Source: Tidjanibacter sp. (lineage in GTDB: Bacteria; Bacteroidota; Bacteroidia; Bacteroidales; Rikenellaceae). Taken from it: a stretch of 38,624 bases of DNA. This document shows, piece after piece, positions 1-38,624 of this stretch. The notes beneath the pieces are model-generated. The model saw only the letters and a list, made by a program, of their open reading frames with translations. It ran no database searches and had not been told where the DNA came from. The stretch's first letter is position 1; every line of letters starts with the position of its first letter. The stretch covers positions 1 to 38,624 of the forward strand of contig JAGBGK010000037.1 in the NCBI GenBank assembly GCA_017936005.1. The letters run 5' to 3'. Position numbers and translations under genes: made by a program.

Positions 1-280
1 ATGTTTAGACGACTTTTGTACGGACAATCAGTCCTCAATCTAAACAACTTAACACTTTGTCAATCAATAAGTTTTGTAGAATGCTTCACTGTCCACATTC
101 TACAGAGGGTCTAACCTTCGGGCAGACTCTATTTGGTCTCTTTTTAGTTGCTCTCGCTTACTCGCAACTTTCTCAATTTTCAATTGACCAAGCTTCGCTT
201 GCTCTAAAATGCTCCCGCTCTGCATAGTCCACAAGTGGCCTCTGCTCTCGCTTACTCGCATTTGCCTCAATTCTCAATTC
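1..280. other. Non-coding left edge with repeats and a small hairpin
   Basis: No convincing gene is seen here; the only forward open frame from base 1 is 37 codons and resembles nothing. The stretch holds a 9-bp inverted repeat (75-83 with 96-104, TGTAGAATG and CATTCTACA, 12-base loop) and two copies of a composite intergenic motif described separately. It lies downstream of the minus-strand CotH-type gene. The hairpin is not followed by a T-run in the minus direction, so it is not a standard terminator. Confidence 0.5.
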
Positions 281-290
281 TCAATTCAAG
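150..290. repeat. Two-copy composite intergenic repeat
   Basis: The 17-mer GCTCTCGCTTACTCGCA occurs exactly at 150-166 and again at 244-260. Each copy is followed within about 10 bases by a CTCAATT/TCAATT tract (171-184, and 267-287 where TCAATTC is iterated three times). The second tract overlaps the stop codon of the CotH-type gene. This looks like an interspersed intergenic repeat family, but only two copies lie in this window. Confidence 0.6.
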
Positions 291-2311
291 ATACTATTAT
301 ATGTGTCCTTCTTAACCTTGAAGAAATTGTTGTTGCTGTCCTCCAAGAGTCGGTAGTGGCCCTTGTTGCTCCACGAGGCAGGGCGGTCATGAATCTCCAT
401 ATCCTCGCCCGTGTCGTTGCTCACATAGGGGCTTATCTTGCTGTGCCAAGCACGGATGCGTGCAGCACTTGCGTGCTGGTCGAAATAGCTGTTCGAGGAG
501 TCAACCAGCTCTTTCAGGTAACCCACATAGAGTGCCTTGTAGTCCTCAAATTGGATAATCTTGTTTACCAACGGATACATCGAGTTGCTTCCCCATTTGA
601 GCGGTGTGCAAGTGCCTGAATCCTCAATTCGACACACGTTTTGTGAGGTGCCGAGAGTGTTGTCGTAGTCGTAGGGGATGAAGTAGAACTTGTAGCCGCT
701 CGTACCCGAGGCGTTGAAATACATATAGTAGTTGTTGCCGTTGTTCCAATAGTCGTCCCACATACCAACCGTTACGTTCACGGCGTAGGTTTTCAGGAAG
801 AGCGGAATGTCGATTACTTCGCCCAACCAGTCGTGGAGGTCCTGCCCACTCTTCGAGTTGAGTTTCTGCATAAAGTCCACCAACTGAGCCTTTGCCGAGC
901 TGAACGAGTTGTGCTCGGTTTTAAGCTCATATGGCCACTCCTCATCGGTATCTTGGTCAAGACCGAACTTGGCGTCGTTGCTGTAATCTTTCAGGTCAGC
1001 AGGTCCTTTCTCGGTGTAGGAGCACTTCCAGAGGTTGCCCTTGTGGCCACCAAAGAGGTCCGAGCGCACTTCGAGATACTCGTCGTCGATGGTTTCGAGC
1101 ATCTCATAGACACCATAGTAGGCGGGCTGCTTGTCGCCCTCCACGTGTATCCATAGGCGGCAGTAGATATCGTTGATGGCGGTCCACACACCATACCTGC
1201 GGAAGAGGTCGTAGCAGTACATCTCACGCACATACGAGGGGTCGTCCTTGGCCCATTTAACGTGTACTTTCCTCACGCCACCAATCGTGTGTGCGGAGTC
1301 CTTGTGGTACTTACGGAAGTTGAATTGGAGGTGTACGTGGTGCCAATCGGCATTGTCCCTCTTGTGCACCTCGCCACCATTACCCTCGGGACGACGACGT
1401 GAAGTGTTGCCCCTCAACCTCCAACCTGCTTCGTTGAATTCGAAGGTCTTGGTGCCGTTAAAGAAACTCACATCACCCTTGAAATATTGTTTGGTTTTGC
1501 TGTTGCGGTCAAATGTTTCCAACATTTTGTTCCACTCGTCCTCCTTTACGGTTAGACGGATTTCGGGGAAGGTGCTCTCGTCCCACACATAGGCCACACT
1601 CTCTGCCAACGACGAAGTGCCCGTGCCGGGGTTGGAAGGGGTACTTGGTGTGCTGCCCTGATTGTCGTCGTTTCCACCTTGTCCGGGTGTCGGCTCTGCC
1701 TCGAAGTCCACTTCGGGCATATTGTGACCCCTGATTACCGAGCCACCATTGGGTGCTCCCGGGGTGCCCTCGGCCATAATAAACCACTTGTCGGCGCCAT
1801 CGCCAACACGCATTGCTACATCAAAAGAGTAGAGAATTTCGCCATCCCATTCATCCTTTGCGGTGGGTTTCTCCTTTGCGGTGTTCACAAAGTAGTCGAG
1901 GTGATTGCCCTCGCCGTCAACGAGTTCCAGAAGGAGCGATTTACTGCCCGAGATACCGCTTTTGCTGGTACCGAGCGAAAGTCCCTCATACTGGGTGGTG
2001 TTACCCTTGCAACCTATTACGGCAAAACCTCCTGCGGGGAGTGTTGTGCCATCAGCCACAACAAAGTCGGCCGAGCCATCGATGTTGGAGATGGGGCCTT
2101 CGTTGTTTTTAATGATGGTTAGTCCGCTGATGTCGGCAGGTTTGTCGCCCTTGTTGTAGAGTTCGATGTACTTTGCGGAAGTGTTGACCTCGTTGATTAC
2201 AATTTTGAGTTCACTATCCTTGTCTGGGGTGGGAGTGGGTGTGTGGCTTTCGCATCCTGTCAAGGCAGCACACAAAGCCACCCAACCTAAAAGATGTAAA
2301 ATGTATTTCAT
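281..2311 (-). CDS. Lamin-tail domain / CotH-kinase family lipoprotein
   Basis: This is a 676-residue predicted lipoprotein. The signal peptide ends in a lipobox with Cys20 (A-L-T-G-C). A lamin-tail (LTD)-like beta domain spans about residues 34-190 (V-I-N-E-V near the start, then Y-I-E-L-Y-N, and L-P-A-G-G-F further on). A Gly/Pro/Ser/Thr linker (about 205-236) leads to a CotH-like domain (about 250-610) with R-G-N-T-S at 300-304 and D-Y-D-N-T at 548-552. CotH proteins are atypical protein kinases in spore formers; bacterial LTD-CotH fusions are extracytoplasmic and their substrates are unknown. The lipid anchor suggests the outer membrane. A good promoter lies upstream (2381-2411), so transcription is probably independent of the radical SAM gene upstream. 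The stop codon sits in a TCAATTC repeat tract, so the C-terminus may vary between strains. Confidence 0.85.
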   Translation of the reverse strand: MKYILHLLGWVALCAALTGCESHTPTPTPDKDSELKIVINEVNTSAKYIELYNKGDKPADISGLTIIKNNEGPISNIDGSADFVVADGTTLPAGGFAVIGCKGNTTQYEGLSLGTSKSGISGSKSLLLELVDGEGNHLDYFVNTAKEKPTAKDEWDGEILYSFDVAMRVGDGADKWFIMAEGTPGAPNGGSVIRGHNMPEVDFEAEPTPGQGGNDDNQGSTPSTPSNPGTGTSSLAESVAYVWDESTFPEIRLTVKEDEWNKMLETFDRNSKTKQYFKGDVSFFNGTKTFEFNEAGWRLRGNTSRRRPEGNGGEVHKRDNADWHHVHLQFNFRKYHKDSAHTIGGVRKVHVKWAKDDPSYVREMYCYDLFRRYGVWTAINDIYCRLWIHVEGDKQPAYYGVYEMLETIDDEYLEVRSDLFGGHKGNLWKCSYTEKGPADLKDYSNDAKFGLDQDTDEEWPYELKTEHNSFSSAKAQLVDFMQKLNSKSGQDLHDWLGEVIDIPLFLKTYAVNVTVGMWDDYWNNGNNYYMYFNASGTSGYKFYFIPYDYDNTLGTSQNVCRIEDSGTCTPLKWGSNSMYPLVNKIIQFEDYKALYVGYLKELVDSSNSYFDQHASAARIRAWHSKISPYVSNDTGEDMEIHDRPASWSNKGHYRLLEDSNNNFFKVKKDTYNSILN

Positions 2312-2380
2312 TGAGTGTTGTTATATTGTGTTTTGTTTAATTATCGTATACATATATTATATATGTGCATTTTTCCGCCG

Positions 2381-2411
2381 CAAAAGTAATTAAAATTGGG
2401 GTTTTCCCAAA
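2381..2411 (-). promoter_or_regulatory. Bacteroidota-type promoter for the LTD/CotH gene
   Basis: Read on the minus strand, TTTG (2408-2411) is followed after 19 bases by TACTTTTG (2381-2388). This fits the Bacteroidota housekeeping promoter pattern TTTG-N19-21-TAnnTTTG. The predicted transcript starts roughly 60 bases before the ATG at 2311. Confidence 0.65.
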
Positions 2412-2437
2412 ACAATTTAATGCGGCATTTGCTCCCA

Positions 2438-3517
2438 CTAACGACACAGTCGTTTGTAGTTGCAGTGCAGTAGGTTGTGGTCATCGTCGTAGAGGTGCAT
2501 ACCGTTGCCCTGACAGAATTTCCACACCTTGCAATCCTTACACTCTCCCTTGTGGGCCCACTCACGATTACGGAACGGCTCAAAACGCGTGTTCCACACC
2601 TCCCACAAGTTGTCCTCGTAGATGTTACCCTGGTCGAAGCCGGCACGGATGCTGGTGCAGGCACTAATGGCTCCGTCAACCTTGATGCCCGCAATGCTCA
2701 CACCTGCCATACAGCCGAAGAACCTGTCCCTAACCTCGGCCTCGTAGCCACCCAAGAAACCCTCGCAGGCGTAGTCGCACTTGATGCGTCCATCCTTGCG
2801 TGTGGCAATGATGAACTCCATAAGCCCACGATACTCTTCGGAGGTGAGTTGCAGGTTGTCGTTCTCGGCGGCCCTGCCTACGGGGAAGATGGTGAACAAT
2901 CTCCACGCCTTGCAGCCCCTCTCGATGAGCCATTCACGCAGGGCGGGCAGGGAGGCGTAGTTGTGTGGCCCCACGCAGGTGACCACGTCATACACAATAC
3001 CTTCGGTGTTAATCATAACGTCCAACGCCCTCACCGCATTGGCCCAACTTTGTGGGTGGCGACGTATGGCGTTGTGTGCCTCCTCAAAGCCATCGAGCGA
3101 AAGGGTTATGGAGCGTAGGCCCGACCTTACGAGTGAGTTCATACGCTCACGAGTGAGCAACATACCGTTGGTGACAATACCCCACGGATAGCCCCTCTTG
3201 TAGAGTTCCCTACCAACCACTTCGAGGTCCTTACGGCAGAGTGCCTCACCACCCGTAATGACAACCATCACTCGGTTGGGATTCACGTGTGGGGTGATTT
3301 GGTCCACTGCACGCAGGAAGTCCTCGGCAGGCATATCGGGCACGGTGGCACTACTGCGACAATCGCTACCGCAGTGTCCGCAGTTGAGGTTGCAACGTAG
3401 GGTACACTCCCAAAACAACTCCCTCAACTCGTGGTGCTTGGCAAGGTCGCTCTTGATGCTCGCAAAGAGGTTGAGAGCAATGCGCTTGCGTAGGCCTATC
3501 TTCTTTACCTTATTCAT
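2438..3517 (-). CDS. Radical SAM/SPASM enzyme of the rSAM/lipoprotein system (TIGR04133-like)
   Basis: This 359-residue radical SAM enzyme has the iron-sulfur motif C42-x3-C46-x2-C49 and the G-G-E motif at 89-91 used for SAM binding. The C-terminal part is a SPASM-type domain rich in Cys (247, 251, 269, 287, 326, 329, 335, 352) that should bind auxiliary clusters. SPASM enzymes usually modify peptides or proteins. Its start overlaps the 3' end of the small lipoprotein gene by 8 bases, so the two are probably translationally coupled. I recognise this layout as the Bacteroidales rSAM/lipoprotein pair (TIGR04133 with TIGR04134); the inference is that the enzyme modifies the lipoprotein, but the chemistry is not known to me. 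The family assignment is from memory of motif and context, not from a search. Confidence 0.88.
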   Translation of the reverse strand: MNKVKKIGLRKRIALNLFASIKSDLAKHHELRELFWECTLRCNLNCGHCGSDCRSSATVPDMPAEDFLRAVDQITPHVNPNRVMVVITGGEALCRKDLEVVGRELYKRGYPWGIVTNGMLLTRERMNSLVRSGLRSITLSLDGFEEAHNAIRRHPQSWANAVRALDVMINTEGIVYDVVTCVGPHNYASLPALREWLIERGCKAWRLFTIFPVGRAAENDNLQLTSEEYRGLMEFIIATRKDGRIKCDYACEGFLGGYEAEVRDRFFGCMAGVSIAGIKVDGAISACTSIRAGFDQGNIYEDNLWEVWNTRFEPFRNREWAHKGECKDCKVWKFCQGNGMHLYDDDHNLLHCNYKRLCR

Positions 3518-3959
3518 TTGGCTGTGTGGTATTTTGGGGTGTATCCTCTTCGGCGGGGGCGACCTCCGTCATCTCTATCACGCCGTCAAAGCGCATCAGC
3601 CACTCTTCGGTAGTGTGGTAGTGCCCATTGTCAAGCCCATCCACATCTTCGGCCACGAAGTATGTTTCGTGTGGCACGGTGCCAACGTGTATTGTGAAGT
3701 TACCCTCTGCGTCGGTCATCACGGGTGTGTGGCCGGCAATGGGGGAGTATGTGTACTCCGGATAGGAATATTCCCTCTCTCCCACATAGACTTTGATACC
3801 CTCAATGGGGTTGCCCAATGTGTTGGTAACTTTGCCTTTGAAATCCTTGTCCCAATATTGGTCTGGACCAGGTTCGGGCATACCATAGCAGGCAGTCAGA
3901 ATGGGTGCTGCCGAAAAACCCAACATACTCAATAGTATGTTCTTTACACTGCGCTTCAT
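3510..3959 (-). CDS. Radical SAM-associated putative lipoprotein (TIGR04134-like)
   Basis: This 149-residue protein is the likely partner of the overlapping radical SAM gene. I chose the ATG at 3959 rather than the upstream one at 3998 because it gives a standard signal peptide (M-K-R-S-V-K...) ending in L-T-A-C, with lipidated Cys24 followed by Y-G-M-P. The mature part starts with a carboxypeptidase-regulatory-like beta repeat (G-K-V-T-N-T-L-G-N-P-I-E-G-I-K-V, then T-D-A-E-G-N-F) and continues with E-D-V-D-G-x-D-N-G. These features match the lipoproteins that accompany TIGR04133 radical SAM enzymes. The tail is acidic and Thr/Gln-rich. No promoter is seen in the 41-base gap behind the pseudouridine synthase gene, so it is probably cotranscribed with it. 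Confidence 0.85.
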   Translation of the reverse strand: MKRSVKNILLSMLGFSAAPILTACYGMPEPGPDQYWDKDFKGKVTNTLGNPIEGIKVYVGEREYSYPEYTYSPIAGHTPVMTDAEGNFTIHVGTVPHETYFVAEDVDGLDNGHYHTTEEWLMRFDGVIEMTEVAPAEEDTPQNTTQPNE

Positions 3960-4000
3960 AAGATAAAGAGTAATTAGTGAAGAATTTTGAATTCTCATCC

Positions 4001-4693
4001 CTACCCTTGGCTCTCCTCAAAGAATTGCCACAGAGCATCGCCCTCGGGTACGGGGGCAACGATTTTGATGGGCTCCTTCCTTACGGGGTGGAGGAACTCC
4101 ACACTGCGAGAGTGGAGCGAAATACCACCGCCCACGTTGCTCCTCTTGGCGCCATATTTCAAGTCGCCCTTAATTGGACACCCAACCTTCGATAGTTGGC
4201 AACGTATTTGGTGATGACGACCGGTGATGAGCTCCACTTCGAGGAGTTTGTAATTTTTGCTACCACCGAGCAACTTGTATCTCAACTCAGCCCTCTTGGC
4301 ATCGCCCTTTTGGGAGTTGTAGGCCGAGGCTTTGTTGGTCTTACCATCGCGGCTGATGTAGTGCACCAATGTACCCTCCAACTCCTCGGGGGCCTCTTCG
4401 GTGATGGCCCAATAACGCTTGTCGATGTTGCGACTGCGCACCATCTCGTTGAGCCTCACAAGGGCCTTGCTGGTCTTGGCAAAGAGCACCACGCCACTCA
4501 CGGGCCTATCGATGCGGTGTACCACGCCGAGGAAAACTTCGCCCGGCTTCTCGTCCCTGATTTTGATAAACTCCTTGATATGGTCCTCCAATCCGAGGGT
4601 GCCCTCGGTGTCGGATTGCACAAGGTCGCCGGCGTGTTTGTTGACGGCCAGCAGGTGGTTGTCTTCGTAGAGTATATCTCGTTTGTTAAACAT
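4001..4693 (-). CDS. RluA/RluC-family RNA pseudouridine synthase
   Basis: This 230-residue enzyme should isomerise uridine to pseudouridine in rRNA or tRNA. The signature H-R-I-D-R-P-V-S-G contains the catalytic Asp62, and R-H-H-Q-I-R lies in the expected place towards the C-terminus. It has no N-terminal S4 RNA-binding domain and is shorter than RluC or RluD, like the single-domain RluA/TruC-type members. The exact target base cannot be read from the sequence. It starts 24 bases after cdd and precedes the lipoprotein/radical SAM pair by 41 bases, in a compact minus-strand operon. Confidence 0.9.
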   Translation of the reverse strand: MFNKRDILYEDNHLLAVNKHAGDLVQSDTEGTLGLEDHIKEFIKIRDEKPGEVFLGVVHRIDRPVSGVVLFAKTSKALVRLNEMVRSRNIDKRYWAITEEAPEELEGTLVHYISRDGKTNKASAYNSQKGDAKRAELRYKLLGGSKNYKLLEVELITGRHHQIRCQLSKVGCPIKGDLKYGAKRSNVGGGISLHSRSVEFLHPVRKEPIKIVAPVPEGDALWQFFEESQG

Positions 4694-4717
4694 CTGTTTG
4701 GGTTGTTTTTGTGTGGG

Positions 4718-5173
4718 TTAGAGTGTGAATGTAAATGGAAGTAGGTCGCTGGCTTTTTCGACCACGGTGGCACTGCCTGCGCCACTCATTATGACCTTAA
4801 AGTCGGCACCTTGACGTTTCTCCACGTCGTGCAACACCTGACGGCATTGGCCACAAGGATAGCACTCCCTATGGCTGGGCGAAGATGCAATGGCGAGTGC
4901 CACGATTTTATCCTCGGGTGTAGTTGCCTGATGGTGGTAGAGCAGGGTGCGCTCGGCACACAAACCTGCGGGATAGACTTCGCTCTCCACGTTACTACCC
5001 GTGATGATGCGTCCGCTGGCGAGCCTTGCTGCTGCTCCAACGTGGAAGTGGGAGTAGTGGGCGATAGCTTTTGAACACGCCTCCTCGGCTGCTCTGACGA
5101 GCTGCATATCCTCTGTGGGCATCTCCTCGATGGAGTCGTAGTGGAGGTATTCGAGCGAAAGAAGTTGTTTCAT
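4718..5173 (-). CDS. cdd: Cytidine deaminase
   Basis: This 151-residue cytoplasmic enzyme deaminates cytidine and deoxycytidine to the uridine forms in pyrimidine salvage. Zinc ligands and catalytic Glu are visible as C72-A-E74 and P-C107-G-Q-C110, the all-cysteine ligand set of the small tetrameric class. The substrate-binding N-V-E segment is at 61-63. The open frame extends upstream to 5332, but the extra 53 residues are low-complexity and overlap the preceding gene, so the ATG at 5173 is preferred; it gives the usual family length. Confidence 0.93.
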   Translation of the reverse strand: MKQLLSLEYLHYDSIEEMPTEDMQLVRAAEEACSKAIAHYSHFHVGAAARLASGRIITGSNVESEVYPAGLCAERTLLYHHQATTPEDKIVALAIASSPSHRECYPCGQCRQVLHDVEKRQGADFKVIMSGAGSATVVEKASDLLPFTFTL

Positions 5174-5231
5174 AGTCCTTATGGTGTTTTGTTCTACATC
5201 AAAATATGATTGGGGCAAAATGCGTGCCTCT

Positions 5232-5849
5232 CTACTCCCAGGGCCAGCACCAAGTGCGGGTGCGCACGGTGTAGGCTCCGCCATCCGCAAGGTGTGTTTT
5301 ACACTCTCCACGGGTGGTGAATATGGGGTCAACGAATTGCATCAGGTGCTCGTAGGCTCCATTGAGGGCAAATTGGCCATACTGTGGGTTGGTGCGGAAG
5401 TGGAATGTCATAACAACCACACTCCACCTGCACAGGTCGGGCCTGTTGGGGTTGCTCACTCGTGCCGAGGCAATGGGTTCTCCGGCTTTGACCTTCTCGC
5501 CCTGGGCGACCTTCACGTTGGTAATGCCGAGGTAGTCGGTGTAGATGCCATCCTCGTGGAGTATCCTCACCCTATCCCTTGCCGTTTCAATCACCACGCC
5601 ACCCCTTGCGGCATAGACCTCCGAGGGTACTTTGGTGGCGAACTTCCACGCACAAAAGTCCACAAGGTTAAGGTGCTGGGCCATACCACACGCCAATGGC
5701 GAAAGCCTTTCGGCCTGCACCACTACGCCCTTCTTCAACGGGATGCGATAGACCGCATCTGTTTCGGGGGCCTCCACCACGGTCATCTGTGCCGATAGCG
5801 CACACAGACTACACAGAGTGGCCACTATGGTAATAAAAAACCTTTTCAT
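5232..5849 (-). CDS. Secreted LytM/M23-fold protein, probably catalytically dead
   Basis: This 205-residue protein has a cleavable signal peptide (about 1-20, ending A-L-S-A-Q). Residues about 75-155 follow the M23/LytM beta-sandwich pattern: S-E-V-Y-A-A-R-G-G-V-V, then I-L-H-E-D-G-I-Y-T-D-Y-L-G, then V-K-A-G-E-P-I-A-S. M23 peptidases bind zinc through an H-x(n)-D pair and a later H-x-H pair. Here the usual ligand positions are not occupied (for example Y-T-D-Y-L-G where active enzymes have Y-x-H-L), so it is more likely a binding or regulatory paralogue than a peptidase. Its ATG overlaps the rlmD stop codon in an ATGA arrangement, so the two are translationally coupled. Identification rests on pattern, with moderate confidence. 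Confidence 0.65.
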   Translation of the reverse strand: MKRFFITIVATLCSLCALSAQMTVVEAPETDAVYRIPLKKGVVVQAERLSPLACGMAQHLNLVDFCAWKFATKVPSEVYAARGGVVIETARDRVRILHEDGIYTDYLGITNVKVAQGEKVKAGEPIASARVSNPNRPDLCRWSVVVMTFHFRTNPQYGQFALNGAYEHLMQFVDPIFTTRGECKTHLADGGAYTVRTRTWCWPWE

Positions 5850-7252
5850 CGCTTGATAAGTTTTACAACATTCTCAACGTGGTGGGTGTGTGGGAACATA
5901 TCCACCGGCTGCACCGCCACCACTTTGTACATATCGTTCATCATTGCAAGGTCGCGCGCTTGTGTGGCGGGGTTGCAACTCACATAGACAATCCTTTCGG
6001 GAGCAGCACGCAGAATGGTGGCGATTACATCCTCGTGTACACCTGCCCTCGGTGGGTCTAAGATGACCACATCGGGCCTACCGTTGGCCTCCACAAAGGC
6101 ATCGTTCATCACATCTTTCATATCGCCGGCATAGAATGTGGTGTTGCCAATGCCGTTGAGCGCCGAGTTTACTTTGGCATCCTCGATGGCCTCCTCCACA
6201 TACTCCACGCCCACGACGCTCTTGGCTTTTGAGGCTACAAAGTTGGCAATCGTACCCGTGCCGGTGTAGAGGTCATAGACAACCTCCTCGCCCGTTAGGT
6301 CGGCAAAGTTGCGAGTAACCTTGTAGAGTTCGTAGGCCTGCTCCGAGTTGGTCTGGTAGAACGACTTGGGGCCAATCTTAAATCGGAGTCCCTCCATCTG
6401 CTCGAAGATGTGGTCGCGGCCCGAGTAGAGGATAGGTTCCCTATCGCCGAGCGAGTCGTTGAGCTTGTCATTAATCATATAGACCAACGAGGTGATTTCG
6501 GGGAAGGTGGTTTTGAGGTGCTCCATCAGGGGGGTGATAAGTTCGGGCTTGTCTTGGGCAAAGACCACAATGACCATAACCTCACCTGTGGAGGCGGTGC
6601 GGATTACCACGTTACGCATCAGACCCGAGTGCTGACGGATGTCGTAGAACTCATAACCCTCGTGCTCGGTGCAGTAGCGGCGCAACTCGTTGCGAATAGC
6701 ATTCGAAGGCTCGGCTTGCAGGTGGCAGTAGTCGATGTCGAGCACCTTGTCGAACATTCCGGGGATGTGGAATCCGAGCGCGGGCCTATCGCCAATCTCC
6801 TCGCCACGAGCCACCTCCTCATAGGTTTTCCACCTCTTGGGCGCAAAGGTAAATTCGAGTTTGTTGCGATAGTGGTCTGTTTTTGCCGAGCCGAGGATGG
6901 GGCTCACTTCGGGCAGGTCGAGGTGTCCGATGCGTGTGAGTTGGTCCACAACTTGCTGCTGCTTGAAGGCGAGCTGCTCGCTGTATGGAATGCTCTGCCA
7001 CTTGCAACCGCCACACACTCCAAAGTGGCCACAAAATGGTTCCACACGCAGGGGCGAACGCTTGATGTATTCCGTAACGTAGCCCTCCATATAACGCCTG
7101 CGCTTGGTGCGAATCTGTACGTTTACAACATCGCCCGGTACGGCCATAGGCACGAATACCACAATGTCGTTCCACTTACCCATTGCGTTGCCCTCGGCAG
7201 CCAAAGAGGTTATTTCGAGTCCCTCAATTCGGGGGTGTCTGTTTCTTGCCAT
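5846..7252 (-). CDS. rlmD: 23S rRNA (uracil-5)-methyltransferase, RlmD/RumA type
   Basis: This 468-residue SAM-dependent enzyme should make 5-methyluridine in 23S rRNA (U1939-type). A TRAM RNA-binding domain occupies about residues 5-62. It is followed by the 4Fe-4S motif C74-x5-C80-x2-C83, with a fourth Cys in D-Y-C-H-L further on. The methyltransferase domain shows D-L-Y-T-G-T-G-T, L-D-P-P-R-A-G and the catalytic S-C-N-P-A-T. The frame has an ATG six codons upstream (7270); 7252 is chosen because it begins the conserved M-A-R-N-R... start of the TRAM domain. A -7-like element on the minus strand lies just upstream (7279-7286). In Bacteroidota one enzyme of this type may serve more than one uridine, which sequence alone does not settle. 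Confidence 0.9.
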   Translation of the reverse strand: MARNRHPRIEGLEITSLAAEGNAMGKWNDIVVFVPMAVPGDVVNVQIRTKRRRYMEGYVTEYIKRSPLRVEPFCGHFGVCGGCKWQSIPYSEQLAFKQQQVVDQLTRIGHLDLPEVSPILGSAKTDHYRNKLEFTFAPKRWKTYEEVARGEEIGDRPALGFHIPGMFDKVLDIDYCHLQAEPSNAIRNELRRYCTEHEGYEFYDIRQHSGLMRNVVIRTASTGEVMVIVVFAQDKPELITPLMEHLKTTFPEITSLVYMINDKLNDSLGDREPILYSGRDHIFEQMEGLRFKIGPKSFYQTNSEQAYELYKVTRNFADLTGEEVVYDLYTGTGTIANFVASKAKSVVGVEYVEEAIEDAKVNSALNGIGNTTFYAGDMKDVMNDAFVEANGRPDVVILDPPRAGVHEDVIATILRAAPERIVYVSCNPATQARDLAMMNDMYKVVAVQPVDMFPHTHHVENVVKLIKR

Positions 7253-7278
7253 AAAAATATAAGTATCCAATTATGAAA

Positions 7279-7323
7279 CAAAGATACATAAAATCTCAAA
7301 AAAACTTCCTACATTTGTAGGAA
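7279..7323. promoter_or_regulatory. Divergent promoter region between rlmD and the MBL-fold gene
   Basis: The minus strand has TATCTTTG at 7279-7286, about 27 bases before the rlmD ATG. The plus strand has TACATTTG at 7310-7317, about 22 bases before the MBL gene. Both match TAnnTTTG, but neither has a clear -33 TTTG. The plus-strand element lies within the inverted repeat TTCCTAC-ATTT-GTAGGAA (7306-7323), a possible operator. Confidence 0.5.
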
Positions 7324-7339
7324 ATTAGCACATTTTTCT

Positions 7340-8014
7340 ATGATGAAGATAGCACGTTTTACATTTAACCCTCTGGGTGAGAACACATACCTATTGATTG
7401 CCGAGGACGGCGAGTGTGTGATTGTGGATGCGGGATGCTACAACGAGGCCGAGCAGAAGAGGCTTGCCGACTACATCGCCGACCACAATTTGACCCCCGT
7501 AATGTCGATCCTAACCCACGCACACCCCGACCACGCGGTGGGTGCTGCTTGGGCTAAACAGCACTATAATATTCCCCTTGCACTCCACTCGGCCGATAAC
7601 GAGCTTTTGGCGCAGGTGCATATCCACGGCCTGATGTTCGGCTTTTCGATTGAGCCGCAGACAGCCGATGTGGACCTTGCCGAGAAACCATACATTGAGT
7701 TTGGTGGCGAGAGGGTGGAGATTATCCACACTCCGGGCCACTCGCAAGGTTGTGTGTGCTTGTATATGCCCGAGCAGGGAGTGTTGATTAGTGGCGACAC
7801 GCTCTTTGCGGGTAGCATCGGCCGTACCGACTTGCCCGGTGGCGACTACGATAAACTTATGGAGAGCCTCATTGAGAAGGTGTTGCCTCTCGGTGGCGGT
7901 GTAAAGGTCTTACCCGGCCACGGTAGGGAGACCACCATCGCACAGGAACTGAACACCAACCCGTTCATTACCGAAGTTCTCGACGGGGGCTTCAATAAAC
8001 CCTACAACGAATAA
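7340..8014 (+). CDS. MBL-fold metallo-hydrolase (glyoxalase II-like)
   Basis: This 224-residue metallo-beta-lactamase-fold hydrolase carries the full metal-binding set: T-H60-A-H62-P-D64-H65, a further His in H-T-P-G-H, the Asp of S-G-D-T-L-F, and the last His in L-P-G-H-G. F-A-G-S-I-G-R-T-D is typical of the glyoxalase II-like YcbL group, which lacks the C-terminal helical domain of true GlxII. A thioester substrate is likely but not proven. A second ATG follows directly at 7343. It is the first gene of a plus-strand run with trmD 12 bases downstream. Confidence 0.85.
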   Translation: MMKIARFTFNPLGENTYLLIAEDGECVIVDAGCYNEAEQKRLADYIADHNLTPVMSILTHAHPDHAVGAAWAKQHYNIPLALHSADNELLAQVHIHGLMFGFSIEPQTADVDLAEKPYIEFGGERVEIIHTPGHSQGCVCLYMPEQGVLISGDTLFAGSIGRTDLPGGDYDKLMESLIEKVLPLGGGVKVLPGHGRETTIAQELNTNPFITEVLDGGFNKPYNE

Positions 8015-8026
8015 ACACAACAGACT

Positions 8027-8704
8027 ATGCGCATCGATATTCTTACGGTTGTTCCCGACCTTCTCACCTCGCCCCTCAATGAGTCCATTCTTCGCAGGGC
8101 ACAGGAGAAGGGCTTGGCAGAGATTGTAGTACACAACATCCGTGATTACACCACCTCCAAACACGGTCAGGTGGACGACTATCCCTTTGGCGGCGAGGCC
8201 GGTATGGTGATGATGATTGAGCCTGTCTATCGCCTCATCGAGAAACTCAAAAGCGAGCGACACTACGACGAGATTATCTTCACTTCGCCCGATGGTGCAA
8301 CCTACAATCAGCAGGAGGCCAACCACCTCTCCACTATGGAGAACATCATCATCCTCTGTGGCCACTATAAGGGTATTGACTACCGTATTCGCGAACACCT
8401 CATTACCAAGGAGATTTCGGTTGGCGACTATGTGTTGACGGGTGGCGAGTTGGCTGCCGCGATTATTGCCGATAGTGTTGTGAGGTTGCTGCCGGGGGCT
8501 ATTGGTGACGAGGAGTCGGCCCTGACGGACTCGTTTCAGGACAACCTGCTCGCTCCGCCCATCTACACTCGCCCTGCCGAATTTAATGGCTGGAAGGTGC
8601 CCGAGGTGCTGACGAGTGGCAACTTTGCCAAGATTGAGGCGTGGAAGGAGGAACAGGCCTATGAGCGCACCAAAAGACTACGCCCCGACCTGTTGGAAAA
8701 GTAA
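8027..8704 (+). CDS. trmD: tRNA (guanine37-N1)-methyltransferase
   Basis: This 225-residue SPOUT-class enzyme methylates G37 of tRNAs with SAM and so prevents +1 frameshifting. Family hallmarks are [10 protein letters not shown] at the start, G-G-E-A-G-M-V-M near residue 60, [13 protein letters not shown] (about 110-122) and the knot motif [13 protein letters not shown]. The catalytic Asp region reads [16 protein letters not shown]. Length is normal for the family. It lies between the MBL hydrolase and lpxB. Confidence 0.97.
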
Positions 8705-8745
8705 ATCGGTAAAGACATTAGACCTTTGACGTTAGACTTTAGACA

Positions 8746-9879
8746 ATGAAATATTATATCATAGCAGGCGAGGCGAGTGGCGACCTGCACGGCTCCAACC
8801 TTATGAAAGGTATCCTCAAAGCCGACCCCAAGGCGGAGTTTAGGTTTTGGGGTGGCGACCGTATGGCCGAGGTTGGGGGAGTGGAAAACCTTGTTAAGCA
8901 CTACAAGCAGACCTCATTCTTTGGCGTTACGGAGGTGCTGAAAAATCTACGCACCATTTTCGGGCAACTCAAAGAGTGCAAAGAGGACCTTGTGGCGTAT
9001 GGACCCGATGTGCTTATCTGTGTGGACTACCCCGGCTTTAACTTCAAGGTTGCGAGGTTTGCCCACGGGAAGGGTATCCGCACCTTCTACTACATATCGC
9101 CCAAAGTGTGGGCGTGGAAGGAACGCAGGGTGGAGCGTATCCGCAAGTATGTCGATAAGCTCTTTATCATCTTTCCCTTTGAGATTGACTACTTCAAACA
9201 GAAGGGTATAGAGGCTCTCTATGAGGGTAACCCCATTATGGACTCCATTGCTCAAACCCTCGCACAAGTGCCCTCACGAGAAGAGTTCTGCAAACAAAAT
9301 GGCCTTTCGAATGAGCCGATAGTTGCTCTTTTGGCGGGTAGCAGGGTAAGCGAGGTTAAGCGTAATCTGGCCTTTATGACCGCATTGGCGGAGAGATTTC
9401 CGGAGCACCAATTTGTGGTGGCAGGAGTGTCGTGGCTCGACAGGGGGCTCTATGATAAATTCCTTGCAGGGAGCAGGGTGAAGTTTGTTACCGACCAGAC
9501 CTATGGCCTGCTACGCTATGCGGAGGGTGCGGTGGTTTGCTCGGGTACGGCCACGCTCGAAACGGCCCTGATTGGCACTCCCGAGGTTGTGTGCTACCGT
9601 ATGGACGAGTTCTCCTACCGAGTGGCAAGGGCCTTTGTGAAGATTGGATTTATCTCGCTTGTGAATATCATTATGAAACGCGAGGTGGTGCGTGAACTCA
9701 TACAACACGATATGACTGTGGAGAATGCCGCTGCCGAGTTGAAGGCCATAATGAAGGGTGGCGAGAAGCATGATAGGATGATGACGGACTATGCCGAGTT
9801 GCAGGCTGTGGTTGGAGGCGAGGGTGCTTCCGATAGGTTTGCAGCACGAATGGTCGCAATACTCAAAGGAGAGGAGTAG
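8746..9879 (+). CDS. lpxB: Lipid-A-disaccharide synthase
   Basis: This 377-residue GT19 glycosyltransferase joins UDP-diacylglucosamine and lipid X into the lipid A disaccharide at the inner membrane. Recognisable segments are A-G-E-A-S-G-D-L-H-G near the start, D-Y-P-G-F-N, Y-Y-I-S-P-K-V-W-A-W-K, the donor-site region L-L-A-G-S-R-V-S-E-V, and C-S-G-T-A-T-L-E-T-A near residue 265. The normal length and intact motifs indicate a functional gene, consistent with a lipid A-containing outer membrane. It begins 41 bases after trmD and is followed 6 bases later by the FAH-family gene. Confidence 0.97.
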   Translation: MKYYIIAGEASGDLHGSNLMKGILKADPKAEFRFWGGDRMAEVGGVENLVKHYKQTSFFGVTEVLKNLRTIFGQLKECKEDLVAYGPDVLICVDYPGFNFKVARFAHGKGIRTFYYISPKVWAWKERRVERIRKYVDKLFIIFPFEIDYFKQKGIEALYEGNPIMDSIAQTLAQVPSREEFCKQNGLSNEPIVALLAGSRVSEVKRNLAFMTALAERFPEHQFVVAGVSWLDRGLYDKFLAGSRVKFVTDQTYGLLRYAEGAVVCSGTATLETALIGTPEVVCYRMDEFSYRVARAFVKIGFISLVNIIMKREVVRELIQHDMTVENAAAELKAIMKGGEKHDRMMTDYAELQAVVGGEGASDRFAARMVAILKGEE

Positions 9880-9885
9880 GAGAGA

Positions 9886-10506
9886 ATGAAGATTATCTGT
9901 ATAGGTCGCAACTATGCCGACCACATCAAGGAGTTCGACAGTGGGGAGCCCTCCGCCGAGCCCATCTATTTTATGAAACCCGACACGGCACTGCTACGCA
10001 ATAACGATGCTTTCTATATTCCGAAGTTCAGCGAGCAGGTTGACTACGAAACCGAGTTGGTGGTGAAGATTAACCGCGTGGGTAAGTGCATCGAGGAGCG
10101 TTTTGCCCACCGCTACTACGACGAGGTGGGACTCGGTATTGACTTTACGGCCAGAGATATACAACGCCGAGCAATGGCCGAAGGACTTCCCTGGGAGCAG
10201 GCCAAAGGGTTTGACCACTCGGCAGCCATCAGCCCACGCTTCCTGTCGCTATCCGAGATGGGTAAGAGGGTTGAGGAGCTGCGCTTTGAGATGACCATCA
10301 ACGACGAGGTGCGTCAGGTGGGCGAGCCGAAGAATATGATTCACTCGGTGGAGCGCATCATCAGCTATGTGTCGAGGTTTATGACCCTCAAAATGGGCGA
10401 CCTCATCTATACGGGTACCCCTGCGGGCGTTGGCCCTGTGAAGAAGGGTGACGTGTTGAGAGCCTCGTTGGAGGGCGTGGAGTTGTTGAACTTCGATATT
10501 AGGTAG
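9886..10506 (+). CDS. Fumarylacetoacetate hydrolase (FAH) family protein
   Basis: This 206-residue protein is of the FAHD1 / 2-hydroxyhepta-diene-dioate isomerase type. It starts with the typical C-I-G-R-N-Y-A-D-H, and has the metal-binding Y-E-T-E-L-V-V-K-I, then G-I-D-F-T-A-R-D-I-Q and K-G-F-D-H-S-A near the middle, and Y-T-G-T-P-A-G-V-G near the end. FAHD1-like enzymes act on acylpyruvates or oxaloacetate; the substrate here is not determined. It follows lpxB by 6 bases and is probably cotranscribed with it, though no functional link is obvious. Confidence 0.88.
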   Translation: MKIICIGRNYADHIKEFDSGEPSAEPIYFMKPDTALLRNNDAFYIPKFSEQVDYETELVVKINRVGKCIEERFAHRYYDEVGLGIDFTARDIQRRAMAEGLPWEQAKGFDHSAAISPRFLSLSEMGKRVEELRFEMTINDEVRQVGEPKNMIHSVERIISYVSRFMTLKMGDLIYTGTPAGVGPVKKGDVLRASLEGVELLNFDIR

Positions 10507-10703
10507 AGAGGAATTGAAAATTCAAAATTCAAAATTCAAAATTAAAGAGCAGAAAGAGCAGAAAGGGAAATTAGGGAAGAAAGAGCCTCCAAATTCCTTA
10601 AACTCCCTAAACTCTCTAAACTCTCTAAATTCCCTACACTCCCTAAAACGCCCAGGTATTAAAAAAGATACCCACCAAAATTGACAAAACATAAAACCAA
10701 AAC
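10507..10703. repeat. Intergenic simple repeats between the FAH gene and maf
   Basis: This gap is made almost wholly of short-period repeats. At 10513-10543 an ATTCAAA unit repeats after an initial ATTGAAA. At about 10546-10564 AGAGCAGAA occurs twice. At 10591-10644 six 9-base units resembling AAACTCCCT follow each other with a few substitutions. Read on the minus strand the 9-mers give R-E-F repeats, a by-product of the period and not a credible protein. I see no clear -7 element for maf. Confidence 0.75.
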
Positions 10704-11300
10704 ATGCTGCTGAAAGAGAGATTGCAAAAATACCGAGTGTTGCTGGCCAGCAAGTCGCCACGCCGCCGCCAACTATTGGAGGGGTGCGGAATTGCGTTTG
10801 AGATTGCAGAGGGCAGGGAGGCTGAGGAAGTCTATCCCTCCACCTTGCCTGCCGAGCAGGTGGCGGAGTATCTGTCGGGCCTCAAAAGCGATGCCTATGC
10901 CGATGTGCTTGCCGCCGACGACCTTCTCATCACGGCCGATACGGTGGTGATTGCTGGCGGGGAGATACTTGGTAAACCCACCGATAGGGCCGATGCTGTG
11001 AGGATGTTGAGGTCGCTTTCGGGATGTGAGCATAAGGTGATAACGGGTGTGACGCTCCGCACGATGACAAAAAAGGAGTCCTTTTCGTGCGAGAGTAGGG
11101 TGAGATTTCGTGGCCTGGCGGACGAGGAGATAGAACACTATATTGACACCTATCGCCCCTACGACAAGGCGGGTGCCTATGGTATCCAAGAGTGGATTGG
11201 ATATGTGGCGATAGAGGCCATCGAAGGCTCGTTCTACAATGTTATGGGCCTACCCGTGCAAGCACTCTATGTTCGCTTGGGAGAGTTCCTGGAAGAGTAA
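10704..11300 (+). CDS. maf: Maf-family nucleoside triphosphate pyrophosphatase
   Basis: This 198-residue protein belongs to the Maf/Ham1-like house-cleaning pyrophosphatases, which hydrolyse non-canonical or free nucleoside triphosphates to monophosphates. The family signature L-A-S-K-S-P-R-R-R-Q-L-L is near the start, followed by I-T-A-D-T-V-V around residue 77 and D-K-A-G-A-Y-G-I-Q near residue 155. Maf homologues also affect septation when overproduced. The subfamily (dTTP/UTP or m7GTP) is not assigned. It ends 37 bases before the dpp11 ATG. Confidence 0.93.
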   Translation: MLLKERLQKYRVLLASKSPRRRQLLEGCGIAFEIAEGREAEEVYPSTLPAEQVAEYLSGLKSDAYADVLAADDLLITADTVVIAGGEILGKPTDRADAVRMLRSLSGCEHKVITGVTLRTMTKKESFSCESRVRFRGLADEEIEHYIDTYRPYDKAGAYGIQEWIGYVAIEAIEGSFYNVMGLPVQALYVRLGEFLEE

Positions 11301-11337
11301 ATCAATGAATGAATTAATAACGAATAACCGATTGAAT

Positions 11338-13362
11338 ATGAAGAAACTATTTATTGCGCTATTGGCCCTTGCGGGTGTGCACACCGTTGCGCTTGCCGAT
11401 GAGGGTATGTGGCTGCCTTGCCTGATTGGAGAGAGGGTGGCTGATATGAAGTCCAAAGGCTTTGAACTTACCGCCGAGGATATATACAGCATCAATCAGG
11501 CCTCGCTCAAAGATGCCATTGTACTCTTTGGTAGGGGTTGCTCGGGCGAGTTGGTGTCGGCCGAGGGACTTCTGCTTACCAACCACCACTGCGGCTACGG
11601 CCAAATCCAACGCCACAGCACCGTGGAGCACGACTACCTCACCAATGGCTTCTGGGCTATGAATAGGGGCGAGGAGTTGCCTAACCCAGGCCTCACCGTG
11701 TCGTTCCTTGTGAGAATGGAGGACGTGACGGAGCGTGTTGCTGCCGGCGAGCAGGTTGATAGTATCAAGGCCGAGGCCTCCGAGGGAGGTAAGTACTCCA
11801 CGTCGGTGGAGAGCCTCTACTATGGCAATAAACACTACCTCTTTGTCTATCAGGTGTATAGGGATGTGCGCCTTGTGGCTGCACCCCCTTCGAGTATTGG
11901 TAAGTTTGGTGGCGACACGGACAACTGGATGTGGCCCCGACACACGGGCGACTTCTCTGTTTTTCGCATCTATGCCGACAAAAACAATCAGCCTGCCGAC
12001 TACTCCAAAGACAATGTTCCCTACACCCCCAAGCGACACTTTACAATCTCCACACAGGGAGCAAAAGAGGGTGACTTTACCTTTGTCTATGGCTTCCCCG
12101 GCACTACGAGGGAGTATGTTACGAGCGACTTTGTGGACTACACACTCAATCACTCCAACCCCGCCAAGATTGCCTTGCGTACAATGAGGCTCGACATCAT
12201 CTCGGCAGCACAAGAGAAGGATGTTGCCACCCGCATTATGTATGCCTCCAAGCACGCCTCCATCGCCAATGCGTGGAAGAAATGGCAGGGCGAGAGCCTC
12301 GGACTTGCAAGGCGCAAGACGGTGGAGAAAAAACAGGCCTATGAGAGCCGCTTTGTGGAGTGGGCCAAAGGTACGGAGTATGAGGGCGTGGTGGAGAATC
12401 TGCACGCCAAGTATGCCGAGTTGTTACCCTATGCAGTCACGAGGGACTACTATAATGAGGCTATCTATGCCATTGAACTTATGGGACTTGCTTCGCCTCG
12501 CACTCTCAAAGCTGAGGATGTTGAGCCAATTTACAAAGATTATCTCCCTGCCATTGACCGAGAGGTGGCTGTGAAGATGCTCCGAGAGTTTGGCGACAAT
12601 GTAGGTGCAGAGTTTGTGCCCGAGTGGTATGCCGCTAAGTTGAACGAGTGTGGCTCGGTGGAGGCCTTTGTGGAGTGGCTGTTCGAGAATAGTCGCATTG
12701 TGTCGAAGGAGAGTGTTGTGGCTGCAAGGGCAGAGAACTACAACTTTGAGGAAGATGCTGCTGTGGTGATGCGTAAGGCATTTGATGAGGTGTATAAGAA
12801 CAAAATTGCGCCGCAATATGTGGCTCTCAACAAGGAGATTACGGCTCTCTATAAGACCTATATGCGTGGCCAGATGGCCTTTGAGCCCGAGAGGAACTTC
12901 TATCCCGATGCCAACCTCACCCTGCGTGTGGCCTATGGCTCGGTGGCAGGATATGAGGCGGCTGATGGTGTTTACCACCTGCCCTATACAACCCTTGATG
13001 GTATTATCGAAAAGGATAACCCCGAAATCTACGACTACGACATACCCCAGAGTCTGCGTGAGATTTATGCCTCCAAAGAGTATGGACGTTGGGGTGTGGA
13101 ACTCAATGGCCACCACACAATCCCTGTGGCATTCCTTGCCAAAAACCACACTACGGGCGGTAATAGCGGTAGCCCAATTCTCAACAGTAGGGGCGAGTTG
13201 TTGGGTATCAACTTTGACCGCACTTGGTTGAGCACTATGAGCGACCTCGACTACGATGCCGACATCTGCCGTAATATCTCGGTGGATATCCGCTATGTGC
13301 TGTTTGTGATAGACAAGATTGGTGGGGCAGGGTATTTGTTGGAAGAGATGGACATAAAGTAG
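11338..13362 (+). CDS. dpp11: S46 dipeptidyl-peptidase, DPP11 type (Asp/Glu-specific)
   Basis: This 674-residue periplasmic exopeptidase removes N-terminal dipeptides from imported oligopeptides. The start at 11338 gives a clear signal peptide (M-K-K-L-F-I-A-L...); the longer frame back to 11239 overlaps maf. The chymotrypsin-like triad is visible: T-N-H-H84-C, G-D205-F-S, and G-G-N-S610-G-S-P. Arg628 in G-I-N-F-D-R lies 18 residues after the catalytic Ser, matching the S655-to-R673 spacing of Porphyromonas gingivalis DPP11, where this Arg sets Asp/Glu specificity (DPP7 has Gly there). It should serve amino-acid use from peptides together with the DPP IV encoded at 24763. Confidence 0.9.
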   Translation: MKKLFIALLALAGVHTVALADEGMWLPCLIGERVADMKSKGFELTAEDIYSINQASLKDAIVLFGRGCSGELVSAEGLLLTNHHCGYGQIQRHSTVEHDYLTNGFWAMNRGEELPNPGLTVSFLVRMEDVTERVAAGEQVDSIKAEASEGGKYSTSVESLYYGNKHYLFVYQVYRDVRLVAAPPSSIGKFGGDTDNWMWPRHTGDFSVFRIYADKNNQPADYSKDNVPYTPKRHFTISTQGAKEGDFTFVYGFPGTTREYVTSDFVDYTLNHSNPAKIALRTMRLDIISAAQEKDVATRIMYASKHASIANAWKKWQGESLGLARRKTVEKKQAYESRFVEWAKGTEYEGVVENLHAKYAELLPYAVTRDYYNEAIYAIELMGLASPRTLKAEDVEPIYKDYLPAIDREVAVKMLREFGDNVGAEFVPEWYAAKLNECGSVEAFVEWLFENSRIVSKESVVAARAENYNFEEDAAVVMRKAFDEVYKNKIAPQYVALNKEITALYKTYMRGQMAFEPERNFYPDANLTLRVAYGSVAGYEAADGVYHLPYTTLDGIIEKDNPEIYDYDIPQSLREIYASKEYGRWGVELNGHHTIPVAFLAKNHTTGGNSGSPILNSRGELLGINFDRTWLSTMSDLDYDADICRNISVDIRYVLFVIDKIGGAGYLLEEMDIK

Positions 13363-13369
13363 CAATACG

Positions 13370-14725
13370 ATGGCAAAGGTTAAGAAGGCATATTTTTGTA
13401 AGGAGTGTGGCAACGAGGCTCCCAAATGGTTTGGTCAGTGTCCGGCGTGTGGTGCGTGGGGCAGTTGCTCGGAGGAGGTTGTAAGTCGCTCGTCGGGCGA
13501 GAGTTCGCTCCGCCACGACGGGGGTGCTAAACCTCGCAGGGTGGCCGACATTGAGGAGGCTGACCAACAACGCATCCAACTGTGTAGCGCAGAGGTTAAT
13601 AGGGTGCTGGGCGGCGGCCTTGTGAAAGGCTCTATGGTGCTGCTCGGTGGCGAACCGGGTATTGGTAAATCCACCCTGAGTTTGCAACTTGCCCTCTCTA
13701 CGATGAATGTGAAAACGCTCTATGTGAGTGGTGAGGAGTCGGCGTCCCAAATCAAGATGAGGGCAGCACGTCTTGGGGCCACCAACGAGGAGTGTTACAT
13801 CTACCCCGAAACCCTTTTGGAGAATATTCTGGGGCAGATTGAGGCTATGCAGCCCGACCTTGTGGTGATTGACTCTGTGCAGACCATTTACAGCGAAACC
13901 ATCGAGTCGTCGGCAGGTAGTGTGTCGCAGATTAGGGAGTGCGCTGCAAGGCTTTTGAAGGTGGCAAAGGAGAAGAATATATCGGTGCTTATCATTGGCC
14001 ACATCACCAAAGATGGAGCCATTGCCGGCCCCAAAATTTTGGAACACATCGTGGATGTGGTGCTCTCCTTTGAGGGCGACAATAACAATGTCTATCGCAT
14101 ATTGAGGGGTATCAAGAACCGCTTTGGTGCAACCTTTGAGATTGGTGTCTTTGAGATGAAAGACGAAGGACTCGGCGAGGTGGAGAATCCGTCGGAGATT
14201 TTATTGAGCCATTTCGACGAGCCGCTGAGTGGAGTGGGCGTTGGAGCTGCGGTGGATGGTATTAGGCCCTACCTTATTGAAGTACAGGCGCTTGTGAGTA
14301 ATGCGGCCTATGGTACTCCCCAGCGTTCCGCTACGGGCTATGATTACCGTAGGCTCAATATGCTCTTGGCTGTGCTGGAAAAACGTGTGGGTATGAAGAT
14401 GTTCCAGAAGGACGTTTTTCTGAACTTTGCGGGTGGCTTTAAGGTGCAGGATACGGGCCTCGACTTGGCGGTTGTTGGCGCGGTTATCTCCTCCTACTTC
14501 GATAGGGCCATAGGCGAGGGGGTGTGTATGGCAGGAGAGATCGGTCTGTCGGGCGAGGTGAGGCCCGCGCCGAGGACCGAACAGCGCATCGCCGAGGCTG
14601 CAAGGCTGGGCTTCAAGAGGGTTATTGTGAGTGGTTACCTTGCAGGCCGAGGAGTGAAAATACCCAAAGGTGTGGAGGTTGTCTATATCAACACCGTGTC
14701 GGAACTGCCCAAAGCAATGTTTTGA
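13370..14725 (+). CDS. radA: DNA repair protein RadA
   Basis: This 451-residue RecA-like ATPase aids branch migration in recombinational repair. It shows the N-terminal C4 zinc finger (C-K-E-C-G then C-P-A-C-G), Walker A G-G-E-P-G-I-G-K-S-T near residue 95, Walker B L-V-V-I-D-S, the RadA-specific K-N-R-F-G motif near residue 250, and a C-terminal Lon-like domain (A-G-E-I-G-L-S-G-E-V-R). All motifs are intact. It starts 7 bases after dpp11, so the two may be cotranscribed although their roles are unrelated. Confidence 0.97.
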   Translation: MAKVKKAYFCKECGNEAPKWFGQCPACGAWGSCSEEVVSRSSGESSLRHDGGAKPRRVADIEEADQQRIQLCSAEVNRVLGGGLVKGSMVLLGGEPGIGKSTLSLQLALSTMNVKTLYVSGEESASQIKMRAARLGATNEECYIYPETLLENILGQIEAMQPDLVVIDSVQTIYSETIESSAGSVSQIRECAARLLKVAKEKNISVLIIGHITKDGAIAGPKILEHIVDVVLSFEGDNNNVYRILRGIKNRFGATFEIGVFEMKDEGLGEVENPSEILLSHFDEPLSGVGVGAAVDGIRPYLIEVQALVSNAAYGTPQRSATGYDYRRLNMLLAVLEKRVGMKMFQKDVFLNFAGGFKVQDTGLDLAVVGAVISSYFDRAIGEGVCMAGEIGLSGEVRPAPRTEQRIAEAARLGFKRVIVSGYLAGRGVKIPKGVEVVYINTVSELPKAMF

Positions 14726-14785
14726 GTACTTACCCTCGCAGAGAGAGAAATAGAACCTTTTGTGAAAAAAATGTTAATTAAATTG

Positions 14786-14818
14786 TTTGGCACATTTGGG
14801 AACAAATATATATATTTG
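14786..14818 (+). promoter_or_regulatory. Promoter for the TonB-dependent receptor operon
   Basis: TTTG at 14786-14789 is followed after 21 bases by TATATTTG at 14811-14818, matching the Bacteroidota housekeeping promoter. Transcription would begin near 14825, leaving a leader of about 220 bases before the ATG at 15048. Confidence 0.7.
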
Positions 14819-15047
14819 TGGCGTTGAAAAACGATAGTAAGTGACGACATGTACGCAATGGCCAAAAAAATGTTTGACAATCACTTTTTTTCGATATTGT
14901 ACAATATTCGATGCCGATTGCGTGGCAAAATAGGTGGAGTGTGTGCCGAGATGGTATATACTCCGCTTTTTGTTTTTGAGAACGGAGATTTCAACAAAAC
15001 ACATAAACACAAACAACAACTTTTTTACAAACTAAAAACAATTCTTT
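14819..15047 (+). ncRNA. Structured leader RNA (possible attenuator or small RNA)
   Basis: The leader has no credible gene but strong pairing potential. ACGCAATGGC (14853-14862) can pair with 14913-14923 with one bulged G. Inside lie a 7-A/7-T pairing option (14864-14870 with 14885-14891) and the palindrome ATATTGTACAATAT (14894-14907). A 12-bp hairpin with a T-rich tail follows (14936-14977). CTCCG on the descending arm of that hairpin (14961-14965) could instead pair with CGGAG at about 14983-14987, an alternative fold typical of attenuators. The last 50 bases before the gene are A/C-rich and look unstructured. No known riboswitch class is recognised. Confidence 0.5.
14936..14977 (+). terminator. 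Terminator-like hairpin inside the leader
   Basis: Bases 14936-14947 pair with 14953-14964 over 12 positions (three of them G-U) around the loop GAGAT, followed by a T-rich run (14967-14977). It sits about 70 bases before the receptor ATG, so it would either stop a roughly 150-base RNA or act as an attenuator. Confidence 0.55.
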
Positions 15048-17852
15048 ATGAAGAGACTTTACTCATTAATCATCTCGTTGATGGTTGTTGGTGCAGCCTT
15101 CGCACAGAACCTGACGAGTGTCAGCGGAACGATTGTTGACGAGCAGGGCCTTCCTTTGGTTGGCGCTTCGGTAACCGTTCCCGGCACAACCTACGGTGTG
15201 ACTACCGACATTAACGGTATGTTCGTATTGAAGGTTGATGCAAAGGCCAAAGACCTTGTTGTTAGCTATGTTGGCTACAAGGACAAAACCGTTGCCGTGA
15301 AGGGCAAACTCGGTAACATCAAGTTGGAGTCGGACGCTACCGCTTTGGAGGATATCATCATCACCCAGAGTGTGGCAGTAGCTCGCAAGACTCCCGTTGC
15401 TGTTTCGACTCTTACTCAGGAGACCATTTCCGAGCGTATCGGTACTATGGAGCTTCCTGAGGTGCTGAACACTACCCCCGGTGTGTATGCTCACAAACAG
15501 GGTGGTGGCTTTGGTGACTCGGAGATTCGTATGCGTGGTTTCAAACAGGAGAACGTAGCAGTTATGATTAACGGTGTGCCCATCAACGATATGGAGTGGG
15601 GTGGTACCTATTGGAGCAACTGGATGGGTCTTGCAGATGTAACCCGCAGTATGCAGACTCAGCGTGGTCTTGGTGCTTCGAAGATTTCTTCGCCTTCGGT
15701 TGGTGGTGTGATCAACATCGTAACCGCAGGTTTGGAGGCAAAGAAGGGCGGCAAAGTGTTCTACGGTACCGGTAACGACGGTATGAACAACGTTGGTTTC
15801 AGCTACTCGACCGGTATGAGCGAGGATGGCTGGGCAATGACCGTGTCGTTGTCGAAGAAGTCTGGTGACGGCTGGGTACAGGGTACCGAGTATGAGTCGT
15901 ACAACTACTTCTTCAACCTCTCGAAACGTTTGAATAACAAACACCAGTTGTCGTTCACCGCATTTGGTGCACCTCAGGAGCACTACCAGCGTAACAGCAA
16001 CGACGGTCTGACCATCGCCAACTGGCAGAGTGGTAAGATTCAGAACTATATGGGCAACGACAGCAGGTATAAATACAACCCCACCTATGGTTTCGGTAAG
16101 AACGGTGTTCGTAAGACCTCGTCCTACAACCAGTATCACAAACCCCTTATGACTCTGAACCACCAGTGGCAGATTTCGGACGACTCGAACCTCTCTACTG
16201 CTCTCTACCTCTCGCTTGGTCGTGGTAACGGTTACAGTGGTCAGGGCCGTGATGGTTTCTCCAACAGCAGCTGGTATGGTGGTAGCTATGGTACCCCCAA
16301 CAACCTGATGGTGGATACCGATGGTGATGGTATCAACGAGACCGGCACCCGCAACGCCGATGGTACCTACAACTACGCAGCAATCCAGATGATGAACGAG
16401 GCCAGCACTACCGGTTCGAAGATGGCAATGGGTAAGAGCGTTAACGACCACTTGTGGTATGGTATTATGTCGAACTACACCAAGGAGATTAACGACGAGT
16501 TGACCTTCTCGGGTGGTTTGGATGCTCGCTACTATGTTGGTACTCACACCAATGAGCTGATTGACCTCTACAATGGTGCATACTATATCGACGATAGCAG
16601 CCGTAAGAACGTGAAGGCCGAGAACAATGCAGCTGCAGCAGATCCCGCTTGGAAGATGGAGAAATTGCAGGTTGGTGATGTGGTTTACCGTGACTACGAC
16701 AGCCGCATCGGTCAGGTTGGTTTGTTCGGCCAGTTGGAGTACAGCACCGAGGAGGTTACCTCTTTCATCTCGGGTTCGTGGAGCAACCACACCTACAGCC
16801 GCTACGACCGTTTCTACTATGATGCAGAACACGCACAGAGCGACCTGTTCAACACCAATGGCTTCACTTTGAAGGCTGGTGCTAACTACAACGTTACCGA
16901 GCACAGCAACGTATTTGCTAACGTTGGTTACATCTCGCGTGCACCCTTCTTCTCGGGTGGCGTATTCCTCAACAGCACCGTAAGTAACCTCATCAACCCC
17001 GATGCAGTGAACGAGAAAGTATTCTCGGCAGAGATTGGTTATGGTTTCCGCAACGAGTGGTTGAACGTGAACGTGAATGCATACTACACCAAGTGGATGG
17101 ATAAGACTATGGCTCGTACCCAGGAGTACACCTACTATCAGGTCAACGGCGAGTCGTTTGATGCAGAGGGCAACGCTTATACCAACAAGAGCGAGGGCGC
17201 AACTGCAATCGCCAGCCGTTGGAGCGTGAATATGACCGGCGTTAACGCTGTTCACAAAGGTGTTGAGATTGACTTCACCGCTAAACCCAACGTATGGTTG
17301 GAGGTTAACGGTATGTTGTCTGTTGGTGATTGGCGCTGGGCAAGCAACGCCGATGGTTTCTTCTACGATGCTGGTACCAGCCAGCCTATGAAGGACCTCT
17401 TCGGTGGCGTTGCAAGTAGCACCGGTGCAGAGGACCACTTGAAGACTACTATCAACTTGAAGGGTATCCACGTTGGTGGTTCGCCCCAGACTACTGCTTC
17501 GTTAGGCGCAATATTCAAACCCAGCCGTACATTGCGTGTTGGTGCAACCTACAACATCTACGCTCGCCTCTTTGCAGACTACTCGTTGTCGGCTAACAGC
17601 ATCTCGGCTGGTGGTGTAACCAACGTAGTTGAGCCTTGGATGGCACCTACCGGTGGTCAGTTGGACGTGTTCGCAAGCCAGAACTTCAAGTTTGCAGGCT
17701 TGGATGCAACCCTCAGTGGTAACGTTCACAACCTCTTCAACCAGGAGTATATCACCTTTATGAAGGATGGTGGCGACGGCAAGTGGAATTCGGCTTATGG
17801 TTTCTATGCAATGGGCCGTACCTACTCGGTAAAACTCAGTGTTAAATTCTAA
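15048..17852 (+). CDS. TonB-dependent outer-membrane receptor
   Basis: This 934-residue protein has a signal peptide (about 1-19, ending A-F-A-Q), an N-terminal carboxypeptidase-regulatory-like domain (about 22-105: G-T-I-V-D-E-Q-G-L-P-L-V-G-A-S-V), a plug domain (about 120-230, with I-R-M-R-G-F, M-I-N-G-V-P-I-N-D and G-G-V-I-N-I-V) and a beta-barrel ending in aromatic K-L-S-V-K-F, a typical outer-membrane insertion signal. It imports an unknown ligand using TonB energy. It is shorter than most SusC proteins and its partner is not SusD-like. The partner lipoprotein gene begins 28 bases downstream. Codon use is markedly biased (CGT, GGT, AAC, ATC) compared with its neighbours, which suggests high expression. 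The long structured leader suggests regulation after initiation. Confidence 0.92.
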   Translation: MKRLYSLIISLMVVGAAFAQNLTSVSGTIVDEQGLPLVGASVTVPGTTYGVTTDINGMFVLKVDAKAKDLVVSYVGYKDKTVAVKGKLGNIKLESDATALEDIIITQSVAVARKTPVAVSTLTQETISERIGTMELPEVLNTTPGVYAHKQGGGFGDSEIRMRGFKQENVAVMINGVPINDMEWGGTYWSNWMGLADVTRSMQTQRGLGASKISSPSVGGVINIVTAGLEAKKGGKVFYGTGNDGMNNVGFSYSTGMSEDGWAMTVSLSKKSGDGWVQGTEYESYNYFFNLSKRLNNKHQLSFTAFGAPQEHYQRNSNDGLTIANWQSGKIQNYMGNDSRYKYNPTYGFGKNGVRKTSSYNQYHKPLMTLNHQWQISDDSNLSTALYLSLGRGNGYSGQGRDGFSNSSWYGGSYGTPNNLMVDTDGDGINETGTRNADGTYNYAAIQMMNEASTTGSKMAMGKSVNDHLWYGIMSNYTKEINDELTFSGGLDARYYVGTHTNELIDLYNGAYYIDDSSRKNVKAENNAAAADPAWKMEKLQVGDVVYRDYDSRIGQVGLFGQLEYSTEEVTSFISGSWSNHTYSRYDRFYYDAEHAQSDLFNTNGFTLKAGANYNVTEHSNVFANVGYISRAPFFSGGVFLNSTVSNLINPDAVNEKVFSAEIGYGFRNEWLNVNVNAYYTKWMDKTMARTQEYTYYQVNGESFDAEGNAYTNKSEGATAIASRWSVNMTGVNAVHKGVEIDFTAKPNVWLEVNGMLSVGDWRWASNADGFFYDAGTSQPMKDLFGGVASSTGAEDHLKTTINLKGIHVGGSPQTTASLGAIFKPSRTLRVGATYNIYARLFADYSLSANSISAGGVTNVVEPWMAPTGGQLDVFASQNFKFAGLDATLSGNVHNLFNQEYITFMKDGGDGKWNSAYGFYAMGRTYSVKLSVKF

Positions 17853-17880
17853 TGAAACCGTTAAAAAGAGATAAAAGACT

Positions 17881-20343
17881 ATGAAAAAATTACTTTATAT
17901 TGCATCGATTTTTGCGGCTGCACTGACTGTGGGTTGTAACTTCAACGACCAGTTTGGTGTAGATTTCGAGGAGATGGGTAACCCTACTGATGTTAAAGCT
18001 TTGGAGTATACCCTCACCGCAGAAGACTATAATACCATTGCCAACAACTCCACCAACAAGGCACTTGCTGCCCAGAATGGTGAGGCAGATGCTTTGAAGG
18101 CATTGGCAACCAACCTCTACTTTACCGATGATATCACTGCTGCCGAGTATGCTCCTGCATTCATCGCAAGCAAGTGGTACACTGCCGACAAAGGCTCGTC
18201 GGTACAGCTGACCTATGATTATGCTACTCGCGTTCCTGCTGAGTTTGAGTATCTCGAAAGCGCAGGTTCCTACACCGTTGGCAAGGCTGACTACCAGAGC
18301 GTGTGGGGTAGCGAGGAGAACTTCGTTATGTATTTCTCGCCCGCATACAGCGCAGAGGCTAACTTGGCAAACATCTTGACTGCTGCTGTTGCTGAGCCCG
18401 AGGCTGGCGACTATGTTGTTGTTGACTACAACTTCTCGGCCACCGAGCCCGTGTTTGGCGGTGGTGCTGACGAGGTTAAACTCCCCACTTCCATCAACGA
18501 AACTTTCGAGGCTTACGAGGCAGGTGTTAATGCTTTCGCTGGTTGGCAGAATGTAGCTAAGAAGGGTACTGCTCTTTGGGGCAGCAAATACTACAATGGC
18601 GCTTACATCGAGTTGTCGGCTTACGGTAAAGGTGGTGAGGTTGACACTTGGTTGATTTCGCAGCAGATTGACCTTTCGATGTGTGAGGAGCCTAAGTTGG
18701 CATTCGACGTTTGCCTTGGCTATCCCAAAGGCACTTCCAACTTGCAGGTTTACTACTCGGAGGACTACGATGGCGAGGACGTTGAGGGCGCAACTTGGGT
18801 TGAGCTCACCAACAACTTTGCTTACAATAAGAACATTACCAAGTATGGTAAGATGTCGCCCGCAGGTGTTGCTACTTTGAAGTTTGCAGAGGGTAGCGCA
18901 AAGAAGGTGTACATCGCATTCCGCTACACCGGTGCTGACCCCGATAGTACCACAACCTTCCAGGTTGACAATATTCAGTTGGGTGATGTTGTTGACGTTG
19001 TTGCTACCGAGGTTTACAAGTTCAGCTTCCCCGATAAGTCGCTTGGCGATTGGACTGCTGTTAATGCAAAGGGTGAGGATAAAGATTGGTATGCAAGCGC
19101 ATATGCAGGTACTCCTTATGCTTCTATCTCTGCTCACGGTGGTGCTGGCGAGCAGGAGGACTGGCTCATCTCGCCCGAGATTGAGATTCCCGCTACTACC
19201 GATGGCGGTACAAACACTGTTTCGCAGCTCTCGTTCGTTCTCAAATATCGCTACCACAATGGCGACTGCTTGAACGTTTACCTTTCGGAGGATTTTGCAG
19301 GTGATGTTGCTACCGCAACTTGGACCGAGATTAGCGACTATTTCGCTCTCGAGCTCAACGATGCAAACAATGATAACTATGCTTTGGCTGGTTGCGCTGC
19401 TTTGAACTCGTATGCAGGTAAGAAGATTCGCGTAGCCTTCAAGTACACCGGTGCTGTGGGTGGTGTAACAACTACTGTTCAGCTTACTGATGTGACTGTT
19501 CAGACCTTGGCTCACGCTGCTGCTCCTGCTGTTCTCAAAGTACAGGCTGCTGCTACCGAGAAATTGCAGGCTCTGTATAAATATGATGGTAAGGTTTGGA
19601 AAGCAGCAGACGTTCTGTTGATTTCTGCCGAGGATTACAAGACTATGGGCCAGACTTATAGCAACCTCAGCGGCGACTACAACGCAATTCTCACCAAGTT
19701 CCTTGCAATGCAGTTCCCCTTCGCTGCAAAAGATGCAGTTAAGACCGTTCTGTTCAAGTATTATAGCAACTCGGCTACCGTTTGGAAGGCTGCACAGTAC
19801 AGCTTCGACGGTGTAGAGTGGAAGTCGACCGCAACTGCAAGCAAGACCGACCAGTTCAAGTGTGTTGAGGCAGGTTGGAGCTACGACCCCAGTATCGAGC
19901 TTACCCTGCTTGGCAACAAGAACGCAGATGCTCAGCCCTATTATCAGGCTATCGTTGACTATGTGGCTGACACCTTCGGTTCCGGTTACTACCAGACCGG
20001 TTACACCAACGCTGAGCGTTACTATGGTGCAAGTGCCTACTACACCAACTTCGACCTCCGCCTCGACAAATGGCGTGGCGACTGCCCCGCAGGTGCAGAG
20101 GCCTACGGCTCGATGAGCGACGAGGAGTTGCAGGCTTTGCAGATGAAACGCTTGGAGGAGGCATTCATTCCTATGTTGAAGAAGTTCTGGCCTAACATCG
20201 CTCCCGTAGAGGGTATTGAGGTTACTGCACGCATTAACTTCATTCTTTACGATGGCGTTAACCACGACTACACCATCCTCTACGACGTAACCGGCGTGGG
20301 TGAGTTCACCTACCGTGAGGGCTCGCTCCAAGAGGTTAAATAA
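17881..20343 (+). CDS. Surface lipoprotein with two choice-of-anchor-J domains
   Basis: This 820-residue lipoprotein (lipobox T-V-G-C19) is the likely extracellular partner of the preceding TonB-dependent receptor. Two related beta-jelly-roll modules are visible. The first (about 203-368) has D-T-W-L-I-S, V-Y-Y-S-E-D-Y and I-A-F-R-Y-T-G. The second (about 375-545) has E-D-W-L-I-S-P, V-Y-L-S-E-D-F and V-A-F-K-Y-T-G. This is the cleaved-adhesin/choice-of-anchor-J pattern often found on Bacteroidota cell surfaces. The C-terminal 270 residues are Tyr/Trp/Lys-rich (Y-K-Y-D-G-K-V-W-K, Y-S-F-D-G-V-E-W-K) and may bind ligand. It does not look like SusD. Codon bias is as strong as in the receptor gene. 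A perfect terminator follows. Confidence 0.82.
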   Translation: MKKLLYIASIFAAALTVGCNFNDQFGVDFEEMGNPTDVKALEYTLTAEDYNTIANNSTNKALAAQNGEADALKALATNLYFTDDITAAEYAPAFIASKWYTADKGSSVQLTYDYATRVPAEFEYLESAGSYTVGKADYQSVWGSEENFVMYFSPAYSAEANLANILTAAVAEPEAGDYVVVDYNFSATEPVFGGGADEVKLPTSINETFEAYEAGVNAFAGWQNVAKKGTALWGSKYYNGAYIELSAYGKGGEVDTWLISQQIDLSMCEEPKLAFDVCLGYPKGTSNLQVYYSEDYDGEDVEGATWVELTNNFAYNKNITKYGKMSPAGVATLKFAEGSAKKVYIAFRYTGADPDSTTTFQVDNIQLGDVVDVVATEVYKFSFPDKSLGDWTAVNAKGEDKDWYASAYAGTPYASISAHGGAGEQEDWLISPEIEIPATTDGGTNTVSQLSFVLKYRYHNGDCLNVYLSEDFAGDVATATWTEISDYFALELNDANNDNYALAGCAALNSYAGKKIRVAFKYTGAVGGVTTTVQLTDVTVQTLAHAAAPAVLKVQAAATEKLQALYKYDGKVWKAADVLLISAEDYKTMGQTYSNLSGDYNAILTKFLAMQFPFAAKDAVKTVLFKYYSNSATVWKAAQYSFDGVEWKSTATASKTDQFKCVEAGWSYDPSIELTLLGNKNADAQPYYQAIVDYVADTFGSGYYQTGYTNAERYYGASAYYTNFDLRLDKWRGDCPAGAEAYGSMSDEELQALQMKRLEEAFIPMLKKFWPNIAPVEGIEVTARINFILYDGVNHDYTILYDVTGVGEFTYREGSLQEVK

Positions 20344-20364
20344 GGATTGATACCATATAATTAG

Positions 20365-20404
20365 AAAAGTAGCGTGGTTCCGAGTGAACCACGCTACTTT
20401 TTTG
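20365..20404. terminator. Bidirectional terminator between convergent genes
   Basis: A perfect 15-bp stem (20366-20380 with 20386-20400, loop CGAGT) is flanked by an A-run on the left and a T-run on the right, so it can end transcription from both the lipoprotein gene and the opposing WG-repeat gene. Confidence 0.9.
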
Positions 20405-20467
20405 TTACCTAGGGCTACCTATCCATCCTTTATATTTAATATGTATCGTTCGACATTGAGAGGAGGA

Positions 20468-21934
20468 TTAGATTCTGCCCTGTGCAAGAAGTTGTTCCTG
20501 TACCGAGCCGATGCGATGGAAGGTGGTGTCGATGTGGTAGGAGTTGCCGTTGTAGCACACCAGAGCAAAGCCACGGTTGAAAGACCCCGCACGCTCATAG
20601 ATGAAGTCCACACATTTCTCGCCATTTGTTGCATAGTAGCCAAATTTGTTGCCAAAGCGTGCTACAATGTAGCCCTCGCTCGGAGTGCCGAAGCCGTGGC
20701 AAGGGTAGTAGGATATTTGGTGTCCACGGCGATTGTAGATGTGCCACCATTTGCCATCCTCTGTGGCTGTGATGATGTTCTCCTCGCCGTGCCAAATGAT
20801 GTCCACCCAACGGTCTTCCATAACCCACTCGCCTGCGGTGTTGATGACTCCATAGCCACTCTCGGTGCGCACCACCGCGAGTCCTTCGTAGAAATCTGTG
20901 GCATAAAGCAGTCGCTTGCCGGTGTGGATAATCTCGCCACGATGGTTGGCATAGCCCCACGAGGAGCCTTTGTGGAAACGAATGTAGAGGTCGCTTGGCG
21001 GGGCTACGAAGTCGCAGGTGGCCAAGTCGATGCAGTCTGTAATAATCTCCTGGTCGTCGGGCGTATGGTATTGCACGGAGGGTAACTTGGCGTATTGCGT
21101 GAGGGCGTTGTATAGAAACGGCAACGGGCGGAAAGGCTCGCTTGCGAGTCTTTGGATGGCCCTTCGGTAGCTATCCACATCCCTTGTTTCCACATACAGT
21201 GAGGCGGCTTCGGCCAGACCGTCGGCACCGTGATATTGTGCGGCGGCGGTTATGTATTCCGTTAGTTTGTCGCTCGGAATATGTTGTAGGTACTTGCCGG
21301 TGAGCAGGGCGTGCGACTCTCTGCTACACGCTGCAATAAACAGCATTATGGCGCATTGCAACAATGATTGACAATCGCTACGTTCTGTTTTGAGGAACGA
21401 TATGGGGTAGTCGGCAATACGCAGTGATCCATCCGAGGTGAAGCCTAAATTGTGGGCCGAAAGGGCTCCGTGGGTGATGACTCCATCGCAAAATAGGTCG
21501 ATGTGTTGCGCTATGCTGTGTAGCGCATTGCGTAGGAGTTGACACCTCTGCTTTGAGACGTTTCTACGAATGAAGGTGTTGAGTGGCAAAAATCGCTCTT
21601 GAATGATGATGCTACACCCACATTCGACGCCATCACTCTCCGCAATGTGCATTGCGTTGGGGATTAGGTTGGCCGAGGATAGTATCTCCATCGAGTGGGT
21701 TTGAGGAATACGAGAGGCTATGGTGTCGCAGTGGTAGGCATACATATTTGGCATAACGGTCAGCCATACCTCTTGTCCTTTTTGTATAGCCTCCACTACC
21801 ACTCCGTGTGAGGTGTGCCAAAAGTGAGGCTTATCACAATGTTCCGTGGGGATTATGATGCCGGATAGCTCACCTTGCCAGAGCGAAGTGTAGTACGATA
21901 GGGTTGCGAGTAAGGAGCTGGTTGTGGGGTACAT
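20468..21934 (-). CDS. Pseudokinase fused to WG repeats, third gene of the kinase/VWA unit
   Basis: This 488-residue cytoplasmic protein has a kinase-like N-terminal half and C-terminal WG repeats. Residues 155-175 read H-G-A-L then N162 and D175, with the same spacing as H155-G-D-L, N162 and D175 in the kinase encoded two genes upstream. Here the catalytic Asp is Ala157, the expected ATP-binding Lys is missing (V-W-L-T-V where the partner has H-A-L-K), and only about 12 residues separate D175 from the next helix, so the activation segment is gone. Residues about 320-475 form five repeats starting W-G-Y-A, Y-G-V-I, W-W-H-I, F-G-Y-Y and S-Y-H-I, each with a G-E or R-G turn. WG repeats probably form a beta-propeller or solenoid for protein binding. 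It starts 15 bases after the VWA gene. Function unknown. Confidence 0.78.
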   Translation of the reverse strand: MYPTTSSLLATLSYYTSLWQGELSGIIIPTEHCDKPHFWHTSHGVVVEAIQKGQEVWLTVMPNMYAYHCDTIASRIPQTHSMEILSSANLIPNAMHIAESDGVECGCSIIIQERFLPLNTFIRRNVSKQRCQLLRNALHSIAQHIDLFCDGVITHGALSAHNLGFTSDGSLRIADYPISFLKTERSDCQSLLQCAIMLFIAACSRESHALLTGKYLQHIPSDKLTEYITAAAQYHGADGLAEAASLYVETRDVDSYRRAIQRLASEPFRPLPFLYNALTQYAKLPSVQYHTPDDQEIITDCIDLATCDFVAPPSDLYIRFHKGSSWGYANHRGEIIHTGKRLLYATDFYEGLAVVRTESGYGVINTAGEWVMEDRWVDIIWHGEENIITATEDGKWWHIYNRRGHQISYYPCHGFGTPSEGYIVARFGNKFGYYATNGEKCVDFIYERAGSFNRGFALVCYNGNSYHIDTTFHRIGSVQEQLLAQGRI

Positions 21935-21949
21935 AGGGCTGTGTCTACG

Positions 21950-22801
21950 TTAAAGCATACGATGTAGGCTCAACGAGCCGATATACATTGCGCCAATCAA
22001 CTCTTCGCACGATGTGTTGTAACACACTGCCCGATATTCTTGCGGAGTGAACTGCCCTTTGAGCGATGCAATGGCCTCGGAGTAGAGTGGCGGTAGTTTA
22101 CTCGATAGGTCGTGGAGCAACTTTGCGTGCCTTATGTTCGGCAGCGGCTCACCCGAAGCGGGCCATTTGAGAGTGTAACTGTTGTCGGCGTTGTTGGAAG
22201 ATAGGTGGATGTTGAAGAATAGCAGATTGCCATCTTCGGTGGCCACCATCTTCAACCTTTCGGCCAGGTGGACGAGTTGTTCCTCGGTTGCATCAGTAGC
22301 CTCGCCATCGGAGATGTTGATGACTATTGGCGGGAAACTTTGTGGGTGCTTTCGACACCACGCATTACACATCGTGCGTGCCACACGCAGAGCATTCCCC
22401 ATAGGTGTACGTCCTTTGGCAACAGGCTCCACCCACTGCCTCTGGGAAAAGAAAAAGTCGATGTGTTCTCCTGTGGGTAACTTGCGTACAATATAGTGTT
22501 TGGCTATGGGAACATACATCGAGTTGAACTCCGTGATGCTGCGAAAACGCGTGCCAAACAGCGACTTGGCATCATTGCCTCCATAGCCAATGACGGCGAT
22601 GTCGAAGTAGTCGCCCACGCCTATTTCTCGGTGCGCACGGTCTATGATCTCTTCGATGAAAGTGTTGGCAATTGTTGCCACAGCTTGGGCCTTTGTGGTG
22701 CTTTTGCCGTTGAAGAAACACTCTTCGTCCATAGAGCCGGACTGGTCTATGAGGAGCATTATTGCTCCTTTGTGCTGACGGGTTATATTGGCTTTATACA
22801 T
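21950..22801 (-). CDS. VWA-domain protein with intact MIDAS
   Basis: This 283-residue protein is nearly all a von Willebrand factor A domain with no signal peptide or membrane segment, so it is probably cytoplasmic. The metal-ion-dependent adhesion site is complete: D19-Q-S21-G-S23, T132 in R-T-P-M-G-N-A-L, and D165 in I-S-D-G-E-A-T-D. The style resembles TerY-like VWA proteins, which pair with a kinase and a PP2C phosphatase in tellurite/stress loci. Its ATG overlaps the 3' end of the kinase gene by 8 bases, so they are coupled, but no PP2C gene is next to it. It may be a phosphorylation target or a scaffold; that is inference. Confidence 0.88.
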   Translation of the reverse strand: MYKANITRQHKGAIMLLIDQSGSMDEECFFNGKSTTKAQAVATIANTFIEEIIDRAHREIGVGDYFDIAVIGYGGNDAKSLFGTRFRSITEFNSMYVPIAKHYIVRKLPTGEHIDFFFSQRQWVEPVAKGRTPMGNALRVARTMCNAWCRKHPQSFPPIVINISDGEATDATEEQLVHLAERLKMVATEDGNLLFFNIHLSSNNADNSYTLKWPASGEPLPNIRHAKLLHDLSSKLPPLYSEAIASLKGQFTPQEYRAVCYNTSCEELIGAMYIGSLSLHRML

Positions 22802-23660
22802 TATTGAGAATCTCTTTTAGGTTAGGTATCTTGTAGGTTGTGGGGTCTGCGAGCGCACGACACAACTCCGAGAGTGCCTTGTTGTGTGCCAAAACCTCCA
22901 CAACTTGTTGGTATGGCGGTTGCTTGTCGAGCGCTTCGGAAGCGGTGAAATGCAACCCTTTGATGATGATATCTGGTGAGTCGCTAAGCGTAAGGAAGTG
23001 TAGGTTTGCAAGTATCAACGCAATGGGGTAGTCGTCGATGTGCTCATCTCTATTGGTCCCACGCATAGGGTGTGTAAAATTGGGAGTCCCAATCTCCTTG
23101 CAGGGAGGAATTGTTGGTGCCCATAGCGCGTCAATATCAACGAGTTGCATTTTGCCTTCAGGTGTTACCATGACATTTTCTGTTTTGAGGTCGCCGTGTC
23201 GCCACGGAGAGTTTAGGATGTCGAGCGATAGGGCTTTGAACTCCTCGGCTAAACGAATTAGGGCGTCGGTATCTCGGTTGTATACACAACGCTTGATTTC
23301 CGTATCGAGCGAGTACCCATCCACCCAAGAATAGGTGCACACGTCTGCCCACTCAACATCCTTAATGGTGGGTACGAGTAGTTCTTGTGGGTAAAATGTC
23401 GGCGATGGAAGGCGGTCAGATGGATGCGTTTTGACGTAGGCACACAAAGCCTCTCCACGTTCAAAAGGTTGCTTGTAGCATTTTAGAGCGTGTTCTTTGC
23501 CGTTTATTAGGACTTTGAGCAGTACTCCATTTCTCCCGGTATGGTGTTTTGGTCGTCTGTAAATGTCGTATGTGGGGGCCAAATTTTTGATATTCTTGAC
23601 CACTTTATCGGAAGAGGTTATGGCACTGATTATGCAAACGCCTGCGAGTGGGTGTAACAT
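22794..23660 (-). CDS. Serine/threonine protein kinase-like protein, first gene of the VWA unit
   Basis: This 288-residue protein has a protein-kinase fold with the key residues present: probable ATP-anchoring Lys60 (H-A-L-K-C-Y), H155-G-D157-L-K-x-x-N162 as catalytic loop, D175 in L-V-D-I-D replacing DFG, a G-T-P-N-F-T-H-P segment after the activation loop, and the helix-F D-D-Y-P at 209-212. A classical glycine-rich loop is not evident. There is no transmembrane or sensor domain. The start at 23660 is preferred over 23750 because a promoter at 23687-23717 would place the transcript start between them. Family type: atypical kinases linked to VWA proteins. Catalytic activity is likely but untested. 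Confidence 0.82.
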   Translation of the reverse strand: MLHPLAGVCIISAITSSDKVVKNIKNLAPTYDIYRRPKHHTGRNGVLLKVLINGKEHALKCYKQPFERGEALCAYVKTHPSDRLPSPTFYPQELLVPTIKDVEWADVCTYSWVDGYSLDTEIKRCVYNRDTDALIRLAEEFKALSLDILNSPWRHGDLKTENVMVTPEGKMQLVDIDALWAPTIPPCKEIGTPNFTHPMRGTNRDEHIDDYPIALILANLHFLTLSDSPDIIIKGLHFTASEALDKQPPYQQVVEVLAHNKALSELCRALADPTTYKIPNLKEILNNV

Positions 23661-23686
23661 GATATATTTTTGTGGTTTTAGTTCAG

Positions 23687-23717
23687 CAAAAATATGAATA
23701 ATGACCATTGAAAACAA
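23687..23717 (-). promoter_or_regulatory. Promoter of the kinase/VWA/WG operon
   Basis: On the minus strand TTG (23715-23717) is followed after 20 bases by TATTTTTG (23687-23694). The expected start of transcription near 23680 supports the kinase ATG at 23660 and excludes the longer frame. Confidence 0.55.
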
Positions 23718-23759
23718 GCCAAATTTTGAATTTGCAACATAGTTGCACAATTTTATTCG

Positions 23760-23767
23760 TATATTTG
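23760..23767 (+). promoter_or_regulatory. Probable -7 element for nadC
   Basis: TATATTTG lies 39 bases before the nadC ATG on the plus strand and matches TAnnTTTG. A TTTG at 23731-23734 is 25 bases upstream, longer than the usual spacing, so the -33 part is uncertain. Confidence 0.45.
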
Positions 23768-23806
23768 TGCGCTAATTGGAATGATGTGTCAAATAAAAAT
23801 AAAAAT

Positions 23807-24661
23807 ATGAAAACAGAGTACATCCCTTTTGTAGAGGAACTTATTGAACTAGCAATTAAGGAGGATATTGGCGATGGCGACCACACCTCCCTTTCGACCA
23901 TTCCTGCCGATGCTCGTGGTAGGATGAAACTGTTGGTGAAACAAGATGGTATCATTGCCGGTATTGAGGTTGCTGTGGCTGTGTTCCGCAGGCTGGACGA
24001 GAGCATTGAGATTGATTTGAAAGTGGCCGATGGTGACCAAGTGAAGGTGGGCGACGTGGCGTTCTATGTGGAGGGCCGCATTCAGACTCTCTTGCAGGCC
24101 GAGCGTATTGTGCTCAACATTATGCAGCGTATGAGTGGCGTAGCAACCCAGACGGCTGTCTATGCTAAGGCTTTGGAGGGTACGCAGTGCAAGGTGCTTG
24201 ATACCCGTAAGACTACCCCCGGTATGAGGGTGCTGGATAAGATGGCAGTGAAGATTGGTGGTGGCGAGAACCACCGCATTGGTCTGTTTGATATGGTGCT
24301 TTTGAAAGATAACCACATCGACTTTGCGGGCGGTATTGTGCCTGCCATCAAGAGTGTTAAGGAGTATCTTAAAGCGAAGGGTAAGAATATTCCCATCGAG
24401 TGCGAGGTGCGCTCGTTGGAGGACATCGACTTGGTCTTTGAGGCGGGTGGTGTTGACCGCATTATGTTCGACAACTTCACTCCCAAGATGACTCGTAAGG
24501 CTGTGGAGAAGGTGGCAGGTAGGTGTAGCACCGAGTCCTCGGGCGGCATCACGCTCGAAACAATGAGAGAGTATGCCGAGGCAGGTGTGGACTACATCTC
24601 CGTTGGTGCACTCACCCACCAGATTAAGAGCCTCGATTTGAGCTTGAAAGCTTGTAAGTAG
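23807..24661 (+). CDS. nadC: Quinolinate phosphoribosyltransferase (nicotinate-nucleotide pyrophosphorylase)
   Basis: This 284-residue enzyme converts quinolinate and PRPP to nicotinate mononucleotide in de novo NAD synthesis. Recognisable segments are E-D-I-G-D-G-D-H-T-S near the start, Q-R-M-S-G-V-A-T, D-T-R-K-T-T-P-G, H-R-I-G-L-F-D-M-V-L-L-K-D-N-H and the C-terminal E-S-S-G-G-I. The frame opens earlier (23708) but M-K-T-E-Y at 23807 gives the standard family start and lies downstream of the -7 element. nadA and nadB are not in the window. Confidence 0.96.
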   Translation: MKTEYIPFVEELIELAIKEDIGDGDHTSLSTIPADARGRMKLLVKQDGIIAGIEVAVAVFRRLDESIEIDLKVADGDQVKVGDVAFYVEGRIQTLLQAERIVLNIMQRMSGVATQTAVYAKALEGTQCKVLDTRKTTPGMRVLDKMAVKIGGGENHRIGLFDMVLLKDNHIDFAGGIVPAIKSVKEYLKAKGKNIPIECEVRSLEDIDLVFEAGGVDRIMFDNFTPKMTRKAVEKVAGRCSTESSGGITLETMREYAEAGVDYISVGALTHQIKSLDLSLKACK

Positions 24662-24714
24662 AATACCTTGATTTAGGTATCGTACCACAAAATAAAAAAT
24701 ACACAATTTTGGGT

Positions 24715-24746
24715 ATTGTGCCGCAGTGTATAGGAGAGTACCTTTG
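24715..24746 (+). promoter_or_regulatory. Promoter of the dpp4/TonB receptor/HMA operon
   Basis: ATTG (24715-24718) is followed after 20 bases by TACCTTTG (24739-24746). The leader would be only about 10 bases before the ATG at 24763, which supports that start over the longer frame at 24709. Confidence 0.6.
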
Positions 24747-24762
24747 CCCCGAAATTATACCG

Positions 24763-26907
24763 ATGAAGAAATTTATTCTTATCATACTCGCAACCATTTG
24801 TGCCGTTGTTACGGTTGGTGCACAACCTCGCTTTACCTACGACGATATCGCCGATGGTAAGTTTAGGGCTAAGAGCGTGGGAGGACTACGCTCGATGGCC
24901 GATGGCAACCACTACACCACCTTTGAGGATGGGTGTATCTACCGCCACGCCTACAATGGCCGTGAACAAAAGAGTCTTATTTTGGATGTCAAGAGTGTCG
25001 GTATAGAGGGGAGGATTGGCGATTATACCTTCTCGCCCGACGAGAGCAAAATCCTTCTGCGACTCGATAGCGAGCCACTCTACCGCCGTAGCCACTTCTC
25101 CCGCTATGTGGTCTATGACCTCGCTTCGGGAACAGTGGAGAGCGTGGATGAGAGCGGCAGGCTCCGCTGGGTGGAGTTTGCTCCGAATGGCAAAAAGGTG
25201 GCCTTTGTGAAGGATAACAACCTCTATATCCGAGATTTGGAGTGTAGGTTTACCTATCCTGTGACCGAGGATGGCGAGTGGAACCACATCATCAATGCTA
25301 TGCCCGATTGGGTGTATGAGGAGGAGTGGGGTATCGACAATGCCTTTGAGTGGTCGCCCGATGGGGAGCAAATTGTTTTCCTCAAAAGCGACGAGAGTGG
25401 GGTGAAGGAGTTTGGGTTTATGAAGTACCTCACGGGCTCGCCCTATCCCGAACTCTTCAAGTATAAATATCCCAAGGCTGGCGAAAGGAACTCCACCGTG
25501 TCGCTCCACCTCTTCAATGTGGCCGATGGTACCACTACCAGAGTAAGCCACAACACCCCCGAGGAGGACCTCTATATTCCATTCTTCGATTGGACTCCCG
25601 ATGGTAGGCTCTACTACTTTGTCATCAACCGCCTGCAAAACAACCTCACTGTGGTGTTGTGTGAGAGGAGTGGAGAGCAGAGGAATATCTACGAAGAGCA
25701 GGATAGCAAATACATCGACGGCATTGGACTTGGTACAATCACTTTCCTCTCCGACTCGGACCGCTTTCTGGTGCTGAGCGAGAGGGGTGGCTATAACCAC
25801 CTCTACCTTTCGAGCCTCTCGAAGGGCGAACTTGTGCCCATCACTTCGGGCGATTGGAACGTAACGCAGGTGGTGTGTGCTACGGATAAGAAAATTTGGT
25901 ACCTCTCGACCGAGGGCTCGCCCTTGCGTAGGGAGCTCTACTCGATTGATGTCAATGGTAAAAACAAGAAGCGACTATCTACCACTGCGGGTACCTATTC
26001 CATCGTGCCGAGCGAGGGTTGCCGCTACTATGTGAGCTACTTCTCCAATGCCACCACGCCTAATATCGTAACACTCCATAAGGGTAACGGCAAGTTGGTG
26101 GATACGTTGGAGAGCAATGTGGCGTTAAGAAAGTATATAGCCGAGGTGCAGCTTCCGGCCAAGGAGTTTTTCACCTTCACCACCGAGCGTGGCGACACCC
26201 TCAATGCCTACATCAAGAAGCCCACAGGGTTTGACCCAAGCAAAAAATACCCCGTGCTGATTACCCAATACAGCGGCCCCGGCTCGCAGGATGTGAGGGA
26301 TAGGTGGACGATTGATTGGGAGGATGCACTCGTACAGCAAGGCTACGTTGTGGTCGATTGCGACCCGAGGGGTACGGGCTACCGCAGTGCAGCCTTCAAG
26401 AAGAGCACCTATGGTATTATGGGCAGGCTCGAAACGGAGGATCAGATTAGCTTCGCCCGCTGGGTTGCACAGCAGGAGTGGGCCGATGGAGAGCGCATCG
26501 GTATCTACGGATGGAGCTATGGTGGTTTTATGGCTCTGAACTGCATTCTCAAAGGGGCCGATGTGTTTAAGATGGCAATTTCGGTGGCTCCCGTAACTTC
26601 GTGGCGTTACTACGACTCGGTCTATACCGAGCGTGTGAATGGCCTGCCACAGAGCAATGCCGAGGGCTATGACGAGCCTTCGCCCATTGGCTATGCAGCC
26701 AATTTGAAAGGAAAACTACTGCTGATGCACGGCACAGCTGATGATAACGTACACGTGCAGAATACCCACGCTATGGCCTATGAGTTTGTCAAGGCGGGTA
26801 AGCAGATTGATATGATGATTTATACCGACGACAACCACTCAATGGTGCCCTATGGACGTAGGAACGTAAGGCAAAAGATGGTTGATTACTGTATTGAAAA
26901 CTTATGA
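24763..26907 (+). CDS. dpp4: Dipeptidyl peptidase IV (S9B family)
   Basis: This 714-residue periplasmic serine peptidase removes X-Pro (and X-Ala) dipeptides from peptide N-termini. A signal peptide (about 1-20, ending V-G-A-Q) precedes an eight-bladed propeller region, which contains D-W-V-Y-E-E-E, the Glu pair that binds the substrate amino terminus. The alpha/beta-hydrolase domain has G-W-S585-Y-G-G, D660 in H-G-T-A-D-D-N-V-H and H692 in D-D-N-H-S, the complete triad in the DPP IV layout. Its stop codon overlaps the ATG of the next gene, a metal-type TonB-dependent receptor, so the genes are cotranscribed, an unusual pairing. With DPP11 it supports peptide use. Confidence 0.93.
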   Translation: MKKFILIILATICAVVTVGAQPRFTYDDIADGKFRAKSVGGLRSMADGNHYTTFEDGCIYRHAYNGREQKSLILDVKSVGIEGRIGDYTFSPDESKILLRLDSEPLYRRSHFSRYVVYDLASGTVESVDESGRLRWVEFAPNGKKVAFVKDNNLYIRDLECRFTYPVTEDGEWNHIINAMPDWVYEEEWGIDNAFEWSPDGEQIVFLKSDESGVKEFGFMKYLTGSPYPELFKYKYPKAGERNSTVSLHLFNVADGTTTRVSHNTPEEDLYIPFFDWTPDGRLYYFVINRLQNNLTVVLCERSGEQRNIYEEQDSKYIDGIGLGTITFLSDSDRFLVLSERGGYNHLYLSSLSKGELVPITSGDWNVTQVVCATDKKIWYLSTEGSPLRRELYSIDVNGKNKKRLSTTAGTYSIVPSEGCRYYVSYFSNATTPNIVTLHKGNGKLVDTLESNVALRKYIAEVQLPAKEFFTFTTERGDTLNAYIKKPTGFDPSKKYPVLITQYSGPGSQDVRDRWTIDWEDALVQQGYVVVDCDPRGTGYRSAAFKKSTYGIMGRLETEDQISFARWVAQQEWADGERIGIYGWSYGGFMALNCILKGADVFKMAISVAPVTSWRYYDSVYTERVNGLPQSNAEGYDEPSPIGYAANLKGKLLLMHGTADDNVHVQNTHAMAYEFVKAGKQIDMMIYTDDNHSMVPYGRRNVRQKMVDYCIENL

Positions 26908-29222
26908 TGATTAGAAAGATAATAATAACACTTACAATTGCTCTTTTGGGAGTATTCTCTGTTGCTGCACAAAATGTGGCAGGTAGGGTTGTTGACACCA
27001 AAGGAGAACCCATCATAGGAGCTACTATCTATTGGGATGGTACAACAGTTGGTACTGTTACGGACGGAGAGGGACGCTATGAGGTATATCGCGTGAAGGA
27101 ACACAATGTGCTGGTGGCCACCTACTTGGGATATACGGATGTGGCAGTTGAGGTGCCCAAAGACCAGAAGGAGGTCAACTTCACACTCTCCGAGGGCGTT
27201 GGTATTGAGGAGGTTGTGATTGAGGGCACGGCAAGTGGCAACTTTATCCGTCAGGGCGGTATTGCCAAGGACGAGATGATTAGTTTTGCGGGCCTTTGCA
27301 AGATGGCTTGTTGTAATTTGGCCGAGAGTTTCGAGAACTCCGCTTCGGTTACGGTGGGTTATAGCGACGCTGTGAGTGGCAGTAGGCAGATTAAGATGTT
27401 GGGCCTTGCAGGTACCTACACCCAGATACTCGACGAGAATAGGCCCATTATGCGTGGCATTGGCTCGCCCTACGGACTCAATTATACCCCCGGTATGTGG
27501 CTCAACTCCATTCAGGTATCCAAGGGCGTGGCTTCGGTTACTGCGGGCCACGAAGCCATCACGGGACAGATTAACCTCGAATACCGCAAGCCTACCGACG
27601 AGCAAAAGTTCTTCCTAAACCTCTACTTCGACAACGAGTTGAAACCGGAGATGAATGTGGCAGTACCCATTGCGCTCACGAAAGATAAGGCCTTGACTAC
27701 AACCATATTGCTCCACTATTCGGGCGACACCAACGAGTATGACCACAATGGCGATGGTTTTAGGGATTTGCCTATGGCACAGCAGTTTAATGTTGCTAAC
27801 CGCTGGCTCTATCAGGCTCCCAATGGTACCCAATGGCGTTGGGGTTGGAGGTTTGTTGACGAGAACCGTGAGGGTGGTCAGATGGGCTATGACCACAAGA
27901 CGATGTATGACCAACTCGTGAGCGAGAAGCCACAAACCTATGGCTCCGATATGCACAACCGAGGCCTTAATGCCTACTTGAAGGTGGGTAAACCCGTTGG
28001 CGCAGCAGTGTGGGATGAGGAAAACCAGGAGGAGGCTCGTTCCAGCGTAGCCTTTGTGATGGATATGGATAACTTCGCAATGGACTCCTACTTTGGTCGT
28101 AATACCTACAACGGGTTGGAACAATCCGTGTGGGGTAATCTGACCTACCAACACTACTTTACGGGACGTTCCTACCTCACCACAGGTGCTTCGATGTGGG
28201 TGCGCCACGTGGAGGAGGATGTGGTGCAAACCGCCCTGCCACTCCAAAACTATATGGATGTGTTGGAGCCGGGAGTGTTTGCGGAATATACCTATAACAT
28301 AAAGGATAAGTTCTCGTTGGTGGCAGGCGTGAGGGGCGACCTTTCGACCATCCCCGGTGGTGTGAGCGAGTCGGGCGAGTCGATAGCCACCGAGAGCGAG
28401 TTTTTGCTCACTCCTCGTATGCACCTTCGATATAACCTCACCGAGCAGACCGCTTTGAGGGCTTCGGCAGGTTTGGGCTCGCGCAGGGTTATGCCCTTCA
28501 CGGACAATATCTGGATGCTCGGCACCAACCGCACCATTGTCAATACCTTGCAGACGGGCGAGGATATTGAGAAGGCAGCCACTATGGGTGCAAGCCTCAC
28601 TCACACGTTGAGCCTTGTGGACTACAACGACCTCACGGTTAGTCTCGACTATTTCCACACCCGTTTTTCCAATGCGGTGTTGGCCGACCAAGAAAGGGCT
28701 GATAATAGCATCTGCCTTTACGCCCTTGATGGCCCCGCCTTTGCGAACAATTGGCAGGTGGATGTGCAGTGGACTCCCCTCGAAGGACTCGACATATTTA
28801 CCACGTTCCGCTATACCGACTCGAAGATAACCAAAGAGTGGGAGGGTGTTAAGCACCTTGTTGACCGACCTTTGGTGGGTAAGTTCAAGGGCCTTGTGAA
28901 TGTTCAATATGCTACCAAGTTCCGCCGTTGGGTGTTCGACTTTACGGCCCAACTCAACGGCCCTATGAGGTTGCCTGCACTTGACGGAAATGTTTTGGCT
29001 GCCGACTATTCGCCCATCTATCCTATGTTCTACGGACAGGTGAGCCACCGCATTGGACAGTGGGACATCTACGTCGGTTGCGAGAACATACTCAACTATA
29101 TGCAACACAACCCAATTATTGCAGCCGACAAACCCTTCTCGCCCGACTTCAACTCGTCGGTGGTGTGGGGTCCGCTGATGGGTAGGAAGTTCTACATTGG
29201 TGCAAGATTTAATTTATACTAA
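26904..29222 (+). CDS. TonB-dependent receptor, probable metal-uptake type
   Basis: This 772-residue outer-membrane receptor has a signal peptide (about 1-22), a carboxypeptidase-regulatory-like domain (about 24-105), a plug (about 115-225) and a barrel ending in F-Y-I-G-A-R-F-N-L-Y. The plug has C-K-M-A-C-C-N-L-A-E-S-F-E-N-S, followed by D-A-V-S-G-S-R-Q-I-K-M-L-G-L-A-G. I associate this pattern with Bacteroidota receptors next to secreted HMA proteins, where copper or another soft metal is the presumed cargo. The next gene encodes just such an HMA protein 15 bases downstream. ATG at 26904 overlaps the dpp4 stop (ATGA); a second ATG follows at 26907. Confidence 0.88.
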   Translation: MMIRKIIITLTIALLGVFSVAAQNVAGRVVDTKGEPIIGATIYWDGTTVGTVTDGEGRYEVYRVKEHNVLVATYLGYTDVAVEVPKDQKEVNFTLSEGVGIEEVVIEGTASGNFIRQGGIAKDEMISFAGLCKMACCNLAESFENSASVTVGYSDAVSGSRQIKMLGLAGTYTQILDENRPIMRGIGSPYGLNYTPGMWLNSIQVSKGVASVTAGHEAITGQINLEYRKPTDEQKFFLNLYFDNELKPEMNVAVPIALTKDKALTTTILLHYSGDTNEYDHNGDGFRDLPMAQQFNVANRWLYQAPNGTQWRWGWRFVDENREGGQMGYDHKTMYDQLVSEKPQTYGSDMHNRGLNAYLKVGKPVGAAVWDEENQEEARSSVAFVMDMDNFAMDSYFGRNTYNGLEQSVWGNLTYQHYFTGRSYLTTGASMWVRHVEEDVVQTALPLQNYMDVLEPGVFAEYTYNIKDKFSLVAGVRGDLSTIPGGVSESGESIATESEFLLTPRMHLRYNLTEQTALRASAGLGSRRVMPFTDNIWMLGTNRTIVNTLQTGEDIEKAATMGASLTHTLSLVDYNDLTVSLDYFHTRFSNAVLADQERADNSICLYALDGPAFANNWQVDVQWTPLEGLDIFTTFRYTDSKITKEWEGVKHLVDRPLVGKFKGLVNVQYATKFRRWVFDFTAQLNGPMRLPALDGNVLAADYSPIYPMFYGQVSHRIGQWDIYVGCENILNYMQHNPIIAADKPFSPDFNSSVVWGPLMGRKFYIGARFNLY

Positions 29223-29237
29223 TACCTAATTAAGACT

Positions 29238-29618
29238 ATGAAAAGATTGTTTGTCGTGATGCTGGCCCTCGTTATCGGTGTGGGTGCAGTGTGTGCACAG
29301 CAGAAGAAAGAGGTGAAGAATAGGGCGACCGTAACCTTCGCCACCAACCTCGATTGTGAGAATTGTGCCAAGAAGATTTTGGATGTTATTCCTTTCAAGA
29401 AGGGTGTGAAGGATGTGGTTGTTGACGTTCCCACCAAAGCTGTGACCGTTACCTATGACCCCCGCAAGACCAACGAGGCTGCGCTCGCAGAGGCTTTGGA
29501 GAAGATTGACGTGCGTGTTGTGAAAGGCTGCGAGGGCGAGTGTAAAGAGCACGACCACAAAGGCCATAATCACGACCACAAAGGTCACGACCACAATCAC
29601 GCAGGACACAAACACTGA
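29238..29618 (+). CDS. Secreted heavy-metal-associated (HMA) protein with His-rich tail
   Basis: This 126-residue protein has a signal peptide (about 1-20, ending V-C-A-Q), one ferredoxin-like HMA domain (about 29-97) with the metal-binding C40-E-N-C43 motif in L-D-C-E-N-C-A-K-K, a second Cys pair (C98, C102), and a tail from residue 105 containing ten His alternating with Asp, Gly, Lys and Asn. The build suggests a periplasmic chaperone or buffer for Cu, Zn or similar. It directly follows the TonB-dependent receptor, so it probably accepts the metal the receptor imports. The His-rich end could also store metal. Confidence 0.9.
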   Translation: MKRLFVVMLALVIGVGAVCAQQKKEVKNRATVTFATNLDCENCAKKILDVIPFKKGVKDVVVDVPTKAVTVTYDPRKTNEAALAEALEKIDVRVVKGCEGECKEHDHKGHNHDHKGHDHNHAGHKH

Positions 29619-29631
29619 TGTTTAGGGTGGC

Positions 29632-29719
29632 GTTACACTCCTTGCGAGTGGCGTTGCCTCAAATAAAATCGCAGGTTACCTCGGAAGTAACCTGCGATTT
29701 TATTTTATAGGAGTGTAAC
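29632..29719. terminator. Nested inverted repeats / bidirectional terminator between the HMA gene and typA
   Basis: The inner stem is 19 bp and perfect (29661-29679 with 29687-29705, 7-base loop) with an A/T-rich base on each side. An outer 11-bp inverted repeat, GTTACACTCCT at 29632-29642 and AGGAGTGTAAC at 29709-29719, encloses it. The inner element is a strong bidirectional terminator for the convergent genes; the outer arms are extra and unexplained. Confidence 0.85.
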
Positions 29720-31534
29720 CTATTGTTGCTGCTGGGCCTTTTCGGCACGCTTGCGGTCAATCTCGCTCAACAGGATTTTACGCATACGCATAAACTTGGG
29801 CGTAATCTCCACATACTCGTCCTCACGGATGTATTCGAGTGCCTCCTCCAACGAGAACTTCACAGCAGGAGCAAGGATGATTTTTTCGTCCGAGCCGCTA
29901 GCACGCATATTGGTCAGCTTCTTACTCTTGGTCAGATTGAGGCAAATGTCGTTGTCACGAGTGTTCTCGCCAACCACCTGACCGCAGTAGATTTCGTCGC
30001 CGGGCTCCACAAAGAAACGGCCCCTATCCTGCACCTTGCCCAACGCATAGGCATAGGCCTGACCGGTTTCCATCGCTACCAACGAGCCCACCGAACGCAT
30101 CTCAATCTCACCCTTGTAGGGCTCAAAGCCTTTCAGACGGTGAGCCATAATGGCCTCGCCTGCGGTGGCAGTCAGGAGGTTGCTCCTCAGACCGATGATA
30201 CCCCTTGAAGGGATGTCAAATTCGAGCCTTGTGCGCTCGTTGCGCGACTCCATATTGCGCAACGTACCCTTACGCTTGGTGGCAAGCTCAATAGCCTTGC
30301 CTGAGTAGTCATCGGGTACGTCAATGGTAAGCTCCTCCACAGGCTCACACTTCACGCCGTCAATCTCCTTGAAGAGCACCTTGGGCTGGCCTACCTGCAA
30401 CTCGTAACCCTCACGTCGCATCGTTTCGATGAGCACCGAGAGGTGCAACACACCACGGCCATAGACAATAAACTTGTCGGCACTATCGCCCTGCTTAACC
30501 CTCAGTGCGAGGTTTTTCTCCAACTCCTTGTCCAGACGCTCCTTGATGTGACGGCTGGTAACAAACTTACCATCTTTGCCAAAGAAGGGCGAGTCGTTGA
30601 TGGTAAAGAGCATACTCATAGTGGGCTCGTCAATGGTGATGGGAGGCAGTGGTTCGGGGTTCTCGAAGTCGCAAATGGTGTCGCCAATCTCGAAGCCGTC
30701 AATGCCCACGAGTGCACAAATCTCGCCACACTCCACCTGCTCGGCTTTGGCTTTGCCGAGGCCCTCAAACACCATCAGGTCTTTGATTTTGCTCTTGACG
30801 AGTGTCTTGCCATCACGCTTTGCAAGCGTTACGTTCATACCCGCACGCAAGGTGCCACGAGTGAGTTTGCCCACAGCAATACGGCCCAAGTAGGGCGAGT
30901 ATTCGAGCGAGGTGATGAGCATCTGGGGAGTACCCTCCACCTTCTCGGGCTCGGGGATTTCGTCAATGATGGTGTCGAGCAGAGGGGTGATGGTGTTGGT
31001 TTTCTCCTTGTAGGTGTGGGACATCCACCCCTGCTTTGCACTACCGTAGATGACCTTGAAGTCCAACTGCTCCTCGTTGGCATCGAGGGAGAACATAAGG
31101 TCGAAAACCTGCTCATACACATAGTCGGGACGGCAGTTGGGCTTATCTACCTTGTTTACAACCACGATGGGTTTCTTTCCCAATGCGAGTGCCTTCTGCA
31201 ACACAAAACGTGTCTGGGGCATAGTACCCTCAAAGGCGTCCACCAACAGAATAACGCCGTCGGCCATGTTGAGCACCCTCTCAACCTCTCCACCAAAGTC
31301 GGAGTGGCCGGGGGTGTCTATGATGTTAATCTTGTAGTCCTTGTAGATTACCGACACGTTTTTCGACAGAATGGTAATACCCCTCTCCCTTTCGAGGTCG
31401 TTGTTGTCGAGCACGAGAGTGCCGCTAGCCTCCTGATTGCGGATGAGGTTGGCTTGCAGAATCATCTTGTCCACGAGGGTGGTTTTACCGTGGTCAACGT
31501 GTGCGATAATTGCGATGTTGCGTAGTTTTTGCAT
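29720..31534 (-). CDS. typA: Translational GTPase TypA/BipA
   Basis: This 604-residue ribosome-associated GTPase aids ribosome assembly and stress or cold adaptation. G1 is A-H-V-D-H-G-K-T-T near residue 17, switch II is D-T-P-G-H-S-D-F, and G4 is N-K-V-D. The length and C-terminal [11 protein letters not shown] (residues that bind the ribosome decoding region) are typical. It is transcribed divergently from aroB, with symmetric promoter elements between them, and ends against the terminator shared with the HMA gene. Confidence 0.97.
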
Positions 31535-31566
31535 CTTCTTTATCTGTGTTCTCTTTATTTTTACGG

Positions 31567-31609
31567 CTACAAAGGTAGTAAATTATGCCGTTTTGTACTA
31601 CCTTTGTAG
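31567..31609. promoter_or_regulatory. Palindromic divergent promoter between typA and aroB
   Basis: A perfect 14-bp inverted repeat, CTACAAAGGTAGTA (31567-31580) and TACTACCTTTGTAG (31596-31609), has a 15-base spacer. Each arm contains TACCTTTG read outward: minus strand 31570-31577 facing typA and plus strand 31599-31606 facing aroB. No clear -33 elements are seen. The arrangement suggests joint control or overlapping polymerase binding. Confidence 0.6.
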
Positions 31610-31630
31610 TAAATAAAGATAGACTTTTTT

Positions 31631-32626
31631 ATGTGTAAAGAGTTGAAAATTGAGTTTTCACACACTCTTGTGAGCGAAATCCACGTGGGCAAGGTGGAGG
31701 AACTGCTCCCTACGCTACTACCTGAGGGTAGGGTGGTGGCTGTTGTGGACCGCAATGTGCGCCACCTTTGCGACCGTTTGGGCGTGGAGGAACTCTTTGT
31801 TGTGGATGCAAGCGAGGAGGCCAAAACCATCGACACCGCAGCGAAGATTTGGAGCTGCTTGGTGGAGAAGAGTGCAGACAGAAATACTTTTCTGCTCGGC
31901 ATAGGTGGTGGTATTACCACAGACCTTGTGGGTTTTGTGGCTGCAACCTATATGCGTGGTATTCGTTTTGGCCTTGTACCCACCACGCTGCTTGCGCAGG
32001 TGGATGCAGCCATTGGCGGCAAGTGCGGAGTGAACTTCGGGGGTTATAAGAATATGATAGGGTGCTTTGCACCAGCAAGGTGGGTCGTATGCGATGTGAA
32101 CTTGCTCTCCACGTTGGGCCACAGGGAACTGCGCTCGGGTATGGCGGAGGTTATCAAGACCGCTATCCTCGGTGATGCTGCCTTGTTTGCGCTCTGCGAG
32201 CAGAACAATATTGAGAGCCTTGCTGGTAATGACGAGTTGTTTGGCGAGGTGGTACGACGTGCTGCTGCTGTCAAATGTGCAGTTGTGCAGAGGGACTTGT
32301 TGGAGAGTGGTGAACGCAAAAAACTCAACCTCGGACACACCCTTGCTCACGCCATCGAGAGCCTTACGAGGGAGTACACCCACGGCGAGGCGGTGGCCAT
32401 TGGACTCGCCTATGTGGCTGCCAAATCGCTCAATGGGGGGCTTCTCACGCAGAACGACTATCAGCGCATTGTTGCGGTCTTGCAACACTATGACCTACCA
32501 ACTTCGGTGGACCTACCCGAAGATGAACTTTGGGCGGCAATGGGCCACGACAAGAAGAATAAGGAGGGCCGAATTGGTTGGGTTCTCCCAACGGGCATAG
32601 GAGAATTAGTAATCAGTTGTCAGTAA
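31631..32626 (+). CDS. aroB: 3-dehydroquinate synthase
   Basis: This 331-residue NAD- and metal-dependent enzyme forms 3-dehydroquinate from DAHP in the shikimate pathway. Signature segments are G-G-G-I-T-T-D-L-V-G-F near residue 95, P-T-T-L-L-A-Q-V-D-A-A-I-G-G-K (about 117-131), the metal-binding E in R-S-G-M-A-E-V-I-K, and L-N-L-G-H-T-L-A-H-A-I-E. It is slightly shorter than the common length of about 350. The last codons (E-L-V-I-S-C-Q) run into an A/T-rich repeat in which AGTAATCAGT occurs twice, so the C-terminus may have been rewritten by a repeat insertion. Confidence 0.96.
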   Translation: MCKELKIEFSHTLVSEIHVGKVEELLPTLLPEGRVVAVVDRNVRHLCDRLGVEELFVVDASEEAKTIDTAAKIWSCLVEKSADRNTFLLGIGGGITTDLVGFVAATYMRGIRFGLVPTTLLAQVDAAIGGKCGVNFGGYKNMIGCFAPARWVVCDVNLLSTLGHRELRSGMAEVIKTAILGDAALFALCEQNNIESLAGNDELFGEVVRRAAAVKCAVVQRDLLESGERKKLNLGHTLAHAIESLTREYTHGEAVAIGLAYVAAKSLNGGLLTQNDYQRIVAVLQHYDLPTSVDLPEDELWAAMGHDKKNKEGRIGWVLPTGIGELVISCQ

Positions 32627-32646
32627 TAAGTAATCAGTGAATAGTA

Positions 32647-32682
32647 GCGGCTCCCAATTGGGAGCCGCATTGTTTTGTTTTA
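32647..32682. terminator. Terminator downstream of aroB
   Basis: A perfect 22-base palindrome (32647-32668, arms GCGGCTCCCAA and TTGGGAGCCGC) is followed by a T-rich stretch. It lies between the convergent aroB and the DUF4251-like gene. Confidence 0.85.
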
Positions 32683-32686
32683 TTTG

Positions 32687-33271
32687 CTATCGTACTGCGC
32701 TAATGGAGCCCCAATAGGTTGTGGTGGGGTAGAAGTTGGAACTCATTTGCAGTTGCGCGCCGCCCGTGGAGGAGTAGATGTTGAGTGTGAAGGTGTATTC
32801 GTTTCCGGAGTAGAGCCACGAGTCAAATGTTACAGTCCACCCATCGTCGGTCTGTACGGTGGTGTAGCCGTTAAGGGTGGTTATCACGGTGTTGACCACC
32901 GAGATGCGGTAGGGTGGGGTGAAACCTCGATAGTAGGGTAGGCAGATGTCGGCCCAATCGGAGTAGATGGCAAGTTCGGCATTGGGGTTGCTGATGAGAT
33001 GACTGCCGCCGGCAGGCTCCACGTTGAACATCGAGGGGTAGAAGATGAAGTTGTGGGAGAGTACGGTGGAGTCGATGAAACGCTCGTAGGCGGCTTGGCG
33101 AGCCTTACGCTTGGCTATGCGTTCACGGTGCTTCTCGCTCAACTCTTTTTCGTGTCGCTGGTCGGCAGGTGCTTCTGTGGGAACAGAGGATGTGCGGATG
33201 GCCCTCAGGGTGGGTACGGCAGCCAGAACAACAACGGTGGCTATGCCGATGATAATGAGTGATTTTTTCAT
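32687..33271 (-). CDS. DUF4251-like anchored or secreted protein
   Basis: This 194-residue protein starts with M-K-K-S and a hydrophobic segment (about 5-22) that is either an uncleaved anchor or a signal peptide; there is no lipobox. A charged Glu/Lys/Arg stretch (about 38-66) follows, then a beta-rich domain with S-N-P-N-A-E-L-A-I-Y-S-D-W-A-D, L-P-Y-Y-R-G and G-N-E-Y-T-F-T-L-N-I-Y-S, which resembles the Bacteroidota DUF4251 family. No enzyme motif is visible. No TAnnTTTG element is apparent upstream on this strand. The family call is by resemblance only. Confidence 0.65.
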   Translation of the reverse strand: MKKSLIIIGIATVVVLAAVPTLRAIRTSSVPTEAPADQRHEKELSEKHRERIAKRKARQAAYERFIDSTVLSHNFIFYPSMFNVEPAGGSHLISNPNAELAIYSDWADICLPYYRGFTPPYRISVVNTVITTLNGYTTVQTDDGWTVTFDSWLYSGNEYTFTLNIYSSTGGAQLQMSSNFYPTTTYWGSISAVR

Positions 33272-33367
33272 GACTTGTAATGACTTTTTGGTGTTGAACT
33301 ACTCTCTCCTCACTGCAAAATCCTTGCCCAATGGGGCGTGGTGTGAGGAAATCCCGAAACAATTTTG

Positions 33368-33375
33368 TACCTTTG
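33368..33375 (+). promoter_or_regulatory. Probable -7 element for engB
   Basis: TACCTTTG at this site matches TAnnTTTG and lies 30 bases before the engB ATG at 33406. No TTTG is seen at the expected -33 distance. Confidence 0.45.
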
Positions 33376-33405
33376 TGTGCCAAATAACGAAGGCTTTGAT
33401 TGTGT

Positions 33406-34005
33406 ATGAAAGCAGTATTCAAATTCAGTAGCTCGAAACTATCACAAATCCCCGACCACGGCAAGCCGGAATTTGCCTTCATCGGTAGGAGTAATGTGGG
33501 TAAGTCGTCGCTTGTCAATATGCTCACCGAGAGTAAGATAGCCAAAGTGTCGGCTACTCCCGGTAAGACCAAACTAATCAACCACTTCTTGTGCGACGAG
33601 AAGTGGTGGCTGGTGGACCTACCCGGTTATGGCTATGCCCGTACCTCGCAGAGCGTCAGAAAGGAGTTTGCAACCATCATTACCGACTATGTTACCAAGG
33701 CCAAAGGACTCTATTTCCTCTTCGTGCTGGTCGATAGTAGGCACGCTCCGATGAAGATAGACCTCGACTTTATGCAACTGCTGGGACGTGAGGGTGTGCC
33801 CTTCGGAGTGGTGTTCACCAAAACCGACAAGCAGAGCCAACGCCAGACAAATCTCAACATAGAAGCCTATCGCAAGGCACTCTCGGAGTGGTGGGAGGAG
33901 CTACCTCCAATGTTTGCAACCTCGTCATCGAAAGGGCGTGGCAGGGAGGAAATTCTCGGTTTTATTGCAGATTGTTTGGTAAATGTTGATAAAACGGCAG
34001 AGTAA
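33406..34005 (+). CDS. engB: Ribosome biogenesis GTPase EngB/YsxC
   Basis: This 199-residue GTPase acts in assembly of the large ribosomal subunit. It has G1 G-R-S-N-V-G-K-S-S near residue 29, G3 D-L-P-G-Y-G-Y-A (the EngB form of DxxG), G4 T-K-T-D-K, and the family's T-P-G-K-T switch. The ATG at 33406 (M-K-A-V-F-K-F) is chosen over the in-frame TTG two codons upstream. It precedes prs, which has its own promoter. Confidence 0.95.
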   Translation: MKAVFKFSSSKLSQIPDHGKPEFAFIGRSNVGKSSLVNMLTESKIAKVSATPGKTKLINHFLCDEKWWLVDLPGYGYARTSQSVRKEFATIITDYVTKAKGLYFLFVLVDSRHAPMKIDLDFMQLLGREGVPFGVVFTKTDKQSQRQTNLNIEAYRKALSEWWEELPPMFATSSSKGRGREEILGFIADCLVNVDKTAE

Positions 34006-34006
34006 A

Positions 34007-34038
34007 ATTGGAAATTTTGTAAATAGGTCCTAAATTTG
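34007..34038 (+). promoter_or_regulatory. Promoter for prs
   Basis: ATTG (34007-34010) followed after 20 bases by TAAATTTG (34031-34038) fits the Bacteroidota promoter pattern and lies 26 bases before the prs ATG. Confidence 0.6.
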
Positions 34039-34064
34039 CGAAACAATTAACCCAAAAACATACA

Positions 34065-35015
34065 ATGGCTATACATAAACTTAAAATCTTTGCTTGTTCC
34101 GGCTCGGAGGCTGTGGCTGCAAAGATTGCCAAGAGTTACGGTGTAGAACTTGGCAACCTAACCGTCAGCCGATTCAGCGACGGTGAATTTCAACCTGCAT
34201 TCAACGAGAGTATTCGTGGCTGTACTGTCTTTATCGTACAGTCGACTCCTCCACCAGCAGAGAACCTTATGGAGCTGTTGCTGACTATTGACGCAGCACG
34301 CAGGGCTTCGGCTCATATGGTTGTTGCCGTGATGCCATATTTTGGTTGGGCACGTCAGGACCGCAAGGATCGTCCCAGGGTACCCATCGGTGCCAAGTTG
34401 GTTGCAAACCTTCTGTCGGCCGCAGGTTGCGATAGGGTTATCACCATCGACCTTCACGCCGACCAGATTCAGGGCTTCTTCGATATTCCTGTTGACCACG
34501 TTTATGCCTCGAAGGTTTTTGTACCTTATATCAAGAAACTCAATTTGGAAAACTTGTCGGTTGCAACTCCCGATATCGGTGGCGCAAAGAGGGCAAACAG
34601 CTATGCTTCCTACTTGGAGGCTCCGTTGGTAATCTGCCACAAGCACCGAGAGAGGCCCAATGTTGTGGGTACTATGACCGCCATTGGTGAGGTTAAGGGC
34701 CGCGATATTATCATCTTCGACGATATGGTTGATACGGCTGGTACGTTGACCAAGGCTGCCGGTATGTTTATGGATATGGGCGCAGCAAGCGTCAGGGCGG
34801 TGATTACCCACCCCGTGTTGAGTGGCCCTGCCTATGAGCGCATTGCCGAGAGCGCACTCACGGAGATTATCGTTACCGACACCCTTCCTTTGCGTGCCGA
34901 CAAGGACACCTCCAAATTCACCGTGTTGAGTGTTGCCGATATGCTGGCCGATGTTATCGAGAGGGTACACAACTATCGTGAGATTAGCTCACAGTTTGTG
35001 TTTAGCAAGAAGTAA
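34065..35015 (+). CDS. prs: Ribose-phosphate pyrophosphokinase (PRPP synthetase)
   Basis: This 316-residue enzyme makes PRPP from ribose 5-phosphate and ATP, feeding purine, pyrimidine, His, Trp and NAD synthesis (including the nadC step encoded here). Visible motifs are F-S-D-G-E near residue 38, Y-F-G-W-A-R-Q-D-R-K near residue 95, D-L-H-A-D-Q-I-Q-G-F-F, and the PRPP-binding loop D-D-M-V-D-T-A-G-T-L near residue 224. Codon use is more biased than in the flanking genes, in line with high expression. A strong terminator follows. Confidence 0.97.
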   Translation: MAIHKLKIFACSGSEAVAAKIAKSYGVELGNLTVSRFSDGEFQPAFNESIRGCTVFIVQSTPPPAENLMELLLTIDAARRASAHMVVAVMPYFGWARQDRKDRPRVPIGAKLVANLLSAAGCDRVITIDLHADQIQGFFDIPVDHVYASKVFVPYIKKLNLENLSVATPDIGGAKRANSYASYLEAPLVICHKHRERPNVVGTMTAIGEVKGRDIIIFDDMVDTAGTLTKAAGMFMDMGAASVRAVITHPVLSGPAYERIAESALTEIIVTDTLPLRADKDTSKFTVLSVADMLADVIERVHNYREISSQFVFSKK

Positions 35016-35038
35016 TAAAACCTCTGAATAGAATATGA

Positions 35039-35073
35039 AAAGCGCCCCGAGATGTCTTGGGGCGCTTGTTTTG
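35039..35073. terminator. Terminator between prs and xseB
   Basis: An AAGCGCCCCGAG/CTTGGGGCGCTT stem (with one G-T pair, loop about 5 bases) is followed by a T-rich run. It separates convergent prs and xseB. Confidence 0.85.
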
Positions 35074-35111
35074 TGTAGGTTGCCACCATTTGGCTGGTGG
35101 GACTAACTTGT

Positions 35112-35294
35112 TTAGTTGGATGTTTTTAACTCTTCCTCCACTTTCAGGAGTCGCTCACGACAGAAGGTTATGAGTTCGGTGGCGCGTGCCACCTGCGCGG
35201 AGAGAGTGTCGATGTCGGCCTCGCCACTATCGAAACTCTTCAATATGCCCTCCAACTCGCTGAGGGCTTGGCTGTAAGTCATCTCTGTGTCCAT
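35112..35294 (-). CDS. xseB: Exodeoxyribonuclease VII small subunit
   Basis: This 60-residue helical protein is the small subunit of exonuclease VII, which degrades single-stranded DNA. The family pattern M-T-Y-S-Q-A-L-S-E-L-E-G-I-L is followed by two long helices, the second ending in L-L-K-V-E-E-E-L. It begins 12 bases after xseA, so both subunits come from one operon. A second Met at residue 5 is an alternative start. Confidence 0.93.
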   Translation of the reverse strand: MDTEMTYSQALSELEGILKSFDSGEADIDTLSAQVARATELITFCRERLLKVEEELKTSN

Positions 35295-35306
35295 ATTGTT
35301 GTATTC

Positions 35307-36554
35307 TTATTTTGTTTTGTCCGTAATGGTTGCCGTCGCCTTGCCGTCGGCAAAAACTATTTCTACACTATTGCCCACCTCGATGTTGTCTGCCGATGTG
35401 AGCGCACGCCCACCTTGGCGTACTACCGAAAAACCCATTGCCAAAATACGCTGTGGCGAGGAGGCCTCCACTTTGACTTCGGCACGCTCCAAACGTGCCT
35501 TGTGGGCCTCTATGAGGCGGGCTACGCTGTGGTGTAACTCCACCGAAGCCCTTTCGAGTCGTACCTCCATACGGCGTAGTAGCCCCTCGGCAAGGGTGTG
35601 TACAAGGGCGTTGTTGCGCTCCAAGCGTGTGCGATGACTTTCGAGTAGGGCAGAGGAGGCGGTGAGGATACGCTCGTAGGCATATTCAACCTCCGAGTGG
35701 TAACCCGTGATGCGCTCTACCAAAAAGTCGGCAACAGCCGTGGGGGTTTTCAGGGCAGTGTGGGCCACAAGGTCAGCAACGGAGGTGTCCTTGTCGTGGC
35801 CAATGCCCGTGAGTACGGGGAGCGGAAACTGTGCAATGTGGGCCGATAGGGGATAGGCGTTGAAACAACCGAGGTCGCTCTGAGAGCCACCACCACGCAA
35901 TATGGCCACAGCGTCGAACTCCTCCTCACTATCGGCCACACGACCGAGTGCGTCAATGATACTCTGCTCGGCAGCCGCACCCTGCACAATGGCCTCAAAG
36001 AGGGTGGCCTCAATGCGATAGGGCGAGGCGGAGAGGTGGTTCATAAAGTCCTGATAGCCTGCGGCTGTGGCGGATGATATGACCGCAATACGCTGAATGA
36101 CAGTGGGAAAATCAAGGGTTTTGTTGAGGTCAATGACCCCTTCGGCGGTTAACTGCTCGATGGTTTGCCGACGACGCTGCTCCTGCTCGCCAATGGTGTA
36201 TGCGGGGTCGATGTCGTTCACCACGAGCGATAGTCCATAGGACTCGTGGAACGTAACGCTCACTTTGAGGAGCACCTTCATACCGGCCGCAAGTGGCGAG
36301 CCTGTGGCTGCTTGGAAGTGGGCCGAGAGCATACCCCACCGACTCCTCCACACGGCAGCGGATGCTTTGGCTTTGGGCGTGCCGTCGTTGTCGCCCTTTT
36401 CGATAAGCTCCATATAACAGTGTCCCGAGTAGCGATTTTCCTTTATTTCGCCCACTTCGGCACATATCCACACCCCCAACGGAAACCTCTCGGCCAACGT
36501 GCGACGCACGTCGGCGAGTAATTCGGAGAGAGTTATGTGCTTTTCGTTTGCCAT
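35307..36554 (-). CDS. xseA: Exodeoxyribonuclease VII large subunit
   Basis: This 415-residue catalytic subunit of exonuclease VII has an N-terminal OB-fold (about 1-100, with V-W-I-C-A-E-V-G-E-I), the catalytic domain (about 120-310) with A-I-L-R-G-G-G-S-Q-S-D-L and G-I-G-H-D-K-D-T-S-V-A-D, then a long coiled coil and a short C-terminal segment (I-L-A-M-G-F-S-V-V-R). All expected parts are present. A TACCTTTG element on the minus strand (36561-36568) is so close that the mRNA would be nearly leaderless if it is the real promoter. Confidence 0.95.
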   Translation of the reverse strand: MANEKHITLSELLADVRRTLAERFPLGVWICAEVGEIKENRYSGHCYMELIEKGDNDGTPKAKASAAVWRSRWGMLSAHFQAATGSPLAAGMKVLLKVSVTFHESYGLSLVVNDIDPAYTIGEQEQRRRQTIEQLTAEGVIDLNKTLDFPTVIQRIAVISSATAAGYQDFMNHLSASPYRIEATLFEAIVQGAAAEQSIIDALGRVADSEEEFDAVAILRGGGSQSDLGCFNAYPLSAHIAQFPLPVLTGIGHDKDTSVADLVAHTALKTPTAVADFLVERITGYHSEVEYAYERILTASSALLESHRTRLERNNALVHTLAEGLLRRMEVRLERASVELHHSVARLIEAHKARLERAEVKVEASSPQRILAMGFSVVRQGGRALTSADNIEVGNSVEIVFADGKATATITDKTK

Positions 36555-36560
36555 TTATGA

Positions 36561-36568
36561 CAAAGGTA
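36561..36568 (-). promoter_or_regulatory. Possible -7 element for xseA
   Basis: Read on the minus strand this is TACCTTTG, a match to TAnnTTTG, ending only 6 bases before the xseA ATG (36554). No -33 element is visible, so this is tentative. Confidence 0.35.
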
Positions 36569-36613
36569 CGGAAAAAAATTATTAAATTTGCCCGTCTTGT
36601 AATTATTTTGAAT

Positions 36614-38624
36614 ATGAAGAGTTTCTGTCAATTTTTTCTGCTTGGTGCAATTTCCCTTTTCGTGGGATGTACATTTGTTCCCTCTTCCGAAGCCCCGAAT
36701 GTAGAGGAGGAAGAACAGTTTAAGAGCATTGTTGCCGATTTTGGAGAGTTTGACGAGGTGGTCTACAACGACGACACCTTCATCCTCTACGATCACAACG
36801 ATGAAGGCTTGCCCGAATGGATGTATACCTACACCTATGATAGCGAGAGTGATACGGAACATTTCGAATATGTTGTTTTCGACAAACGAGGAATACCGGA
36901 GTACTATAATATTAATAATGAGAGTGTCTACGTGGAGAACGTGCGTGGCAACCTCTATGATATGATAGTCATTGCCGAGGATGGTACATTTTCGGTAGCA
37001 CCCAATGTTGACGCAGGTGTCAACCTCGAAACCTATTGGTCTTCGTTGGGTGGTGTTACCCGCTCTGGGGGAACGTCGGGTGGAGCAGCGAGTGCCCAAG
37101 AGATAGCGAACTACGCCAAAGGTGGTGTTAATTTTATGCAGGGTAGCTTCGGTTTTTGGGGTGGAGCATTCTCGATGTTGGTTGGCTGTGCGATGCTGGT
37201 TCCCGGTGCGAATGTGGTGATGGGAGCGACGCTTATGATTGCAGGAGCGGCCGGTTTTGTTGGAGGGGCGATGCAGTTGGCAATGGCTACGGACCTGATG
37301 CACAGCGACGGCACCCACACCCAACACTTCGAAACTCCTGCGGCGGCTTTGAATTTTGCGGGCAATGCTCTTGGTAGCATTGGCAAAGGTCTTGGCCAAA
37401 TAGCGGCAGAGCAAATTATAAATGGCACCGTGGATGGTGTTGTTAATGGGTTGGATAGACGTTCCCAAGAGGCTGCTGTACACGAGAAGGCCATTGAGGC
37501 TACCCTGATGGCTTTGCGTACAGCCCAAGCCGAGGTGAACATTGCCGAGGAGAGTGTTACGTTACATGGTGCTATCACGGGCGAATTGAGTGCAGGTGAC
37601 TATGTTGGCCTCTATGTGTCGGATGAACCCACTGCTATGCACGTCATTTCTGTGGGCAGGGCTGCTGTTGGTATGGGTGGTAGTTTTGAAGCCAAGTGCT
37701 CCGGCTTGGAGATGGGACGCACCTACTACTATAAGGCATACTATTATTCGGCCTCGCAAGACCGCACCTTTGTGGCCAACACTCGTGAATTTGTGCTGCC
37801 GGGTGTTGCTACGGGCGACTACGAAAAGCTCAGTGAAGGCACCTATAAGGTGAAGGTTGATGTGCTGCTTGGCGAGGGACTCGCCAATCCAGAGGTGGGC
37901 ATTTGCTACACCTCCAACGGAAAAACTCCCAATATCCACGATAGCCGCAGTTCGGTTGTGGCCACCACATCTGGTACCTATGTGGCTGAGATTGAGCCTT
38001 CCAAACTGCCGTGCTACTACCGTGCCTATGTGGTTGTGGACGGCCAAACTCTCTATGGCGATACCAAGATGATTGCCGCCGACGAGCGAGATATACTCAT
38101 CCAGTTCTACCACGACACGGGCGGCGATAATTGGACCCGTAACGATAATTGGTGCTCCGATAAACCCATTGAGAAGTGGTATGGTGTTTCAGATTGGTAC
38201 ATTTATTATGATGCAAACAGTAATACGTGGAGTTATGGAGTTGATATCAATTTGATAAATAATAATCTTCAAGGTTCCGGCAGTCTTGCGGGAATGAAAT
38301 CTTTAAGATGTTTATGGTGCGAAGATAACCAACTCACCTCTTTGGATGTGTCGGGTTGTACGGCCTTGAAGAGGTTGGAATGCAAAAATAACCAACTCAC
38401 CTCTTTGGATGTGTCGGGTTGTACGGCGTTGGAGTTGTTGAGGTGCAAAAATAACCACCTAACCTCTTTGGATGTGTCGGGTTGTACGTCGTTGGTGAAT
38501 TTGTATTGCGCATATAACCAACTCACCTCTTTGAATGTGTCGGGTTGCACGGCGTTGGAGTATTTGTATTGCCGAGATAACCAACTCACCTCTTTGGATG
38601 TGTCGGGTTGTACGGCCTTGAAGA
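36614..38624 (+). CDS. Leucine-rich-repeat surface lipoprotein, 3' end outside the window
   Basis: The frame stays open from the ATG at 36614 to the window edge (670 codons), so the protein is incomplete at its C-terminus. The signal peptide ends in a lipobox with Cys19 (L-F-V-G-C). Residues about 20-175 are acidic and unrecognised. About 179-228 is a Gly/Ala-rich hydrophobic stretch (for example M-I-A-G-A-A-G-F-V-G-G-A). A middle part (about 285-490) looks beta-rich. A leucine-rich-repeat cap follows from about 490 (L-I-Q-F-Y-H-D-T-G-G-D-N-W, then W-Y-G-V), and 21-residue repeats built on N-Q-L-T-S-L-D-V-S-G-C begin near residue 571. This layout is typical of Bacteroidota surface adhesins or binding proteins. 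No function is assigned. Confidence 0.85.
   Translation, partial: MKSFCQFFLLGAISLFVGCTFVPSSEAPNVEEEEQFKSIVADFGEFDEVVYNDDTFILYDHNDEGLPEWMYTYTYDSESDTEHFEYVVFDKRGIPEYYNINNESVYVENVRGNLYDMIVIAEDGTFSVAPNVDAGVNLETYWSSLGGVTRSGGTSGGAASAQEIANYAKGGVNFMQGSFGFWGGAFSMLVGCAMLVPGANVVMGATLMIAGAAGFVGGAMQLAMATDLMHSDGTHTQHFETPAAALNFAGNALGSIGKGLGQIAAEQIINGTVDGVVNGLDRRSQEAAVHEKAIEATLMALRTAQAEVNIAEESVTLHGAITGELSAGDYVGLYVSDEPTAMHVISVGRAAVGMGGSFEAKCSGLEMGRTYYYKAYYYSASQDRTFVANTREFVLPGVATGDYEKLSEGTYKVKVDVLLGEGLANPEVGICYTSNGKTPNIHDSRSSVVATTSGTYVAEIEPSKLPCYYRAYVVVDGQTLYGDTKMIAADERDILIQFYHDTGGDNWTRNDNWCSDKPIEKWYGVSDWYIYYDANSNTWSYGVDINLINNNLQGSGSLAGMKSLRCLWCEDNQLTSLDVSGCTALKRLECKNNQLTSLDVSGCTALELLRCKNNHLTSLDVSGCTSLVNLYCAYNQLTSLNVSGCTALEYLYCRDNQLTSLDVSGCTALK
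38327..38624 (+). repeat. 63-base tandem repeats encoding leucine-rich repeats
   Basis: Units begin at 38327, 38390, 38453, 38516 and 38579 with an exact 63-base period; the core AACCAACTCACCTCTTTG is nearly identical in each. The array runs off the window edge, so the copy number is unknown. Near-identity at DNA level suggests recent expansion or homogenisation. Confidence 0.95.

Follow-up and report, generated by a model that had tools for sequence, protein, structure and literature searches.

A domesticated-looking relative of the TerY-P triad in Rikenellaceae, with a predicted pseudokinase in the place of the phosphatase

TerY-P triads combine a VWA protein, a PP2C phosphatase and a kinase. 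They are hypothesised to form a metal-sensing phosphorylation switch, and TerY-P-like sets with an OB-fold kinase are reported to act in phage defence (PMC11090510, PMC7699616). The MIDAS sites of VWA domains are said to bind extended peptides (PMC7159879). Here we describe three adjacent genes, A, B and C, in a 38,624-nucleotide stretch of DNA from Tidjanibacter sp. (contig JAGBGK010000037.1; referred to as the window). Comparison of their sequences with relatives identifies the set as a derived, domesticated-looking form of the TerY-P set, with a pseudokinase in the place of the phosphatase. Searches of the open-licence literature for TerY with pseudokinase gave nothing on such a set (an unrelated cancer review aside), and no paper was found for TerY with Alistipes. 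Searches for WG repeats, and for TerY or pseudokinase with VWA, gave no such set among the matches listed.

All three genes lie on the minus strand. Gene A (positions 22794–23660, start ATG at 23660) encodes a Ser/Thr-type protein kinase of 288 residues. Gene B (21950–22801) encodes a TerY-like VWA protein of 283 residues, and gene C (20468–21934) a predicted pseudokinase domain (approximately residues 1–290) followed by five degenerate WG repeats (approximately 316–488). In the window sequence A and B overlap by 8 bases and B and C are separated by 15 bases; on re-reading, all of these operon coordinates, proposed earlier from the letters alone (the sequence-only reading), were correct. The mechanical open reading frame of A opens at TTG 23750, a start that would precede the likely promoter. 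A separate promoter for the trio had also been proposed, and a promoter-like TTG-N20-TATTTTTG site is indeed present on the minus strand at 23687–23717, between 27 and 57 bases before the start codon of A; it is of the Bacteroidetes type. The loose TTG-N20-TATTTTTG pattern occurs 7 times in the window against a mean of 1.14 in shuffles, and a sigma-70 scan of the window gave no excess (7 sites, 5.0 expected). Of 26 other loci, four (G003, G010, G013 and G017) have a similar promoter-like site close to where A starts. Past C, the interval before the convergent gene that faces it (17881–20343) holds a symmetrical hairpin (about 20365–20402, no strand assigned), and each strand has T runs there. 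The hairpin folds with −27.7 kcal/mol over a 71-base stretch (z −5.67) and is likely a terminator common to C and the convergent gene; the terminator scan of the window did not list it. Given the promoter-like site 5′ of A and the hairpin past C, the transcription unit most likely comprises A, B and C alone.

The PADLOC TerY model matches B at 1e-49 over residues 2–276. The MIDAS residues (D19-x-S21-x-S23, T132 and D165) are all present and are invariant or at least 90% conserved across 37 sequences (alignment A2, which holds 37 of the 40 B rows and leaves out L044, L051 and L064). The original description of B as a VWA protein with a complete MIDAS was thus accurate, and by these features B qualifies as the TerY-like VWA member of a TerY-P set. 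The VWA profile gave no match among solved structures. NCBIfam and PHROGs returned weak or partial matches only. The match of B to TerY, the kinship of A with the TerY-P kinase model STK_OB and the occurrence of the set throughout the Rikenellaceae are three points that the sequence-only reading did not contain.

Gene A has the complete catalytic residues first ascribed to it (K60, D157 of the HGD motif, N162 and D175), and its family profile matches solved protein kinases. By profile comparison its nearest model is STK_OB, from PADLOC, which matches window A at 1.9e-12 and all 25 A relatives scanned (best 1.5e-38). The catalytic Asp is retained in 48 of 49 A rows, the exception being Asn in L063, and the catalytic Lys in 26 of 27 rows of the first set (Arg in L039) and 16 of 22 rows of the second (Arg in six); alignment A1 holds 25 of 27 A rows, with L051 and L058 left out. 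A is therefore predicted to be a Ser/Thr kinase of the STK_OB group with full catalytic residues, as expected of the kinase of a TerY-P set. The C-terminal OB fold or zinc ribbon of such kinases was not found on A: the window protein ends shortly past the kinase domain and has no WG repeats, and many of its relatives carry WG repeats at that end. The STK_OB match to A ends at model position 234–265 of 562. It also ends at position 250 for L005, a locus from Saprospiraceae in which TerY, PP2C and a kinase occur together, so this model alone cannot decide on the OB fold.

In the window copy of C, Thr replaces the catalytic Lys and Ala replaces the catalytic Asp; the Asn remains, as does an Asp that aligns with the one of the DFG motif. 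The catalytic Asp is kept in none of 53 C rows from the family (36 + 17 rows). Three of these (L063, L065 and L071) have a gap at the position because the domain is cut short, and one further row, L069, was unrecognised by the kinase model. The catalytic Lys survives in 5 of 36 rows. The family profile of C nevertheless matches the A profile across 436 columns (probability 100, E 2.9e-64) and also matches solved protein kinases (best E 8.4e-06), in a search whose top rows are WD-40 repeat proteins matched through weak repeats only. These matches to kinases and to A rule out C as a decayed PP2C. In the A–C profile alignment C lacks a stretch that in A should hold what is presumably the activation segment. 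No PADLOC model matched C, and Pfam recognised little besides the WG repeat (WG_beta_rep, 2.7e-11). The repeats lie at residues 326, 361, 396, 431 and 465, with spacings of 35, 35, 35 and 34; as one repeat alone scores well by itself, the count of five rests on this spacing. Kinase homology combined with loss of catalytic residues marks C as a probable pseudokinase, so that the catalytically dead domain with five WG repeats, and its position as third member of the set, are as the sequence-only reading had them. Alignment A3 holds 29 of 37 C rows; L063–L066, L071, L006 and L007 were left out as short or split and L005 as a canonical kinase. WG repeats are optional in the set, being absent from window A and from both A and C in G006, G008 and G012.

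A, B and C were all found in 35 of 36 Rikenellaceae genomes; the remaining genome, G014 (99% complete), has none of them. B occurred in these 35 family genomes versus none of 24 genomes from other families of the order (E 1e-10). The kinase part of A was found in the same 35 genomes as B, and outside the family the A-profile matches, among those listed, all lay at model position 279 or beyond, which is the WG part. C adjoins B in 32 genomes and A in the other 3. The genes stand together in the order A-B-C in 27 of the 35 genomes, a count that includes G032, where A and B are about 1.1 kb apart, and G018, where the order spans a contig break. These 27 sets have the three adjacent same-strand genes of a TerY-P triad, and the neighbourhood is thus conserved among related genomes, where a rarity of such adjacency would have told against the sequence-only reading. 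Lack of a kinase fold in both A and C would also have told against it; their profiles match solved protein kinases and one another. Because the set recurs across the family, the arrangement is not a product of chance.

In a wider set of 268 family genomes, B was found in 242 and A, at E 1e-30, in 229. For the 110 genomes with completeness of 90% or more and contamination of 5% or less, the numbers are 104 and 99. There is one match per genome, except in G018 (where it is split over two contigs), G630, G669 and G670. The six good genomes without B (G014, G463, G474, G589, G592 and G625) are all also absent from the A list, a joint absence with a chance probability of about 2 in ten million if kinship is ignored. 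Conversely, among the 104 good genomes that carry B, five gave no A match at E 1e-30 (G482, G517, G521, G573 and G621); in these, A may be too diverged to detect, or B and C may function on their own. A without B was seen in at least seven incomplete genomes (G499, G522, G525, G616, G635, G646 and G647). The contrast between the two kinase-like proteins extends to 16 regions from 14 genomes of the wider set, where the catalytic Asp is present in 13 A rows and missing from 14 C rows. The genes flanking the set vary. The commonest flanking family is present in 11 of 39 loci, a figure that rules out a fourth conserved partner gene. A DUF4954 gene lies between A and B in L136 and L149 and not in L139 or L146.

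The eight sets in which the genes are split remain complete in gene content. In five genomes (G023, G029, G031, G033 and G035) A is elsewhere and B and C are together; in G035, A lies 1.76 Mb away on the same single 3.15-Mb contig. In the other three (G006, G008 and G012) it is B that lies apart, and A and C overlap each other. Some sets are damaged: the kinase part of C is shortened in G027, G029 and G035, C is broken into two parts in G028 and G030, and B of G028 has an in-frame stop.

The search for PP2C required a profile of its own. The PADLOC PP2C model matched none of 60 genomes and no control either, so a profile was built from five proteins of outgroup loci. This TerY-type PP2C profile found no match in the 36 family genomes and recovered both controls from outside its build (G376, 3.3e-54; G209, 1.3e-14), in agreement with the earlier claim that PP2C is absent. 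PF13672 detects PP2C in 4 of the 36 family genomes, never on the contig of B, and is too blind to be used by itself, since Pfam missed the PP2C of L072 at E 0.01. The claim that the set has no TerD partner also held: the TerD family, PF02342, was found in 0 of 60 genomes and in 2 of 14 control genomes.

Among 395 genomes of the class, a TerY-type VWA protein was found in the window genome and in eight others, none of them Rikenellaceae. PP2C lies beside TerY in six of these eight outgroup loci, five recognised by similarity to the PP2C of L005 and one, L077, by profile. L079 has two tandem kinases with catalytic residues kept, and L078, whose contig is short, gave no recognisable kinase or PP2C. 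Two of the PP2C-bearing sets, L072 and L073, have a kinase fused to WG repeats, nine of them in L072. A tree was built from 48 hand-chosen kinase domains (19 of 35 A, 20 C and 9 outgroup). All 20 C domains form one clade (100/99), and A and C together stand apart from the nine outgroup kinases (88/89), with A forming no clade without C; the bootstrap was unsettled, some C branches are long and two of the long ones meet. On this tree C is placed as a paralogue of A, in a single clade. PP2C beside outgroup TerY, its absence from the family and the paralogy of C with A together point to a TerY-P set that is derived and has been inherited vertically. The simplest account would be that a kinase-WG gene was duplicated once in the family ancestor, that one of the copies lost catalysis and that PP2C was lost, and the TerY-PP2C-kinase-WG sets of L072 and L073 likely represent an ancestral form.

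The trees of A, B and RpoB agree over 25 genomes, with correlations of 0.69 to 0.81 that were equalled in 0 of 2000 permutations. Of the 35 genomes with the set, eight had no usable RpoB (that of G020 is a short fragment), and G003 and G026 were dropped as fragments. This congruence rules out a recently moved defence island. The dN/dS of A, B and C is 0.09–0.35 over four species pairs, some with dS near saturation; with family-wide conservation, values below 1 rule out chance open reading frames. Relative to RpoB, A has diverged 7.2 times, B 6.2 times and C 11.2 times as much (19 genomes).

These rates bear on two other explanations. The set could still be an anti-phage defence of the TerY-P kind, in which the triad senses infection, the kinase triggers the response and the pseudokinase serves as a fast-evolving decoy or sensor. 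The fast divergence of all three proteins would fit this, as would the fact that their nearest matches are defence models and that TerY-P-like OB-fold-kinase sets are reported as stand-alone phage defence (PMC11090510). Yet the set is family-wide (35/36; 242/268), as opposed to a patchy 8/394 elsewhere in the class, occurs once per genome apart from the four genomes named above, has trees congruent with RpoB and evolves with dN/dS below 1; the commonest gene family on its flanks, moreover, reaches 11 of 39 loci. A defence role is weakened by this widespread vertical pattern, and we consider it unlikely. A second explanation treats C as a functionless, decaying duplicate carried along in the operon, for which its being the most diverged of the three and its shortened or broken copies could be cited. 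Against this, C is present in 35 of 35 sets, has stayed beside A where B moved, and has a dN/dS of 0.11–0.35 (the 0.11 coming from a pair with near-saturated dS). We regard mere decay as very improbable.

Covariation was used to ask which of the three proteins change together beyond what RpoB accounts for. The partial correlation was 0.54 for A and B (0 of 2000 permutations as high) and 0.42 for B and C (4 of 2000), and for A and C it was 0.09 (579 of 2000; one test on 19 genomes). The test is lenient, because the permutations also break the tie to RpoB, and it had no control gene. Its 19 genomes are those of the 25 with RpoB that remain after removal of G010 (C at a contig end), G012, G027, G029 and G035 (C short or unlinked) and G033 (C unrecognised). 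The sequence-only reading offered, as one possibility, that the pseudokinase regulates the active kinase. On this view C would pair with its paralogue A in a heterodimer and directly inhibit or activate it, and B would be no more than a metal-dependent accessory. A and C are paralogous along their length, and their persistence as overlapping neighbours in the three genomes where B has moved away is what such a pair might be expected to show. Their covariation, however, is the weakest of the three, and B and C stay together in the five genomes where A is elsewhere. Direct regulation of A by C is not supported by this one test of covariation, and we hold a heterodimer with B as accessory to be doubtful; the covariation points rather to B as the hub.

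On balance we lean towards a cytoplasmic phospho-signalling complex derived from the TerY-P set, in which an ancestral kinase-WG duplicate, now dead, would occupy the place of PP2C. The groundwork for it lies in what the alignments, profiles and trees demonstrate: homology, active sites kept in A and lost in C, a single clade of C, no TerY-type PP2C found, congruent trees and purifying selection. In the proposed sequence of events, a kinase-WG gene would have been duplicated in the Rikenellaceae ancestor, and one copy would have lost catalysis and taken the place of PP2C. B may act as the hub that binds both A and C. C would be held by B as an allosteric or scaffolding partner, with its WG repeats, where present, possibly serving as a docking arm. 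Loss of the phosphatase deprives the switch of its reset arm, and with a non-catalytic partner in its stead the output might depend on assembly rather than on a paired phosphatase. The sequence-only reading had contrasted the cassette with TerY-P triads and had suggested that WG repeats recruit a target. A pseudokinase in third place without PP2C stands from that comparison; the set itself, however, appears to be a derived TerY-P form, and the repeats are optional. A more far-reaching interpretation, which we offer tentatively and consider possible though not probable, is that a patchy defence-type switch, on exchanging its phosphatase for a dead copy of its kinase, has become a lasting, fast-evolving cell-regulatory trimer of kinase, pseudokinase and scaffold, which would signal by assembly without a cycle of phosphorylation and dephosphorylation, in a logic like that of LKB1-STRAD-MO25.

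The set offers a case from a gut-bacterial family in which a pseudokinase appears to have naturally replaced the phosphatase of a known three-part switch, and the outgroup sets suggest the steps that preceded the swap. It opens two questions to experiment: which components the VWA protein brings together in TerY-P sets, and whether domestication can turn a switch of the defence type into a core regulator.

With the TerY-P triad the Rikenellaceae set shares a TerY-family VWA protein with a MIDAS, a kinase matched by STK_OB and the arrangement as three short adjacent genes. It differs in that no PP2C was found and a pseudokinase is third, in that WG repeats or nothing replace the OB fold or zinc ribbon of the kinase, and in being widespread and vertical in its family where TerY-P triads are patchy. 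Because two defining features fail (PP2C, and the OB fold or zinc ribbon), the set should not be filed as a TerY-P triad. The sets of L072 and L073 also have a kinase fused to WG repeats and a TerY-type VWA protein; unlike the family set, they include PP2C, a pseudokinase was not seen in either, and the kinase of L073 lies on the other strand. In animals, LKB1-STRAD-MO25 is a trimer of kinase, pseudokinase and scaffold, and MO25 is not a VWA protein. The analogy would lie in a possible shared logic of live kinase, pseudokinase and third scaffold protein; there is no homology beyond the kinase fold. The iSTAND VWA-centred ternary systems likewise combine a VWA protein and an enzyme-family member that has no catalytic activity, but are built around a MoxR ATPase core, whereas the core here is a kinase (PMC7159879).

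The triad (minus-strand genes A, kinase; B, TerY-like VWA protein; C, pseudokinase-WG) has as its convergent neighbour in the window a gene for an 820-aa protein (17881-20343) that matches DUF5017 (1e-18) and whose N-terminus resembles that of a lipoprotein. Nothing points to a tie between this gene and the triad. Long antisense open frames on the minus strand (15066-17471, 17890-20331, and 23849-24706) cover likely genes; mechanical ORF lists are misleading for this genome.

The large genus g233 includes some genomes in which A and B are separated by a DUF4954/DUF6819 gene of matching orientation, as seen in two triad loci from the wider Rikenellaceae set (L136, 3978-5705; L149, 3882-5615).

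A possible partner for the WG arms of the triad is a 1292-aa protein encoded on the minus strand (G000:C42:9621-13499; locus L089, 1622-5500). Pfam WG_beta_rep finds 23 stretches in it (E 1.2e-229), and the repeats make up most of its length. Other genomes of the genus to which G000 belongs also carry WG-repeat open frames of 1200-1400 aa, often two per genome. Separately, one relative (G005:C4; region 1979-6445 of L091) has a PP2C gene four genes upstream of a 458-aa WG-repeat protein that differs from the other WG proteins described.

Outgroup loci of the same class, outside Rikenellaceae, also carry TerY-type VWA genes. Two TerY-PP2C sets are preceded by other genes: one by a DUF6939 gene (Pfam; L074, 5771-6400), the other by a gene whose product has a weak DnaJ match, slightly below the Pfam cut-off (L072, 6197-6952). 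At a third locus (L079, 6705-10828), the TerY-type VWA gene is followed by a 450-aa gene with no Pfam match and then by two tandem kinases, both of which retain their catalytic residues. This locus is another two-kinase TerY set.
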